A stretch of DNA of 64,000 bases from Limnobacter humi (GTDB lineage: Bacteria; Pseudomonadota; Gammaproteobacteria; Burkholderiales; Burkholderiaceae_B). The notes under the pieces are model-generated. The model made no database searches. It saw nothing but the letters and a program-made list of their open reading frames with translations, and was not told the DNA's origin. Positions within the stretch are counted from its first letter, which is position 1; each line of letters opens with the position of its first letter. The translations under genes and the position numbers were made by a program. The DNA is taken from assembly GCF_024518835.1 (NCBI RefSeq), contig NZ_JANIGO010000003.1:186001-250000 (forward strand). The letters are read 5' to 3'. Positions 1 through 64,000 of the stretch are shown piece by piece.

Positions 1-258
1 CGCCAACATGCCAGGCAAGTGGGCAGCGCCGCCCGCCCCGGCGATGATCACCTGGATGCCCCGGCCCAAGGCGGTTTCGGCATAGGTGAACATTTCGTCG
101 GGCATGCGGTGGGCAGACACCACGCGGGCCTCGTAGTCCACGCCAAAATCCCGCAACACTTGCACAGCGTTTTTCATGACCTCCCAGTCGGAGGATGAGC
201 CCATGACCACGCCCACTTTGGGATGGTCAGAGGTGTGCAACTTGGTCATTTCATCCAT
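1..258 (-). CDS. purE: PurE, N5-carboxyaminoimidazole ribonucleotide mutase (partial)
   Basis: Only the first 86 codons are present; the 3' part runs off the window start. Translating the minus strand from 258 gives [11 protein letters not shown] followed by the class I PurE signature [11 protein letters not shown], then [11 protein letters not shown] and [14 protein letters not shown], which form the substrate-binding part of the mutase. PurE converts N5-CAIR to CAIR in purine synthesis. It lies 33 bp downstream of purC on the same strand, as expected for a purC-purE(-purK) operon. An alternative start is the ATG at 249, which drops three residues. Confidence 0.93.
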
Positions 259-291
259 GGCGCAGTGTTCCCTGTCATTGTTCTACGGTGT

Positions 292-1188
292 TTATCCCAA
301 CCAAACACGGCCGGTCAATGCCTCATAGGCTTGGCGGTATTTGGCAGCGGTTTTGTCGATGATGTCCTGGGGCAGTTTGGGTGCCGGTGCCTTTTTGTTC
401 CAGCCGGGCACGCTTTCCAGGTAGTCCCGCACAAACTGCTTGTCATACGACGGTGGTGACATCCCCACCTGATACTGGTCAGCTGGCCAGAAACGGGAAG
501 AGTCTGCGGTCAACACTTCATCCATCAAGGTCAGGCGCCCTGCTTCATCCAGACCAAATTCAAACTTGGTGTCGGCAATGATGATGCCCTGACGCGCGGC
601 ATAGTCGCTGGCTTTGGTGTACAGGGCAATGGATACACTCCGAACTTGCTCGGCCAGGTCGCGGCCAATGGTTTGACACATGGTGTCAAAATCGATGTTC
701 TCGTCATGCTCGCCCACAGCCGCTTTGGTGGCGGGCGTGAAAATGGGTGCATCGAGCTTGGCGGCCATTTGCAATCCCGCAGGCAGCTTGATGCCACACA
801 CAGCACCAGTGGCTTGGTAGTCTTTCCAGCCCGAGCCGATGATGTAACCGCGCACCACCGCCTCAATCGGCAGGGGTTTGAGCTTCTTCACGACCATGGC
901 GCGGCCCCGCACCAGCTTGGCTTCCTCGGCCGTCAGCACGTCTTCAGGCTTGATACCGGTCAGGTGGTTGGGCACCACATCGTGCAGAATGTCGAACCAG
1001 AATTGGGCCATCTGTGTAAGCACCATGCCCTTTTCGGGAATGGGCTGGTCGAGAATGACGTCAAAAGCGGACAGGCGGTCGCTGGCCACGATCAGCATTT
1101 TGTCGTCACCGACTGCAAAATTTTCACGAACTTTGCCACGGTGGAGCAAGGGCAATGAGCTCAATTGGGTTTCAAACACGGTACTCAT
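292..1188 (-). CDS. purC: PurC, phosphoribosylaminoimidazole-succinocarboxamide synthase (SAICAR synthetase)
   Basis: A 298-residue protein of the longer SAICAR synthetase type. It joins CAIR and aspartate using ATP in purine synthesis. Visible family motifs are HRGKVRENF near the N-terminus (nucleotide-binding hairpin), [24 protein letters not shown] and IADTKFEFG, then the late segment [17 protein letters not shown]. The ATG at 1188 gives the standard N-terminus. It is read toward purE and sits downstream of fba, from which it is separated by a terminator-like hairpin at 1236-1265, so it probably has its own promoter in the roughly 50 bp before its start. Confidence 0.97.
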
Positions 1189-1235
1189 TCACAAACAGCC
1201 TTCGAAAATCGGGGGCCTGTTGAACACCCCCCGTT

Positions 1236-1265
1236 AAAAGACAAACACGCGGGAAGCCCCGCGTG
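1236..1265 (-). terminator. Rho-independent terminator after fba
   Basis: An 8-bp perfect inverted repeat, CACGCGGG at 1246-1253 and CCCGCGTG at 1258-1265 with a 4-nt loop. On the minus strand it is followed by a T-rich tail (TTTGTCTTTT, 1236-1245). It lies about 58 bp beyond the fba stop codon and before purC, so it should end or attenuate the pgk-pyk-fba transcript. Confidence 0.75.
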
Positions 1266-1322
1266 GTGGATTCTGTTGCAGCCTGGCGAAGCAAGCCGCA
1301 GCATTGGGACGAATGGCGCAGT

Positions 1323-2387
1323 TTATTGCACGATCTGCGCCAGTTCGCCCTTCGCGTATTTGGCAGCCATGTCGACCAGGTTGATGCCTTTGATTTTGCC
1401 AGCCTGGCCTTCACAACCAAATTCCAGATAACGCTGCTTGCAAATGGCCTTGGCTGCTTCGCGGGCAGGCTTCATCCATTCGCGCATGTCGAACTTGTCG
1501 GGGTTTTCAAACTGGAACTTGCGCACAGCACCGGTCATGGCCAAACGAATGTCGGTGTCGATGTTGATTTTGCGCACGCCATACTTGATGGCCTCCTGAA
1601 TTTCTTCCACGGGCACGCCGTAGGTTTCCTTCATCTTGCCGCCAAACTGGTTGATGATGGCCAGCAAATCAGCAGGAACAGACGATGAACCGTGCATCAC
1701 CAAGTGCGTGTTGGGAATGCGGGCGTGAATTTCCTTCACGCGGGAAATGGCCAGAATGTCGCCTGTGGGTTTGCGGCTGAACTTGTAGGCGCCATGGCTG
1801 GTGCCAATTGCAATTGCCAAGGCATCCAGCTGGGTGGCCTTCACAAACACGGCCGCTTCTTCGGGGTCGGTCAGCATTTGGCTGTGGTCCAGCTTGCCTT
1901 CAGCACCAATGCCGTCTTCTTCGCCGGCTTCACCGGTTTCCAGATTGCCCAGGCAACCCAATTCACCTTCCACAGTCACCCCCACTTTGTGGGCCATCTC
2001 CACCACGGTTTTGGTGACGTTCACGTTGTAGTCGAAGCTGGCGGGTGTTTTGCCGTCTTCCATGAGGGAACCATCCATCATCACCGAGCCAAAACCGAGG
2101 TCGATGGCGCCTTGGCACACCTTGGGGCTGGTGCCATGGTCCTGGTGCATCACCAGCGGAATGTGGGGGTAGGCTTCCACAGCGGCTTGAATAAGGTGTT
2201 TGATGAAGGGCTCACCGGCGTATTTGCGCGCACCGGCGCTGGCCTGAAGAATCACGGGTGCGCCGACTTCATCGGCCGCAGCCATCACGGCCTGCACCTG
2301 TTCCAGGTTGTTCACGTTGAACGCGGGGATGCCGTAACCTTGTTCAGCGGCATGGTCCAGCAATTGGCGCATCGATACGAGTGGCAT
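1323..2387 (-). CDS. fba: Class II fructose-1,6-bisphosphate aldolase (Calvin-cycle subtype)
   Basis: A 354-residue zinc-dependent class II aldolase that interconverts fructose-1,6-bisphosphate with DHAP and glyceraldehyde-3-phosphate. Motifs seen are the N-terminal [12 protein letters not shown], the zinc-ligand segment MHQDHGTSP, the loop [20 protein letters not shown] and VMHGSSSVP. Length and motifs match the Calvin-cycle-like subtype of class II aldolases usual in betaproteobacteria. The start at 2387 is supported by a GGAGA ribosome-binding site about 7 bases upstream. It is only 19 bp downstream of pyk on the same strand, so the two are likely cotranscribed. Confidence 0.97.
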
Positions 2388-2406
2388 GGTGTGTCTCCAA
2401 AAATAA

Positions 2407-3873
2407 TCAGTTCAATAATCCGATGTGTTCGCCCACGCGAACAATTTTCATGGTGTTGGTGCCGCCCGATTTGCCAATCGGCTCGCCGATGGTAATCACG
2501 ATAAGGTCACCCAGTTCCACCACCTTGGCATCCAGCAGTGCCTTCTCGGCCTTGGCCAGCAATTGTTCTCGGTCCTCGGTTTCGTACTGCAGCATCACGG
2601 TCCGCACATCGCGGTACAGCGACAGGCGGCGCCGGGTTTTTTCTTCCGGCGTGAGCGCAAAAATCGGCACACCACAGTTCAGGCGGGACATCCACAACGC
2701 GGTGGAGCCAGACTGCGTGAGCGCTGCAATCGCCTTGACCTCCAAGTGATGCGCCGTGAACAACGCCGCCATGGCGATGGACTGGTCCACCCGCTTGAAT
2801 TTGCGGTTCAAAAAGTCGGCATCCAAACTGACCGGGGCGGACTTTTCAGCCTCGACACAGGTGCGGGCCATGGCCTTGATGGTTTCTACTGGGAACTTGC
2901 CTGCCGCGGTTTCAGCCGACAGCATGACCGCGTCCGTACCGTCCAGCACGGCGTTGGCCACATCCGACACCTCGGCGCGGGTGGGCACCGGGCTTTCAAT
3001 CATGCTCTCCATCATCTGCGTGGCGGTGATGGTGAGCTTGTTGTGCTCGCGGGCCGCACGGATGAGGCGTTTTTGGGCCGCCGGTACCGCAGCATCGCCA
3101 ATTTCAACCGCCAGGTCACCACGGGCCACCATGAGGCCATCGCACGAGCGAATCAGGTCATCCAGGTTTTCCAGTGCTTCGCAGCGCTCTACCTTGGCAA
3201 TCATCAGCGCATGCCCACCGGCCGCACGGCACAGTTCGCGGGCCATGTACATGTCAGCACCACTTTTCGGGAAGCTGACTGCAATGTAGTCGGCTTCAAA
3301 AGCCACGGCCGTTCGGATGTCTTCCATGTCTTTGGATGTGAGCGCAGGCGCAGACAAGCCCCCGCCCAGTTTGTTGATGCCCTTGCGGTTTTTCAACACA
3401 CCGCCCACCTCGGTCACCATAGAGATTTGCGAACCCGCCACCTTTTTGACCTTGAGCACAATCTTGCCGTCATCCAGCAACAAGGTGTCGCCCGCTTTCA
3501 CGTCATTGACCAATTCGGGATAGTCCAACCCCACCCGTGTATCGTCGCCTTCTTTGCAGGTGGCATCGAGCAAAAATTCCTGCCCTTCGGTCAACAGCGT
3601 TGAACCATTGGCGAACAGGCCGATGCGGATTTTCGGGCCCTGCAGGTCGGCCATGACGGCCACGTCCTTGCACAGCTTGGCGGCAATCTCGCGCACGGTT
3701 TTTACCCGGCCAATGTGTTCATCGGCTGTGCCATGCGAGAAGTTGACCCGCACCACATTCATGCCAGCGGCAATCATCTTTTCCAGTACTTCCGGTGAGG
3801 TGCTGGAGGGGCCGAGGGTGGCCACAATTTTGGTTTGACGGACGGCGAAGGTGGTCATGGATGGTGTGCTCAT
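2407..3873 (-). CDS. pyk: Pyruvate kinase
   Basis: A 488-residue pyruvate kinase that converts phosphoenolpyruvate and ADP to pyruvate and ATP. The order of motifs is typical: [11 protein letters not shown] near the N-terminus, [15 protein letters not shown], the active-site region [34 protein letters not shown] and [15 protein letters not shown]. The C-terminal regulatory domain is present (ending HIGLLN). It starts 11 bp after pgk and ends 19 bp before fba, so pgk-pyk-fba form one glycolytic operon. A second in-frame ATG five codons in (3858) could be the real start. Confidence 0.97.
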
Positions 3874-3884
3874 GGGGTGGACGT

Positions 3885-5066
3885 TCAGGCTGCGCGCTGC
3901 TGGAGGATTTCAACAGCAGGCAGGGTTTTGCCTTCCAGAAACTCCAGGAATGCACCACCACCGGTGGAAATGTAGCTGACCTGTTCGCTGATGTTGTATT
4001 TGGCAATGGCGGCCAGGGTGTCGCCACCACCGGCAATCGAGAATGCCGACGATGCGGCGATGGCACGCGCCAGGCGCTCGGTGCCATGGCCAAACTGGTC
4101 AAACTCGAACACACCGACCGGGCCATTCCACACAATGGTGCCAGCGTTTTGCAAAATGGTGGACAGGCCTTCGGCAGTCTGCGGACCAATGTCAAAAATC
4201 ATGTCCGTGGCCGACACATCTTCCACCTTTTTGGTGGTGGCCACCGCGGATGGGCTGAATTCGCTGCCCACCACCACATCCACCGGGATGGGCACTGCGG
4301 CACCCCGGGTTTTCAGTTTCTCGATGATGGACTTCGCCTCACCAATCAGATCAGCTTCGACCAGGGACTTTCCGATGGGCAAACCCACCGCAGCCATGAA
4401 GGTGTTGGCAATGCCGCCACCCACAATCAACTGGTCCACCTTTTCAGCCAGGCTATTGAGAATGGTCAGTTTGGTGGACACTTTGGAGCCAGCCACAATC
4501 GCCACCAATGGGCGCTTGGGTGCAGACAGGGCCGCACCCAATGCATCCAGCTCTGCCGCCAGCAGGGGGCCCGCGCAGGCCACTTTGGCAAACTGGGCAG
4601 CCCCATGGGTGGTGGCCTCAGCCCGGTGGGCGGTGCCAAAGGCATCATTCACATAAATGTCGCACAGGGCCGCAATTTGCTTGGCCAAGTCCGGGCTGTT
4701 CTTTTTCTCGCCTTTGTTGAAACGGCAGTTTTCCAGCAACACCACTTCACCAGCAGACACACTGACGCCGTTTACCCAGTCTTTGACCAAACGAACGTTT
4801 CGACCCAACAGTTCACCCAGGCGCTTGGCCACGGGGGCCAGGCTCAGCTTCTCGTCGTACTCACCCTCGGTGGGGCGGCCAAAGTGGCTGGTTAGCATCA
4901 GGGCGGCATTGTTTTTCAGGCAGTATTCAATGCCGGGCAGGGAGGCGCGAATCCGGGTGTCTTCGGTGATGTTGCCGTCGGCATCCACGGGAACGTTAAA
5001 ATCAACCCGAATGAGTACACGTTGATTGGATACGGCTTGATCGGTCAGACGCAGGAAACGCAGCAT
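3885..5066 (-). CDS. pgk: Phosphoglycerate kinase
   Basis: A 393-residue phosphoglycerate kinase (1,3-bisphosphoglycerate + ADP to 3-phosphoglycerate + ATP). The reading frame stays open upstream to 5213, but the ATG at 5066 gives the family N-terminus [10 protein letters not shown] followed by [11 protein letters not shown], so I take that start. Other motifs are [35 protein letters not shown], and the nucleotide-binding GGGDTLAA and [13 protein letters not shown] at the C-terminus. It is the first gene of the pgk-pyk-fba operon and is divergent from the rhombosortase gene, with 27 bp between the two starts. Confidence 0.96.
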
Positions 5067-5093
5067 CGCTTGAACACTCGCAAGGAAGGTTGA

Positions 5094-5732
5094 TTGAAAA
5101 CAATCCTGAATTATAAACCGCCCAAGCCCTTGCTCACCGTGTGGGCACTCTGGTTTGCCGTGGCTTTGTGCGCACTGGTCGCCCAATTGGCCTGGGGCCC
5201 AGTTCAAGGGCAAGGTCTTGATTTATCGGAGTCATTTTTTCTGAACACCTTGCTGGGTCAATTCGTGCACCTGGGCTGGGTGCACTTGGCGCTGAACCTG
5301 CTCGGCTTGGCTGTGGTGTTGTGGGGTTTTGAACGAACGGTTAGCCCGGTTACTTTGTGGTTTGGCCTAGGGTGGGGGCTATTGACCGTGCCCCTTTATT
5401 TGACCTGGGTGGAGCGTCTGGACTGGTATGTGGGGCTCAGTGGCGCCCTGCACACCGCGTTCGTGGTTGGGTTGCTGCACGCCTGGCGCCATTGGTTCGC
5501 AGCGCGCGCTGCACAAAGCACCCCGCCATCGCCGCTGCCTTTGCTCCTGCTCACAGCAGGTTTACTGGCCAAATTGGTGTTGGAAGCAAAACAGGCATCG
5601 ACCGGATTACCGATTGATGCCTGGGTGGGCGGGCATGTTGCCATTCAAGCCCACCGGGGGGGAGCCCTGGCAGGCCTGCTGGCCTATGTTGCGCGGGTGC
5701 CTGTTTTAGCCTGGATTGGTCGCCGACGGTAG
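5094..5732 (+). CDS. rrtA: Rhombosortase (GlyGly-CTERM-specific rhomboid-family serine protease)
   Basis: A 212-residue, strongly hydrophobic protein with about six membrane segments. Rhomboid-type catalytic features are visible: [10 protein letters not shown] (residues 59-68) matches the HxxxxHxxxN motif of the second segment, GLSG holds the predicted nucleophile Ser116, and AHRGG holds the predicted catalytic His187. The short length and these motifs fit the rhombosortase subfamily rather than a housekeeping rhomboid. Translation appears to begin at TTG 5094, directly after an in-frame stop and behind an AAGGAAGG ribosome-binding site; there is no ATG nearby. Its neighbour, convergent and overlapping by 49 bp, is an exported protease with a GlyGly-CTERM tail, the predicted substrate. 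Confidence 0.82.
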
Positions 5733-7669
5733 AGCATCATGGCACTGGCCAGCATCAGCAAACCCGACAAGCCAAGGCCACCACCACCGCCGCCACCGCC
5801 GCCTCCCGAGGAGACAGGGGTTGTTGAGCCCGTGCTTTGGGGCGTGGTTGAACCCATGCTGGCCGGTGCACTGCTGCTATCGCCACTGGCCACAACACGA
5901 ACCGCTGTGAAAGTGCTGCGGCTCTCGCCCACCGAGTCGGTCACCGTGAGCTTGAACACCAGGTCGGATGTGCTGTTGGCCGCTGGCAAATCCACATCGG
6001 CTGTGCTGCGGGTGCCCGTTAACACGGGTGTGCCAGACACCTGTTCCCACAAATACGACGCAATGGTGCGACCCGACAGTGCAGTGCTGGAAGAACCGCG
6101 CAACAGCACGGGGTTGGAGGCGCTGGCACTTTCCTGGGGAGCAGTCCCGTTGTAAGAACTGGTACCCAGTCCATTGGCCGTCACCGACGCGTTGGCCAAT
6201 GGTTTGGTGCCTCGAATGGAATTGACCGCAGCATAGGCATCCAGCATGCCAGTGCCACACACAGCCGTGGTGCAATTGCAGGTGGCAAACCCTGAATTGG
6301 CCGAGCAGGTTTGACCCGATGGCGACAGAAATGGCGCAGTGGTGCTGGTGATGGCCGACGCAATTTGAGTGGGGGTCAGTGCCGAGTTCACGGCTTTTAT
6401 CAAACCAGCCGTGGCTGCCACCAGGGGCGCGGCAAAGGAAGTTCCGGTTTTGGACACCAAGGTAGATGCGCCTGGGGTGGTGGTGCCTGAATTGCCCAAA
6501 CCGACCAAGCCATAGTAATAACCACCTGGTGCCATCAAGGCAACGCCGGTGCCCAAGGCGCTGTAATAGGCTCGACTGCCATCGCGGTCGATGGCCCCCA
6601 CACCCATCACACCGCTGCAATTGGCGGGTGAATCCACCACGCCGCCCCCATTACCGGCGGCCGCAACCACCAGGGTCCCAGCCGCAGTGACGCGGTTGAC
6701 CACATCCTGCTCCAGTGAGCTGCACGTGTTGGCACTGCCCAGGCTAAGGTTGATGACAGCCGCAGGGTTGGTATTGCGGGGAACACCGGGTACATCCAGG
6801 CCGGCAGACCACAGCATGGCATCCAGCACATCCGACAAGTAACCACCGCACTTGCCCAGCACGCGCACCGGCAAAATTTTCACGTTCCAGTCAGCACCCG
6901 CGATATCGGCACTGTTGTTGGTATTGGCGGCAATTTCACCCGCCACAAAAGTGCCGTGCCACGAGGAATCCTTGACTGAACAACCAGCAAAGGGACCCGA
7001 CTGGGATTCGGCGGAAGTGATCCAGTTTCCAGGGTCAGCGGGGTTGGCATCACGTCCATCACCGTCATTGGCTGTGTTCACATCGGACACGAAGTCATAA
7101 CCTGAAAGCAGGCGGCCAGCCAAGTCTGGGGTTTCGAACACCACGCCGGTGTCGAGCACCGCAATCACCACGTTTGAGCTGCCTTTGATCAAATCCCAAG
7201 CCAGGTTGAACTTGGCACCGCCCCGCCCGCTGGTGCTCTGCAAGTGCCATTGGTTGGTGTAAGTGCTTTCATTGGGCGTGGCCTGAATACGAACAGGCCG
7301 ATCCTGCATGACCAAGTCCACATCCGGATCGCTGGACAGGCGGTTCAACAACGACTGAACATCCGACGGTCGAACCGATGGACCAAAGCGCATGACATGT
7401 GTACCCACCGTACCAGCACGCACCCAGGTGGCATCGACCCGGTTGCGGGTCATCACAGCAGACAATGATTCGCCGTCTTTTTCCAGGCGACGCACACTGG
7501 GTGTGGCACCCAGCTCGACTGAGTTTTTCAGTTTGATGATGAACTGCGTGCCGGCGGCTTGCTGGGCGTGGGCGGTGCCGGTCATCACCAGACAGGCCAG
7601 AAACAGGGCCAACAGGGCATTGGCTTGATTCCGGATGGAACGGAAATTGGCTGAGCAGATTGTCAACAT
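5684..7669 (-). CDS. Secreted S8 (subtilisin-like) serine protease with GlyGly-CTERM sorting tail
   Basis: A 661-residue preproprotein. Residues 1-35 form a signal peptide ending in TAHA, with an inhibitor-type propeptide from about 40 to 130. The S8 catalytic triad is visible as Asp173 (AVLDTGV), His238 (SWHGTFVAG) and Ser411 (TGTSFAAP), with the oxyanion Asn340 (AAAGN). A PKD-like domain spans about 485-595, followed by a Ser/Thr-rich linker, a run of ten glycines (622-631), a hydrophobic stretch [15 protein letters not shown] and YRRR. Gly run, membrane segment and basic cluster are the GlyGly-CTERM tripartite tail recognised by rhombosortase, encoded next door. The chosen ATG at 7669 starts the signal peptide; the open frame extends to 7726. 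Confidence 0.9.
   Translation of the reverse strand: MLTICSANFRSIRNQANALLALFLACLVMTGTAHAQQAAGTQFIIKLKNSVELGATPSVRRLEKDGESLSAVMTRNRVDATWVRAGTVGTHVMRFGPSVRPSDVQSLLNRLSSDPDVDLVMQDRPVRIQATPNESTYTNQWHLQSTSGRGGAKFNLAWDLIKGSSNVVIAVLDTGVVFETPDLAGRLLSGYDFVSDVNTANDGDGRDANPADPGNWITSAESQSGPFAGCSVKDSSWHGTFVAGEIAANTNNSADIAGADWNVKILPVRVLGKCGGYLSDVLDAMLWSAGLDVPGVPRNTNPAAVINLSLGSANTCSSLEQDVVNRVTAAGTLVVAAAGNGGGVVDSPANCSGVMGVGAIDRDGSRAYYSALGTGVALMAPGGYYYGLVGLGNSGTTTPGASTLVSKTGTSFAAPLVAATAGLIKAVNSALTPTQIASAITSTTAPFLSPSGQTCSANSGFATCNCTTAVCGTGMLDAYAAVNSIRGTKPLANASVTANGLGTSSYNGTAPQESASASNPVLLRGSSSTALSGRTIASYLWEQVSGTPVLTGTRSTADVDLPAANSTSDLVFKLTVTDSVGESRSTFTAVRVVASGDSSSAPASMGSTTPQSTGSTTPVSSGGGGGGGGGGLGLSGLLMLASAMMLYRRRPIQAKTGTRAT
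5775..5807 (-). repeat. Trinucleotide (GGN) run coding the glycine tract of the S8 protease tail
   Basis: Ten consecutive Gly codons (mixed GGA, GGC, GGT) on the minus strand form the glycine spacer of the sorting tail. Mixed third bases make replication slippage less likely than in a pure repeat, and any slippage would change glycine number without a frameshift. Confidence 0.7.
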
Positions 7670-7873
7670 TGCTAAACTCTCAAGACAGATTAAGCACAAG
7701 GCTATCGGTCTTGCCGCCCAACCCATCCCGAGAAAAGACTGCAGAACGGAGTCTACTTTTCAGAACAAGGCAGGGGCACGGCGCACAGGCCGCTGACCGA
7801 TGATTGAAACATCGGCAAAACGACCTGCCCGCAGGAGTGCACAGAAGGGGGAACACCCCCAGAAATGGGCGCA
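7670..7873. other. Spacer between S8 protease and gap
   Basis: About 200 non-coding bases upstream of the protease gene. Besides the gap terminator at its right edge it holds a small perfect dyad, CCGATG at 7797-7802 and CATCGG at 7810-7815, and a GGGGG/CCCCC hairpin near 7850. I could not assign a convincing sigma-70 promoter for the protease here. Confidence 0.4.
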
Positions 7874-7902
7874 AAAAAGCCGACCATGGGGGTCGGCTTT
7901 TT
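7873..7902 (-). terminator. Rho-independent terminator after gap
   Basis: A 12-bp perfect inverted repeat, AAAAAGCCGACC at 7874-7885 and GGTCGGCTTTTT at 7891-7902 with a 5-nt loop. It ends in a T run on either strand. It lies 35 bp beyond the gap stop codon and probably ends the tkt-gap transcript, insulating it from the protease gene. Confidence 0.9.
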
Positions 7903-7936
7903 GACAATCCGCTTAAAGCGGACGGGAATTGTTCAA

Positions 7937-8947
7937 TTACTTCGCGTTCATCAGGGCCACAGTGGTGTCGAGCATGCGGTTGGAGAAACCCCACTCGTTG
8001 TCGTACCAGCTGGACACTTTCACCAGCTTGCCGCTCACCTTGGTCAGCGTTGCATCAAAGGCGCTGGAGGCTGGATTGTGGTTGAAGTCGATGGACACCA
8101 AGGGTGCGTCGTTGTATTCCAGCACGCCTTTCAGCGGGCCTTCAGCGGCTGCTTTCAGGATGCTGTTCACTTCCTCAACGGTGGTGTCGCGCTTGGCCAC
8201 AAAGGACAAATCCACCATGGACACGTTGATGGTGGGCACACGCACAGCGTAGCCATCCAGCTTGCCATTCAACTCGGGCAGCACCAGGCCAACCGCAGCA
8301 GCCGCACCGGTTTTGGTGGGGATCATGCTCATGGTGGCGGAGCGCGCGCGGCGCAGGTCTTCGTGGTACACGTCGGTCAGCACCTGGTCGTTGGTGTAGG
8401 CGTGAATGGTGGTCATCAGACCGGTTTCCAGACCGATGGCATCGTTCAGGGGCTTGACCAGCGGGGCCAAACAGTTGGTGGTACAAGAAGCATTGGAAAT
8501 CACGGTGTCGGTGCTCTTCAACACTTGGTGGTTCACGCCAAACACCACCGTGGCATCCACGTCCTTGCCACCCGGGGCGGAAATGATGACTTTCTTAGCG
8601 CCGCCTTTCAGGTGGGCAGATGCTTTTTCCTTGGAAGTGAAGAAGCCAGTGCATTCCATCACCACGTCCACACCCAACTCGCCCCAAGGCAGTTCAGCCG
8701 GGTTGCGGTTGGCCAGCACCTTGATTTTGTCGCCATTGACCACCATGTAGTCGCCATCCACGGCAACGGTGCCAGGAAAACGGCCATGGGCTGTGTCGTA
8801 CTGGGTCAGGTGGGCGTTGGTCTTGGGGTCGCCCAAGTCGTTGATGGCCACGATTTGAATATCGTGCTTTTTACCACCTTCGTAATGGGCACGCAGCACA
8901 TTACGGCCAATACGGCCGTAGCCGTTGATCGCGACGCGAATAGTCAT
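7937..8947 (-). CDS. gap: Type I glyceraldehyde-3-phosphate dehydrogenase
   Basis: A 336-residue NAD(P)-dependent GAPDH that oxidises glyceraldehyde-3-phosphate to 1,3-bisphosphoglycerate. It shows the N-terminal Rossmann motif [14 protein letters not shown], the catalytic-cysteine motif [13 protein letters not shown], and the C-terminal [15 protein letters not shown]. The frame is open to 9067, but ATG 8947 gives the exact family N-terminus [11 protein letters not shown] and is preceded by a strong AAGGAG ribosome-binding site, so that start is used. It lies 25 bp downstream of transketolase on the same strand. Confidence 0.97.
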
Positions 8948-8972
8948 GACAAAGCTCCTTGAAAGTAAACTG

Positions 8973-10994
8973 TTATGCCTGTACCAAGGCCAACGCGGCC
9001 TGGGTGAAATGTTCTGTGGTAATGCCAAAGTGCTTGAACAGGGCACCCGCCGGGGCCGATTCGCCAAAGCTGTTCATACCCACTACAGTGCCCTTGACAC
9101 CCGCTTGCACCATGTACTTGTACCAACCGTCGGTGATACCGGCTTCAATCACGGCGATGGGTTTGTTGCCCAGCACCTCAGCCTTGTAGGCTGCGGATTG
9201 ACGGTCAAACACGGTGGTGGCTGGCATGGACACCACACGCGCTGCAACACCTTTCTCGGCCAACACTTTTTCTGCAGCCAGCGCAAGCTCAAGCTCTGAG
9301 CCTGTGGCCACCAAAGTGACCTGCGCGTTGGCTTTTTCCAGCACCACGTAACCACCCTTGGCGATATTGCTCAATACCGCTTCAGAACGGGGCACAAACG
9401 GCAGGTTTTGGCGACTGAACAACAGGGATGATGGGCCATCCTTGCGCATGACTGCCACATTCCACGCCGCCATGGACTCCACCGAGTCAGCCGGGCGCCA
9501 CACATCCATGTTGGGGATGAGGCGCAAGGTTGCAGCATGTTCTACCGGTTGGTGGGTTGGGCCATCTTCACCCAAACCAATGGAGTCGTGGGTGAACACA
9601 AAAATATTGCGCTTCTTCATCAAGGCCGCCATGCGCAGGGCATTTCGGCTGTAGTCGGAGAAGGTCAGGAATGTGGCGCCAAATGGAATGTACCCGCCAT
9701 GCAGGGCCACACCATTGAGTGCAGCACTCATGCCAAATTCACGCACACCCCAGTTGATGTGGTTGCCTGCGGTAAAGCCCTCTGCATTGCGGCGCACAGC
9801 CACACACTTGGGCCAGTTGGTGAGGTTGGAACCGGTGAGGTCGGCAGAGCCGCCCAGCAATTCAGGCAGCTCGGCAGCCAACAGGGTAATGGCATTTTGG
9901 CTGGCCTTGCGGGTCGCGATGGTTTCGCCTTTGGCAGCCACGTCGGCCAGCAAACGGGCAGCTGTCTGCTCAAACTGTGCAGGCAGGTCACCGGCCATGC
10001 GGCGTTTGAACTCGGCCGCTTTGGCCGGGAATTTTGCACTGTACGCATCAAACAGCTTGTCCCAAGCCACTTGGCGGGCAGCGCCGGCCACTTGGGCATC
10101 CCACTGCTGATACACCTCAGCAGGAATCTCAAACGGCGCGTGGGCCCAGCCAATGGCAGCGCGGGTGGCGGCAATTTCGGCGTCGCCCAGGGGGGCACCG
10201 TGTACTTTGTCGGTGCCTGCCAGGTTGGGCGAGCCCTGACCAATATTGGTTTTGCAGCAAATCAGCGTGGGGCCTTTGTCCAAAGCTGCGTTTTGCTTGG
10301 CCTGTGCAATGGCGGCATCCACCGCGTCCACACTGTGGCCATCCACCTGGGGAATCACATTCCAGCCATAGGCTTCAAAACGTTTGGGGGTGTCGTCACC
10401 AAACCAGTGCTCCACTTCACCATCAATCGAAATGCCATTGTCGTCGTACAACACGATGAGCTTGGACAAACCCAGCGTGCCAGCCAACGAACAGGCCTCA
10501 TGCGAAATGCCCTCCATCAGGCAGCCGTCGCCCAAAAACACGTAAGTGTTGTGGTCCACCACCGGAAAACCCGGCTCATTGAACTCGGCCGCCAGCAGCT
10601 TTTCAGCCAGCGCCATGCCCACTGCATTGGCAATGCCCTGTCCCAGCGGGCCTGTGGTGGTCTCCACGCCGGGGGTAATATCCACCTCGGGGTGTCCAGG
10701 CGTTTTGGAGTGCAGTTGGCGGAAATTCTTCAGCTCTTCAATCGGCAAGTCGTAGCCCGTGAGGTGCAACAGCGCGTACATCAGCATGGAACCATGGCCA
10801 TTGGACAGCACAAAGCGGTCACGGTCTGCCCAGTGCGGGTTGCAGGGGTTGTGCTTCAGGTGACGTGCCCACAGGGCAACTGCAATTTCAGCCATGCCCA
10901 TGGGCATGCCGGGGTGTCCGGACTTGGCGGCTTGAACGGCGTCCATGGCGAGTGCGCGGATGGCGTTGGCCATGTTCTTGGAGGAAGAAGACAT
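8973..10994 (-). CDS. tkt: Transketolase
   Basis: A 673-residue thiamine-diphosphate enzyme of the pentose phosphate and Calvin pathways that transfers two-carbon units between sugar phosphates. Motifs are [17 protein letters not shown] at the N-terminus, the ThDP/metal segment [13 protein letters not shown], and, in the pyrimidine domain, [11 protein letters not shown] and [17 protein letters not shown] place the start at ATG 10994 ([13 protein letters not shown]); ATG 10973 (MANAIR) is equally possible, and neither has a strong ribosome-binding site. It heads a tkt-gap operon and is divergent from rsmE. Confidence 0.96.
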
Positions 10995-11098
10995 AGGATT
11001 GGGGATTTTGAGTTTTGCTTGTGGCAAAGTTCGGGAAAAACCGAATTTTATCAAAGCAATGCCACTCGCGCACCAGCCAGCGAGCAAACCCTCGAATT

Positions 11099-11923
11099 AT
11101 GACCGAACCCAACACTGTGTTGTCCGATCACCGCCACACCGCTGCAACGCGCCGCGTACCCCGCTTTTACCTGCCACAAGCCAAGGCGCAGGGGCAGGTA
11201 CTGCCGCTTGAAGACGACCTCTTGCATTACGCCTCCCGAGTGCTGCGCCTGCGGGAAGGCGAGGCACTTCGGGCCTGGAATGGCGCTGGCATTGAGTTTG
11301 ACGCCACGGTGCACTACCTGAGCAAGAAACTGGGCGAAGTGCGCCTGAACAGCACCGCACAGGCCTGCACCAGCACCGAGCTAACTCGCGCCGTGTATGT
11401 ACTGCAAGGCTTACCAGAAGGCGACAAGATGGACTGGGTGATTGAAAAATGCACGGAATTGGGCGCCCAGGGATTTTTTCCAGTGCAGGCCCAGCGCAGC
11501 GTGGTCAAACTGAACGACGAACGGGCCGAGAAACGCCGCCTGCATTGGGACCGGGTTGCACTTGCCGCTGGTTTGCAAAGCGAACGGGCTTGCCTGCCCG
11601 TGGTGGCGCCCGTGGCAGGCCTTGAAACACAACTGCAAGCCGTTCGGCAACAGTTGCCCAACGCACAGGTCATGCTATTTACCCCCCAGGCAGACACGAA
11701 TCTGCGTGGTTGGCTGAACGATACGGCCGCACAAGGCGATTCCCCGTTGGTGATTGCGGTTGGCCCCGAGGGTGGCTGGACGCCCGATGAAATCGAGACC
11801 GCCATTCAAAGCGGTGCTCAATGCCTGCGCTTCTCAAACCGAGTGCTTCGGACCGAAACCTTCGGCATGGCGTGTCTATCGCAACTGGTCGGTTTGCTGA
11901 ACCTGGATTCATTCAGTCAGTGA
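11099..11923 (+). CDS. rsmE: RsmE, 16S rRNA (uracil-1498-N3)-methyltransferase
   Basis: A 274-residue SPOUT-class methyltransferase that methylates U1498 of 16S rRNA. It has the N-terminal PUA-like region (RFYLP, HYASRVLRLREGE), then the SPOUT knot motifs: VAVGPEGGWTPDEIE for SAM binding and LRFSNRVLRTETFGMACLSQL near the C-terminus. ATG 11099 is chosen because the upstream open frame (to 11015) has no family similarity and would overlap the divergent tkt start. About 100 bp separate it from tkt and must hold the promoters of both genes. Confidence 0.94.
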   Translation: MTEPNTVLSDHRHTAATRRVPRFYLPQAKAQGQVLPLEDDLLHYASRVLRLREGEALRAWNGAGIEFDATVHYLSKKLGEVRLNSTAQACTSTELTRAVYVLQGLPEGDKMDWVIEKCTELGAQGFFPVQAQRSVVKLNDERAEKRRLHWDRVALAAGLQSERACLPVVAPVAGLETQLQAVRQQLPNAQVMLFTPQADTNLRGWLNDTAAQGDSPLVIAVGPEGGWTPDEIETAIQSGAQCLRFSNRVLRTETFGMACLSQLVGLLNLDSFSQ

Positions 11924-12055
11924 CACACCGGATTCACCCGCACCGCAAAGCCGGAAAAGGGCCAAAAAACCCATAAATTTAAACCTTTGCAACGTTTAAG
12001 TTGAGGCTACACTACAGTATCACTTTGAAATCGCCCCACTTCCGGACCTGCCAAC

Positions 12056-14401
12056 ATGGCTCAATATGGCGCCATAGCCTTTACTGCCCTGCTGATTGCT
12101 GGTTTAAACCTAGCCACCCAGAACTTCGGTGATGCTTACCCGGCCCTTTTGTACATCAATCCCTCTTTGGGGTTGGCTTATGTGGCTGGTTATCGCTTGG
12201 GGCGCAAGGTACTTCCGGCATTGTTCTTGGCATACTGGGCTGTGCCCTACAGCTCGGCCGACCAACACCTAAGCCTCCACCAGTTTTTCCACGCGGCACT
12301 TACGGTGGCTTACATCGCCTTGCTGGTCAAGGTGGTGGCCCGCTATACCCTGGGCAAGCGGCGCACACACCCGGACTGGACACTGTTCAAGATCTTGATG
12401 ATTATCGGCCCACTGGGTTCATTGGTGCTCAGCACCCTGAACCTGTGGCTGGACAAAGATTTTCCGCCGCTGCGCGACTTGTTGGCGTCCATTGAGTTCT
12501 CCAGGCTCTGGATGGCCAATTCGCTGGGCATGCTGTTGGTTGCGCCGGTTGCCTACAGCGTGTGGCCAGGAAACCGGAAATGGCAATTCCGTTACAAATC
12601 GGCCTTGCGGATGGCCGTGCCGGTGATGGTCATCGGCGGTCTTGTTCTGCTGGCCAATTTGGAAATTCAACAGAACATCGAATTTCAGGAAAACCAGCAA
12701 CAGCTCCGAAACATGGACGACCTGGCAGACCTCGCTTTTGCACCCCTGCCACAAACCATCGAACCCCTGAAAGCGATTGAGCGTTTTTTCAATGCCAGCC
12801 AATCAGTCGAGCTGGATGAGTTCAAACGCTTCGTTCGGTTTTTCGTCAACAATGGTCCGGTCGATGCTGTCGACTGGTTACCCCGGGTGCCTTATGCGGA
12901 CAAAGCCGCGTTCGAAGCCAAAGCGTCTGCGCTGTACGGCCACCCCTACAAAATCTGGCACCTGGACAATCAAACGCCCAAAACCACCGAGTACCTTTAC
13001 CCCACCTTGTTCAGCGAATCCAAGAACCAGGCCAGTGTGGATGTGTTGGGCCTGAACCACGCCAGCGGCGTTGAACGCCGGTATGCCATGTCACTGGCTG
13101 ACATCAAAAACGAAGCCATGGCCACCACCCCGGTGCCTTTGGTGCGCAGCAGCCAACTGGCACTGATTGTCTTTATTCCAGTGAAAAAGGCCACCAGTGC
13201 GCGGGCTCAACCCGAACTGCAGGGCTATATCGCCGCATTCATCAATCTACGGACACTGCTGAACCCGCTGGAAAAAAAGGCGATGGATGGACATATTCGA
13301 TTCCGCCTGGCCGATGTGACCACCGAAGGCCCCAGCCGACGACTCATCATTCGCAGCACGCTGCGGCTTGGCGATACAGTGCGTTTAAACCGGAAGATCT
13401 ACTTTGGCGGACGGGTCTGGACCCTGGAATTGGCACAAGACCCGCCCGGCATGGGCACTGCCCAACGCAACGAACAACGGATTGCTTACCTCATTTGCGT
13501 ATTTGGTGTGCTGCTGGCGGTGCTGACCCTACTGGGCAGCGCCAGCCGCAATGCAGAATACCTCAGCAAACTGGGCGAGCGCACACAGGACCTTGAGCAG
13601 GAACTGAAAGCGCGCAAACAAGCCGAAGAGGCCCTCAAAGACAATGAAGAGCAATTGCGGCTCACCTTGAGCTCAATTGGCGAAGGGCTCATCACCTGCG
13701 ACAGGTCTGGACTGATCACCTCGGTCAATGCCATGGCTGAGCGACTGCTGAACCGTCAGGAGGACCTGCTGATCGGCAAACCCTTGCTGGATGTGTACCG
13801 GGTTCGCGCCCTCAGCGGCCACCCCTTGGTCGAACCTCACATCGTGGAGCAAACACTTTCCACCGGACTCCCAGTGATTTCATCCGAGTATTGGCATTTG
13901 CTGGTGGATCGGGACCGCAACCGAATTGTTCGCCACAATTCAGCGCCCATCTACGACGGACGCATGGAAGTCAGAGGGGCTGTGCTGATCTTTCGGGATG
14001 CCAGCCTGGAATACCAGGCCGAGCAAGCCATGCGCCAAAACGATGAGCAACACAAACTCTTGATTGAAAACAGCCCGTTTGGTGCCGTGATTGAACAGGC
14101 CGGTACCATCGTGTACTGCAACACACAAGCGTTGCTTGACCTGGGGTCTACCCACAGCATCGAACTGGATGAAACCAGCATCGTGGATTTTGTGTCACCC
14201 GAGGATGGCATCCGCCTGCTGGCAGCCCTGCAAAAAACCCAGGAAAGTGGCCAGTTTGAGCGACTGGATGTTCAACTGGAGAAGGAGGATGGCAATCGCG
14301 GCCGGGCCGAACTCTTCATCACCAACATTCTGCACGATGGCAAACCCGCCAAATTGATTCACATTCACAACCTCAACACGCTGGAGCAACAAGCGGGTTG
14401 A
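12056..14401 (+). CDS. Membrane sensor: MASE1-like region, extracytoplasmic sensor and two PAS domains, no output domain
   Basis: A 781-residue protein. Residues 1 to about 205 contain several hydrophobic segments with a MASE1-like layout. About 215-465 is an extracytoplasmic CHASE-like sensor, followed by a membrane segment near 480-500 and a coiled coil (QDLEQELKARKQAEEALK). Two PAS domains follow, the first beginning ITCDRSGLITSVNAMAERLLN and the second SPFGAVIEQAGTIVYCNTQALLDLG. Proteins of this design usually continue into GGDEF, EAL or kinase domains; this one stops right after the second PAS, and no such domain is encoded directly downstream. It may act through a partner. The adjacent gabD is transcribed in the same direction 83 bp later. 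Confidence 0.8.
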   Translation: MAQYGAIAFTALLIAGLNLATQNFGDAYPALLYINPSLGLAYVAGYRLGRKVLPALFLAYWAVPYSSADQHLSLHQFFHAALTVAYIALLVKVVARYTLGKRRTHPDWTLFKILMIIGPLGSLVLSTLNLWLDKDFPPLRDLLASIEFSRLWMANSLGMLLVAPVAYSVWPGNRKWQFRYKSALRMAVPVMVIGGLVLLANLEIQQNIEFQENQQQLRNMDDLADLAFAPLPQTIEPLKAIERFFNASQSVELDEFKRFVRFFVNNGPVDAVDWLPRVPYADKAAFEAKASALYGHPYKIWHLDNQTPKTTEYLYPTLFSESKNQASVDVLGLNHASGVERRYAMSLADIKNEAMATTPVPLVRSSQLALIVFIPVKKATSARAQPELQGYIAAFINLRTLLNPLEKKAMDGHIRFRLADVTTEGPSRRLIIRSTLRLGDTVRLNRKIYFGGRVWTLELAQDPPGMGTAQRNEQRIAYLICVFGVLLAVLTLLGSASRNAEYLSKLGERTQDLEQELKARKQAEEALKDNEEQLRLTLSSIGEGLITCDRSGLITSVNAMAERLLNRQEDLLIGKPLLDVYRVRALSGHPLVEPHIVEQTLSTGLPVISSEYWHLLVDRDRNRIVRHNSAPIYDGRMEVRGAVLIFRDASLEYQAEQAMRQNDEQHKLLIENSPFGAVIEQAGTIVYCNTQALLDLGSTHSIELDETSIVDFVSPEDGIRLLAALQKTQESGQFERLDVQLEKEDGNRGRAELFITNILHDGKPAKLIHIHNLNTLEQQAG

Positions 14402-14484
14402 CCCCAAGCCACAGGGCGCTCCGGGGCGGGTACACTAAAAGGCTTGTCAACGCACCCATTCCAAGCAGTACAGGAATTCACGCC

Positions 14485-15951
14485 ATGCCCAGCCCCATCA
14501 CCTTGTCCAACCCCGCCCTGCTTCAAACCCAGCCCTTCATCAACGGCGCGTTTGTACCGTGCAACCAAACATTCCCTGTCGACAACCCGGCCACCGGCGC
14601 CACCATTGCCGAGGTGGGCAACGCCAGTGTGGAGCAAACCAGCCAGGCCATTGAACATGCGGACCAAGCATTCCAAAGCTGGAAGAACACCACCGCCAAA
14701 AGCCGGGCGCAATTGCTGCGCAAATGGTTTGACCTGATTGTGGCCAACACAACCGACCTGGCCACATTGATGACGCTGGAACAAGGAAAGCCACTGGCCG
14801 AGGCCAAAGGCGAAGTAACGTATGGCGCATCGTTTGTGGAATGGTTTGCCGAACAGGCCAAACGGATTGAAGGCAGCGTGCTGGAAAGCCCCCAGGCCGG
14901 GCGGGAATTGCTGGTGCTCAAACAAGGCATTGGTGTTTGCGCAGCCATCACGCCATGGAACTTCCCCATTGCCATGATTACCCGCAAAGTGGCCCCTGCC
15001 CTGGCGGCAGGTTGTACGGTGGTCATCAAACCGGCCGAGCAAACGCCATTGTCAGCATTGGCTTTGGCTGAGCTGGCCCGCCAGGCTGGTATCCCGCCGG
15101 GTGTATTGAATGTGATCACTGCCGACTCAGACCGCTCCATTGAAGTAGGCAAGGTGCTGTGCGAGAGCGACGCCGTGCGCAAACTCACCTTCACGGGCAG
15201 CACTGAGGTGGGCCGCATTCTGATGAAACAGTGTGCCCCAACCATTAAAAAGCTCTCACTGGAGTTGGGTGGCCATGCCCCGTTCATCGTGTTTGAGGAC
15301 GCTGACCTCGACAAGGCCGTGGATGGCCTCATGGCCTCCAAATTCCGCAACGCGGGTCAAACTTGCGTTTGCACCAACCGCATTTATGTACACCGAAGCA
15401 TTCAAGCCGCCTTTGCCGGCAAATTGCAAGCCAAAGTTGCCGCACTTGAGGTGGGCGACGGCTTGGCCACATCCGCCAGTGTAGGCCCCATGATCGACGA
15501 ACAGGCCGTGGCCAAAGTAAAACGACATGTGGACGATGCTGTTGCCAAAGGTGCCACGGTGCTGGCGGGTGGCCAAAGCCATGCGTTGGGCGGCCGGTTT
15601 TTCCAGCCCACGCTCATCAACAATGCCAACCACGACATGCTGGTGGCCCAGGAAGAAACCTTTGGCCCGCTGGCCGCAGTGTTTCCATTCGACACCGAGG
15701 CGGAAGCCATTTTCAACGCCAACAACACCCCCTATGGGTTGGCAGCGTATTTCTACACCGAAAACACAGCCCGCACATTCCGGGTGGCCCGTGCATTGGA
15801 CTACGGCATGGTCGGCATCAATGTGGGCGTATTTTCCAACGAGGTTGGCCCATTCGGTGGGGTGAAACAGTCTGGCTTGGGTCGCGAAGGCTCGGTGTGG
15901 GGCATTGAAGAGTTTCTGGAAATCAAATACCTCTGCATCGGTGTTCAATAA
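14485..15951 (+). CDS. gabD: NAD(P)-dependent succinate-semialdehyde dehydrogenase
   Basis: A 488-residue aldehyde dehydrogenase of the GabD group that oxidises succinate semialdehyde to succinate (GABA degradation). Motifs seen are TPWNFPIAMITRKVAPALAAG, the NAD-binding FTGSTEVGR, the catalytic Glu in LELGGHAPFIV, the catalytic Cys in NAGQTCVCTNRI, and EETFGPLAAVFPF. The AGQTCVC.NR context is characteristic of GabD. The frame is open from 14398, but ATG 14485 gives the family N-terminus. No GABA transaminase gene is adjacent, so the exact aldehyde substrate remains an inference. Confidence 0.88.
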   Translation: MPSPITLSNPALLQTQPFINGAFVPCNQTFPVDNPATGATIAEVGNASVEQTSQAIEHADQAFQSWKNTTAKSRAQLLRKWFDLIVANTTDLATLMTLEQGKPLAEAKGEVTYGASFVEWFAEQAKRIEGSVLESPQAGRELLVLKQGIGVCAAITPWNFPIAMITRKVAPALAAGCTVVIKPAEQTPLSALALAELARQAGIPPGVLNVITADSDRSIEVGKVLCESDAVRKLTFTGSTEVGRILMKQCAPTIKKLSLELGGHAPFIVFEDADLDKAVDGLMASKFRNAGQTCVCTNRIYVHRSIQAAFAGKLQAKVAALEVGDGLATSASVGPMIDEQAVAKVKRHVDDAVAKGATVLAGGQSHALGGRFFQPTLINNANHDMLVAQEETFGPLAAVFPFDTEAEAIFNANNTPYGLAAYFYTENTARTFRVARALDYGMVGINVGVFSNEVGPFGGVKQSGLGREGSVWGIEEFLEIKYLCIGVQ

Positions 15952-16048
15952 GCCGAAGCAAGGGCTGCACCCCCGAGAAACGGGGCTGTAGCCCTTACAA
16001 TAGGGCCATTTCTTGATTGCACTGCTTTAATTGCGAAGGACAGCACGC

Positions 16049-16951
16049 ATGCTGACGTTTCAACAGGCCATATTGACCCTGCAACAATACTGGGACCAAC
16101 AAGGTTGTGCCCTGCTCCAACCGTTCGACATGGAAGTGGGCGCCGGCACCAGTCACACCGCCACCTTTTTGCGCGCTTTGGGGCCAGAGCCCTGGAACGC
16201 GGCCTATGTGCAACCCTCGCGCCGCCCGAAAGATGGTCGCTACGGCGAAAACCCCAACCGCATGCAGCACTACTACCAGTTTCAGGTGGTGCTGAAACCA
16301 TCGCCCGAAAACATCATCGACCTGTACCTGGGCAGCCTGGAGGCCCTGGGCATTGACACGAAACAAAACGACATCCGCTTTGTGGAAGACAACTGGGAAA
16401 ACCCGACGCTGGGCGCCTGGGGTTTGGGTTGGGAAGTGTGGCTCAACGGCATGGAAGTAACCCAGTTCACGTACTTTCAACAAGTGGGCGGCTTGGACTG
16501 CGCACCCATTCTTGGCGAAATCACCTACGGCATTGAACGCCTCACCATGTACTTGCAAGGCAAGGAAAATGTTTATGACCTGGTGTGGACCGAGCGCGAA
16601 GAAAATGGCGTCAACAAAGTGCTCACCTATGGTGATGTGTTTCACCAAAATGAAGTGGAACAGTCCACCTACAACTTTGAATACAGCAATGCCGACATGC
16701 TGTTTCGCCACTTTGGTGAATACGAGAGTGAGGCCAAACGCCTGATTGAAGCCAACCTGGCACTACCAGCCTATGAAATGATTCTGAAAGCCGCGCACAC
16801 CTTCAACCTGCTGGACGCCCGCGGTGCCATCTCGGTGACCGAACGCGCTGCCTATATTGGCCGCATCCGGAACTTGTCGCGTGCTGTGGCGCAAGCCTAC
16901 TACGACTCTCGCGAGAAGCTGGGCTTTCCCATGTGCAACCAGGCCGCCTGA
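16049..16951 (+). CDS. glyQ: Glycyl-tRNA synthetase, alpha subunit
   Basis: A 300-residue alpha subunit of the tetrameric bacterial GlyRS, carrying the class II catalytic core. The N-terminus [20 protein letters not shown] is typical, followed by [40 protein letters not shown] and [13 protein letters not shown] (motif 2 region). ATG 16049 has a GAAGGA ribosome-binding site; the reading frame extends 18 bp further to a TTG. The stop is 23 bp before glyS, and the pair are cotranscribed. Confidence 0.97.
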
Positions 16952-16974
16952 ACAACCGAACAAGACCCCACACC

Positions 16975-19059
16975 ATGAACCCATCCTTACTGGTCGAACT
17001 CTTCACCGAAGAGCTCCCACCCAAAGCCCTCAATAGCCTGGGTGAGGCTTTTAGCCAATTGATGAGCCAAACATTGCGCGACGAAGGCCATTTGAGCGAA
17101 CACAGTGTCGTCACCGCCTTCGCCAGCCCACGCCGCCTGGGTTGCCACATTAGCGATGTGGCCGGTACATCCGCCGAAAAGCATATTCAGGAACGGCTCT
17201 TGCCCGTGAAAATTGGTTTGGATGCGCAAGGCCAGGCCACACCGCCGCTGCTGAAAAAACTCAGCGCCCTCGGCTTGGAAGGCACCGATGTGTCCACACT
17301 CAAAACCATCAGCGATGGCAAGCAGGACGTGTTGGTGATTGAACGCAGCATGGCGGGCAAACACCTGACCGAATCGTTGAACAAAGCGCTGGAAACAGCC
17401 ACCACCAAGCTGCCCATCCCCAAGGTGATGAGCTACCAGCGACCTGATGGCAGCACCGTGCACTTTGTACGCCCGGCCCACAAGCTGGTCGCTCTGCACG
17501 GCAACGATGTGGTCGCGGCACAAACACTGGGGCTTAAGGCAGGTCGAACCACCCTGGGCCACCGTTTTCTGTCCAAAGGGCCCATCGAGATCGCCACGGC
17601 CGACGGCTACGAAGCCCAACTCGAAACGGAAGGCAAGGTGGTGGCCTCATTTGCCAAACGGCGTGAGGCCATTGAGCAAAAGCTGGCCGAACAGGCCCAA
17701 GGCGACCAGGTGGTGCAACCCGCAGAGCTCGTGGACGAAGTGTGTGCGCTGGTGGAATGGCCGGTGGTGTATGAAGCTGGCTTTGAGAAGGAGTTTCTGG
17801 AAGTGCCTCAGGAATGCCTGATTCTCACCATGCAAGCCAACCAGAAATATTTTGCAATCACCGATGCTCACGGCAAGATGAAAAACCGCTTTTTGCTGGT
17901 GTCCAACTTGCTCACAACCACGCCACACCTCATCACCTCCGGGAATGAACGGGTGCTCCGCGCGCGCCTGGCCGATGCAAAATTCTTCTTCGATCAAGAT
18001 CGAAAAAAGAGTCTGGAAAGTCGTTTGCCAGGCTTGGCCAGCGTGGTGTACCACAACAAGCTGGGCACGCAAAAAGACCGCAATGAACGCCTGGTCAAGC
18101 TAGCAGAGTGGCTGGCCCCCATCACGGGTGCCCCAGTCGAGCAGGCTAAACGCGCCGCGCTGCTGTGCAAGGCCGACTTGCTCACCGACATGGTCGGCGA
18201 ATTCCCCGAATTGCAGGGCAATATGGGCGAGCACTACGCACGCCACGACGGCGAAACAGCCGATGTGGCCCAAGCCATTGCAGATCACTACAGCCCCCGC
18301 TTTGCTGGCGACCAACTGCCACGCAACCCGGTTGGCTTGGCTGTCGCACTGGCCGACAAGCTGGAAACCTTGTTGGGTATTTACAGCATTGGCCTGGTGC
18401 CCACTGGCGACAAAGACCCCTTCGCACTTCGCCGGCACGCCTTGGGTGTCATTCGCATGGTGATTGAAAAAGGTCTGCAATTGAACCTGCATGCCATGCT
18501 CAACCAGGGCAATAGCCTGTTTGCAGCCTATCCAGACTTCAAGCCCAGCACCGACGCCATCGCCAGCTTCATGATGGACCGTCTGCGCAGCTACCTGAAA
18601 GACCAGGGCTACTCCAGCGCTGAAGTCGACAGTGTGCTGTCCACCCAGCCTAGCCAGTTTGCCGACCTGCCCAAACGGTTGGCCGCCGTGCGTGCCTTCT
18701 CGCAACTGCCCGAAGCCACTGCATTGGCTGCCGCCAACAAACGCATTTCGAATATTCTGAAGAAAGTGGAAGGCTCACCGGTTGAGCTTGTGGAAGCACG
18801 CTTGACACTGGATGCTGAAAAAGCCCTGTATGCTCAGGTGCGCAATGTCGCGCCGGCCTCCACCCAAGCGTTTGAACAAGGTGACTTCCAGCAGGCACTG
18901 CTGGCATTGGCTCCTTTAAAAACCAGCGTGGATGCGTTCTTTGACCATGTCATGGTGAATGACCCTGACGAAACCCTGAAAAACAATCGGATTGCCCTGC
19001 TCTCCTGGCTGCATGGCCTGATGAATCGGGTAGCCGACATTTCACAACTGGCGCAGTAA
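16975..19059 (+). CDS. glyS: Glycyl-tRNA synthetase, beta subunit
   Basis: A 694-residue beta subunit that binds tRNA-Gly and is needed for charging. The N-terminus LLVELFTEELPPKAL is diagnostic, and the middle holds HRFLSKGPIEI, LTMQANQKYFAITD and the HD-like segment with GNMGEHYARHDGE. The C-terminal anticodon-binding region ends NNRIALLSWLHGLMNRVADISQLAQ. The open frame begins at 16933, inside glyQ, but ATG 16975 gives the family start MNPSLLVELF. gmhB follows after 20 bp. Confidence 0.97.
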   Translation: MNPSLLVELFTEELPPKALNSLGEAFSQLMSQTLRDEGHLSEHSVVTAFASPRRLGCHISDVAGTSAEKHIQERLLPVKIGLDAQGQATPPLLKKLSALGLEGTDVSTLKTISDGKQDVLVIERSMAGKHLTESLNKALETATTKLPIPKVMSYQRPDGSTVHFVRPAHKLVALHGNDVVAAQTLGLKAGRTTLGHRFLSKGPIEIATADGYEAQLETEGKVVASFAKRREAIEQKLAEQAQGDQVVQPAELVDEVCALVEWPVVYEAGFEKEFLEVPQECLILTMQANQKYFAITDAHGKMKNRFLLVSNLLTTTPHLITSGNERVLRARLADAKFFFDQDRKKSLESRLPGLASVVYHNKLGTQKDRNERLVKLAEWLAPITGAPVEQAKRAALLCKADLLTDMVGEFPELQGNMGEHYARHDGETADVAQAIADHYSPRFAGDQLPRNPVGLAVALADKLETLLGIYSIGLVPTGDKDPFALRRHALGVIRMVIEKGLQLNLHAMLNQGNSLFAAYPDFKPSTDAIASFMMDRLRSYLKDQGYSSAEVDSVLSTQPSQFADLPKRLAAVRAFSQLPEATALAAANKRISNILKKVEGSPVELVEARLTLDAEKALYAQVRNVAPASTQAFEQGDFQQALLALAPLKTSVDAFFDHVMVNDPDETLKNNRIALLSWLHGLMNRVADISQLAQ

Positions 19060-19079
19060 ATCACCGGAGCGCAAAGCCC

Positions 19080-19655
19080 ATGCCCAACAACACCAAACTG
19101 ATTGTGCTGGACCGTGATGGCGTCATCAATGAGGACTCGGACGAGTACGTCAAATCACCGGACGAATGGATTCCCATCGCCGGCAGCATGGAGGCGATTG
19201 CACGGTTGAACCGCGGTGGCTACCGCGTGGTGGTGGCCACCAACCAGTCGGGCATCGCGCGCGGCATGTTCGACCTGGAAACCTTGTCGGCCATGCACAA
19301 AAAAATGCACGACCTGGCCAATGAGGCAGGTGCACACATCGACGGCATTTTTTTCTGCCCCCATGGCCCTGACGACAAATGCCACTGCCGCAAACCCAAA
19401 CCCGGCCTGTTTGAAGAAATATCCGCACGCCTCGGCATGCCCATGGAGGGTGTGCCCGTGGTGGGCGACTCACTTCGCGACTTGCAAGCGGGTACATCGG
19501 TCGGCTGCAAACCGTTTTTGGTCAAAACTGGCAAGGGTAAAAAAACTGCTGAGAAAAAAGACGAGCTGCCCGCAGGTACACTGGTGTTTGCGGATCTCGC
19601 TGCCTTGGCTGCTCACCTGGTGCCAGCTGATCCATTCGCAAACAATCGAAAATAA
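19080..19655 (+). CDS. gmhB: GmhB, D-glycero-D-manno-heptose 1,7-bisphosphate 7-phosphatase
   Basis: A 191-residue HAD-superfamily phosphatase that removes the 7-phosphate of heptose bisphosphate in LPS inner-core heptose synthesis. It has the HAD nucleophile motif DRDGVINED, the motif II segment VVVATNQSGIARG, a zinc-binding cysteine cluster CPHGPDDKCHCRKPKPG that distinguishes GmhB, and motif IV VVGDSLRDLQAG. It sits 20 bp after glyS and 27 bp before plsC. Histidinol-phosphate phosphatase is a related alternative, but the zinc cluster and context favour GmhB. Confidence 0.92.
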   Translation: MPNNTKLIVLDRDGVINEDSDEYVKSPDEWIPIAGSMEAIARLNRGGYRVVVATNQSGIARGMFDLETLSAMHKKMHDLANEAGAHIDGIFFCPHGPDDKCHCRKPKPGLFEEISARLGMPMEGVPVVGDSLRDLQAGTSVGCKPFLVKTGKGKKTAEKKDELPAGTLVFADLAALAAHLVPADPFANNRK

Positions 19656-19682
19656 AACACAACAACCATTCGGAGGCATGCG

Positions 19683-20444
19683 GTGAGGTCTGTGGTCGGC
19701 TCAATCCTGTTCTTTCTGTACGTGGTGGTGTACACCCCCATCCACGCCACCTTGTTGCTGCTGCTCAGCCCTGTGCTCAGCATACGCAATCGTTATGTGT
19801 TTGCCTGCTGGTGGAATGCCATCAACATCCACATGTTGAAGTGGCTGTGCGGTATTCAATTCAAGGTTGAAGGCATGGAACACCTGCCCGACACCGGCGC
19901 CATCGTGTTGGCCAAACACCAATCCGCTTGGGAAACCTTCGCCATTCCAGCGCTGCTGCTGCCACGGCACCTCTGCCTCATTTACAAGCGCGAACTGCAA
20001 TACGTACCGTTTTTTGGTTGGGCCCTGTGGGTGCTGCGCATGGTGCCAGTGGACCGCAAAAACGGGGTTGAAGCCTTTGAGTTTGTGAAAAAAATGGCCG
20101 GTGAGCGCATGCGTCAAGGCGCGTGGATGATGTTCTTCCCGGAAGGCACCCGAGTACCCGTGGGCTACAAGCGTCGTTACAAAACCGGCGGGACGCGCCT
20201 AGCCGTGGCCACCAACACGCCGGTGGTGCCCGTTGCGCACGATGCCGGGGAGTACTGGAAACGCAAAGGCTTTTTCAAAAAGGCCGGTACCGTCACCCTG
20301 CGGTTTGGTAAGCCCATTTCACCAGAAGGCCATGATGCCGACAGCCTGATGAAAGCTGTTGAGAGCTGGATTGAAGGTGAGATGCATCAAATATCCCCGC
20401 ATCGCTACACCAGCGCCGACACGCCCTTGGTGGACAAACAGTGA
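19683..20444 (+). CDS. plsC: 1-acyl-sn-glycerol-3-phosphate acyltransferase (PlsC family)
   Basis: A 253-residue membrane-associated acyltransferase that adds the second acyl chain to lysophosphatidic acid. The N-terminus has one or two hydrophobic segments; the PlsC motifs are KHQSAWETF (an H-x4-E form of the usual H-x4-D), MVPVDRKN and FFPEGTRVPVGYKRRYKTGG. Start is GTG 19683, placed 6 bases after a GGAGG ribosome-binding site; an ATG at 19678 is out of frame and reads into a stop two codons later. The order glyQ-glyS-gmhB-plsC is common in Burkholderiales. Confidence 0.93.
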   Translation: MRSVVGSILFFLYVVVYTPIHATLLLLLSPVLSIRNRYVFACWWNAINIHMLKWLCGIQFKVEGMEHLPDTGAIVLAKHQSAWETFAIPALLLPRHLCLIYKRELQYVPFFGWALWVLRMVPVDRKNGVEAFEFVKKMAGERMRQGAWMMFFPEGTRVPVGYKRRYKTGGTRLAVATNTPVVPVAHDAGEYWKRKGFFKKAGTVTLRFGKPISPEGHDADSLMKAVESWIEGEMHQISPHRYTSADTPLVDKQ

Positions 20445-20447
20445 GCG

Positions 20448-21188
20448 ATGTCAGTCAGCAGCACCGACATTGAACAACGCGCGCTGGAGCTGCCCTGGGG
20501 GCTTTGCCACTACAGCCTCAAGCGCAGCAAACGCCGCAGCATCGGTTTCTTGATCACCGATGACGGGCTTCAAATTTCAGCACCCCATCGTGTGGCGTTG
20601 GCTGAAATCGAACGCATCATCGCCAGCAAGTCGACCTGGATCGAAAAGAGCTTGTTGCGTTGGGAAAGCCGCAAACACAACAGCACCAGTCTGGAAACCC
20701 TGCTGGCCAACGGACATGCCATCCCTGTTCGTGGCCTGGCATTCCAGGTGGAACACACCAGCACATCGCGGCCCATGCTCAACCCGTGGACGCAGCACAT
20801 CACACTGCCAGGCAGCGTCCGTCATTCACCGCCGGCACAACTCAAATCGCTGGAAAAAGTATTGAAAACCCACGCCAAAGAGGTGTTCACCCACATGGCG
20901 CAAACCCTGGCCCAGCGCATGGAATTGCCCGCTTTTCAAATTCGCCTGTCCAGCCCGAATGCACGCTGGGGCTCGTGCAACAGCCGCGGCGAAGTCCGCT
21001 TGAATTGGCGGCTGGTACACTACCCCTTGCCGATGATTGAATATGTCATTGCACATGAGCTGGCTCATCTCAAGGAGATGAATCACAGCCCCCGTTTTTG
21101 GGCGATTGTTGAACAATTGATGCCCAACTACCGAGAGCCCCACAAGGCGCTTTCACAACTGAGTCCATCTGAGGTACCCCGACTATGA
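20448..21188 (+). CDS. YgjP/SprT-like zinc metallopeptidase (M48/DUF45 family)
   Basis: A 246-residue protein of the YgjP family. The zinc-binding motif [16 protein letters not shown] lies near the C-terminus and contains HExxH in the form HELAH plus a downstream His; the preceding [17 protein letters not shown] is the other family block. It has no signal peptide, so it should be cytoplasmic. Physiological substrates of this family are not well defined. It starts 3 bp after the plsC stop and overlaps gloA by 4 bp (ATGA), so it is translationally coupled. Confidence 0.88.
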
Positions 21189-21574
21189 GAATTCTTCACA
21201 CCATGCTCCGCGTTGGCAATTTGCAGCGCTCTGTTGACTTTTACACCCAGGTGATGGGCATGCATGTACTGCGCACCACCGATCGACCAGACCAAGGCTA
21301 TTCGCTGACATTTCTCAGTTATGGCCCTGAGTCCGAGCAGGCCGCACTGGAGTTGACCTACAACTACGGCGTGGACAGTTACGAAATGGGCGGTGCTTAC
21401 GGCCACATCGCCATTGAGGTGGAAGACGCCTACAAGCAGTGCGATGCCATCACGGCGGCAGGCGGAAAAGTAACGCGCCCAGCAGGCCCAGTCAAAGGCG
21501 GCAGCACCATCATCGCGTTTGTCGAAGACCCGGACGGCTACAAAATCGAGCTGATTCAACGCGGCACATTGTAA
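21185..21574 (+). CDS. gloA: Lactoylglutathione lyase (glyoxalase I)
   Basis: A 129-residue glyoxalase I that isomerises the methylglyoxal-glutathione hemithioacetal to S-lactoylglutathione. It shows the family start [19 protein letters not shown], the metal-ligand segments LELTYNYG (Glu) and [10 protein letters not shown] (His), and the C-terminal [14 protein letters not shown] (Glu). Length is standard. It is the last gene of the glyQ-to-gloA run, with an ATGA overlap with the ygjP-like gene. Confidence 0.96.
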
Positions 21575-21615
21575 GTGCACAATAGGACTGGACGCTCCGT
21601 TCTGGGGCATCCAGC

Positions 21616-21645
21616 CTCAAGCCCGGCGAGGCTTGAGCGCCCATT
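21616..21645 (+). terminator. Possible weak terminator after gloA
   Basis: An 8-bp perfect stem, CTCAAGCC at 21616-21623 and GGCTTGAG at 21630-21637 with a 6-nt loop, 42 bp past the gloA stop. The tail (CGCCCATTTT) is only weakly T-rich, so it may be inefficient. A perfect TTGACA box at 21646-21651 follows, but no matching -10 box stands out at the right spacing. Confidence 0.4.
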
Positions 21646-21760
21646 TTGACACTCAAAAGTCAAGTAAAAAATTTTCTTTTTTTTGCCCGATCAGGGTCGA
21701 ATTTCCACCCCACCCTCGCTAAAATGGGCTGCTCGAAAATTGCTCAAATTTTGTGCAATC

Positions 21761-22813
21761 GTGCAACTCGCCCAATTCACACTTCCAAACAATCTGTTTC
21801 TCGCGCCCATGGCAGGCGTGACAGATCGGCCTTTCCGTCAGTTGTGCAAACAACTGGGTGCAGGCCATGCTGTGTCTGAAATGGCTGCGAGCAACCCGCA
21901 ATTGTGGAAAACTGACAAGAGCACCCGACGCCTGAATCACCACGGTGAAACCAAACCAGTGGCTGTGCAAATTGCAGGTGCTGACCCCGAGATGATGGCG
22001 CATGCAGCGGCATACAACATTGAACGGGGCGCGCAAATCATCGACATCAACATGGGCTGCCCCGCCAAAAAAGTGTGCGCGGTGGCGGCAGGCTCTGCCT
22101 TGCTTCAAAACGAAGCTTTGGTTGAGAAAATTCTGCGTGCGGTGCACACCGTGTGTACCGAACGCGGTGTTCCCCTCACCCTCAAATACCGAACGGGCTG
22201 GAGCCCAGAACACCGCAATGCGATCACCATTGCGCAGATGGCCGAGTCCATTGGTGTGTCTCTGCTGACATTGCATGGCCGCACCCGCGCCTGTGGATAC
22301 ACCGGCGACGCGGAATACGACACCATTCGGGCAGTTAAACAATCGGTGCGCATTCCGGTGATTGCAAATGGCGACATCACCAGCCCCGAGAAGGCGCGGT
22401 TTGTGCTGGACCACACCGGTGCCGATGGCCTCATGATTGGCCGGGCAGCCCAAGGCAATCCCTGGATATTCCGTGAAGTGCTGCACTACCTGCGCACCGG
22501 TGCGCATTTGCCACCACCCACACTGGAAGAAGCCCACACCGTGATGCTTCACCACCTGCAGGACCACCACCATTTTTATGGTGAAAAAACAGGCTTGTTG
22601 ACCGCACGCAAGCACCTGCAATGGTATCTTTGCGGCCCAGCCGGCAAAAACCACCCCGTCATCGACCAATTGATGGTCGCGCCAACCACCGAGGCGCAGG
22701 TGCGCATCGTGGATGAGTTTTTCATGTCCTGGAGAAACACGGGCGCTTTGTACTTTGCGCCCAGTGATTCAGACCTTTCCAACGAACCAACACACACAAG
22801 ATTGGCAGCATGA
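21761..22813 (+). CDS. dusB: tRNA-dihydrouridine synthase DusB
   Basis: A 350-residue FMN-dependent enzyme that reduces uridine in the tRNA D-loop. Motifs are NNLFLAPMAGVTDRPFR at the N-terminus, INMGCPAKKVC with the catalytic cysteine, LTLHGRTRACGYTG, IPVIANGDITSPEKA and MIGRAAQGNPWIF for FMN binding. The frame is open upstream to 21683; I prefer GTG 21761 because the peptide VQLAQFTLPNNLFLAPMAG then aligns with the usual short DusB N-terminus. The start is not certain. It overlaps fis by 4 bp, the classic dusB-fis operon of proteobacteria. Confidence 0.92.
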   Translation: MQLAQFTLPNNLFLAPMAGVTDRPFRQLCKQLGAGHAVSEMAASNPQLWKTDKSTRRLNHHGETKPVAVQIAGADPEMMAHAAAYNIERGAQIIDINMGCPAKKVCAVAAGSALLQNEALVEKILRAVHTVCTERGVPLTLKYRTGWSPEHRNAITIAQMAESIGVSLLTLHGRTRACGYTGDAEYDTIRAVKQSVRIPVIANGDITSPEKARFVLDHTGADGLMIGRAAQGNPWIFREVLHYLRTGAHLPPPTLEEAHTVMLHHLQDHHHFYGEKTGLLTARKHLQWYLCGPAGKNHPVIDQLMVAPTTEAQVRIVDEFFMSWRNTGALYFAPSDSDLSNEPTHTRLAA

Positions 22814-23064
22814 GCATCAACGATCGCAACTCGGCCCCAGTGACCATCTCCGACTGTATCCGGAGCAACCTGGACAAATTTTTCGATGACCTGGAAGGCG
22901 AAAGCGCCAACGCAGTGTATGACATGGTGCTGTCTGCCGTCGAACGTCCAATGCTCGAAGTGGTCATGGAAAAAGCCAACATGAACCAGACCATCGCCAG
23001 CCAAATGCTGGGCATTAACCGGAACACCTTGCGCAAAAAACTGCAACAGCACGGTCTCATCTAA
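22810..23064 (+). CDS. fis: Fis-family DNA-binding protein
   Basis: An 84-residue nucleoid-associated protein/recombination factor of the Fis family. The C-terminal helix-turn-helix reads [26 protein letters not shown], a strong match to Fis; the N-terminal part forms the dimerisation helices. It begins inside the last codon of dusB (ATGA overlap). It is somewhat shorter than E. coli Fis (98 residues), as is usual for betaproteobacterial forms. Confidence 0.95.
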
Positions 23065-23104
23065 TTTTTTTAATGTTTCACACTGCTTCGGCAGCTTCAC
23101 TGTC

Positions 23105-24697
23105 ATGACTACACACAACACCATCAAACGCGCGCTGCTGAGCGTGTCCGACAAAACCGGCATTCTCGAACTGGCCAAAGCGCTGGCAGAGCGGGGCGTT
23201 GAAATTCTGTCCACGGGCGGCACCGCCAAACTGCTGGCCGAAAAAGGTGTGGCCGTGAAAGAAGTGAGCAGCCACACCGGTTTCCCGGAAATCATGGATG
23301 GCCGAGTCAAAACCCTGCATCCAAAAATCCATGGTGGCATTTTGGCTCGCCGTGACCTCCAAACACACCTGGACGCGATGGAGCAACACGGCATCGGTCC
23401 CATCGATCTCGTGGCCGTCAACCTGTACCCGTTCGACCAAGCCACCGCAGCCGAACATGTGAAACTGGAAGATGCGATTGAGAACATCGACATCGGCGGC
23501 CCCGCCATGGTGCGCGCCTCCGCCAAAAACTACGCCAGCGTGACCATCCTGGTGGACCCCACCGACTACAGCAAGGTCATCGACGAACTGAAAGCCAATG
23601 ACGGCGCCACCACCCTGAAAACACGCAGTGCACTGGCCGCCAAAGCCTATGCGCACACATCGCGTTACGATGGCGCCATTGCTGCTTTCCTCACCAGCCT
23701 GCAAGGCACCAATGGCGACCTGAACGACGTGCCTGCACGCATTGAATACCCCGAAGTGATGTCGATGCAGTTCCACAAAGTGCAAGACATGCGGTACGGC
23801 GAAAACCCCCACCAAACCGCTGCTTTCTACCGCGAAGCCAAGGCACCGGTGGGCTCGCTGTCCAACTACCGTCAGTTGCAGGGCAAAGAATTGTCCTTCA
23901 ACAACATTGCGGATTCCGACGCCGCCTGGGAATGCGTGAAAACCTTCGAAGCCCCCGCTTGCGTCATCATCAAACACGCCAACCCCTGCGGCGTGGCAGT
24001 GGCCGAGAACACGCTGCAAGCCTATGCCAAAGCCTTCAAAACCGACCCCACCTCGGCCTTTGGTGGCATCATCGCCTTCAACCGGGCTGTGGACCAGGCC
24101 ACGGCTGAGGCCGTGTCCAAGCAATTTGTAGAGGTGCTGATTGCACCGTCTTTCGACGATGGCGCACGCGCCGTGTTTGCAGCCAAGCAGAATGTTCGCC
24201 TGTTGGAGATTCCGCTGGACGCCGGCAACCACCGCTTTGATTACAAACGCGTGGGTGGCGGTTTGCTGGTGCAAACCCCCGACATTCACAATGTGCAGCA
24301 AAGTGACATCCGAGTGGCCTCCAAGCGTCAACCCACTGAGCAGCAGTGGGCAGACCTGATGTTCGCCTGGCGTTGTGCCAAGTTTGTAAAAAGCAACGCA
24401 ATTGTTTTCTGCAAAGATGGCATGACCATGGGTGTGGGTGCTGGCCAGATGAGCCGCGTGGACTCTGCGCGCATCGCCTCCATCAAAGCGCAAAACGCAG
24501 GCCTGACGCTGGCCGACTCGGCCGTTGCATCGGATGCCTTCTTCCCCTTCCGCGATGGACTGGATGTGGTGGTCGACGCAGGCGCCAGCTGTGTGATTCA
24601 GCCCGGCGGCTCCATGCGCGACGACGAGGTGATAGCCGCCGCCGACGAGCGCAACATCGTGATGGTGCTGACCGGCATTCGTCACTTCCGTCACTGA
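23105..24697 (+). CDS. purH: PurH, bifunctional AICAR formyltransferase / IMP cyclohydrolase
   Basis: A 530-residue bifunctional enzyme catalysing the last two steps of IMP synthesis. The N-terminal IMP cyclohydrolase (1 to about 200) has [27 protein letters not shown] and [15 protein letters not shown]; the C-terminal AICAR transformylase has [37 protein letters not shown], and ends [18 protein letters not shown] with [16 protein letters not shown]. It follows fis by 40 bp and leads into ruvC 24 bp later, so it may share a transcript with both. Confidence 0.97.
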
Positions 24698-24721
24698 ATC
24701 TGCGCTGCCTCATCAACGACC

Positions 24722-25273
24722 ATGCGCATTCTTGGCATCGACCCGGGTTTGCGCATCACAGGTTACGGCGTGGTCGATGTGGTCGATGGTCAGCAAACCT
24801 ATGTGGCCAGTGGTGTCATCCGAACCGATTCGGATGCACCGTTGGCTGACCGCCTTCACACCTTATTCAAAGGCCTGTCCGAGCTGGCCGCGATGTACAA
24901 ACCCCAAGTGGCTGTCGTCGAAATTGTGTTTGTCAACGTGAACCCGCAATCCACCTTGTTGTTGGGGCAGGCACGGGGGGCGGTGCTCACGGCACTCACC
25001 CACGCGGGCTTGAGCGTGATGGAATACACCGCCTTGCAAATTAAGCAAGCCATTGTTGGGCAAGGCAAGGCCAACAAAGAACAAGTCCAGGAAATGGTCA
25101 AGCGCCTGCTCAAACTGCCCGCTGCGCCGTCCGCCGATGCAGCCGACGCACTGGCTGCCGCGCTCACCCACGCCCAAAGCAGCAAAATGATCAACGCCAT
25201 GGGCCAAGCCAGCCAGTTGCCGGCAGGCGCCTTGCGAACACGCACCCGCAAGGGGCGCACCAGTTGGCGATAA
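24722..25273 (+). CDS. ruvC: RuvC, Holliday junction resolvase
   Basis: A 183-residue RNase-H-fold endonuclease that cuts Holliday junctions with RuvAB. Acidic active-site residues are seen in [14 protein letters not shown] (Asp), [23 protein letters not shown] (Glu), and [15 protein letters not shown] (two Asp). A basic C-terminal tail [12 protein letters not shown] extends beyond the core. The gene is between purH and ruvA in the same direction, with 74 bp before ruvA where a separate, LexA-type promoter is likely. Confidence 0.97.
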
Positions 25274-25290
25274 ACACCAACGCACCACTC

Positions 25291-25318
25291 TTGTAACTGT
25301 GGTTTTGTCCAGTATACT
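25291..25318 (+). promoter_or_regulatory. Predicted sigma-70 promoter of ruvAB with an embedded LexA box
   Basis: TTGTAA at 25291-25296 and TATACT at 25313-25318 with a 16-nt spacer form a plausible -35/-10 pair, 30 bp before the ruvA start. Inside the spacer lies CTGTGGTTTTGTCCAG (25297-25312), which fits the CTG-N10-CAG LexA box of E. coli and betaproteobacteria; with flanking bases 13 of 20 positions match TACTGTATATATATACAGTA. LexA bound here would cover the promoter directly. Known biology: ruvAB belongs to the SOS regulon in E. coli. Confidence 0.65.
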
Positions 25319-25347
25319 GGCAACCAACAACTGCTCGGAGAACTGCA

Positions 25348-25950
25348 ATGATTGGACGCCTGAAAGGCACCCTGGCTGAGAAAAATGCGCCCTGGATTGT
25401 GCTGGATGTGCAAGGCGTTGGCTATGAATTGCAAGTGCCCATGAGCACCTTCTTCAACCTGCCCGAGTTGAACGCTCCCTGCACGCTGAATACCCACCTG
25501 GTGGTTCGCGAGGACGCGCACAGCCTCTATGGCTTTGCCTCGGCTGATGAAAAAACCCTGTTCAAAACATTGATCAAGGTGTCTGGCATCGGCCCACGCA
25601 CGGCGCTGGCCATTCTCTCCTCCATTTCCACCCAGGAATTTTTGCTGGCTGTTCAAAGCCAGGAAACGGCGCGTCTGGTAAAAATTCCGGGTATCGGCAA
25701 AAAAACAGCCGAGCGTTTGCTGCTGGAACTCAAAGGGCAGATTGGCACCTTAGGCCCAGCCATGGGCGTCAGCATGTCGGCCATCGGCCATGCACCGGTC
25801 ACTGGCAGCGCGCAGGATGAAATCATTGCCGCGCTGTGTGCACTGGGTTACTCGGACAAAGAGGCCGCCACGGCCTGCAAAGGCTTGCCTGAGGGCACCG
25901 GGGTGACTGAAGGCCTGAAACTGGCCTTGCGCAACTTGTCCAAAGGTTGA
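25348..25950 (+). CDS. ruvA: RuvA, Holliday junction branch migration DNA-binding subunit
   Basis: A 200-residue protein that binds four-way junctions and loads RuvB. N-terminal OB domain [28 protein letters not shown], then the tandem helix-hairpin-helix region with [14 protein letters not shown] and [19 protein letters not shown], and the C-terminal RuvB-binding domain [28 protein letters not shown] ribosome-binding site lies at 25336-25339. ruvB follows 58 bp later. Confidence 0.97.
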
Positions 25951-26008
25951 GCAGCATGCCACTGGTTTACACTGCTGATGTTGCCACCCCAGCCCCCACG
26001 ACGCATCC

Positions 26009-27073
26009 ATGATCGAGCCGGACCGCCTCATCAACCCCGCCAAAACCACCTCAACTGAAGAGGCGTTTGAGCGCGCGCTGCGCCCCAAACACCTGGACGA
26101 GTATGTCGGTCAGCAAAAAATCCGCGATCAGCTAGACATCTTCATTGCCGCTGCGCGCTCACGCAAAGAAGCCCTCGACCACGTGCTGCTGTTCGGTCCA
26201 CCCGGCTTGGGCAAAACCACACTGGCCCACATTCTGGCCCGTGAAATGGGTGTGAATTTGAAGCAGACTTCTGGCCCCGTGCTGGAACGTCCCGGCGATC
26301 TGGCTGCCCTGTTGACCAACCTCGAAGCCAACGATGTGTTGTTCATTGATGAAATTCATCGTCTGTCGCCCGTGGTGGAGGAAATTTTGTATCCCGCGCT
26401 GGAGGACTACCAGATCGATATCATGATCGGTGAAGGCCCGGGTGCACGCAGTGTAAAGCTCGATTTGCAACCCTTCACGCTGGTGGGCGCCACCACCCGC
26501 GCTGGCATGCTCACCAATCCACTGCGTGACCGCTTTGGCATTGTCTCCCGCCTGGAGTTTTATACCCCCGACGAACTGGCGCGCATCGTGGCGCGCAGTG
26601 CGGGCTTGCTCAACATGCCCTTCGATGAGGCGGGCTGCCTGGAAATTGCGCGACGTTCACGCGGTACGCCCCGCATTGCCAACCGGCTGCTGCGCCGTGT
26701 TCGGGACTATGCTCAAGTAAAGGCCCAGGGAGTGATCACAGCCACGGTGGCCGATGCCGCACTCGGCATGCTGGACGTGGACAAAATTGGCCTGGATCCC
26801 ATGGACCGACGGCTTCTGGAGGCCATCATCCACCGGTTCAACGGAGGCCCAGTGGGTTTGGACAATGTGGCCGCTGCAATTGGCGAAGAACGTGACACGA
26901 TTGAAGATGTGCTCGAGCCCTATCTGATTCAACAAGGCTATATCCAGCGTACGCCACGCGGCCGTATTGCCACGCTCAACACCTACCAGCATTTTGGCCT
27001 GGTGGCCCCAAGCCATCTGTCGCAAGGCCTGCTCAACCCTGGTCAGGCTGCTCAAGGTGATTTGAACATCTGA
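26009..27073 (+). CDS. ruvB: RuvB, Holliday junction branch migration ATPase
   Basis: A 354-residue AAA+ motor that drives branch migration with RuvA. It has the start [38 protein letters not shown], Walker [19 protein letters not shown], Walker [14 protein letters not shown], sensor [12 protein letters not shown], the arginine-finger segment [14 protein letters not shown], and the C-terminal winged helix with [18 protein letters not shown]. Cotranscribed with ruvA. Confidence 0.98.
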
Positions 27074-27140
27074 TTTGACCTGCAAGGTCATCGTCTTCAG
27101 TTTTTAGTGGTGGCACACTGACAAAAACAGGAGATGCCCC

Positions 27141-27965
27141 ATGTCCTTGCACACCCAACCTTCGCCTCTGAAACATTTGCGGCAACACCAACGAATCAGC
27201 CAAGCGGAGTTGGCCCATCGGGTGGGTGTGTCACAACGCCACCTCAGTTGCATCGAAACTGCCAAGGCACACCCCAGCCGGGAAATGCTCACCGCAATAC
27301 TGGATGCACTTCAGCTACCCATGGGTGAACGCAACCAATGCCTGGTGCATTTCGGGTATGCGCCAGCCCATCCCCATCGGCCACTGCACGACAAAGTCAT
27401 GGCGCCAGTTCGGCAAGTGATTGAGCTCCTGTTGAGCAAACACGCCCCTTACCCGGCGATTGTTCTTGATGCAGACTGGAACCTGGTTCAATTCAACGGA
27501 GGTGTTTTAAAACTCCTTGAACTGCTGGACATTCCTGTCGATGCGCTGCAAGGGCAGCCCAACCTCTTGGGCTGGATGATCGGGTCCGATGGTTTGCTGT
27601 CACACATCATCAACATCGACGAAGTCATGCCCTACCTCGTCAGGCGTCTTCAATCCGAAGCGGCCCATTTGCCCCATCTACGGCCGCTGTTGGCCAGCGT
27701 TCCACGCCCATGGCAAACCCAAGCCCGCTCAATGCCACCCATCGATACACCAGTGCTGGTCACCCGTTTCCGATCACGTACAGGCGATGAGCTTGCATTC
27801 ATGACCACCATCACCACCTTTGGAACACCGATTGACATCACAGTGGAATCGATCCGTGTCGAACTGCTGTACCCCGTCAATGAAGCGGCCCAGTTGGCGT
27901 TTCAAACCGACAATATCCACCCGAACACCACGCGAACCACCAACATCGGGAGGCTCACGCCATGA
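27141..27965 (+). CDS. XRE-family transcriptional regulator with MmyB-like C-terminal domain
   Basis: A 274-residue protein. An N-terminal helix-turn-helix of the XRE/Cro type (about residues 10-65: QAELAHRVGVSQRHLSCIE) is followed by a C-terminal domain with ILDADWNLVQFNGG and LGWMIGSDGL, resembling the MmyB-like ligand-binding (PAS-like) domain common in such regulators. It has a good CAGGAGAT ribosome-binding site. It overlaps the next gene by 4 bp (ATGA), so regulator and the two small membrane proteins downstream form one operon that it may regulate. Confidence 0.85.
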   Translation: MSLHTQPSPLKHLRQHQRISQAELAHRVGVSQRHLSCIETAKAHPSREMLTAILDALQLPMGERNQCLVHFGYAPAHPHRPLHDKVMAPVRQVIELLLSKHAPYPAIVLDADWNLVQFNGGVLKLLELLDIPVDALQGQPNLLGWMIGSDGLLSHIINIDEVMPYLVRRLQSEAAHLPHLRPLLASVPRPWQTQARSMPPIDTPVLVTRFRSRTGDELAFMTTITTFGTPIDITVESIRVELLYPVNEAAQLAFQTDNIHPNTTRTTNIGRLTP

Positions 27966-28339
27966 GCTCGACTATTTCTGCCATCTGCATCACCTTGTTG
28001 GGCCTCATTCACCTGTTACCAAGTTCCGGGGTGTTGGGCCCTGAACGTCTCAGTCGCCTCTACGGCATTCCGATTGACGAGCCCAACCTGGAAATCCTGA
28101 TGCGACATCGCGCAGCGCTGTTTGCCGTGCTGGGGCTCTTTCTAATCGGTGCAGCCTGGCACCCTGATTGGCAAACCCTGGCTTACTGGGCAGCAGGAAT
28201 CAGCGTGTTGTCATTTGTGGCGATTGCTCACCATGTTGGTCACATGAATCCAGCCATGCACCGCGTCATGACTGTGGACTGGTTGGCCGTGCTCATACTC
28301 ATCATCGGGTTTTTGGCCCATGTTGTTTCTCAACCTTGA
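27962..28339 (+). CDS. Small four-helix membrane protein, function unknown
   Basis: A 125-residue hydrophobic protein with about four membrane segments (6-25, 55-75, 80-98, 105-123). The block LSRLYGIPIDEPNLEILMRHRAALF recalls a family of small membrane proteins sometimes mis-annotated as phosphopantetheine adenylyltransferase; it has no nucleotide-binding HxGH motif, so that activity is not supported. It overlaps the XRE gene by 4 bp and is followed 12 bp later by another small membrane protein. Confidence 0.75.
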   Translation: MSSTISAICITLLGLIHLLPSSGVLGPERLSRLYGIPIDEPNLEILMRHRAALFAVLGLFLIGAAWHPDWQTLAYWAAGISVLSFVAIAHHVGHMNPAMHRVMTVDWLAVLILIIGFLAHVVSQP

Positions 28340-28351
28340 CAGGAGATTTGC

Positions 28352-28702
28352 ATGAAAGCATTCAAGGCGTTTCTGGTGATTGAACTGCTAATCCTCAGCG
28401 GATACACGGTGCTGGTGATTCAAAACCAAGGATTGAACCTCATACCCCATGTCATCGACAACGTGCTTGCGGTCAGCTGGTCCGGCCAATTCAACCTGGA
28501 TTTCATGATCCTCTTGACGATCGCTGGGCTGTGGGTTTCATGGCGACACGGGCACAGCCCGTTGGGCATGGCGCTCGGTCTGTTGGTGACCACAGGCGGC
28601 TCCATGGTGCTGTGTCCATACCTGCTGATCGCTGCGGGCAAAGCCAAGGGAAACCTGTCAACCTTGTTCATGGGGCAACAGCAATCCTGTCCCCCTTACT
28701 GA
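28352..28702 (+). CDS. Small membrane protein, DUF2834-like
   Basis: A 116-residue protein with about three membrane segments (5-22, 48-66, 73-95). The layout, with a loop VIDNVLAVSWSGQFNLDFMIL and a GLWVSWRHG motif, resembles DUF2834-type small membrane proteins, but I am not certain of the family. It starts behind an ACAGGAGAT ribosome-binding site like that of the XRE gene. It is the last gene of the three-gene unit and is convergent with the fucosyltransferase-like gene, 4 bp from its stop. Confidence 0.65.
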   Translation: MKAFKAFLVIELLILSGYTVLVIQNQGLNLIPHVIDNVLAVSWSGQFNLDFMILLTIAGLWVSWRHGHSPLGMALGLLVTTGGSMVLCPYLLIAAGKAKGNLSTLFMGQQQSCPPY

Positions 28703-28706
28703 GGCA

Positions 28707-29693
28707 TCAGTCAAACAACCAGTCTGGATGAACACTGCCTTGACAGGATTTGGCCATGGATGAAAACAGCGAGTGCCCATCAGACACCACGGAACGGGCA
28801 TTCAACATCACGGCAAAATCCCGGAGGCTGTCCAGGTTAATGTCAAACTTGGACAGTCCTGCGGACTGCAGGTCATGCGCTTTGAGCTCATGAATTCCTG
28901 AAGCCACCATTTTGGAATCCATCCGATGTGACAGAAATTGGCCGATGCCGGTTTTCTCGATCCATTGGCTGGCCAGCCACGCTGAGTCTGACAACACCCA
29001 AACAGGCTTCCTCGATGCTGCATCGGGGCAGGCTGCTGCATAGGCTTGCTGGACTTGTTCGATGTAGGCATTCAAGTCGGGAAATTGGGCATCCAGTTTC
29101 TCAGCCAACGATTTGAGGGCTACCTGACCACCTGCCCACGGCTTGGAACCTGCGCGAAGGTGAACCACATCATAATCCTTGGCCACCAAACCGCGATTGC
29201 GTGCATAACGCTTCAAATCGGCAGACATCCACGCCTTGGGCTTCAAGCTGGAAAAGTCCGAAAACCGGAAGGCCCGAAAACCGACGCCAGCATACACCAC
29301 CACGTCCGCGTCAAAATCTGCCTGTTTGAAATCCGCAATCGCATGGATGGTCTCCCCATGCTGGGGCAATTGAAACAACTCGGTGTACACCAAAGTCCGA
29401 ATGTCCAAATTGTCCATGTGCACAGCCCAGGGTTTCGGAATGGTCTCACCGCCGATCTGCCCCTGGCGAAACAACGCCAAAAAACCGTGCAAGGGGAAAT
29501 GCCGCACACCCGTCACATCAACATAGTCGTCCAGCGTCAACAACCCATCATGAGACCACTCTTCATCACGCCAGTCGACCACGAGGTATCGTCCAGTGGC
29601 CTTGGCGTACTTGATGGCTTGAAGCAGGCACTGCAGGCGATCACCCCAACCTGCAGCACCTTTCAACACAACAAATTTCAGTCCGGTTGTCAT
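28707..29693 (-). CDS. Fucosyltransferase-like (GT-B) glycosyltransferase, putative
   Basis: A 328-residue cytoplasmic-looking protein. The N-terminal GAAGWGDRLQCLLQAIKYAKATGR followed by LVVDWRD, the central DVVHLRAGSKPW and the late SVVSDGHSLFSSMAKSC follow the pattern of alpha-1,6-fucosyltransferase/O-FucT-like enzymes (G-x-G-N/D-R loop, HxRxG, and S-x-x-S-x-x). This is a pattern-level call: donor and acceptor are unknown. It begins 5 bp after the acyltransferase gene stop on the same strand, so both are probably cotranscribed. Confidence 0.5.
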   Translation of the reverse strand: MTTGLKFVVLKGAAGWGDRLQCLLQAIKYAKATGRYLVVDWRDEEWSHDGLLTLDDYVDVTGVRHFPLHGFLALFRQGQIGGETIPKPWAVHMDNLDIRTLVYTELFQLPQHGETIHAIADFKQADFDADVVVYAGVGFRAFRFSDFSSLKPKAWMSADLKRYARNRGLVAKDYDVVHLRAGSKPWAGGQVALKSLAEKLDAQFPDLNAYIEQVQQAYAAACPDAASRKPVWVLSDSAWLASQWIEKTGIGQFLSHRMDSKMVASGIHELKAHDLQSAGLSKFDINLDSLRDFAVMLNARSVVSDGHSLFSSMAKSCQGSVHPDWLFD

Positions 29694-29698
29694 GCGTA

Positions 29699-31246
29699 CT
29701 AGCCAGCCGATTTCCTGCTGACCGGCTTGGGCCTTGTCTTGGCCGCTGTCTTGGCAGCTGTTTTGGTGGCCGCACCAGCAGCGCGCCTGGAGGCTGCTGC
29801 CCTGGTCGCAACCGGCTTGGTTGCCGGGGTGGATGAGGGTTCTTCCACATACGAAACACCCAACAAGCCCTCCAGCTCTTCCAGCGCTTCTCCGGTGTAT
29901 ACAGCCAAGCGCTGCATGGATGGCAATGCATCGTGGTCACCCGTAAACGCCACGTTGAACTGGCCGGCATAACTCACCACGGTGATGTTCAATGCCTGTC
30001 CATGGGGAATCAGCGAGATGGGGTAAAACTGCGCCAGTCGGCAACCCGAAAAATACAAATCCTGAGAAGGCCCCGGCACGTTGGAAATCACCGTGTTGAA
30101 AATCGGACGCGTCAATCCGCCGAGGCCCGAGACCAACTGCAGCATCATGGGGGCCATCAGCATGATGGTGTAGTTGTTGATGGCCTCTTTGGGCATCGAC
30201 TGCAAATGGGTCTTGGCCACCTGCGTGGAACGGTTGATTTCCCGCAGACGTACCAGCGGGTCTTCCTCGGTGGTGTTCAAGTTGGCCAGAATGAAGCTGA
30301 TGGCATTGCCACCGTCCAAATCATCGGCCGGCCGAACCGACACCGGCAAACCGGCTGTCAGGTTTTCATGGGGCAAGGCATTTCGTTCAACCAGGTAACG
30401 TCGCAGTGAAGCCGAGCAGATCGCCAAAAAAATGTCGTTCACACTCACTTCCGCGGCTTCGGCCAGCTTGCGGATGCGCTCCAATGGGTAGGTTTGCGTG
30501 GCCAAACGCCGTGCACCACCCACACGACCATTCAGAATCGACTTGGGCCCTGAAAACGGTGTTGCAATGGCAGTGTCGGTTGGCTTGAAGGCCTCATCAA
30601 ACAATGCGCGCAGGGCTTTGCCAGCAACAGAAATGGCGGCGCCATTCAACTTGGCGGCCTTCCAGGCTTCCATCGCCTGGTCCACAAAAGGTGGCGGTGC
30701 TTTGGATTTTTTTTCTTTGCGCACAGTGCCCACAGACCAGGGGGCTGGCAGGGTCAGGCTTTCCTTCGCGCTCTTGCCAAAAATACGGCTCATCAGGCGC
30801 ATGGCACCCACGCCATCCATCAATGAGTGGTGCATTTTGGTGTACAACGCAAAGCGGTTGCCCTGCAAACCTTCAATCAAATGCATTTCCCACAAGGGTC
30901 GGTGAAAGTCCAAGGGGTGAGAATGCAGGCGAGAAATCAACGCACCGAGTTCGCGCTCACCACCTGGGGCAGGCAAGGCACTGTGCCGGAAGTGGTAATC
31001 CAGATCGACCTTGTCGGTTTCAACCCACTTGGGGCGCAATGTTAGTAGTTTGGGGCTGTTGAGCCGGTAGTTAAATGGTGGGTTGAATTCCACCGAACTG
31101 CGCAACCAGGTCAATATGCGAGCAATCGCATCCTGAACCGGTTCATTTTCTACCGTAAAGATCGCCATGCTGCCCACGTGCATGGGAGCCTCCCGCGACT
31201 CCACATACAACCACGACGCGTCCAAAACGGGAATGTTTCTGGCCAT
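29699..31246 (-). CDS. Wax ester synthase / diacylglycerol acyltransferase (WS/DGAT family) with histone-like tail
   Basis: A 515-residue acyltransferase that uses acyl-CoA to esterify long-chain alcohols or diacylglycerol. The catalytic motif HHSLMDG is at residues 139-145; the N-terminal LDASWLYVESREAPMHVG and the late NTVISNVPGPSQDLYFSG are family blocks. After about residue 465 a low-complexity tail rich in Ala, Lys, Thr and Arg (AAKTAAKTRPKP and similar) is added, like the histone-H1-like tails of PHA granule proteins such as PhaF. This suggests storage of wax ester or triacylglycerol. The downstream glycosyltransferase-like gene is 5 bp away. Confidence 0.88.
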   Translation of the reverse strand: MARNIPVLDASWLYVESREAPMHVGSMAIFTVENEPVQDAIARILTWLRSSVEFNPPFNYRLNSPKLLTLRPKWVETDKVDLDYHFRHSALPAPGGERELGALISRLHSHPLDFHRPLWEMHLIEGLQGNRFALYTKMHHSLMDGVGAMRLMSRIFGKSAKESLTLPAPWSVGTVRKEKKSKAPPPFVDQAMEAWKAAKLNGAAISVAGKALRALFDEAFKPTDTAIATPFSGPKSILNGRVGGARRLATQTYPLERIRKLAEAAEVSVNDIFLAICSASLRRYLVERNALPHENLTAGLPVSVRPADDLDGGNAISFILANLNTTEEDPLVRLREINRSTQVAKTHLQSMPKEAINNYTIMLMAPMMLQLVSGLGGLTRPIFNTVISNVPGPSQDLYFSGCRLAQFYPISLIPHGQALNITVVSYAGQFNVAFTGDHDALPSMQRLAVYTGEALEELEGLLGVSYVEEPSSTPATKPVATRAAASRRAAGAATKTAAKTAAKTRPKPVSRKSAG

Positions 31247-31369
31247 CCCTCTTCTCCTGAGTGCATTTTTGTGTGTATTTATTCTTGAGCCTGTCTACCC
31301 TGTCTCTGCCCAAGACCGTTAGCGTTATTACAATAGCACGATCCAAGGGTTTACCAGCGCGGCCATCCT

Positions 31370-31783
31370 ATGACATTCACATACAAATTGAGGGTCTTTT
31401 TTGAGGACACAGACGCTGCTGGCGTGGTGTATTACGGCAATTACCTCCGGTTCATGGAAAGAGCCCGCAGCGAATGGTTTCTTCAACGCAGCATCGGCAT
31501 GAAATCTCTGATGGAGCATCATCACAGGGTATTCGTGGTCAGTCGAACCGAAATCGACTATCGCCGGTCTGCTAAACTAGAGGACTTGCTGGAAGTGTCG
31601 GTTGAACTGATTGAACTCAAACGGGTTTCCGCGGTCTTCAAACAGGTGATTCGCTGTGGCGATGTGTTGGTGTGCGAGGGGAAAACCCGGGTGGGTTGCG
31701 TTGACACGGTGACACTACGCCCATCACCCATACCTGCCGTGGTGTATGACGAGCTCCAGCACCTGCTGCGCACAGCCCAATAA
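31370..31783 (+). CDS. ybgC: YbgC, Tol-Pal-associated acyl-CoA thioesterase
   Basis: A 137-residue hotdog-fold thioesterase. The motif VFFEDTDAAGVVYYGNYLRFMERARSEW holds the catalytic Asp and is diagnostic of the YbgC family. It acts in the cytoplasm on short-chain or acyl-carrier-linked acyl groups and is the customary first gene of the tol-pal operon. tolQ starts 44 bp after its stop. Confidence 0.95.
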   Translation: MTFTYKLRVFFEDTDAAGVVYYGNYLRFMERARSEWFLQRSIGMKSLMEHHHRVFVVSRTEIDYRRSAKLEDLLEVSVELIELKRVSAVFKQVIRCGDVLVCEGKTRVGCVDTVTLRPSPIPAVVYDELQHLLRTAQ

Positions 31784-31827
31784 ACCATTGTCCATTGTTG
31801 ACCTTTTTCTTTTCAGGCCCCATCACC

Positions 31828-32505
31828 ATGCAAGTCTCCACCGACATGTCCTTCATCACGCTCATCACCGAAGCCAGCTTCGTGGTGCAAGTCGTCATGC
31901 TGATCCTCGTGTCCATTTCCCTGGTGTCCTGGGCCACCATTTTCAAAAAGTACGCTGTACTGAAAAAAGCCAAGCAACAATCCGACAAATTTGAGGAAGA
32001 ATTTTGGTCGGGTGGTGACCTCAACACCCTCTTCCAGCGCGCCAGCAGCCGTCGCATGGAGGCCGGTCCACTCGAACGCATTTTTGAAGCCGGCATGAGT
32101 GAATTCCTGCGCGCACGCGACAAAAAAGGCCTGACGGACTACGCCCTCATTATTGACGGTGCACGCCGTGCGATGAAGGCTGCATTCCAGCGCGAGAATG
32201 ACCTGCTGGAACGCAACCTGCCGTTTCTGGCCTCCGCCGGGTCAGTCAGCCCGTATATTGGTCTGTTTGGCACCGTGTGGGGCATCATGCACTCCTTCCG
32301 CGGATTGACCAACGTCCAACAAGCCACTTTGGCAGCCGTGGCACCGGGTATTGCCGAAGCATTGGTGGCCACCGCCATCGGCTTGTTTGCAGCCATCCCG
32401 GCCGTGGTGGCTTACAACCGGTATGCCAACGACATTGATCGCCTCTCCACCCAGTTTGAAAGCTTTGTGGAAGAGTTTTTGAACATCCTGCAACGTCAGC
32501 ACTGA
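31828..32505 (+). CDS. tolQ: TolQ, inner-membrane proton channel subunit
   Basis: A 225-residue membrane protein of the MotA/TolQ/ExbB family. With TolR it forms the proton-motive-force-driven motor of the Tol-Pal system. Three membrane segments are seen, at about 17-38 (VVQVVMLILVSISLVSWATIF), 130-150 and 170-195, with LFGTVWGIMHSF and the final AEALVATAIGLFAAIPAVVAYN. The frame is open from 31795, but ATG 31828 (MQVSTDMSF) gives the normal length. tolR follows 16 bp later. Confidence 0.96.
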   Translation: MQVSTDMSFITLITEASFVVQVVMLILVSISLVSWATIFKKYAVLKKAKQQSDKFEEEFWSGGDLNTLFQRASSRRMEAGPLERIFEAGMSEFLRARDKKGLTDYALIIDGARRAMKAAFQRENDLLERNLPFLASAGSVSPYIGLFGTVWGIMHSFRGLTNVQQATLAAVAPGIAEALVATAIGLFAAIPAVVAYNRYANDIDRLSTQFESFVEEFLNILQRQH

Positions 32506-32521
32506 GTCCGGAGTTCACAAG

Positions 32522-32944
32522 ATGAAAGAACTGGGTCGACGCAGCCGCCGTGGCATCAACGAAATCAATGTGGTGCCCTACATTGACGTCATGTTGGTGC
32601 TGCTCATCATTTTCATGGTGACCGCACCCATGGTCACACCATCGGTGATCGATCTTCCTTCCATGACCAACACCAACGTGCCCAAACAAGTTCGCCCCAT
32701 TGAGGTGACCGTACGGCAAGTGGGCAAGCTGGTGGTGAAAGACCTCAAAACCAATGAAAGCCGGGAAGTGACACTCGATGGCTTGGCCGATGAAGTGAAG
32801 CGCCTGCAAGGTGCAGAGGCCGATCGCCCCGTGGTGATTTCGGCCGAGAAATCCATCCAGTACCAGGCTGTGGTGGATGCCATGGATGCCCTGCAGAGGG
32901 CTGCCATCCAGAAGGTTGGCCTGTTGGTCAAACCCAAGGGATAA
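32522..32944 (+). CDS. tolR: TolR, inner-membrane motor subunit
   Basis: A 140-residue ExbD/TolR-type protein with one membrane segment. The segment contains the essential Asp in INVVPYIDVMLVLLIIFMV, which carries protons together with TolQ. The rest is periplasmic and has the family ending ALQRAAIQKVGLLVKP. It is 6 bp upstream of tolA. Confidence 0.96.
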   Translation: MKELGRRSRRGINEINVVPYIDVMLVLLIIFMVTAPMVTPSVIDLPSMTNTNVPKQVRPIEVTVRQVGKLVVKDLKTNESREVTLDGLADEVKRLQGAEADRPVVISAEKSIQYQAVVDAMDALQRAAIQKVGLLVKPKG

Positions 32945-32950
32945 ACTGCC

Positions 32951-33847
32951 GTGGATCTTGCACGCCAACGCGGAGAAATGCGATTGAGCCAGGCCCAACA
33001 AGCCTTGCTCGACAAAATGTCACGCGAAAGTGGCCTGGACAAACGCCTGGAACCCCCAGTTGATCACACCGGCGAAAAGGCTGGTCTCAGCCTATCGCTG
33101 GCTGCACACGTGCTGTTGGTCGCCTTCTTCGTGATTGGCTTGGCTTGGCGCACCGAACAACCCGCACCATTTGAAGCCGTGCTTTTCTCTGACTTACAAG
33201 GCCCTGCACAGGCCGTACAGCAAGACATTCAACCTGAACCCAAGGTTGAGCCACCCAAGCCCCAACCAGTGCCCGAGCCGCCCAAAGCGGTTGAGCCGCC
33301 ACCCGTGAAGCCACCCAAGGCCGACATCGAATTATCCAAGCCCGACAAAAAAAAGCCGGAGCCCAAGCCTGAACCGAAGCCAGAGCCGAAAAAACCTGAA
33401 CCAAAACCGGAGCCCAAAAAACCGGAGCCCAAGCCTGAGCCAAAGAAACCAGAGCCCAAGCCCCAGGTCAGCAGCGACGTATTGAAGAAACTGCGCGAGG
33501 AGGAGATCGCCCGCGCCACCGGTGGTGTGCCCAACACGGGCAGTAGCAGTGCTGGCAATAGCCGCAACAAAGCCGCCTACAGTGATCGAATTCGGCAATA
33601 TGTGCGCAGTAAAATTGTGTTCCCGGGTGCCAGCAGTGTGGATGGAAACCCACAGGCTGTTTTTGAAGTCCGCCAGTTACCCACTGGCGAGATCGTGTCG
33701 ATTACACAAAAACAAAGCAGTGGAATTCCCGCGTGGGACAGCGCGGTGGAGCGCGCATTGCAGCGCTCTAGCCCATTGCCCAGGGCTGAGGACGGCTCCG
33801 TTGAACCCGTGCTCGTACTCTCATTCCGTCCAAAAGACGTTCAATAA
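32951..33847 (+). CDS. tolA: TolA, periplasm-spanning Tol-Pal protein
   Basis: A 298-residue inner-membrane protein that links the TolQR motor to TolB/Pal. Start is GTG 32951. A cytoplasmic N-terminus of about 45 residues precedes the single membrane segment (about 47-65, LSLAAHVLLVAFFVIGLAW). A proline-rich spacer follows (about 90-175) with PEPK/KPEP repeats, and then the C-terminal globular domain of about 85 residues (AYSDRIRQYVRSKIVFPG to VLVLSFRP). The spacer is a Pro-Glu-Lys type as in TonB, not the long Ala/Lys helix of E. coli TolA; location between tolR and tolB makes it TolA. Confidence 0.93.
   Translation: MDLARQRGEMRLSQAQQALLDKMSRESGLDKRLEPPVDHTGEKAGLSLSLAAHVLLVAFFVIGLAWRTEQPAPFEAVLFSDLQGPAQAVQQDIQPEPKVEPPKPQPVPEPPKAVEPPPVKPPKADIELSKPDKKKPEPKPEPKPEPKKPEPKPEPKKPEPKPEPKKPEPKPQVSSDVLKKLREEEIARATGGVPNTGSSSAGNSRNKAAYSDRIRQYVRSKIVFPGASSVDGNPQAVFEVRQLPTGEIVSITQKQSSGIPAWDSAVERALQRSSPLPRAEDGSVEPVLVLSFRPKDVQ
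33352..33462 (+). repeat. In-frame repeat coding the PEPK spacer of TolA
   Basis: About 110 bp of imperfect 6-, 12- and 21-bp repeats (units like CCGGAGCCCAAG and CCTGAACCAAAA) encode KPEPKPEPKPEPKKPEPKPE-type sequence. Unit variation suggests age rather than a very recent expansion. It is a natural site for length variation between strains. Confidence 0.8.
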
Positions 33848-33855
33848 AGTTTCAA

Positions 33856-35214
33856 ATGATGACTGAACTCAACCCGACTGCCATGCCTATTTCCACATCC
33901 ATTCGCCGCTCCCAAAGCGCTTGCATCCGCTGGCTGCAGCGCATCGGCGTGCTCGTCGCTTCGGTAACAGCGGCCGCGCTGCCAATTGCTGCGCACGCCC
34001 AGCTGAAAATTGACATCACAGGCGTGGGCGCCAACCAGATCAATTATTCAGCCGCGCCATTCCAGGGAAACCAGGGTTTGCCAGAAGACATCAAAGCCAT
34101 CATTGATAGCGACCTGACCCGCAGCGGCTTTTTCAAAGCCATCAACACCACCAGCAATATCGACCTCAACGAATCCACCCTGATTGACCCCACAGCCTGG
34201 AAATCAGTCGGCGTGGATGCCTTGGTGGTGGGGTCGGTGCGAAAAACCAGCGATGGGCGTGTGGACATTCGCTTCAACCTGCACGACACGGCGCAGCAAA
34301 AGTCACTGGGCAAATTCAGTTATGTGGTCGCCCCATCTGCCATGCGGCTGACAGCCCACAAAATTGCCGATTTTGTGTACGAAAAGCTGTTGGGCGAGAA
34401 AGGCGTTTTTGCAACCCGGATTGCCTATGTCGAAAAATCCCCCGGCCGATACCGCCTGATCATCGCCGATTCGGATGGTGCAAACCCACAGGTGGCACTC
34501 GCGTCCAAAGAACCCATTATTTCTCCGGCCTGGTCACCCGATGGCCGTCAACTGGCCTATGTGTCCTTCGAAACCCGCAAACCCGTGGTGTTTGTGCATG
34601 AACTGGCCACCGGGAAACGCCGGGCAGTGGCCAATTTCAAAGGCAGCAACAGCGCACCGGCTTGGTCATCCGATGGCCGCAAGCTGGCGGTGGTTCTCAC
34701 CAAGGACGGAGGCTCACAGATTTTTTCCATGAACGCAGCCGATGGCTCCGGGCTGGACCGCTTGACCAGCACTGGCGGCATCAATACGGAACCGAATTAC
34801 AGTCAGGATGGTCAGAATATCTACTTCACGTCGGATCGCAGTGGTGGCCCACAGATTTACCGCATGGGGACTAGTGGCGCCAATCCAACGCGGGTGACGT
34901 TCGAAGGTGGATACAATATCTCGCCAAGAGTGAGCCCAGACGGTAAAATGTTAACTTATGTTACTCGCCGGGACGGTCAATTTAAAATTGCGGTCTTGGA
35001 TCTGGCTGGCGGACAGGACATGGTCCTAACCTCGACCGGACGCGAAGAGAGCCCAAGCTTCTCGCCCAATGGACGTTTTATCCTGTATGCCACCCGCGCC
35101 GGTGGCAAAGGGGCATTGGCCATGGTATCCAAAGACGGACGTGTGAAGAACACATTGAGCAGCACCGGAGGCGACATTGCGGAACCCACTTGGGGACCGT
35201 ACACCAACGACTAA
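33856..35214 (+). CDS. tolB: TolB, periplasmic Tol-Pal beta-propeller protein
   Basis: A 452-residue secreted protein. The N-terminus holds a basic stretch, a hydrophobic region and a signal cleavage region near AAHAQLKIDITGVG. Then come the TolB N-domain (IDSDLTRSGFFKAIN) and six beta-propeller blades with repeats such as ISPAWSPDGRQLAYVSF, SAPAWSSDGRKLAVVL, TEPNYSQDGQNIYFTSDRSGGPQIYR and ISPRVSPDGKMLTYVT. It links TolA and Pal. The start is ATG 33856; a second ATG follows directly, and the signal peptide is unusually long. Confidence 0.96.
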   Translation: MMTELNPTAMPISTSIRRSQSACIRWLQRIGVLVASVTAAALPIAAHAQLKIDITGVGANQINYSAAPFQGNQGLPEDIKAIIDSDLTRSGFFKAINTTSNIDLNESTLIDPTAWKSVGVDALVVGSVRKTSDGRVDIRFNLHDTAQQKSLGKFSYVVAPSAMRLTAHKIADFVYEKLLGEKGVFATRIAYVEKSPGRYRLIIADSDGANPQVALASKEPIISPAWSPDGRQLAYVSFETRKPVVFVHELATGKRRAVANFKGSNSAPAWSSDGRKLAVVLTKDGGSQIFSMNAADGSGLDRLTSTGGINTEPNYSQDGQNIYFTSDRSGGPQIYRMGTSGANPTRVTFEGGYNISPRVSPDGKMLTYVTRRDGQFKIAVLDLAGGQDMVLTSTGREESPSFSPNGRFILYATRAGGKGALAMVSKDGRVKNTLSSTGGDIAEPTWGPYTND

Positions 35215-35278
35215 CGTCAGCGGGAACCCGATTTTTTTGAATACATCGTTTTGAACCTTTTGGATTTTGGAGAAGCAC

Positions 35279-35809
35279 ATGACACAAACCTTTGCAAAAT
35301 ATGCCGCCCTGTCGACCCTGGTGGCCGTACTGGCCGCCTGTAGTTCGGCCGTTCCCTTAAACGACAAACCGGTTGAAAGCAAAACCGGCAAGGCACCCGG
35401 CACCACCCAAAGCGACACCCGTGCTGTGCCCACCGTCACACCGGGCGACATGGACCCGTTGAACGACCCACAGGGCGTGCTGGCCAAGCGCAGTGTTTAC
35501 TTTGACTTTGACAGCTACGACGTAAAGGGCGAGTACCGCACTGTGGTTCAAAATCACGCCAAGTACCTGGCCGCCAATGCCAGCCGCAAAGTGGTGATTC
35601 AGGGCAACACCGACGAGCGTGGTGGCGCTGAATACAACCTGGCACTGGGCCAGCGCCGTGCAGACGCCGTGAAAACCCTGATGCTGTCCCTGGGTGTGAA
35701 GGAGTCCCAGATCGAAACAGTGAGCTTCGGCAAAGAAAAACCCAAAGCCACTGGCAGTAACGAAGCAGCATGGGCAGAAAACCGCCGTGCCGACATCGCT
35801 TACCAGTAA
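35279..35809 (+). CDS. pal: Pal, peptidoglycan-associated lipoprotein
   Basis: A 176-residue outer-membrane lipoprotein. The signal peptide ends in a lipobox (AVLAAC, Cys at about residue 21). The C-terminal OmpA-like domain carries SVYFDFDSYDV, the peptidoglycan-binding motif GNTDERGGAEYNLALGQRRADAV, and ENRRADIAYQ. ATG 35279 follows a GGAGAAG ribosome-binding site. It lies 64 bp after tolB and just before the CpoB gene. Confidence 0.97.
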   Translation: MTQTFAKYAALSTLVAVLAACSSAVPLNDKPVESKTGKAPGTTQSDTRAVPTVTPGDMDPLNDPQGVLAKRSVYFDFDSYDVKGEYRTVVQNHAKYLAANASRKVVIQGNTDERGGAEYNLALGQRRADAVKTLMLSLGVKESQIETVSFGKEKPKATGSNEAAWAENRRADIAYQ

Positions 35810-35836
35810 TCCATGCACTTCAGGACTCCACACCCC

Positions 35837-36586
35837 ATGCACTTGAAGCCCAAGTTTGCCACCCTGGCTGTTGCGTTCGGTTTGAGCGCAGCATCCATGA
35901 ACGCCTTCGCAATTTTTGATGACAATGAAGCCCGCCGGGCCATCATCGAGTTGCGACAGCAAATTCAAACACTGGAGCAGCGCATCGGGCGGCTGGAGTC
36001 CACCTCACAACAGGGCCAGCTCACGCTGGCCCAGCAGGTTACCGACAAAGACCGAGAAATTGCACGGCTTCGGGGCGATCTCGAAGTGGCCAACAACAAT
36101 ATTCGGAAACTGCAGGAAGACAGCAAGGTGCTGTACGCCAGTCTGGAAGCCCGGATCAAACAGCTGGAACCCAAAAAGCTGGAACTGGACGGTCAGGAAC
36201 TGGCCGTTCCACAGGAACAGTTTGCGGATTACCAAGCTGGCTTGGACCACTTCAAAGCGGGCAACTACCAGCAAGCCGCTAGCCAATTTCAAAGTTTCAT
36301 CAACAAATACCCCAAGAGCAGCCTGGACCCCCAGGTCCGGTACTTTCTGGGTAGCGCGCAGTTTGCCCAAGGCGACTACAAATCTGCCCTGATCACTCAG
36401 CGGGACTTGGCCAAGGAATACCCCGAACACCCTCGCGCACCCGACGCCTTGCTCAGCATGGCCAGCGCACAGCTGGAGCTAAAAGCCATTCCGAACGCCA
36501 AGAAAACCCTGGGCGAAATCGTGAGCAAATACCCTGGCAGCGCTGCTGCCGGTAGTGCCAAGACACGGCTGGATGCGCTGAAATAA
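35837..36586 (+). CDS. cpoB: CpoB (YbgF), Tol-Pal cell division coordinator
   Basis: A 249-residue periplasmic protein. A signal peptide (VAFGLSAASMNAFA) is followed by a coiled coil (about 30-100, RRAIIELRQQIQTLEQRIGRLE and EIARLRGDLEVANNNIRKLQ) and C-terminal TPR repeats with DHFKAGNYQQAASQFQSFINKYPKS and DALLSMASAQLELK. CpoB links peptidoglycan synthesis with outer membrane constriction. The frame is also open from ATG 35813, immediately after pal; I choose ATG 35837 because of its compact signal peptide, but either could be used. Confidence 0.93.
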   Translation: MHLKPKFATLAVAFGLSAASMNAFAIFDDNEARRAIIELRQQIQTLEQRIGRLESTSQQGQLTLAQQVTDKDREIARLRGDLEVANNNIRKLQEDSKVLYASLEARIKQLEPKKLELDGQELAVPQEQFADYQAGLDHFKAGNYQQAASQFQSFINKYPKSSLDPQVRYFLGSAQFAQGDYKSALITQRDLAKEYPEHPRAPDALLSMASAQLELKAIPNAKKTLGEIVSKYPGSAAAGSAKTRLDALK

Positions 36587-36659
36587 AGCCGCAGTCGGCC
36601 TGCCCTTTCCAAGTGGCCGCCGGTACAATACGAGTTCTTTTGTTGATGATCAACGAGTC

Positions 36660-37766
36660 ATGGAAGAACTCAACCTTGAACACCTGCGCCACATCGTTCT
36701 GTGGGCCACCTTTGCGATTGGCTTGTGGTTTGGTGCCGTGTCGCATCGCAGCCACTTTTGCACCATGGGCGCTGTGGCCGACATTGTGAACTTTGGCAAC
36801 TGGAACCGCATGCGGGCATGGGGACTGGCCATTGGCGTGGCCAGTCTGGCTCTGCAGGCCATGACCCTGACGGGCCTTGCGCGGCCGGAAGACACGATTT
36901 ACCTCAATCCACAATGGTCTTGGCTATCCGGCATTCTGGGCGGCTTGCTGTTTGGTGTGGGCATGGTCTTGGCATCGGGCTGCGGCAGCAAAACCCTGAT
37001 TCGACTCGGCGGCGGCAATCTGAAAGCCCTGGTGGTTTTCCTGGTGCTGGGGCTAACCAGCTACATGGCGCTGAAGGGCATTCTCGGGGTGGTTCGCGTT
37101 CAATGGTTTGATCCCTTGAAAATCGACCTGGGCAACGCCAGCAGCATTCCTGGTTTGCTGGGCGAATCAGTCCAAACCAGCGTTGCAACAGCCGTGACCA
37201 TTGGTTTGCCAGTGGTGCTGATCGCCACCAGCCTGTTTGCCCGCTCCGCATGGAACAAAGAAACCCTGCTGGGTGGTTTGGGTGTAGGCCTCGCCATTGC
37301 TGCGGTGTGGTGGGTTGCTTTCAATCTGGCGTATCTGCCCGAGCACCCGGAAACACTGGAGGCTGCCTATTTGGGCTCTTACGCCAATCGACCCGAAGCG
37401 TTCAGCTTTGTAGCGCCTTACGCCTACACGCTGGAATGGCTCATGTTTTATTCCGACGCCAGCCGCGTTCTGACCGTGGGCGTGGTGGCCTGTGCGGGGG
37501 TAGTCCTGGGCGCTGCGGCCAGCGCTTGGCAAGAGGGAAGCTTCCGCTGGGAAGGGTTTCAGGGCGTGGAAGACACCGCCAACCATGTGGTCGGTGCCGC
37601 ACTGATGGGGTTTGGTGGCATTCTGGCTTTGGGCTGCACCGTGGGTCAGGGTTTGAGCGGGGCCAGCACCCTGTCAGTGGCGTCGTGGATCACCACACTG
37701 GCCATTGTGGCAGGCGCTTGGGTTGCCCTGAAATACCAAACCTGGCGGATTGAACGCATGCTTTGA
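36660..37766 (+). CDS. YeeE/YedE-family membrane transporter (sulfur-compound uptake type)
   Basis: A 368-residue protein with about nine membrane segments. Conserved family motifs are FGAVSHRSHFCTMGAVAD, GVGMVLASGCGSKTL and, near the C-terminus, LALGCTVGQGLSGASTLS, each holding the cysteines that in characterised YeeE proteins pass thiosulfate through the membrane. Thiosulfate or a similar sulfur substrate is therefore inferred. No TusA/YeeD partner is encoded next door. The stop codon overlaps the predicted -35 box of the tRNA promoter. Confidence 0.85.
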   Translation: MEELNLEHLRHIVLWATFAIGLWFGAVSHRSHFCTMGAVADIVNFGNWNRMRAWGLAIGVASLALQAMTLTGLARPEDTIYLNPQWSWLSGILGGLLFGVGMVLASGCGSKTLIRLGGGNLKALVVFLVLGLTSYMALKGILGVVRVQWFDPLKIDLGNASSIPGLLGESVQTSVATAVTIGLPVVLIATSLFARSAWNKETLLGGLGVGLAIAAVWWVAFNLAYLPEHPETLEAAYLGSYANRPEAFSFVAPYAYTLEWLMFYSDASRVLTVGVVACAGVVLGAAASAWQEGSFRWEGFQGVEDTANHVVGAALMGFGGILALGCTVGQGLSGASTLSVASWITTLAIVAGAWVALKYQTWRIERML

Positions 37767-37791
37767 TTTTTTCAAAAACATTCGTTATAAT
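37763..37791 (+). promoter_or_regulatory. Sigma-70 promoter of the tRNA gene
   Basis: TTGATT at 37763-37768 and a perfect TATAAT at 37786-37791 with a 17-nt spacer lie 12 bp before the tRNA 5' end. The discriminator just after (CGCGG) is GC-rich, which is typical of stable-RNA promoters under stringent control. The -35 box overlaps the stop codon of the preceding transporter gene (TGA 37764-37766). Confidence 0.8.
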
Positions 37792-37802
37792 CGCGGTCTT
37801 TC

Positions 37803-37879
<77 letters not shown>

Positions 37880-37890
37880 AGTTTTTAAAA

Positions 37891-37926
37891 AGCCCCGCAG
37901 GCTGCATATCCTGCGGGGCTTTTTTC
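37891..37926 (+). terminator. Rho-independent terminator after the tRNA
   Basis: A perfect 11-bp stem, AGCCCCGCAGG at 37891-37901 and CCTGCGGGGCT at 37910-37920, with an 8-nt loop, followed by TTTTTT. It is 11 bp beyond the tRNA 3' end. Confidence 0.95.
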
Positions 37927-38167
37927 TTGTCCGGTTTTATCAACGCCAACCCCCCTGTTTGGAGGGGGGTCTGCCCTTGCCCCACCCCGTTCTGGTGATT
38001 ACACTTGTTAACAATTCGTTACTGCGCAAAGCATCCAAAACCCAAGCGAAGAACGAAGAGAAGTCACAATAAAACATCAGAGGCAAACAAGGGAGGAAAC
38101 GCCTGAACCCCCGTGGTGATGGGTGTACCCCTTTGCGATAGCATCAACTTGCAAAGAGGAATGAGAC
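37927..38167. other. Spacer before the copper-radical oxidase gene
   Basis: About 240 non-coding bases. It contains a CCCCCC/GGAGGGGGG-like short dyad near 37950-37970 and, close to the oxidase start, a small inverted repeat CTTTGC/GCAAAG whose second arm overlaps the AAAGAGGA ribosome-binding site. No clear -35/-10 pair was identified. Confidence 0.4.
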
Positions 38168-40474
38168 ATGATGAAAGTCAAGCGTCTGCACGCGCTGATC
38201 GCGCTGACAGTACTGAACACGGGCTTTGCATTGCCCGCACACGCAGGCTTGCTCGATGACCTGATCGGCAGCAAAAACCCACTGAACACCGGCGCCAGCA
38301 GCACAAAGACCTGCACGTCCACCAATTGCAAGGGCAGCTTTTCAAAGCCCTTTGCCGAACCCTTTGTGTACCGTCGCAGCCCCACCGAGGATCGCAACCC
38401 CGACGCTGTCGGCACCCGCACTGACCAGAAATGTCTGGTTGATCCGGTGACCGGCAAAAACCGCTGCAAGCCTGCAGCCGGCACCATTTCCCTGCTGCCC
38501 AATGGTGACTTTCTGTACTTCAATGCACTGGAAGGCACTGAAGACTTTGAATTCAGCATTTTGGTGGACTTTGGCCAGAAAGCCATCAATGACCAAACCC
38601 GTGTGATGCGCATTCCACGCGACACCAATGCAGCCACCAGCTGGGTGCGTCCCTTTGAAGTGGATGCTGGGGCCAACCCCAACGGTTACAACATCACTGA
38701 ACTCATCCCAGGCTTGTCCAACAAAGACACCAACAGCGCCGACGGTGCCCTGTTCTGCGCCGACGTGGCCATGTTGGCCGATGGCCGCATTTTGGCCGTG
38801 GGCGGTACGTCCTACTACAGCGAGCCCGGCAGCAATGCTCTGGGTTATGGCTTGACCGAGCTGGAAGGCCTGCGCAACAGCCGTGCTTACAACCCCAACA
38901 CCAACCACTGGACCCAAATGGCCGACATGAACTTCGGTCGCTGGTATCCCTCGTTGGTGACTTTGTCTGATAGCAAGATTTTTGTGGCCAGCGGTGTGAC
39001 CAAGCTGCTCAAGCCCATCTACCCCCAGGCACCTGAACAAAGTGGTCGCAATGTGGTGCACACCGAAACCTTCGACCCCAATGCCAATGGTGGCAAGGGT
39101 GTTTGGAAGGTGAACGGTGAGGCTGCACAGCGCACCCTGCCCTTGTTCCCCCGCATGCACCTGCTGCCCAATGGCCATGTGCTGTACAACGCGGGTGGTC
39201 AGGCCTTCAACCCCTTTGGTCAAAGTATCGACCAACCCTTGTGGAACATTGCTGCCACTTACAACCCGGGCAAAGACCAATGGTCTGACCTGGCCTATGC
39301 CGGTTTCCCATTGCGCTTTAGCCAGGCCGGTCTGGAGTCGTTCACGCAAATCCTGAATGTGCCCACCGCGCGCAATGCAGCCATGACAGCGCTCACCAAC
39401 ACACTGATGAGCGCCCCCGTGAAAAGCCCGCAAGCCCTGATGAGCCTCTTGGGCACGCTGGGCACCGGTAACCCCGAACAGATGCTCCAAAAAGCTGTGG
39501 GCGGTGGCATGCGCGGCTCCACATTCTCGGTCATGCTGCCGTTGAAACCCAACACCCAGGGCAAATACACCGATGCCAGCTTCCTGACCGCAGGCGGTGT
39601 ACTGCCATTGGTCGGGCTGACCTCACCGGGTGGTTATGTGGCAGTGGCCTCCTCCCGCATCGACACGGTGAAAACCGAACTGGCTCCGAATGTGAAAGAC
39701 GCCAAGATTGTGGGCTACGAGAGTGAAGTCACTGGTGCATTGAACCAAACCCGCTGGTATGGCACAGGTGTGTTGCTGCCGGATGACTCCGTGACGGTGT
39801 TCAACGGCGGTGACCGAGACGGCGTTGCAGCACCGGGTGTTGAATTTGCCCGGCAAACCACCGAACGCTTTGACCCACGAACCAAGAAGTGGGAGCAAAT
39901 GGCTGTGTCCAACCATCCTCGCACCTACCACAACACCGCATTGCTGATGCCAGACGGTCGCGTGCTGGTGGGTGGCCATGCACCCATTTCCACGCTGTAT
40001 CTCAAGAACATTAACCTGGCCCAGTTTGGTTTTGCACCCAATGATGGCCGTGATCCGTCCTTTGAGATCTATTCACCGCCGTATGTGTTCCACCCCGATC
40101 GTCCCGAGCTGAAGGGCTTCAAGGATGCGACCGCAACGGACCCCGCAACGGGAAAACCGATGGTGCACCAGTATTTGAAAGGCCAGGAAGTGACCATCGA
40201 ACTGGGTGACAAAACCAATGCCAACCAGATCGACTCCATCACCTTGGTCCGACACACTGTCATGACGCACTTGATCGATGGAGACCAGCGTACTGTGGTG
40301 ATTCCGAAATCCATGTTCACCAAGGTTAACGGCAAGCAAATCAGCTTCCGGATTCCGGACCAGGCTGCCGTGGTGCCGCAAGGTGCTTACATGGTCTTTG
40401 CACGCAGCAAAGACTCTGCCGGCAACTTGCTGCCCTCCAAGAGCGTCAGCTTCATGCTCAAGCATGGGGCCTAA
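38168..40474 (+). CDS. Secreted galactose oxidase/glyoxal oxidase-like copper-radical oxidase
   Basis: A 768-residue exported protein (signal peptide 1-26, ending PAHA). It has kelch-type beta-propeller repeats (LADGRILAVGG, LSDSKIFVASG, MPDGRVLVGG) and a C-terminal DUF1929-type immunoglobulin-like domain (about 630-768). All ligands known from galactose oxidase can be matched: Cys197 (FCADV) and Tyr260 (GRWYPS) for the Tyr-Cys radical cofactor, axial Tyr587, His588 (RTYHN) and His701 (MTHLIDG). The substrate is unknown. An insertion of about 90 residues (380-470) lies between blades. The stop overlaps the start of the next gene. Confidence 0.85.
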   Translation: MMKVKRLHALIALTVLNTGFALPAHAGLLDDLIGSKNPLNTGASSTKTCTSTNCKGSFSKPFAEPFVYRRSPTEDRNPDAVGTRTDQKCLVDPVTGKNRCKPAAGTISLLPNGDFLYFNALEGTEDFEFSILVDFGQKAINDQTRVMRIPRDTNAATSWVRPFEVDAGANPNGYNITELIPGLSNKDTNSADGALFCADVAMLADGRILAVGGTSYYSEPGSNALGYGLTELEGLRNSRAYNPNTNHWTQMADMNFGRWYPSLVTLSDSKIFVASGVTKLLKPIYPQAPEQSGRNVVHTETFDPNANGGKGVWKVNGEAAQRTLPLFPRMHLLPNGHVLYNAGGQAFNPFGQSIDQPLWNIAATYNPGKDQWSDLAYAGFPLRFSQAGLESFTQILNVPTARNAAMTALTNTLMSAPVKSPQALMSLLGTLGTGNPEQMLQKAVGGGMRGSTFSVMLPLKPNTQGKYTDASFLTAGGVLPLVGLTSPGGYVAVASSRIDTVKTELAPNVKDAKIVGYESEVTGALNQTRWYGTGVLLPDDSVTVFNGGDRDGVAAPGVEFARQTTERFDPRTKKWEQMAVSNHPRTYHNTALLMPDGRVLVGGHAPISTLYLKNINLAQFGFAPNDGRDPSFEIYSPPYVFHPDRPELKGFKDATATDPATGKPMVHQYLKGQEVTIELGDKTNANQIDSITLVRHTVMTHLIDGDQRTVVIPKSMFTKVNGKQISFRIPDQAAVVPQGAYMVFARSKDSAGNLLPSKSVSFMLKHGA

Positions 40475-41405
40475 GCTTCGGCGCACCTTGCTGGCCGGGC
40501 TCATGGCCTGCGCCTGTGCCCAACCCGCCCAGGGTTGGGCGCATGCGGAGCATCACAGCGAAGGAGGCGTACCCACACTGAAACAAGCCAGCAACCTGCC
40601 CAAGGGTGTTGATGTGTCGGTGGTCCAAACCACAGCGTATCAATTTGCATTGGCCACCAATGGTCAGCATGCAGTGGACATTCTGGATGAGCGGGGCAAA
40701 CCGTTTTTGCGGGTGCGTCAGGGTCAGGTGGAAGCAGATGTTAACAACCCAAGCTGGTACCGGGCTCAGCAGCCCGGGGGCGGCGCTATTCCTGCCGCTG
40801 TGAAATCAGGCAAGTTGCCACCGCGCTGGACGACGGTACAACAAGCCGATGGCATTGGTTGGTACGACGCTCGTCTCATGGACGAGACCCGTAAAGCATT
40901 CAAGCTTGTTGTTCGGATTGATGGACAAGCCCACACCCTCAGGGTGGCGCGGGAGGCCGAAAAACCGGTGACTGGTTTTTGGCAACCAAAAATCTTGACG
41001 GTCAAGAGCACAGACAACCCCGGATTGGCAGACCAGCTCCTGACTGTGATTCCCGGTTTGAGTGGACACACCCTCATGGTGTCGGTGTTGCCAGGCACGG
41101 AAGGCGGCTTTGAGGTGCTGGATAACCAAATGCGAGCCTTTGCCCGCTTGGGACCCGATGGCGCGCTGCTCAATCGCCAACATCCGTGGAGCAGCGAATT
41201 GGGTTTGTTTCCTCGCCCAGAACAATCCGCAGAAGGCTGGAGTGAAGTGTCCAACAGCAACACATTGGCCTGGCAGGACCCGCGACTGAAGGTGCAGCAG
41301 CCGGGCAAACCTGGTGTTCAACGCTGGACAATACCCCTGCGCCACCAGCCTGATGGTGCCATTGTCTGGATTGAAGGCGAGTCATCCTGGCAAAAAATAC
41401 GCTGA
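40464..41405 (+). CDS. Exported protein of unknown function, partner of the copper-radical oxidase
   Basis: A 313-residue protein with a signal peptide (LLAGLMACACAQPAQGWAHA) and no other hydrophobic segment, so it should be periplasmic or secreted. A His-rich motif (HAEHH) starts the mature protein. The blocks PFLRVRQGQVEADVNNPSWYRA and LPPRWTTVQQADGIGWYDARL resemble, from memory, an actinobacterial family of exported proteins with a PPRW...WHDHR motif; this was not checked. Its ATG lies inside the oxidase gene (11-bp overlap), so the two are coupled. It could be a copper chaperone, electron-transfer or maturation partner; no function is shown. Confidence 0.7.
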   Translation: MGPKLRRTLLAGLMACACAQPAQGWAHAEHHSEGGVPTLKQASNLPKGVDVSVVQTTAYQFALATNGQHAVDILDERGKPFLRVRQGQVEADVNNPSWYRAQQPGGGAIPAAVKSGKLPPRWTTVQQADGIGWYDARLMDETRKAFKLVVRIDGQAHTLRVAREAEKPVTGFWQPKILTVKSTDNPGLADQLLTVIPGLSGHTLMVSVLPGTEGGFEVLDNQMRAFARLGPDGALLNRQHPWSSELGLFPRPEQSAEGWSEVSNSNTLAWQDPRLKVQQPGKPGVQRWTIPLRHQPDGAIVWIEGESSWQKIR

Positions 41406-41412
41406 ATTTTTC

Positions 41413-41438
41413 GGGCTCAGCCAATGAGCCCCTTTTTT
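41413..41438 (+). terminator. Rho-independent terminator after the oxidase operon
   Basis: A 7-bp perfect stem, GGGCTCA at 41413-41419 and TGAGCCC at 41425-41431 with a 5-nt loop, then CTTTTTT. It is 7 bp after the stop codon of the oxidase partner. Its T-run overlaps the end of the convergent glycosyltransferase gene. Confidence 0.85.
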
Positions 41439-42999
41439 ATTTCAACAGCGATTTCAATACCCCCATGTCCCCAATGCGGCATTCCGCTTCAAACCCATAC
41501 TTGCGACCAAACGGGCAGTCAAACACCGGCAAGCCCTTGGGAATCTTGTAATACTTGGTCACTGCTTCACGCAGTACCACATTCCGAAACTTTTCATAAT
41601 CGAAAGCGTGACCGTCCACAATGGTGAACGGAATTCCCTCGATTGTTTCGATTTTCACCGTGGACGACTCAAAATACGGTGCGTAGCTGGCTGGGTCAAT
41701 CGGCTTGTCCTTGGCCACGATCCGAATGTCTTTCCCCGCCATCTGCCGCCAATCCACAAACACATCGTCGTTGCGGGCGTGGTATTTCCCAGGCCCAAAC
41801 ACAGGCACCACCTGCCCATGGTGATAGGTCAACAGCGAGGCCGGAGAATAAGCCACCGTGGTCAACACAGCGCCTTTGGGCATGCCTGCCATCAAGCCTT
41901 TCAACACCTTGTCTGTCTGCCGGTGAAACACCACGTCGTCCCGGAAGCTGCTTTTCCAGATGTTGGGGCTGGCATGTATTAGCAGTGCAAACAGCACCAC
42001 ATGGGGCACAGCCAACACAGCATTCCAGCGAACAAAGCGCTTCATTTGCTCTGCAGTGGCCGACAAACCCAACAGCACAAATGCGGCGGGAACAAAACCC
42101 AACACCCAATGCAGGCCGATGGTTTTTTCCAGTGAAATAAACAGGAACAAGGCCAGCGGAACCCACAAGGCCACCACCAGCGCAGAATGGCCTCTCCAAC
42201 CTGCGCGGCCTTTCACCAAAGCCCAAACAGCCCACGGGGACATCACATACAACATCATGCCCAGGTAAGTGACCACGGTTTGCCAACCCAGGTGCGCATC
42301 TTCATGCCGGTTCACCAGGTTGAACATGATGTTGTTCCAACAGTTGAAAGCGTTGTAGGCGATATTCACCAATGCAAACGGCAACCCCCCGGCAGCCAGG
42401 CACAACACCATGCGCCAATTGCGTTGCACCAACAGCAGGTGCAACACAAAGGCAATACCCAACAGCACTGCGAAGTATTTGGACAAGAAGGCCAAACCCG
42501 TGAATGCGCCAGCCAGAAAAACACCCCCATGCGAGCCTTTGCGCACTGCCAGCACATAGGTCAACACCGCCAGCGACATGAAGAAAATTAGGGGGGTGTC
42601 TGTGGTCACAAACACCCCGTACCATGACACGGGCAAACTGAGGTACACCGCCCCAGCCAACCAGGCCCGGGCTTCCTGTTCAGCGGGCAGCAATCGCTTC
42701 AAGAGAACAACCACGCCACAGGCAATCACTGTGGTAAGCACCACGGTGGCACTTCGAACCACCAGGGGCGAGCCACCGAGGTGGTCCAGCACCCATAACC
42801 ACCAGCCAATCATGGGCGGGTGATCGTAGTATCCCCAGTTCGGAAATTTAGCCCACAGGTAGAAAAAGGCTTCATCACTGGTCATCGGAAACCAGTGCGC
42901 CAGCCACAGCTTGAGAACCAGGGTCACCAGCACCACGGAACCGAACGTACCTCGGGCTTGTGCAGTCGTTACAGGAAAACCAAAACGGGTATTGGGCAT
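41437..42999 (-). CDS. ArnT/PMT-like (GT83-type) integral-membrane glycosyltransferase
   Basis: A roughly 520-residue protein with about 10-12 membrane segments. The N-terminal loop TSDEAFFYLWAKFPNWGYYDHPPMIGW contains the acidic pair and DHPP motif of the ArnT/dolichyl-phosphate-mannose mannosyltransferase family, which transfers sugars from a polyprenyl-phosphate carrier in the periplasm. The C-terminal domain (about 380-520) is soluble and periplasmic. I choose ATG 42999 (MPNTRFG); an upstream ATG at 43038 would overlap the HAD-UbiA gene by 17 bp. It lies 22 bp after that gene and probably uses its product. Confidence 0.82.
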   Translation of the reverse strand: MPNTRFGFPVTTAQARGTFGSVVLVTLVLKLWLAHWFPMTSDEAFFYLWAKFPNWGYYDHPPMIGWWLWVLDHLGGSPLVVRSATVVLTTVIACGVVVLLKRLLPAEQEARAWLAGAVYLSLPVSWYGVFVTTDTPLIFFMSLAVLTYVLAVRKGSHGGVFLAGAFTGLAFLSKYFAVLLGIAFVLHLLLVQRNWRMVLCLAAGGLPFALVNIAYNAFNCWNNIMFNLVNRHEDAHLGWQTVVTYLGMMLYVMSPWAVWALVKGRAGWRGHSALVVALWVPLALFLFISLEKTIGLHWVLGFVPAAFVLLGLSATAEQMKRFVRWNAVLAVPHVVLFALLIHASPNIWKSSFRDDVVFHRQTDKVLKGLMAGMPKGAVLTTVAYSPASLLTYHHGQVVPVFGPGKYHARNDDVFVDWRQMAGKDIRIVAKDKPIDPASYAPYFESSTVKIETIEGIPFTIVDGHAFDYEKFRNVVLREAVTKYYKIPKGLPVFDCPFGRKYGFEAECRIGDMGVLKSLLK

Positions 43000-43021
43000 G
43001 GTGTCAAAGTTCGTCGAATGG

Positions 43022-44434
43022 TCAGGCCGCCAAGGCAAACAACATCATGGTCGCCAGCAGGAAGCCCCAACTGATACGATCATTCAAGGCAAAGTGAACT
43101 GGATCGTCGATCATTTCCTTTCGGGAGGTGAGAATCCAGATCCGCATCAACCAATACAGAAACAACGGGCAAATGCCCCACAGGTACTGTGGCGATGAAT
43201 ACAGTCGCGATCCATTCTGACTGTCCACATACAGCGCCAACACCAGCACGGCCACGAATCCACTGGAGATGCCCATGGACACCAGGTAACTCAGGTCGCT
43301 CATCCGGTAACCACGGCCGTGTGGCACATTGCCTTCAATCTGCAAAAATTCCAGCTCTGCACAACGCTTGACCAAAGCCAGGCTTAAAAACAGAAACAGC
43401 GAAATCGCCAACAGCCAGCTGGACAGGGCAATGCCTGTGCCCACCCCACCCGCAATCACCCGAACCGTGTACAACAGGGCCAACAGCAGCACATCCACAA
43501 AGGCTGTGCGTTTAAAGACAAAGGTGTACAGCAGCGTTACAACGGTGTAGATGACCAGCACCCCAAAAAACTGGACATTGACACCCAGCAGCGCCACCAG
43601 AAAACCAAGCACGCCCAGCCCGACCATCAACAGGAAAGCCTGCGGTATAGACACGGCACCGCTGGCCATGGGGCGATGGCGTTTGCGGGGATGCTGTCGG
43701 TCCGAATCGAGATCCATCAGGTCATTCCAGATGTAGGTGGCCGAGGCCACCAATCCAAAGCCGACAAAGCCCCATGCCATGGACAGCCACAAGCCAGGGT
43801 CCCGACTGTGGGCCGCAATCAGCGGCAAAAACAGAAGACCATTTTTGGCCCATTGCTGAATGCGCATGGCCTTCAGCCAGACCCGCATTGACAGGCGAGG
43901 GGTATCAATCCGCTGCAAATCAATACCAGCCGCTTTGGCCCGGGCCTGCACCACCGGCGACACATTCACGCCGTAGGCGAGCGCCGCTTGTTTCCAAATC
44001 GGCAAATCCACGGCGGCATCACCAAAATAGACAAACGGTGCGCCTGCAGCATCTGCCTCGATGGCGGCCAATTTGCGCACCCCTTTCAGATTGCTGTCTT
44101 CGCTCGCAATCACACGGTCAAACACACCCAGGCGGTCAGCCACTTTCTGAACATCGCGCTTCATGGAAGCACTGGCCAATACCAGCACATGACCGCTTAA
44201 TTTGAATTGCTGCAAACGGTCCAGAACTTCACTGCAAATGGGTAAGCGATCGAGCACCGGGCTCACCCGCTGAGCCACGGCCTGCTTGAAATACCACCCC
44301 CCCTTCAAGGCCCACCACACCATCAGGAATCCGTAGGCCAGGTTCTTCTTGAGCAACAGCAGACAGGATTCCACCAACACGTCGGACGGACTGAGCGTGC
44401 CATCCAGGTCGACATAGATCACCGCCGGTTTCAT
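43022..44434 (-). CDS. HAD phosphatase fused to UbiA-family prenyltransferase (decaprenyl-phosphate phosphoribosyltransferase type)
   Basis: A 470-residue fusion. Residues 1-200 form an HAD phosphatase: motif I VDLDGTLSPSDVL, SASMKRDVQ, and motif IV VYFGDAAVDLPIW. Residues about 205-470 form a UbiA-type membrane prenyltransferase with about eight segments and the metal-binding WNDLMDLDSDRQHP, whose repeated Asp motif is close to decaprenyl-phosphate phosphoribosyltransferase. The likely role is to build a polyprenyl-phosphate pentose, with the HAD half removing a 5-phosphate. It overlaps the TetR gene by 4 bp and is followed by the GT83-type enzyme. Confidence 0.82.
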   Translation of the reverse strand: MKPAVIYVDLDGTLSPSDVLVESCLLLLKKNLAYGFLMVWWALKGGWYFKQAVAQRVSPVLDRLPICSEVLDRLQQFKLSGHVLVLASASMKRDVQKVADRLGVFDRVIASEDSNLKGVRKLAAIEADAAGAPFVYFGDAAVDLPIWKQAALAYGVNVSPVVQARAKAAGIDLQRIDTPRLSMRVWLKAMRIQQWAKNGLLFLPLIAAHSRDPGLWLSMAWGFVGFGLVASATYIWNDLMDLDSDRQHPRKRHRPMASGAVSIPQAFLLMVGLGVLGFLVALLGVNVQFFGVLVIYTVVTLLYTFVFKRTAFVDVLLLALLYTVRVIAGGVGTGIALSSWLLAISLFLFLSLALVKRCAELEFLQIEGNVPHGRGYRMSDLSYLVSMGISSGFVAVLVLALYVDSQNGSRLYSSPQYLWGICPLFLYWLMRIWILTSRKEMIDDPVHFALNDRISWGFLLATMMLFALAA

Positions 44435-45132
44435 TGCCGTCCCGCGATTTTGTCCGACAACGAGTGGGTGGGCTCCTCTTCCCAGTGGGCAGCACCCAGA
44501 AACACCATGATGATCTGTTTGACAAAGTTGTCGATCATCTCCCGCTCCACAGCCGGCTGACCTGGTTTCATGTCCAGAAAATCCACGGCAGAATTCATCA
44601 TCAAGGTGACCACCACGCTACAGATCAATTGCAGGGTGTTGGTCGCCAGCTTGGGAAAAATATTCAGTGCACGCAAGTCTGTGGCCATTTCATGGGTGAA
44701 ATGAGCGATCTCGTTTCGGATGGCAGCGCGAAGCACCGCCGAACCACCCGACCGCTCCGAGCTCACAAATCTCCACTCCAAATGATGCTGCTGAAGATAC
44801 CCCACAAACACACTGACGGAGTGTCTGATCATGTCCTCGCCAGGCAGGCTCGCCTGACGGGCCTCACGCAGCAATCGACGCAGGGTAATTCCGCCCTCTT
44901 CCACCAAGGCCAGACCCAGTTCATCCGTTGTTTTGAAGTGGCGATAAAACGCGGTGGGCACCACACCAGCCTCGCGCGTAATTTCTCGAATACCCAATGC
45001 TGTAAAGCTGCTGCCGTTGCCAACCAGGTTCAAAGCGGCCTGCAGAAGGTTCTGCCGGGTTTGCTCCTTGCGACGAACGCGCGCCTGGGTTTCATCAACG
45101 GGTTTGGGTGTGCTGCCTGTGCGTGATCTCAT
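44431..45132 (-). CDS. FabR-like TetR-family transcriptional regulator
   Basis: A 233-residue TetR-family repressor. The helix-turn-helix region reads FTALGIREITREAGVVPTAFYRHFKTTDELGLALVEEGG, close to FabR, the regulator of unsaturated fatty acid synthesis; SSERSGGSAVLRAAIRNEIAHF in the ligand domain also follows FabR. It heads the minus-strand unit TetR - HAD-UbiA - GT83 and overlaps the second gene by 4 bp, so it is likely to regulate this operon, its own expression, or membrane lipid genes elsewhere. Confidence 0.82.
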   Translation of the reverse strand: MRSRTGSTPKPVDETQARVRRKEQTRQNLLQAALNLVGNGSSFTALGIREITREAGVVPTAFYRHFKTTDELGLALVEEGGITLRRLLREARQASLPGEDMIRHSVSVFVGYLQQHHLEWRFVSSERSGGSAVLRAAIRNEIAHFTHEMATDLRALNIFPKLATNTLQLICSVVVTLMMNSAVDFLDMKPGQPAVEREMIDNFVKQIIMVFLGAAHWEEEPTHSLSDKIAGRQ

Positions 45133-45295
45133 GGTGCCACCATGTTTGGAAGTGACTCCATTGTAATGAAATCCGTCTGATGCATTTCTGAAAATTCAAC
45201 AGGTCAAACAAGAATTCATGGCGTATCGGTCACTGAACTGACCTAGGGCAATTACGTATTTTCACCAATTTTGGGTCATTTTGTGGACGAAAAGA
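45133..45295. other. Divergent spacer between the TetR gene and the two-component operon
   Basis: This spacer holds a dyad GGTCA-N6-TGACC (45228-45243), about 96 bp upstream of the TetR start, which could be an operator; no matching second site was seen. The rest shows no recognised signal. The promoter of the response-regulator gene lies just to the right. Confidence 0.35.
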
Positions 45296-45324
45296 TTGAC
45301 GACCTTCATAACTCCAGTTTTACT
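45296..45324 (+). promoter_or_regulatory. Predicted sigma-70 promoter of the two-component operon
   Basis: TTGACG (45296-45301) and TTTACT (45319-45324) with a 17-nt spacer, about 100 bp upstream of the response-regulator start. The -35 matches consensus at 5 of 6 positions and the -10 at 4 of 6. Confidence 0.5.
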
Positions 45325-45426
45325 CACCCTAAAGAGGGTTGGAAAGCGGTTGGGATCCCCCGATGATGGGGACATCACATTTGTAGTGACGCCGTTTTAA
45401 TTAACCCGCCCGGGAGGAGAATACCC

Positions 45427-46095
45427 ATGGTCAATAATCAGATTTTGGTGGTTGAAGACCACCCGTTGTTTGCAACTGGCATCAAGGATCTTGTTGAATT
45501 TGTAGCCACCAATGCGCAGATTCTTTGCGCTGCCTCACTGGACCACGCCAGAGAATTGTTGCGCGTGCATCAACCCTCGCTGATTATCACTGACCTGAGG
45601 CTGCCCGACGCACAAGGCCAACAGGTGATCAACGGCTTGGCCAGCATCAACTCAGACCTGCCCATGGTGATCATGAGCGGCGATGAATCCCTGCTCATGA
45701 CTGTTCAACCCAACGAACGGGCGCCCAGCTGGACCTTGTCAAAAGCCGAGGGGTTTGAACACACCTCGGCATTGCTGCTGGAAGCGCTGACACGGGCTGG
45801 TGTTCAAGTCCAATGGCGGCCCAATGCATTGAACAATCGCAGTTCATCGGGTGAACACATCACCGGACGGTCTGGCCAGCCACACAGTATTCAACTCACG
45901 CACAAACAGCAACAGGTGATGCAGTACCTGGCCTCGGGATTGTCCAACAAGGAAATCGCCCGGAAACTGGACCTGTCCCCAGAGACCATTAAAACCCATT
46001 TGCGGGAAATTTTTACCCGAATGAACGTGAAGAACCGCACCCAAGCCGTGAGTTTGTATCGAAAAATTCCACGCTTGAACACCGCATCCGCTTGA
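45427..46095 (+). CDS. NarL/FixJ-type response regulator (receiver + LuxR-type HTH)
   Basis: A 222-residue response regulator. The receiver domain (1 to about 125) has the acidic pair in VVEDHPLF, the phospho-acceptor Asp56 in IITDLRLPD, Ser84 in MSGDES, and Lys106 in LSKAEG. The C-terminal LuxR-type helix-turn-helix (about 155-215) reads LTHKQQQVMQYLASGLSNKEIARKLDLSPETIKTHLREIFTRM. A strong GGGAGGAGA ribosome-binding site precedes ATG 45427. It is 53 bp upstream of a histidine kinase gene and is its likely partner. Confidence 0.92.
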   Translation: MVNNQILVVEDHPLFATGIKDLVEFVATNAQILCAASLDHARELLRVHQPSLIITDLRLPDAQGQQVINGLASINSDLPMVIMSGDESLLMTVQPNERAPSWTLSKAEGFEHTSALLLEALTRAGVQVQWRPNALNNRSSSGEHITGRSGQPHSIQLTHKQQQVMQYLASGLSNKEIARKLDLSPETIKTHLREIFTRMNVKNRTQAVSLYRKIPRLNTASA

Positions 46096-46148
46096 TTGTT
46101 GCCTCCACAAGACCCGATCCACGACGTCGGGTCGAAACGCCGTAGTCT

Positions 46149-47915
46149 ATGTCACTAGAAGCACTGATCACTGCAGCTCTGTTGGGAGTCACCGCCTATC
46201 CTTGTTTGGGCAATGCGCTACCCAACCAACGCAAAAATGCCCTGGGTGCCATGGGTACGATATTCCAGTTAATGCTGACATACTGGGGTACACCGCCCAT
46301 TCTCGATGATCTGGAAAAAAACATTTGGTTTGCACTGATTACAGGGGCATCCGGCTGGCTGTTCACCATGGCTTACCTGAACCGAATGGTGGGCCTGCAG
46401 CAAAATGATCGCCAGCACCTCCTATGGCCCGTGCTGTGTTTTGTGTGCTTGACCGTCGGCGCCTACATCGGCAGTTTTGAAAGCATCATTCTGGCGAACT
46501 CCCTATTGGCCCTGGTTCTGGTTCATCTGATCATGGGCTACAAAAGACTGCACATCCCCGGCAAAATTAAAGCGCTCAGCTTTGCAGGGGCTTTCTTGCT
46601 CGCAGCGCTCTGTGTCCAACTGGAAGCCCAGGGCATTGTCGTGTCGGACACGCTACCCTACTTTACAAAAGGCGTAGCGTGGACACTGGCGATTGCCGCT
46701 GTGTTGCACATGGTGGTTCAGGACAGAACCAAAATGAGAAACCGGGAAATTCAGACACCCGACCGCCGAATTGAAACGGCGGCCATGCAGATTGCCTACA
46801 AAAGCCGGCGATTGCTAAAAGACTTTCGCCACGACTTGCGCCAACCCCTCAGTACCCTGGGCATTCTTGCCAGCGTGGGCAAGGCCATTGCCAAAGACCC
46901 CGAAGTCACAGCCCGATACCAGCACATCCAAACCGCACAAAAAGCCCTGAAGCAAATGATGGAGGAGTTTTTTGTGCAACTGGAGGAAGCGTTTCAGTAC
47001 CCCAGCAGCGATCAGTTCGGCCCTCTGAAACCGGTGCGGCTGCGCGATGTTATTGAACCACTGGTCGAAGAATATCGCCTGCTGGCAAATGCCAAAGGAT
47101 TGGAGCTGCGCTATTCGCCGAGCTTGCACGAGGGACTAACGCATGTGGAATCCCTGACCAAAATCCTGCGCAATGGATTGGACAACGCCATCAAATACAC
47201 CGAACGTGGCGGTGTGGTCATTGGTGTGCGGGGGCGAGGCAAAAAAGCACGCATTCAAATCATCGACACCGGGCCTGGCGTGCACACAGACCCAGCCAAC
47301 CAGGTACACAAGGGCTGGGGGCATGGTTCCACCATTGTGCAAGAATTGAGCGAACAGATCCAGGCGCACACGGAGTGTAAAAACCGGGTGGTTCGTGGCC
47401 AGGTTCGGGGGTCCGTGTTTCAGGTGTCCTTGCCATCGATTCAGGATCGTCAGTTGCTGTCGCTGCATGAGCAGAAACGCTCTGAAACCGGTTTGATTGC
47501 AAGGGTTCTGGCGCCATCCAAAGAATCGCTTGAATGTGCACAAAGTTACATGCCCATGCAGCATTTTGATCAGATTGAATTTGAACGCCTCCGAAACAGC
47601 AACAATCATCAACAGACCACCCTGGACGGACACTTGCTGGTGTATGTGTTTTATGCAGGTTCGGAGCAGGAGTCCTCAGAGGCCTTACGCGCCGTGGAGG
47701 GAATCCAGAGTCACAAACAGGCAGCCCCCTGCCTGGTTACGGTGTGCCCGGCCACACCCCGGCAGCGGAAATCGGTGGTGTTCAAAGACAATGCAATCCA
47801 CATTGCTTACCGGCCAGGAGAGCCGGAGCAGGGATTCAAGGTACTGTCGGAGCTCTTTCCAGTCCGAGGGCAGAGAACCTCTCAAAACCAACCGGAGGAA
47901 CATGAAAGCCGTTAA
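46149..47915 (+). CDS. Membrane histidine kinase with degenerate C-terminal domain
   Basis: A 588-residue kinase. Residues 1-190 carry six or seven membrane segments as the sensor. The H-box is FRHDLRQPLSTLG with His228; the ATPase domain (about 290-430) has the N-box LRNGLDNAIKYTERGG (Asn346), the G1 box DTGPGVHTDP and a short G2 segment GWGHGSTIVQEL. Residues about 445-575 form an extra domain with alternating hydrophobic strands (HLLVYVFYAG, PCLVTVCPAT), resembling a receiver domain that lacks the phospho-acceptor Asp. It follows the response regulator by 53 bp. Its signal is unknown. Confidence 0.85.
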   Translation: MSLEALITAALLGVTAYPCLGNALPNQRKNALGAMGTIFQLMLTYWGTPPILDDLEKNIWFALITGASGWLFTMAYLNRMVGLQQNDRQHLLWPVLCFVCLTVGAYIGSFESIILANSLLALVLVHLIMGYKRLHIPGKIKALSFAGAFLLAALCVQLEAQGIVVSDTLPYFTKGVAWTLAIAAVLHMVVQDRTKMRNREIQTPDRRIETAAMQIAYKSRRLLKDFRHDLRQPLSTLGILASVGKAIAKDPEVTARYQHIQTAQKALKQMMEEFFVQLEEAFQYPSSDQFGPLKPVRLRDVIEPLVEEYRLLANAKGLELRYSPSLHEGLTHVESLTKILRNGLDNAIKYTERGGVVIGVRGRGKKARIQIIDTGPGVHTDPANQVHKGWGHGSTIVQELSEQIQAHTECKNRVVRGQVRGSVFQVSLPSIQDRQLLSLHEQKRSETGLIARVLAPSKESLECAQSYMPMQHFDQIEFERLRNSNNHQQTTLDGHLLVYVFYAGSEQESSEALRAVEGIQSHKQAAPCLVTVCPATPRQRKSVVFKDNAIHIAYRPGEPEQGFKVLSELFPVRGQRTSQNQPEEHESR

Positions 47916-47924
47916 CCCTGGGGC

Positions 47925-49058
47925 TCAATTCCAGGCCTGAACACTGCCCAGCAATGCGGCTTGGCTTGCGCCAGTTACCCCCACACAATTGGCCGGCGTA
48001 CCCGACAGCAAAGCCCCGGCCATCCAGGCAAAAGCACAGGCCTCCACAGCCTGGGCGGGAAGACCCAGTTCGTCAAAACCACGCACCTCCAGCGGTGCAA
48101 GCGCTGCGCTTAGCGCGCTCATCAGCACCGGGTTGCGTACCCCCCCGCCACACACCACCAAGCGGTTAAGCGGGTTTGAGCAATTCTCACGCAAACAGCG
48201 AACAACACACTGGACCGAAAACTCCAGCAGGGTCCGCATCACATCCTCATCGCTTGGGCGACCGTGCAAACCAGCCAAACAATCATCCAGCCATGCCAAT
48301 GTGAAATCATCACGACCGGTGCTCTTGGGCCAAGCCCTCGCCAGAAAGGGATGCGACAACAGGCTTGACAACAAAGCCTGGTCGACATGGCCCGCTGCGG
48401 CCATGAGCCCGTCCTCATCCATGGTTTGCTGACGTGTTCGCCAGGCCCAGGCGTCCATGAGGCAGTTGGCCGGGCCACAGTCCCCGCCGGTCACCGGTGT
48501 GTTCGAGGTGCCCAACAGGGTCAAATTGGAGAACCCGCCCAGATTCAACACCCCGGTGCCGTTCGACATTCCGCGGGCCTCCAGCCAAGCCCGGTGAAAT
48601 GCGGGCACCAACGGGGCCCCCTGCCCCGACAAAGCCACATCCTTGGCCCTGAAATCGTGCACGACATGAATTTCCAGACGAGTGGCCACACGCGCGGCAT
48701 CCATGATCTGATAGGTGAAGCCCAGGTCGGGGCGATGGCGCAGCGTTTGTCCATGAACACCGAATGCCCGCACATCCGTGGAGTCCAGCCCGATGGTGGA
48801 CAGCAGCATGCGTGCGCCATCCACATAGGCATCGGACAAAGCCTGGCGCGCCGTCAACATGAACAGCAAGGGATCGTCGGACAGGGAAGCTGGGACTGGG
48901 GGCACCGCCTGCAAGGCCAGCAGGTTCGACTGCAACCCAGGTTCGAACGCCTGGGATACCATCCCCAGAAAGCGAAGCTGCCCGTCGGGCAGCCAGTGAA
49001 GGGCGGCTACGTCCACACCATCGGTGCTGGTGCCAGACATGCCCCCAAACAGAATCAT
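47925..49058 (-). CDS. anmK: Anhydro-N-acetylmuramic acid kinase
   Basis: A 377-residue ASKHA-fold kinase that phosphorylates and opens 1,6-anhydro-MurNAc in peptidoglycan recycling. Motifs are the N-terminal FGGMSGTSTDGVDVA, FGVHGQTLRHRP, GTGVLNLGGFSNLT, GDCGPANCLMDAW and VVCGGGVRNPVLM. It overlaps the M23 peptidase gene by 4 bp, so cell wall cutting and wall recycling are cotranscribed. Its 3' end is convergent with the histidine kinase gene, 9 bp from that stop. Confidence 0.96.
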   Translation of the reverse strand: MILFGGMSGTSTDGVDVAALHWLPDGQLRFLGMVSQAFEPGLQSNLLALQAVPPVPASLSDDPLLFMLTARQALSDAYVDGARMLLSTIGLDSTDVRAFGVHGQTLRHRPDLGFTYQIMDAARVATRLEIHVVHDFRAKDVALSGQGAPLVPAFHRAWLEARGMSNGTGVLNLGGFSNLTLLGTSNTPVTGGDCGPANCLMDAWAWRTRQQTMDEDGLMAAAGHVDQALLSSLLSHPFLARAWPKSTGRDDFTLAWLDDCLAGLHGRPSDEDVMRTLLEFSVQCVVRCLRENCSNPLNRLVVCGGGVRNPVLMSALSAALAPLEVRGFDELGLPAQAVEACAFAWMAGALLSGTPANCVGVTGASQAALLGSVQAWN

Positions 49059-50461
49059 TGTGCGTTGGCGACGCGTACCTGGGCAGCCAGCGCCATTCGG
49101 CGGTCCATGCCCAGTTGAACCCGCTTGAATTCAGTCAGTGCGGCACGGTCCAACGGAATGGCCTGCGCCACTTTAACGGACAGCGGATCGCGGGCGACGG
49201 AATTAACGCGGAATTCGTAATGCAAGTGGGGCCCGGTTGCCCAGCCTGTTGAACCCACAAAACCAATGATTTGGCCCTGTTCAACAGACTGCCCCTTGCG
49301 CAAGCCGCGGGCAAAGCCACTCAGATGGGCGTAGGCGGTTGAAATGCCACCAGGGTGTTGGATCTCAATGAAATTGCCGTAGCCATTCTGTTGACCCGCG
49401 TATTTCACGATGCCACTGGCTGTTGCCATGACCGGAGTCCCCGTGGCTGCCGCATAGTCCACACCTTTGTGGGCTTTCCAGGTTTGAAGAATGGGATGAA
49501 AACGAGCTGTGGTAAAACCGGAAGAAATCCGAGAAAAAGCCAATGGCGCCCGGAGAAATGACTTCTTCAAGCTGCGGCCTTCCTCGTTGTAGTAGCCGGC
49601 CTGTTGCCCTTTGGGCGCAAACCAATAGGCTTTGTGTTCTTTACCTGCATTGATGAATTCCACGGACAGTACGCGGCCAGCGCGCGCAGAACGCCCATCG
49701 ATCAACAAGTCTTCATAAACCACCCGAAATTCATCACCCCGCTGAAGCTCGCGGTGAAAGTCGATGTCAGATCCAAAGATTTCGGTGAACTGAATGGCCA
49801 CCGAGTCCGGAAGCCCTGCCTTGTCCGCTGCAGCAAAAAGGCTGGACTCGATTCGCCCTGACTTGAACACCACCTGCTTTTCAAAATTCACAGACTCCAG
49901 CTTGGCAGAGAACTGTCCGTTGACTTTCTGTACCAGGATGGATTCCTGGCTGTCTTCATCCACACCACTTTTGTAACGCAACCAAACCAGGTCTCCAGCG
50001 GCATTTTGCTGAACACTCAGCACCCGGCCGGCGCGAAGGTTCGACAGCTTTTTGGCCACGGGATCGCTCTTGATAAAGGTCGACAGGCCCGTGGTGTTGA
50101 CATTGAGGCGCTCCAGCATTTCAACCAGCGTTTCACCGCGGCGAATTTTTTCTTCTGCCACCAGCGGGTCAACCGCGTAGACACCCACCTGCGCAAGGTT
50201 GAGGTCGATGGCTTGGACCACCGCGGCAGGATCGCCAGCTTGGAACGTGGCGGGCGAATTTTCGCCAGAGCTGGCAATTGCAACCACAGCGCCCAAAACA
50301 GGCAGGGAAAAACACCCTACAATGACCCACTTTCGATGAATGTGTGAAGCAGGCAATGCGGAATCCGCGAACTGCAGCCCACTGTGTACCAGGTGCTTTG
50401 CGGTATTGATCCCGCGAATTGCTGCGGCGATGGCTCGCTCTAGGAATGTCTGAAGCATCAT
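49055..50461 (-). CDS. M23-family peptidoglycan peptidase (MepM-like)
   Basis: A 468-residue exported endopeptidase. A hydrophobic segment at about 48-66 (VGCFSLPVLGAVVAIASS) anchors or exports it. The region at about 95-165 (LVAEEKIRRGETLVEMLERLNVN) is an OapA/LysM-like domain. The C-terminal M23 domain has the zinc ligands in HKGVDYAAATGTPVMA (HxxxD) and GPHLHYEFR (HxH). Family members cleave peptide cross-links, as MepM does in E. coli. It is translationally coupled to anmK and divergent from tyrS. Confidence 0.93.
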   Translation of the reverse strand: MMLQTFLERAIAAAIRGINTAKHLVHSGLQFADSALPASHIHRKWVIVGCFSLPVLGAVVAIASSGENSPATFQAGDPAAVVQAIDLNLAQVGVYAVDPLVAEEKIRRGETLVEMLERLNVNTTGLSTFIKSDPVAKKLSNLRAGRVLSVQQNAAGDLVWLRYKSGVDEDSQESILVQKVNGQFSAKLESVNFEKQVVFKSGRIESSLFAAADKAGLPDSVAIQFTEIFGSDIDFHRELQRGDEFRVVYEDLLIDGRSARAGRVLSVEFINAGKEHKAYWFAPKGQQAGYYNEEGRSLKKSFLRAPLAFSRISSGFTTARFHPILQTWKAHKGVDYAAATGTPVMATASGIVKYAGQQNGYGNFIEIQHPGGISTAYAHLSGFARGLRKGQSVEQGQIIGFVGSTGWATGPHLHYEFRVNSVARDPLSVKVAQAIPLDRAALTEFKRVQLGMDRRMALAAQVRVANAQ

Positions 50462-50590
50462 GTTTTGTATTGTAGGTTTTGAATTTGTTGTGATTTGTGG
50501 GGGTTAACCGGAACCCAAAACGGGCTCTAAACACGGCTTTTTCCATAAAAACAACACTGACCGAACCGGAGTGTAACAAAGGATTGCCAA

Positions 50591-51862
50591 ATGAACCAGT
50601 CACCTGTTAGCGGTGAGTCAAATAATTTACAAGCGGAAACGAAATTATCCGACTCAGTCGCCCACGCGCTTGAAGTCACGAAACGCGGCTGCGAAGAACT
50701 GTTGATCGAAGCCGATTGGATTCAAAAACTTCAAAAAAGTGAACAGACCGGCATACCCCTGCGAATCAAGCTCGGGCTGGACCCCACAGCGCCCGATATT
50801 CACTTGGGCCACACCGTGGTGCTCAACAAGCTTCGACACCTGCAAGACTTGGGCCACCAAGTCATCTTTCTCATTGGCGATTTCACCTCCATGATTGGTG
50901 ATCCGTCCGGTCGCAACAGCACGCGCCCCCCCCTATCGAGGGAACAGATCCAGGAGAACGCCCAGACGTACCATGCACAGGCAATCAAGATACTGGATGC
51001 TGACCAGACGGAAATCCGTTTCAACAGCGAATGGTGCATGCCCCTGGGTGCCGACGGAATGATTCGCCTCGCCTCCAGCTACACCGTGGCCAGAATGCTC
51101 GAAAGAGACGACTTCACCAAACGATATCAATCGGGGGTCCCCATTGCGGTGCATGAGTTTCTCTACCCCCTGATGCAAGGCTACGACTCGGTCGCCCTCA
51201 AAAGCGACCTGGAAATCGGTGGGACAGATCAGAAATTCAATCTGCTGGTGGGTCGGGAACTGCAAAAGCAGCATGGCATGGCCCAGCAATGCATCCTGAC
51301 CATGCCCCTGTTGGTTGGGCTGGACGGCACCGAGAAAATGTCCAAGTCGAAACACAATTACATCGGCGTGACCGAGTCGCCAACGGAGATGTTCGGGAAG
51401 ATCATGTCCATTTCCGACGCCCTGATGTGGGACTGGTATACCCTGCTCAGCTTCAAGCCCATGTCAGAGATCTCAGCCCTCCGACAGGCCTGCGCTGAAG
51501 GGGCAAACCCCCGCAATGCCAAAGTGGCCTTGGCCCAGGAGATCGTGGCGCGCTTTCACAACGCCCAATCGGCCGTGGATGCCCTGGCTGAATTTGAAGC
51601 CCGCTTCAAACAGGGCGTGCTGCCCGACGACATGCCGGAGGTGAACCTCCACCTGCCCGCCGGTGAAGAAACAGCAGGGCTGGCCTGGATTCTGAAGGCT
51701 GCCGAGCTGGCACCCTCGTCATCCGAAGCCAACCGCAATATCGAACAAGGTGGCGTCAAAATTGACGGAGAAAAGGTGAGCGACAAAGCCACCCGCCTGG
51801 CCGCTGGCCGCTATGTGATCCAGGTGGGTAAACGCAAGTTTGCCCGCGTTCACCTGACATGA
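50591..51862 (+). CDS. tyrS: Tyrosyl-tRNA synthetase
   Basis: A 423-residue class I aminoacyl-tRNA synthetase. It has the HIGH-type motif in [20 protein letters not shown], the KMSKS motif in [14 protein letters not shown], and a C-terminal S4 RNA-binding domain ([21 protein letters not shown]). The motif arrangement is that of the TyrZ-like form common in betaproteobacteria. An AAAGGA site precedes ATG 50591. Its stop overlaps the start of the phosphatase gene. Confidence 0.96.
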
Positions 51863-52581
51863 AAGATTTGCTGGCCGCTTGGCCCAAAGCGATGGACGCC
51901 ACACGCTTCATTTTGGTGCGCCATGGCGAAACCGACTGGAATCAGGAAAAACGGTTTCAGGGCCACACCGACATCCCGTTGAACACCCGAGGCCTTCATC
52001 AAGCCCGGCAGGTGGCAAACTGCTTGCGCGAACTGGAGACCGCCTTGGGGTGCCCTCATGGCTTGTATCAACAGGGGGTGTCCAGCGATCTGAACCGGGC
52101 GCTGACCACGGCGAAGCTCATTCACGGGTCGCGGCCAACCCCACTGCACATCACCACCGCACTGCGGGAGCGTGACTATGGCCACCTGTCCGGACTCACC
52201 GGCGACGAGATGCATGCCAAAAGCCCAGCCGAGTTTGCAGCACTCAAAGTCCGGGATCCGGAAACTGTGATTCAAGGCGGGGAGTCGCTGATTCAATTCA
52301 GCCAGCGGGTGGTGACGTGTGTGCAAGGGTTGCATCAAGCCCATGCAGGCCAAACCCTGCTGCTGGTGGCTCATGGTGGGGTGCTGGATTCCATCTACCG
52401 CCATTGCACCGACGAACCCCTACACAAGCCTAGAGCTTGGTTGCTGCCCAATTGTGGCATTCATGTGGTGGATATTCATGCCAACGGGCGCCGAAACATT
52501 GTGCACTGGGCCTACACGGACCACCTCACCGGTACAGACGGGAACCCGGCGGCTGATGAAGTCGACGGCCGTGTGGCCTAA
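51859..52581 (+). CDS. Histidine phosphatase family protein (phosphoglycerate mutase-like)
   Basis: A 240-residue member of the histidine phosphatase superfamily. It has the phosphohistidine motif [25 protein letters not shown], the acidic [10 protein letters not shown] segment and the second His in [15 protein letters not shown]. The superfamily includes GpmB-like phosphatases and cobalamin-pathway CobC; substrate cannot be told here. The start overlaps tyrS by 4 bp; an internal ATG at 51892 is an alternative that drops 11 residues. Confidence 0.9.
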
Positions 52582-52712
52582 ACGCCTGAAATCCATTAAA
52601 ATGGCGGGCTGAATTCGTTCGCGGATGATGCACCACACCGTGAGCCGCGGTGCGAAGCAGACGCAGTTTTAAAATCCCGTTTTTGACGGAATCCTTTCCC
52701 ACGGAAATCACC

Positions 52713-53960
52713 ATGTTTGACCGCCAAAAGGGCATTGCCCAAACCGACCCCGAACTCTGGGCAGCCATCCAGCTGGAAGACACCCGCCAGCAGGACCACA
52801 TCGAGCTGATTGCTTCAGAAAACTATGCCAGCCCCGCCGTGATGGAGGCCCAAGGCTCCCAACTGACCAACAAGTATGCTGAAGGTTACCCAGGCAAGCG
52901 CTACTACGGTGGTTGCGAACACGTGGACGTGGTTGAACAATTGGCCATCGACCGTTTGAAGCAGTTGTTTGGCGCAGAAGCTGCCAACGTGCAACCGAAT
53001 TCGGGTTCGCAGGCCAACCAGGCTGTGTTTTTTGCCCTGCTGCAACCCGGCGATACCATCATGGGCTTGTCATTGGCTGAGGGAGGCCACCTCACCCATG
53101 GTATGCCACTGAACATGTCGGGCAAGTGGTTCAACGTGGTGTCCTACGGACTGAACGAACAGGAAGAAATCAATTACGAGCAGGTGGAACAACTGGCTCG
53201 CGAGCACAAGCCAAAAATCATTATCGCTGGTGCTTCTGCCTACGCTCTGCGCATCGACTTCGAGCGTTTCGCAAAAATCGCCAAGGAAGTGGGTGCTTAC
53301 TTCATGGTGGACATGGCCCATTATGCGGGCCTGATTGCTGCGGGCGTGTACCCCAACCCGGTACCCCACGCCGATGTGTGCACATCCACTACCCACAAGA
53401 GCCTGCGTGGCCCACGCGGTGGCGTGATTTTGATGAAAGAAGCCATTGCCAAACAAATCAACAGCGCCATTTTCCCGGGTATTCAGGGTGGTCCGCTGAT
53501 GCACGTCATCGCTGGCAAGGCGGTGGCCTTCCACGAAGCCCTGCAGCCCGCATTCAAGGAATACCAGCAACAGGTGGTGGCCAACGCCAAAGCCCTGGCT
53601 GAAACCCTGGTGGAACGCGGTTTGCGCATTGTCTCCGGCCGCACAGAAAGCCACGTGATGCTGGTGGACCTGCGCGCCAAAGGCATTACCGGCAAGGCGG
53701 CGGAAGCGGCACTGGGTAAAGCACACATCACCGTGAACAAAAACGCCATCCCCAACGACCCGGAAAAACCGTTCGTGACCAGTGGCATCCGCTTGGGAAG
53801 CCCAGCCATGACGACTCGTGGTTTCAAGGAAGAACAGGCACGCCAAGTTGGACACCTGATTGCCGACGTTCTGGAAAATCCGGAAGACGAATCCACGTTG
53901 GCAACCGTGCGAGCCAAAGTGCAGGCACTGACCAGCCAGTTCCCGGTCTACAGCCACTAA
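52713..53960 (+). CDS. glyA: Serine hydroxymethyltransferase
   Basis: A 415-residue PLP enzyme that interconverts serine and glycine and supplies one-carbon units. Motifs are [57 protein letters not shown], and the PLP lysine in [13 protein letters not shown]. The frame is open from 52650, but ATG 52713 gives the family N-terminus [14 protein letters not shown]. The preceding 130 bp show no clear match to a known riboswitch. A strong terminator follows it. Confidence 0.97.
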
Positions 53961-53968
53961 ATGCGCTC

Positions 53969-54007
53969 AAAACACCGAGATTGCCCAACCGCTTCTCGGT
54001 GTTTTTT
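53969..54007 (+). terminator. Rho-independent terminator after glyA
   Basis: A perfect 12-bp stem, AAAACACCGAGA at 53969-53980 and TCTCGGTGTTTT at 53994-54005 with a 13-nt loop, ending in six T. It is 9 bp after the glyA stop and 27 bp before nrdR. Confidence 0.93.
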
Positions 54008-54033
54008 CATTCGCACCCAACACGGCCCTTCGC

Positions 54034-54546
54034 ATGAAATGTCCATTCTGCAACCACGCTGACACCCAGGTGGTCGACTCGCGTACCTCGGACGATGGCG
54101 ATGCCATTCGCCGGCGTCGCCAATGCGGCAGTTGCAGCAAGCGGTTCACCACCTATGAACGGGCTGAATTGTTCTTCCCGGCCATTGTTAAAAAAGATGG
54201 TTCACGGGTTGAATTTTCCCGGGACAAACTTCGTGGCAGCTTGATGCTGGCGCTTCGCAAGCGCCCTGTGCCCGCTGAAGCAATTGACCATGCGGTAACC
54301 AGCATTGAAGAAAAGCTGTTGATCAATGCGACACGTGAAGTCGACACCAAATTTCTTGGCGAGCTGGTGATGCAGCAATTGAAACAGCTGGACCCGGTTG
54401 CCTATATTCGATTTGCCTCGGTTTACAAAAGCTTCGACGACCTGCAGCGCTTTTCCGAAGAAATCGCGAAACTGCTGATCAAACCTGCTGACTCCGGTGA
54501 GTTGAAACCGGTCAGCAAACCCCGGGCTGTGAAAAAGGCCTCATGA
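54034..54546 (+). CDS. nrdR: NrdR, repressor of ribonucleotide reductase genes
   Basis: A 170-residue zinc-ribbon plus ATP-cone protein. The zinc ribbon is [17 protein letters not shown] with [17 protein letters not shown]; the ATP-cone region holds [18 protein letters not shown]. It binds NrdR boxes at nrd promoters; none was looked for genome-wide. It is the first gene of a run with ribD (4-bp ATGA overlap) and ribE. Slightly longer than usual (about 150 residues) because of a charged C-terminal tail. Confidence 0.96.
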
Positions 54547-55718
54547 TGGCCACTGCGCAAGAACAAAACGGCAAACACGACATTGACTGGATGCGGGAAG
54601 CCCTGGCACTGGCCTGGCGGGGCCAGTACACCACCACACCCAATCCGCGTGTGGGTTGCATCTTCGTGAAAGAGGGTCAATTGTTGGCCCAAGGCTTTCA
54701 CGCCAAAGCCGGTGAAGGCCATGCCGAGGTGCAAGCCATGGCCGATGCAACAGCGCGTGGTGTAAGCCTGGAGGGAAGCACGGCGTATGTAACGCTGGAA
54801 CCCTGTGCCCACCATGGGCGTACAGGCCCCTGCGCGGAAGCGCTGATTCCCACCGGCGTCAAGCGTGTGGTGGTGGCCACACTGGACCCCAATCCCTTGG
54901 TCGCTGGAAAAGGCATGGCGCTGTTGCAAGCGGCTGGCGTTGAAACCGCACAAGGTGTATTGGAAACTGAGGCTCGATGGATGAACCGTGGTTTTTTTAG
55001 CCGCATGGAACGCAAGCGCCCCTGGGTACGGCTGAAAGTGGCCACCAGTGCAGATGGAGTCACGGCCTTGAACAACGGCGTGAGCCAATGGATTACCAGC
55101 CCTGAAGCCCGGCAAGATGGCCACCACCTTCGCGCCCAGGCCTGTGCCGTGCTCACTGGCATTGGCACGGTGAAGGCAGACAACCCACAGTTGAACGTGC
55201 GCGGAATCAATACCCCACGCCAGCCCATCAAGGTGGTGGTTGACAGTTTTTTTGAGATAGCACCTGACGCCACCTTGCTGCAAACCGGCGAAATCTGGAT
55301 TGCCCATGCCAACGCGCAACGCCCGGCCTGGATAGACTCACATCCCAATTCAACTGGCATAGTCACACTCAATGTTGCCCCCACCCTGCCTCATCAGGCT
55401 CATGGGGTGAGCTCGATCAGCAAGGCCAACAAACCCAAGACCGATCTTGCACTGCTGCTCAAGCAATTGGCTGAACGTGGCATCAATGAAGTACACCTCG
55501 AAGCGGGTTTTGGACTCAATGGATCATTTCTTCAGGCTGGCTTGGTTGATGAGGTGGTGCAATACATCGCCCCGCGTTTTCTGGGTCCAGGCATGCAGGC
55601 GTTCCGCTTGCCCGAACTGACCGCCCTGCCCGACCAAACGCCTTGGCAATTGCACAGTCACACATCGATTGGCCCCGACCTGAAAGTGGTTTGGGTGCGT
55701 TCAACAGAAACACATTGA
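54543..55718 (+). CDS. ribD: RibD, bifunctional riboflavin deaminase/reductase
   Basis: A 391-residue enzyme carrying out the second and third steps of riboflavin synthesis. The N-terminal deaminase has the zinc motif [11 protein letters not shown] and [18 protein letters not shown]; the C-terminal reductase starts near [19 protein letters not shown] and includes [25 protein letters not shown]. It overlaps nrdR by 4 bp, and ribE follows 19 bp later. No FMN riboswitch is seen upstream, as expected from its coupling to nrdR. Confidence 0.95.
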
Positions 55719-55737
55719 GCATTTTTGGAGTAGTACC

Positions 55738-56370
55738 ATGTTCACAGGCATCATCGAATCCATCGGAACAATCGAATCCGTTTCCCCTCTGCAGGACTCC
55801 GCCTGGGCTGGCGTTCGCCTTGCCGTGCATGCCCCCACGCTCGATTTTTCAGATGTGAAGCTGGGCGACAGCATTGCCATTCAGGGGGCCTGCATGACCG
55901 TGGTCCGCATGGAAAACAAGCGCTTCTGGGTCGACGTGTCGCAGGAAAGCCTGTCCAAAACAGTGGGCTTGGCCAAACCCGGTGAAGTGAATCTGGAAAA
56001 AGCCATGCGCCTGTCGGACCGGGTGGGTGGCCATTTGGTCAGTGGGCATGTGGACGGCCTGGGCCATGTGGTTGACTTCTCGCCGGTGGGAGAAAGTTGG
56101 CACCTGCAAATCCGCTCGCCCAAGGTACTCAGCCCCTTCTTCGCTTACAAAGGCTCGGTCACGGTGAATGGCGTCAGCCTCACGGTGAACAAAGTGGACG
56201 ATTTGGCAAGCGGTGAATCTGATATCCACATCAACCTGATTCCCCATACCGTGGAAATGACCACGCTGAAACACCTCCAGGCAGGCAGCCCTGTCAACCT
56301 GGAAATCGACCAGATTGCCCGCTATTGCGAGCGCATTGTTAGCACATTGAACCTGATGCAGCACCGATAA
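55738..56370 (+). CDS. ribE: Riboflavin synthase, alpha subunit
   Basis: A 210-residue enzyme that dismutates two 6,7-dimethyl-8-ribityllumazine molecules to riboflavin. The duplicated lumazine-binding domains are seen: MFTGIIESIGTIESV at the N-terminus, DSIAIQGACMTV and, in the second half, VGGHLVSGHVDG and SVTVNGVSLTVN. Start ATG 55738 is standard. The other riboflavin genes (ribBA, ribH) are not in the window but often follow. Confidence 0.96.
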   Translation: MFTGIIESIGTIESVSPLQDSAWAGVRLAVHAPTLDFSDVKLGDSIAIQGACMTVVRMENKRFWVDVSQESLSKTVGLAKPGEVNLEKAMRLSDRVGGHLVSGHVDGLGHVVDFSPVGESWHLQIRSPKVLSPFFAYKGSVTVNGVSLTVNKVDDLASGESDIHINLIPHTVEMTTLKHLQAGSPVNLEIDQIARYCERIVSTLNLMQHR

Positions 56371-56498
56371 CCAGCAAGGGCTGATCACCGCGCTCGCCCA
56401 GTTGGGTGAGCCCCCAGATTTTGGGCATACCCCTTGATTCTTCTGTCCTATATTGGCCACTCACCGAACGTCGTCAACCGTTCTTTTGAGAGTGCACC

Positions 56499-58238
56499 AT
56501 GACAGTCGAACTCAACGAAAAACCAGACAGTGATTCAACAGAGGCTCCTGTGTTGATACCGCTGACGCATCAACATTGGCCTTTGGGCCTCGCCAGTGCT
56601 GGGGGCCTGCTGCTTTCTGCTTGCGGCGGAGAGGGCACCACATCCGCTGCCGCGTTGGCATCCGCCGGCGAAAACGCTGCCCCCGGTGCAGCGCCAGACA
56701 CTGTTCCCATGACCGAAGCAGAAGCGTCCAGGTTTCTGGGGCAAGCCCAGATGTTTGCCAAACCAGCTGACATCAGCGTGTTGATGAAAACCGGCTATGG
56801 CGGCTGGCTAAACAGTCAATTTTCCTTACCAGTGCAGCAAACCGCCTGGGACTGGCTGATCGAGCGTGGCCGTGCCGACAGCAGTTATATGTACAACATC
56901 GACTACGCGGATTATTTTGCCTGGAAAGAATTGCTGTCCTCCGAGGACACCCTGCGCAAAAGAATGGCGCTGATTTGGTCTGAGATCATGGTTGTCTCCC
57001 TGGCAGGTCTTTCCGGGGAATGGCAACCGTTCTACATGGCAGGGTATTGGGATCTCCTGAACCAGCATGCATTTGGCAACTTCAGGGAGTTGCTGGGCGC
57101 CATCAGCCGCAACCCGGCCATGGGCAAATTTCTGAACATCGTGGGCAGCGCCAAGGCGGACCCAATCACCGGACGCCAACCGGATGAAAACTACGCCCGC
57201 GAAGTAATGCAACTGTTCACAGTGGGCCTGTACCAATTGAACCGTGATGGCACCCTCAAACTGGACGCGACCGGAAGTCCCATGGAAACCTATTCACAGC
57301 AAGACGTCACCGAGCTGGCCAAGGTTTTCACCGGGTGGAATCTGGACAAGACCGGCAACGGTCCAAATAATCCGGCTGCCATGCGCAACCCATTGGTGGT
57401 GATCGATTCCAAGCACTCGCCAGACTCGATCAAATTTCTGGGAGTGACCATTCCGGCCAACACGCCAGCAGAGGAAGCCCTGAAAATCGCACTGGACACC
57501 TTGTTCGCACACCCGAATGTTGCGCCGTTTATCGCCAAACAATTGATCCAGAAAATGGTGACCAGCAATCCGAGTGCTGCGTATGTTGCCGATGTGGCCC
57601 AGGCATTTGAAAACAATGGGCAGGGCGTGCGGGGTGATCTGAAAGCGGTGATTCGGAGCATCTTGCTGCACCGGGAGGCCCGAGATCTTTCCATGGGTGC
57701 AAACCCCAGTTTTGGACGTTTGCGGTCACCGGTGTCGCGTTTGATTCAATGGGCAAGAACATTCAACGCGAAAATGAATGATCCAAACTGGAATTTCAAT
57801 AGCACGATTGATGCGGCCACCCGCTTTAGCCAAAGCCCGTTCCGCGCGCCCAGCGTATTCAATTTTTACCGCCCCAACTATGTACCACCCGATCAAACCT
57901 TCGCGACCCGGGGATTGGTTGGCCCAGAGTTTCAGATACACAACGAAGTCTCCATCGCGGCTTACATCAACTACATGTATTTCGTGGTCCGAAATTACTC
58001 ATCCCTCAAGGCGGATTACACAGAACTGATTCAACTGGCACTGGACACACCCCAACTGATTGGTCGAATCGCCCTGTTGCTGGCAGGGCAAGACATTCCA
58101 GCGACCATCCAGAAGGAGATGGCGGCGGCGGTGGCAACCATCCCAGCGGCAGCCAATAATTCGTATGGTTTGAAATCACGGGTTGAGGCGGCCTTGCTGC
58201 TGGTGTTGAGTTGCCCCCAGTACATGATTCAAAAGTGA
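56499..58238 (+). CDS. DUF1800 domain protein, probably exported
   Basis: A 579-residue DUF1800 protein. Core motifs are SEIMVVSLAG, DENYAREVMQLFTVGLYQLNRDG, AKVFTGWNLDKTG, FIAKQLIQKMVTSNPS and PSVFNFYRPNYVPPDQ. The N-terminus is unusual: a 28-residue polar lead is followed by a hydrophobic stretch and LLLSACGGEG, which looks like a lipobox (Cys42) but lacks a basic n-region, so export is likely but its route is unclear. A DUF1501 gene follows 9 bp later, the usual partner. Function of this pair is not established. Confidence 0.88.
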   Translation: MTVELNEKPDSDSTEAPVLIPLTHQHWPLGLASAGGLLLSACGGEGTTSAAALASAGENAAPGAAPDTVPMTEAEASRFLGQAQMFAKPADISVLMKTGYGGWLNSQFSLPVQQTAWDWLIERGRADSSYMYNIDYADYFAWKELLSSEDTLRKRMALIWSEIMVVSLAGLSGEWQPFYMAGYWDLLNQHAFGNFRELLGAISRNPAMGKFLNIVGSAKADPITGRQPDENYAREVMQLFTVGLYQLNRDGTLKLDATGSPMETYSQQDVTELAKVFTGWNLDKTGNGPNNPAAMRNPLVVIDSKHSPDSIKFLGVTIPANTPAEEALKIALDTLFAHPNVAPFIAKQLIQKMVTSNPSAAYVADVAQAFENNGQGVRGDLKAVIRSILLHREARDLSMGANPSFGRLRSPVSRLIQWARTFNAKMNDPNWNFNSTIDAATRFSQSPFRAPSVFNFYRPNYVPPDQTFATRGLVGPEFQIHNEVSIAAYINYMYFVVRNYSSLKADYTELIQLALDTPQLIGRIALLLAGQDIPATIQKEMAAAVATIPAAANNSYGLKSRVEAALLLVLSCPQYMIQK

Positions 58239-58247
58239 GGAGTCCAG

Positions 58248-59639
58248 ATGAAACTCAATCAATCAGAATCCATTTCACGACGCGCCTTCTTGAAGCGCAC
58301 AGCCCAACTCTCAGCCACGGGGCTAGCGTCTCCATTCTTGATGACACTGGCGGGCATGGGAGAAGCCGCTGCGGCGACCTGCACCAATGGTGATTACAAA
58401 GCGCTGGTGTGCGTGTTCCTGCACGGTGGAAATGACCATGCCAACACCCTGATTCCAGTGGACAATGTGTTTTACAGCAAATATCAAAGCATCCGGCCGT
58501 CTGTGGCCATTGCACAAGATGCCTTGTCGTCCACAACGCTGAACCCATCGCAGTCCCTGCCTGGTGGGATGCGGTTGGCCCTGGCGCCGCAGATGCAGGC
58601 CTTGATGCCGCTGTTCCAAATGGGCCGTCTGGGCATTCAGCTCAATGTGGGGCCCTTGATTGAACCGACCAACCTGGACACCTACACCAAGCGCACGGTT
58701 CGACTGCCGCCAAAGCTTTTTTCTCACAATGATCAATCGTCGCTGTGGCAGTCCAACATGGCTGAAGGTGGGATTGCCGGCTGGGGCGGAAAGATGGGTG
58801 ATTTGATGCTGTCCACCAACGGCGGTTCAAGCTTCACTTGCATCTCGGTGTCTGGCAATGCGGTTTTTTTATCTGGTGAGAAAGCGATCAGTTATCAAAT
58901 CACCCCCAACGGCTCGATCCCGATTGGTCCTTTGGACAATATCAGTTCATCCAAAGCCTGTGGTCAATTGCTCCAAAAACTGATCACCAGTGGCAGTTCA
59001 AATTATCTAGAGGCCTACCTGAATACCGTGACGTCACGTTCAATTGCAGCATCGGGTGTTTTCGCTGGGGCGTTTAATCCAGTGAATATTTCCACTGCAT
59101 TCGAGAGCGGTAGTTCATTGGCCAGTCAGTTGAAAGCAGTGGCTCGTACCATCGCGGGACGAGCAACACTGGGTGTCAAACGGCAGGTATTTTTTGTATC
59201 TCTGGGCGGATTTGACACTCACGACAACTTGAAGGCGACTCATCCGGAGTTGTTGAGAAAACTGGCCAACGCCTTGGCGTCGTTTTATGAGGCCACTGTT
59301 GAGTTGGGAGTTGCTGATCAGGTCACCACATTCACGGCGTCTGATTTTGGTCGTACCCTGGCCACCAATGGGGATGGCTCAGATCACGGCTGGGGTGGTC
59401 ATCATTTTGTTCTGGGAGGTGCGGTGAATGGTGGAGGGTTCTACGGCCAGGCAGCGGACATCTCCCGCAAGGACGAACAGAACATCGACGGAGGGCGTCT
59501 GATACCGACCACCTCTGTTGATCACATGATTGCCAATATTGCCCAATGGTTTGGTGTGTCGTCCGACATCATCCCCCTGTTGGCACCCCATTTAAAAAAC
59601 TTTGGCGGTGTTGGACCCTCCTACTTTCGATGCACTTGA
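58248..59639 (+). CDS. DUF1501 domain protein with Tat signal peptide
   Basis: A 463-residue DUF1501 protein. The N-terminus carries a Tat-type signal (SRRAFLKRTAQLSATG, twin Arg at about 12-13) ending near AAAA. Domain features include the sulfatase-like FLHGGNDHANTLIP, VFFVSLGGFDTHDNLK, TASDFGRTLATNGDGSDHGWGGHHFVLG. The motif FGRT...DHGWG is the family metal-binding-like segment. It is paired with DUF1800 upstream. Families of this type are known as exported alkaline-phosphatase-like proteins; no substrate is known. Confidence 0.9.
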   Translation: MKLNQSESISRRAFLKRTAQLSATGLASPFLMTLAGMGEAAAATCTNGDYKALVCVFLHGGNDHANTLIPVDNVFYSKYQSIRPSVAIAQDALSSTTLNPSQSLPGGMRLALAPQMQALMPLFQMGRLGIQLNVGPLIEPTNLDTYTKRTVRLPPKLFSHNDQSSLWQSNMAEGGIAGWGGKMGDLMLSTNGGSSFTCISVSGNAVFLSGEKAISYQITPNGSIPIGPLDNISSSKACGQLLQKLITSGSSNYLEAYLNTVTSRSIAASGVFAGAFNPVNISTAFESGSSLASQLKAVARTIAGRATLGVKRQVFFVSLGGFDTHDNLKATHPELLRKLANALASFYEATVELGVADQVTTFTASDFGRTLATNGDGSDHGWGGHHFVLGGAVNGGGFYGQAADISRKDEQNIDGGRLIPTTSVDHMIANIAQWFGVSSDIIPLLAPHLKNFGGVGPSYFRCT

Positions 59640-59697
59640 ACAGTCATCCGCAAAAGACAGCAAGCGCTCCGGTACAGTCCGAAGCCTTGCTGTACCC

Positions 59698-60486
59698 TCA
59701 CTTCACAGATACGCTACCGAACAACCCCAAGGCTGTGCTTTGGGTGTTGTCCGCATCAGCACCAAACGCAATACCCAGAAACTTCACAGGCCCTTCTGGC
59801 AATTCCTTCGCGAAGGCACGCCGGGCATCCTGCTGCACATTGCGCTGTTCATTCACCAGCGCGGTGCCTTCCGCACTGGCGCGTATCACCATGTTCCGAA
59901 CCCGGTCAGTGTAAGGGTTATTGAACACCTCCCCAGTGGGCGTGCCCTCGGCAGCCCACATGTAACACAGGGTGGCCGCTGGCAAATCTTCACCCGACAA
60001 GGTGCGCGCAGCACCCAGCTTCAAACGCGTTCCAAAGCTGAGTGTGGATTCATCAATTTGCACAAACACACACAGTTTGGCACCTGCATCGTCCCCATCC
60101 TTGGTTTTGGGATTGGCGTTTTTGGGGTGTTGCTGCACCAGCCAGCTCCACTGTAGGGTGTTGAACTCGCTGGGCTTGTCGAACGCCAAGGCGACCGAGC
60201 CATAACCAGACTCGGATTTGGCTTGCACCACGGTTTGGCCCTCAAAGCTGATGAGCTTGAAATCGGTGTGCTTGGGTACCTTGGGGTGGAATTGGGTTTT
60301 CCAGGGTGCGGGTAAAGCACCAGGTTGTTTGGGCCAGGCTGGAATGACCGGTACATTGGCTGCACTGGGGCTCACGGTTTGAGCCTGTACAAGGCCGACA
60401 TCACGGGTGGCCATCACAGCACCCGCTTGCAACAGGATACCCAATAGCACGGCGATTGGCCCCTGACTTTTCTTGATGGTGTTCAC
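59698..60486 (-). CDS. DUF3047 domain exported protein
   Basis: A 262-residue protein. A hydrophobic N-terminus (about 10-28, AVLLGILLQAGAVMATRDVG) suggests export. The mature part fits DUF3047 in its pattern (FNTLQWSWLV, DGDDAGAKLCVFVQID, AATLCYMWA, NPYTDRVRNMVIR, LPEGPVKFLGIAFGADADNT). The function of the family is unknown. It is the last gene of a minus-strand run with two TIGR04282/04283-type genes, mgtE and the antiporter, and is convergent with the DUF1501 gene. Confidence 0.8.
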   Translation of the reverse strand: MNTIKKSQGPIAVLLGILLQAGAVMATRDVGLVQAQTVSPSAANVPVIPAWPKQPGALPAPWKTQFHPKVPKHTDFKLISFEGQTVVQAKSESGYGSVALAFDKPSEFNTLQWSWLVQQHPKNANPKTKDGDDAGAKLCVFVQIDESTLSFGTRLKLGAARTLSGEDLPAATLCYMWAAEGTPTGEVFNNPYTDRVRNMVIRASAEGTALVNEQRNVQQDARRAFAKELPEGPVKFLGIAFGADADNTQSTALGLFGSVSVK

Positions 60487-60506
60487 ATGAATTCCTTGAA
60501 TCGGGG

Positions 60507-61175
60507 TTACAGCAATTCATGCCATTGGGTGGGTACCAACCCCAGGCTCATGGCATGTCTTAAATCATCAGGCTCGTCAATGTCCAGTTGGCGGGGTAAA
60601 CACGGGGGTTCTATGCCTTGCTGTGCCAAGTGACGAAGGGTTTGCTCCATCACATTCGCTGTGCCCCATTCAATGGTTACATCGAATGCAACAGGGATGA
60701 CTGTTGAACAGGCCACTGCCACATAGCCGCCATCCATCGCAGGCGCGAAAGCCATCGGCTGACCTTGGTTGAGGTGGTGCAACAGGGCGAGCAGGTGCTG
60801 GCCTTGAAAACCCACCGCATCGGGCCCCAGCAACACCACTGCATCATGGGTGTGCAGGTGCGTTTCGACAGCATGCAGCATGCGCGCACCCAAATGCCCC
60901 TGAGGCTGTTGAAACAGGGGCACTTCCCCACCATGGGTATAGGGCTGCCACAGGTCGCGGTTACCGCCATCGGTCCACACCGCCACATCCAGCTGCAGGG
61001 GCTCGCCATTGAGGTGTGTCAAATGCAAGCACCAGTCCACCGCCTTCACCACACTGCTCAACAACAAATAGCGGGCAAAGTCGCTGGCGCCCCGCTCCCC
61101 GAGCATGGGCTGTAGGCGGGTTTTGACCCGACCGGGTTCCGGGTATTTTGCAAATAGGGCCAACATGGCTTTCAT
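60507..61175 (-). CDS. TIGR04282-type (DUF2064) nucleotidyltransferase/glycosyltransferase-like protein
   Basis: A 222-residue protein with the family start LALFAKYPEPGRVKTRLQPMLGE, followed by VVLLGPDAVGFQGQHLL and MDGGYVAVA. These are hallmarks of TIGR04282, related to CofC-type nucleotidyltransferases. I choose ATG 61175 (MKAMLALFAKYPEPG), which has a GAGGTG ribosome-binding site and lies 10 bp after the preceding gene; ATGs at 61196 and 61226 would overlap it. It is coupled to the TIGR04283 glycosyltransferase, its usual partner. Confidence 0.83.
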   Translation of the reverse strand: MKAMLALFAKYPEPGRVKTRLQPMLGERGASDFARYLLLSSVVKAVDWCLHLTHLNGEPLQLDVAVWTDGGNRDLWQPYTHGGEVPLFQQPQGHLGARMLHAVETHLHTHDAVVLLGPDAVGFQGQHLLALLHHLNQGQPMAFAPAMDGGYVAVACSTVIPVAFDVTIEWGTANVMEQTLRHLAQQGIEPPCLPRQLDIDEPDDLRHAMSLGLVPTQWHELL

Positions 61176-61185
61176 CACGGACACC

Positions 61186-61914
61186 TCATCGAGCATCGCG
61201 ATAACGTTGGGCAATGCTCTCGACACTTTCGCCCAGGAAATAACGCAGGCGCAAGCTCCACATCAACACGATGGTTCTCCAGGCACCATGGTCATCCCAT
61301 CGGCGGCCCGAGGTCAATACCTGCGCCTTTAGGGGCATGAACACCGCACCAGGCACACGCCGCGCGCGCGCGCACCAATCAATGTCCTCCATCAAGGGTT
61401 GACTGGGAAAGCCGCCAGTTTGTTCAAACAAGGTGCGACTACAAAACAGGGCTTGGTCGCCAGTGGCAATGCGGGTCCATCGTGACCGCTGGTTCATGAA
61501 CCAGGCCACCATGGGCAGGCAGAGGCTTTGGCCCACAATGCGCACATTGAAGCGCCCCCACCACAGCGAGCCCTGCGTGTGTTCAATCGCATTTACCAAA
61601 GTATCGACACTGGCCGCCGGTATTTCAGTGTCCGCATGCAAAAACAGCAAGGCTTGGCCCAATGCCTGCATTGCACCCGCATTCATTTGGGCTGCACGGC
61701 CTTTGGCGCTTTGAAGCAGCATAAAGGGCAGGCCTTGAGACTGAAGACTGTGCAAAATACTCACCGTGCCATCGTTTGAACCACCATCGACCACCCACAA
61801 TTCATGGCCAGGTTTCAGCAATGCGCAAGCCCGTTCAACAAAATAAGCCACCCTCGCCGCTTCGTTGTACACCGGCATGATGATGCTGAGCGTGACGGCG
61901 GAGGTACCAGGCAC
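61186..61914 (-). CDS. TIGR04283-type glycosyltransferase (GT2 fold)
   Basis: A 242-residue GT-A family-2 glycosyltransferase. It has LSIIMPVYNEAARV at the N-terminus, VVDGGSNDGTVSIL, FLHADTEIPAA (DxD-like metal site) and LMEDIDWCARARRV. The pairing with a TIGR04282 gene on the same transcript is common in proteobacteria; donor and product are not known. It starts 12 bp after mgtE. Confidence 0.88.
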   Translation of the reverse strand: MPGTSAVTLSIIMPVYNEAARVAYFVERACALLKPGHELWVVDGGSNDGTVSILHSLQSQGLPFMLLQSAKGRAAQMNAGAMQALGQALLFLHADTEIPAASVDTLVNAIEHTQGSLWWGRFNVRIVGQSLCLPMVAWFMNQRSRWTRIATGDQALFCSRTLFEQTGGFPSQPLMEDIDWCARARRVPGAVFMPLKAQVLTSGRRWDDHGAWRTIVLMWSLRLRYFLGESVESIAQRYRDAR

Positions 61915-61926
61915 GGCAGGTTCCTC

Positions 61927-63468
61927 CTAGAAAAACAGGGAGGCCAGTCCCAGGAAAATGAAAAAGCCCATGCTGTCGGTGGTGAAAGTGAGCAATACAG
62001 AAGACCCCATGGCTGGGTCACGGCCAATTTTGGCCAGCGTCAGGGGCACTGCCACGCCAATCAGGGCAGCCACCAACAGGTTGAGCATCATGGCCAGCAT
62101 CATCAGCACACCCAAGGTCAGTGCATTCGGTGTGCCAAAGTACAGTGCGAAAGCGGCAGACCCTGCCAACCCACCCCACATCAGGCCATTCAATCCCGCA
62201 ATCGCAAACTCTTTCTTCATGAGCAGACGCAAATTGGCAGCGGTCACTTGGCCCAAGGCCAGCGAGCGGATCATCAACGTCATGGTCTGGTTGCCCGAGT
62301 TGCCGGCGATGCCTGCCACAATCGGCATGAGGGTGGCGAGCGCAACCACTTTGGCAATGGTGCCCTCAAACGCATCAATCACTCGACTGGCAAAAAACGC
62401 CGTGAAGAGGTTTACACCCAACCACAGCCAGCGGTTTTTGGCGGATTCCCAGACGGAGGCAAACAAATCCTCTTCCTCGCGCAAACCCGCTGAGGTCAAA
62501 ATATCGGATTCGCTTTCCTCTCGGATCACGTCCACCACTTCATTCACGGTGAGGCGTCCAATCAGTTTGCCGGAAGGGTCCAGCACCGGGGCAGACACCA
62601 GGTCGTAGCGTTCAAAGGCTTGGGCCGCTTCGGAGGCGTCATCCAGTGCAGACAACATCAGCACTTCCCGGCTCATCACCTCGCTCACCAGGGTTTCCGG
62701 CTCATTGACCAGCAAGCGGTCCAACGGCAAGCTGCCTTTAAAATGATCAACCCGGTCCACCACAAACACCTGATCGGTTTGCTCGGGCAATTCGTCAAAA
62801 CGGCGCAGGTAACGCAACACCACTTCCAGCGTCACATCGTCCCGAATGGTCACCATGTCGAAGTCCATGCGGGCACCGACGCTGTCTTCCGGGTAACTCA
62901 TCGCGGCGCGCAACTGCTCGCGCTCTTCCAGGCTAAGGCTGCTGGCCAGTTTCTCCACCACATCGCGTGGCAGGTCAGGGGCCAGGTCCGCAATTTCATC
63001 AGCATCCAGCGACTCGGTGGCGGCGTACAACTCTTCGCTATCCATCGAGCGGATCAGCGTTTCACGCACTGAATCCGATAGCTCCAGCAGAATTTCGCCG
63101 TCCCGCTCTGAACGCACCAGCCCCCAAACCACCAAGCGGTCTTCAATCGGCAGGCTTTCCAGCACATAGGCCACATCGGCCGGGTGAAGCTGGTGGAGCT
63201 TTTGAGACAGTTCATTCACATGCTGTCGATGCACCAGCTCTTCCACCAACTTGTGTCGCTCGGGGTTTACATGCGGTTGCTGGTTGTGGACCACACTTTC
63301 AATCACCCGCTGTTTGCGCAACAACGCCTGCACATCCGCCAACGCTTTTTGTGCATCATCCAAATCGCGTGGGCTTTCAGGCTGGTCGTCCAGCGGAAAA
63401 TCCATGGCCAATTCCTCCGAGTGGGCGGATTGGCCTTCGCGTGGGTCGGGGGACTGAGACTCTGTCAA
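61927..63468 (-). CDS. mgtE: MgtE-family magnesium transporter
   Basis: A 513-residue magnesium channel/transporter. N-terminal MgtE-N superhelical domain (about 70-200, LHQLHPADVAYVLESLP, EELYAATESLDADEIADL), a CBS pair (about 205-330, with SYPEDSVGARMDFD, VSAPVLDPSGKLIGRLTVNEVVD) and five membrane segments from about 350, including the pore motif LMPIVAGIAGNSGNQTMTLMIRSL. The cytoplasmic domains act as Mg2+ sensors. The gene is 14 bp after the antiporter gene and 12 bp before the TIGR04283 gene. Confidence 0.96.
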   Translation of the reverse strand: MTESQSPDPREGQSAHSEELAMDFPLDDQPESPRDLDDAQKALADVQALLRKQRVIESVVHNQQPHVNPERHKLVEELVHRQHVNELSQKLHQLHPADVAYVLESLPIEDRLVVWGLVRSERDGEILLELSDSVRETLIRSMDSEELYAATESLDADEIADLAPDLPRDVVEKLASSLSLEEREQLRAAMSYPEDSVGARMDFDMVTIRDDVTLEVVLRYLRRFDELPEQTDQVFVVDRVDHFKGSLPLDRLLVNEPETLVSEVMSREVLMLSALDDASEAAQAFERYDLVSAPVLDPSGKLIGRLTVNEVVDVIREESESDILTSAGLREEEDLFASVWESAKNRWLWLGVNLFTAFFASRVIDAFEGTIAKVVALATLMPIVAGIAGNSGNQTMTLMIRSLALGQVTAANLRLLMKKEFAIAGLNGLMWGGLAGSAAFALYFGTPNALTLGVLMMLAMMLNLLVAALIGVAVPLTLAKIGRDPAMGSSVLLTFTTDSMGFFIFLGLASLFF

Positions 63469-63482
63469 AACACACTCACTGT

Positions 63483-64000
63483 TTACAGCAGCTGAAAGGC
63501 CAGAATGGCCACCACGGTGGGTGGAAATGCTGCAATGAACAAGCCGCCTGCACTGATGGCGCCATTGCTGAAATACGGTTTTAGAATGGCATAGCCCGCC
63601 GGGTTTGGCGCATTCGCGATCACGGTAAGGCCACCGCCGGTGACCGCACCTGCCACCAAGGCATATTTGAATTCAGGCCCGACACCTTCGACCAGCGAAC
63701 CCAGGTATGTGAGCGCCGCGTTATCGGTGATGGCGGTCAGTGCGGTTGCACCGTAGTACAGCGCTGTGGGGCTGAGCTTGGTGAGCACATCCTGCAGCCA
63801 CCAGGATTGCATACCGCCCAACACCACCAAGCCGGCCAGGAAGAAAGCGACCATGAGCCCCTCTTTCAAAATGAGGCGATCCTGATAGTCTTTGTACGCG
63901 GAAGCGTAGCCCAGGAAAAACAGGAACAAGCCCATGAAGACCGCTGCGTGGTGGGCAAATACCACCACACCCACCAAAAACAAGAGGTGCATGCCGATGA
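63483..64000 (-). CDS. Putative Na+/H+ antiporter, C-terminal part (cut by window end)
   Basis: The frame is open from 64000 to the stop at 63483, giving the last 172 residues (the ATG at 63992 is internal). About five membrane segments are seen. The block TALTAITDNAALTYLGSLVEG and GAVTGGGLTVIANAPNPAGYAIL fit the Na_H_antiport_2 (PF07399-type) putative antiporter family. The gene is the first visible one of the minus-strand run ending in DUF3047; its start is beyond the window. Confidence 0.75.
   Translation of the reverse strand, partial: IGMHLLFLVGVVVFAHHAAVFMGLFLFFLGYASAYKDYQDRLILKEGLMVAFFLAGLVVLGGMQSWWLQDVLTKLSPTALYYGATALTAITDNAALTYLGSLVEGVGPEFKYALVAGAVTGGGLTVIANAPNPAGYAILKPYFSNGAISAGGLFIAAFPPTVVAILAFQLL

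What the first reader, a model, noticed from the sequence alone, without database searches (positions are those of the whole stretch)
5094..7669. Rhombosortase encoded next to its likely GlyGly-CTERM substrate protease
The 661-residue S8 protease ends with ten glycines, a hydrophobic stretch and YRRR, the GlyGly-CTERM tail pattern. The facing gene encodes a short rhomboid with [14 protein letters not shown] (Ser116) and AHRGG (His187). Known biology: rhombosortases cleave GlyGly-CTERM tails, best studied in Vibrio for type II secretion substrates. A one-to-one dedicated pair would make a compact sorting module for one secreted protease.
Basis: partly seen in the sequence, partly recalled or inferred. 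Interest (0 to 1): 0.72.

Follow-up and report, generated by a model that had tools for sequence, protein, structure and literature searches.

The report
Limnobacter rhombosortase beside its tailed protease
A membrane-embedded cutting enzyme and a secreted protease carrying the tail it probably cuts lie side by side, end to end, in Limnobacter bacteria; this fills a gap left open when the enzyme family was first described, but the kind of system is already known.

Summary
Window 5094-5732 (+) encodes a 212-aa rhomboid; facing it, 5684-7669 (-) encodes a 661-aa S8 protease ending in ten Gly, 16 hydrophobic residues, RRR and 11 more. The genes overlap tail-to-tail by 49 bp. The genus is Limnobacter. 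All 16 Limnobacter genomes searched carry this rhomboid as their only detected rhomboid, and 14 of 16 keep the overlapping pair. It scores 80.6-81.2 bits against rhombosortase model TIGR03902 (cut-off 84), missing the formal line, but falls in the rhombosortase clade and has the diagnostic SGxLH. Limnobacter sp. MED105, listed by Haft and Varghese (2011) as having a GlyGly-CTERM protein but no rhombosortase, has it at 80.7 bits. The pair is not one-to-one: a tail model built only from the neighbour proteases finds two to four tails in 14 of 16 genomes and, outside the genus, only one in G027, which has the rhomboid too. Poly-Gly replaces the Vibrio SGGS, and the L1 WR motif is lost. Most likely the rhomboid cuts the tail and the protease is lipid-anchored and exported by type II secretion, as in Vibrio. 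Known kind, divergent variant.

The parts
5094..5732 (+). rhombosortase-type rhomboid protease, 212 aa, TTG start after AAGGAAGG; the only rhomboid detected in the genome
   Evidence: tree
5439..5453 (+). SGALH: catalytic Ser116 and His120, the His that marks rhombosortases
   Evidence: signature described in PMC3237569 section 17
5652..5654 (+). catalytic His187 (AHRGG)
   Evidence: invariant in 18 of 18 rows of A2
5684..7669 (-). S8 (subtilisin-like) protease, 661 aa, with a signal-peptide-like start (by eye) and a GlyGly-CTERM-like tail
6338..7177 (-). Peptidase_S8 domain (residues 165-444)
   Evidence: 158.5 bits
5894..6118 (-). K319L-like PKD domain (residues 518-592)
   Evidence: 43.5 bits
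5777..5806 (-). run of ten Gly, the predicted cleavage region
5729..5776 (-). hydrophobic stretch [16 protein letters not shown] with the GL dipeptide at P5'-P6' (P6'-P7' if P1 is the ninth Gly)
5720..5728 (-). basic cluster RRR of the tail; on the other strand 5721-5729 encodes the RRR that ends the rhomboid
   Evidence: sequence
5684..5719 (-). 11-residue C-terminal extension [11 protein letters not shown] plus stop, inside the overlap
5684..5732 (.). 49-bp tail-to-tail overlap of the two coding sequences
3885..5066 (-). pgk (phosphoglycerate kinase), conserved neighbour, divergent from the rhomboid gene
   Evidence: name from recall
7937..8947 (-). glyceraldehyde-3-phosphate dehydrogenase gene, conserved neighbour on the far side of the S8 gene
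   Evidence: name from recall

Best explanation
This is the Limnobacter form of the rhombosortase / GlyGly-CTERM system. The S8 protease is exported by its signal peptide and held in the inner membrane by its C-terminal hydrophobic tail. The rhomboid (Ser116/His187) cuts near the end of the poly-Gly run, the new C-terminal Gly is joined to a phosphoethanolamine-type lipid group, and the protease leaves through the type II secretion system to sit on the cell surface. The same enzyme serves further tailed hydrolases in the genome, so it is a few-to-one system in which one substrate gene has stayed as the neighbour. Shown here: genes, motifs, clade, co-occurrence, tail register, and a GspD secretin in every Limnobacter genome searched. 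Inferred from Vibrio cholerae work: cleavage, lipid joining, surface display. The poly-Gly site and the changed L1 loop suggest a cleavage preference different from Vibrio RssP.
For: TIGR03902 is the only NCBIfam hit for the window rhomboid; 16 of 16 Limnobacter genomes hit at 66.1-85.0 bits. In the tree of 87 rhomboids, Limnobacter is one clade (99*) inside the 75-row rhombosortase side, and 12 generic rhomboids form the other side (support 87). His120 in 16 of 16 Limnobacter, against 0 of 12 generic rows. Only one rhomboid detected in each of 16 genomes (PF01694, E up to 0.001). GspD over cut-off in 16 of 16 (not specific: 45 of 80 genomes in all). Tail model A6, made from the 15 neighbour tails only, matches 15 of 16 Limnobacter genomes and 1 of 64 others; that one is G027, which has the rhomboid. 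Of its 45 Limnobacter matches 30 are not rows of the model. Neighbour tails, found by gene order: P6' Gly 14 of 15, P7' Leu 15 of 15; VesB, cut after G383, has G389 and the required L390 at P6' and P7' (distances counted by me). Conserved synteny. G027 has the same rhomboid locus and three S8 proteases with Gly-rich tails on other contigs.
Against: The window protein misses the curated TIGR03902 cut-off by about 3 bits; 1 of 16 Limnobacter proteins passes. TIGR03501 does not see the window tail and passes its cut-off in 1 of 16 Limnobacter genomes; seven other genomes of the 80 pass it, none with a rhombosortase-class protein (G062 has a 53.5-bit TIGR03902 match with GASGAVF) (those matches not inspected, probably chance for a 22-position model). 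WRxxS/T in L1 is absent in 16 of 16. VesB changed to Gly at P3 or Ala at P1' is inactive in V. cholerae, yet the Limnobacter tails have Gly at P3 in 31 of 31 and Ala at P1' in 19 of 31. Of G027's three tails only one has Leu at P7' (by eye). VesB's needed Pro (P12') is not conserved: 0 of 31. The tails run 3-22 residues past the first basic residue in the 30 of 31 tails that the script could measure; Haft and Varghese describe 0-5 past the helix. G002 shows no tail. The tree is a quick one with long-branch warnings and no AU test. No cleavage was shown.
Confidence: 0.82

Rival explanations
1. The tail is an ordinary C-terminal membrane anchor, and the rhomboid is a housekeeping GlpG-like protease that happens to lie next door.
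For: Gly-rich linkers before hydrophobic anchors are common (recalled); the rhomboid score is below the equivalog cut-off, and TIGR03501 gives no hit to the window protease.
Against: Generic rhomboids form a separate side of the tree; SGxLH kept in 16 of 16 Limnobacter; fixed Gly/Leu/basic register in neighbour tails and unrelated hydrolases; conserved neighbourhood; tail matches of model A6 occur in 16 of 80 genomes, all 16 with the rhomboid.
Confidence: 0.08
2. The rhomboid is a diverged rhombosortase that cuts the tail to release a soluble protease, without lipid joining or surface retention.
For: Poly-Gly site and lost WR motif differ from the Vibrio pair; in the passages read, the lipid group is reported for VesB and the joining enzyme is not settled.
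Against: Only indirect: GspD is present and the tail architecture matches. Nothing here tests the lipid step.
Confidence: 0.1
3. A strict one-to-one dedicated pair.
For: Adjacency is typical of genomes with a single target (PMC3237569 section 15); one Limnobacter genome (G011, 65% complete) shows a single tail by model A6.
Against: Two to four tails in 14 of 16 Limnobacter genomes by model A6, three in the window's genome, where a fourth, atypical one was found by other models.
Confidence: 0.03

Closest known systems
Rhombosortase RssP with VesB and other GlyGly-CTERM proteins of Vibrio cholerae (PMC6219818 abstract and passages; PMC11389362 abstract and sections 6-8; PMC13393428 abstract and discussion)
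   Same: Rhomboid with Ser/His dyad; Gly-rich motif, hydrophobic helix, basic end; Leu at P7' and mostly Gly at P6'; serine-type protease cargo; type II secretion secretin present.
   Different: Poly-Gly with Gly at P3 and mostly Ala or Ser at P1' instead of SGGS; no Pro at P12'; L1 WR motif lost; no GlpG detected; substrate gene adjacent and overlapping; longer C-terminal extension.
Adjacent rhombosortase/GlyGly-CTERM gene pairs of Haft and Varghese 2011 (PMC3237569 abstract, sections 8, 14, 15, 17 and passages), including the exception Limnobacter sp. MED105
   Same: Target and protease genes side by side.
   Different: There adjacency was typical of single-target genomes and, apart from Comamonas testosteroni and Cupriavidus metallidurans, not seen with several targets; here several tails coexist with adjacency. 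MED105 was listed with no rhombosortase; its orthologue is found here at 80.7 bits.
Convergent pairs in other Pseudomonadota: G078, Burkholderiaceae MAGs L104 and L108, Derxia lacustris L100, Steroidobacteraceae MAG L063
   Same: Rhomboid next to a Gly-tailed protein gene, tail-to-tail; overlaps of 25, 57 and 51 bp in G078, L104 and L108.
   Different: L100 and L063 have gaps of 44 and 182 bp; gene context beyond the pair not examined.
Myxosortase/MYXO-CTERM (PMC11980579, search listing and start of abstract only)
   Same: Intramembrane protease and tripartite C-terminal tag.
   Different: Invariant Cys in the tag motif, which the window tail lacks.

Membership tests
Rhombosortase (TIGR03902) | score at or above the curated cut-off of 84 bits | tested here: not met
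   80.6 bits as protein, 81.2 from the genome; the orthologue in G015 scores 85.0
Rhombosortase (TIGR03902) | falls in the rhombosortase clade, apart from generic rhomboids | tested here: met
   Limnobacter on the 75-row side, support 87, 12 generic rows on the other; quick tree, SH-aLRT only; the 57 reference rows were chosen by the pattern WYxGLSGALH
Rhombosortase (TIGR03902) | His four residues after the catalytic Ser (SGxLH) | tested here: met
   16 of 16 Limnobacter; F, S, M or gap in 12 of 12 generic rows
Rhombosortase (TIGR03902) | WRxxS/T motif in loop L1 | tested here: not met
   0 of 16 Limnobacter have WR; 45 of 57 reference rows do, so it is not universal
Rhombosortase (TIGR03902) | catalytic Ser and His, oxyanion His and Asn (the latter roles recalled) | tested here: met
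   S116, H187, H64, N68 invariant in A2, 18 of 18 rows
Rhombosortase (TIGR03902) | co-occurs with GlyGly-CTERM tails | tested here: met
   model A6: 15 of 16 Limnobacter and G027; G002 not shown, its S8 gene runs off a contig end
GlyGly-CTERM (TIGR03501) | score at or above the cut-off of 15.5 bits | tested here: not met
   window protease: no hit at E up to 10; two other proteins of the genome score 17.3 and 16.3
GlyGly-CTERM (TIGR03501) | Gly motif without Cys, hydrophobic stretch, basic cluster at the C-terminus | tested here: met
   but 11 residues follow RRR
GlyGly-CTERM (TIGR03501) | cleaved by rhombosortase | not testable with these tools
   needs experiment
GlpG | matches a GlpG model better than the rhombosortase model | tested here: not met
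   no GlpG model hit for the window protein at E up to 10; TIGR03902 is the only hit

The most novel reading that the evidence does not exclude
Limnobacter and its kin have a co-diverged rhombosortase/tail pair: an enzyme without the L1 WR motif that cuts poly-Gly tails (Gly at P3, Ala at P1') which the Vibrio enzyme's measured preferences would reject, working as the cell's only rhomboid without GlpG as back-up, with the substrate tail and enzyme C-terminus encoded on opposite strands of the same DNA.
Probability: 0.35. Interest if true: 0.55.

Novelty: new variant of a known kind. Interest (0 to 1): 0.4.

Why it matters
Limnobacter sp. MED105 was one of four genomes that the founding paper listed with a GlyGly-CTERM protein but no rhombosortase; its orthologue sits here about 3 bits below the model's line. 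The curated models pass in only 1 of 16 Limnobacter genomes each, so annotation by those cut-offs would miss nearly the whole genus. Because it is the only rhomboid detected, Limnobacter offers a test of rhombosortase without GlpG, which in Vibrio cuts the same substrate as a back-up. The poly-Gly tails and changed loop also give a natural case for asking what sets cleavage preference.

Tried and rejected
TIGR03501 as a tail counter was given up because it passes in 1 of 16 Limnobacter genomes and in seven of the others. I made a tail model A3 from 17 tails. A3 had faults: its rows were typed by hand and 6 of 17 were not exact apart from the Gly run; it contained non-neighbour tails; it gave 4 weak matches among 64 non-Limnobacter genomes (E 0.003-0.04), around which no Gly-rich C-terminus was found by the script's pattern; and it missed real tails of G015 and G027. 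Counts in this report are from A6 unless said otherwise; both are lower bounds. One-to-one pairing was rejected, and so was GlpG membership.

I considered whether the overlap is a fixed coding feature: overlap lengths are 27, 35, 44, 47 (nine genomes), 49 and 67 bp in 14 Limnobacter genomes, in all three phases, so I treat it as a by-product of compact packing; how often convergent genes overlap in this genus was not measured. WR loss as a Limnobacter hallmark was weakened: 12 of 57 reference rows also lack it. In one search the script's motif pattern picked the wrong site in some rows (for instance GFSGQRS); alignment A2 shows GLSGALH there.

Rows dropped: the tree left out L045-L057 (Limnobacter loci, mostly copies of genomes already in) and L059, L075, L076, L082, L087, L092, L098, L099, L112 and L114 (copies or near-copies, chosen by eye); 12 of 15 generic loci were used (L168 and L169 gave no suitable ORF, L173 no motif). 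The register count uses 31 Limnobacter tails, 16 of them found with tail models, which favours a shared register; the 15 neighbours, found by gene order, are counted apart. Two G015 tails and three G027 tails, and the A6 matches first seen, are not in either count.

Full report
Observation. The window holds a 212-aa rhomboid at 5094-5732 (+) and a 661-aa S8 protease at 5684-7669 (-), as described. Pfam Rhomboid covers residues 56-198. The protease has an S8 domain, a PKD-like domain, a Ser/Thr/Gly-rich linker, ten Gly, 16 hydrophobic residues, RRR and 11 further residues. The coding sequences overlap tail-to-tail by 49 bp. The Arg triplet that ends the rhomboid (5721-5729) and that of the tail (5720-5728) lie on opposite strands of nearly the same bases.

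NCBIfam gives TIGR03902 (rhombosortase) as the only hit to the rhomboid, 80.6 bits against a cut-off of 84 (81.2 from the genome). TIGR03501 (GlyGly-CTERM) does not hit the window protease at E up to 10, although it hits two other proteins of the genome at 17.3 and 16.3 bits, over its cut-off of 15.5. Taken alone, this is a near miss on one side and a miss on the other.

Which organism. G006 is Limnobacter sp. MED105: a 1-kb piece of its locus was found in NZ_ABCT01000013.1.

A published exception. Haft and Varghese 2011 (PMC3237569; abstract, sections 8, 14, 15 and 17, and passages) list MED105 with one GlyGly-CTERM protein and no rhombosortase. Here MED105 has the rhomboid at 80.7 bits, next to a Gly-tailed S8 protease, and two further tailed proteins, one found by each tail model (G006:C43, G006:C46). 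Which of them carries their accession 149927708 was not determined. In the held library only that paper holds both 'limnobacter' and 'rhomboid'; the 21 papers with 'rhombosortase' and 20 with 'glygly-cterm' were seen as listings, and of these I opened five, one of them (PMC5300114) for passages only, with no mention of Limnobacter.

Is it a rhombosortase? Formally not by the cut-off, which 1 of 16 Limnobacter proteins passes (G015, 85.0 bits) and 2 of 80 genomes pass in all. By descent, yes: in a quick tree of 87 rhomboids the 16 Limnobacter rows are one clade (99*) on the rhombosortase side, 12 generic rhomboids of the order on the other (support 87). The output warns of long branches, and no AU test was run. 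The His after the catalytic Ser, which the founding paper found to mark rhombosortases, is present in 16 of 16 Limnobacter and 0 of 12 generic rows. For the 57 named reference rows that His was part of the search pattern, so they do not count as a test. Two results against: L1 WR is lost in 16 of 16 Limnobacter (45 of 57 reference rows keep it), and G078, which scores 100.9 bits, has Tyr in place of the His. It is the only rhomboid detected in each of 16 Limnobacter genomes (PF01694, E up to 0.001). Of 32 other genomes of the family searched, 30 show no rhomboid, one (G023) a generic one and one (G027) this type.

Are the tails a real, shared signal? Model A6, made from exact sequences of the 15 neighbour tails, matched 15 of 16 Limnobacter genomes at E up to 0.05 and 1 of 64 others; that one, G027 (E 0.003), also has the rhomboid. 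It made 45 matches in Limnobacter, 30 of them not rows of the model. G078, which has a rhombosortase-type protein and a Gly-tailed neighbour, was not matched, nor was G002. An earlier hand-typed model, A3, gave 31 Limnobacter matches, 17 of them its own rows, and 4 weak matches in the 64 others. Of the 16 non-neighbour tailed proteins then fetched whole, ten were scanned: eight are Peptidase_S8, two PAF-acetylhydrolase-like hydrolases.

Tail register. With the last Gly of the run taken as P1, the 15 neighbour tails, found by gene order, have Gly at P6' in 14, Leu at P7' in 15 and Arg/Lys at P18' in 14. All 31 tails of five groups (my grouping) give 29, 30 and 28 of 31, but 16 of these were found with tail models. 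Eight tails outside the genus, found by a loose pattern, give Leu at P7' in 7 and Gly at P6' in 1; the three of G027 give Leu at P7' in 1 (by eye). In VesB, cut after G383, the residues at P6' and P7' are G389 and L390; L390 is needed for RssP processing, G389 is not. The rows are related, so they are not independent events. The window's own tail is one residue out of register unless P1 is the ninth Gly of its run. The tail on G000 contig 25 is atypical (Glu and Cys at P6' and P7').

How many tails per genome? By A6: G001, G008, G009 and G013 four; G000, G003, G004, G005, G010, G012, G014 and G015 three; G006 and G007 two; G011 (65% complete) one; G002 none. G000 has a fourth, atypical one by A1 and A3. 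These are lower bounds. G027 has three Gly-tailed S8 proteases, of which A6 found one. G002's S8 homologue runs off the end of its contig. So the system is few-to-one, not one-to-one.

Neighbourhood. Fourteen of 16 Limnobacter genomes keep the rhomboid and S8 gene tail-to-tail with overlaps of 27-67 bp; in G011 the S8 ORF is split and a 111-bp gap remains; in G002 no S8 gene follows. pgk flanks the rhomboid in 15 of 16 (in G014 the contig ends first). The GAPDH gene lies beyond the S8 gene in the window and in 11 of 15 relatives; it was not found in the stretches held for G015, G009, G011 and G002. In G027 the order is pgk, rhomboid, GAPDH without S8. Among 67 further named loci (L058-L124), six hold a Gly-tailed gene by the script's pattern (L063, L100, L104, L108, and farther off L109 and L115), all convergent with the rhomboid; 61 hold none within the flank. 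G078 is convergent too, with a 25-bp overlap. The founding paper reports adjacency mainly for single-target genomes; 'opposite strand' does not occur in it and 'convergent' refers to evolution (12 of 14 places shown).

Mechanism. From V. cholerae (PMC6219818 abstract and passages; PMC11389362 abstract and sections 6-8; PMC13393428 abstract and discussion): the tail is cut after the second Gly, the end carries a glycerophosphoethanolamine-type group, type II secretion delivers the protein to the surface, and GlpG can cut elsewhere as a back-up. Limnobacter has GspD over cut-off in 16 of 16 genomes (45 of 80 genomes in all; other secretion genes not tested) and no GlpG was detected. I infer the same course. 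Difference to test: VesB with Gly at P3 or Ala at P1' is inactive (Table 1; the table prints '>1' for such values, which I read as below 1; Ala at P1' is S384A), yet Limnobacter has Gly at P3 in 31 of 31 and Ala at P1' in 19 of 31. Either the enzyme's preference differs, or a poly-Gly run offers other cutting registers.

Verdict. The finding is real and the family call is right in substance, short of the formal cut-off. The pairing claim is wrong in its one-to-one form. What is new is modest: an explanation for a published exception, a divergent poly-Gly variant, sole-rhomboid status, and conserved overlapping convergent genes.

Noticed in passing
L030 (G027), 4863-5549: Another genus of the family keeps the rhomboid between pgk and the GAPDH gene without the S8 gene, while three S8 proteases with Gly-rich tails lie on other contigs.
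   Followed up: partly
L104, 911-5968: A Burkholderiaceae MAG has two Gly-tailed protein genes in a row, the first overlapping the rhombosortase-type gene by 57 bp.
   Followed up: no
L067, L068, L072, L077, L080, L081, L089, L107: A gammaproteobacterial MAG clade of rhombosortase-type proteins; rows of this look also lack the L1 WR motif (LL or WL instead), apart from Limnobacter in the tree. Which rows lack it was not matched one by one.
   Followed up: no
L041 (G078), 4369-4959: The best TIGR03902 scorer of the relatives (100.9 bits) has SGALY rather than SGALH, so the marker His is not universal even above the cut-off.
   Followed up: no
PMC3237569 Tables 2 and 3: Chromobacterium violaceum is listed as having no rhombosortase in one table and as 'distant' in the other.
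   Followed up: no
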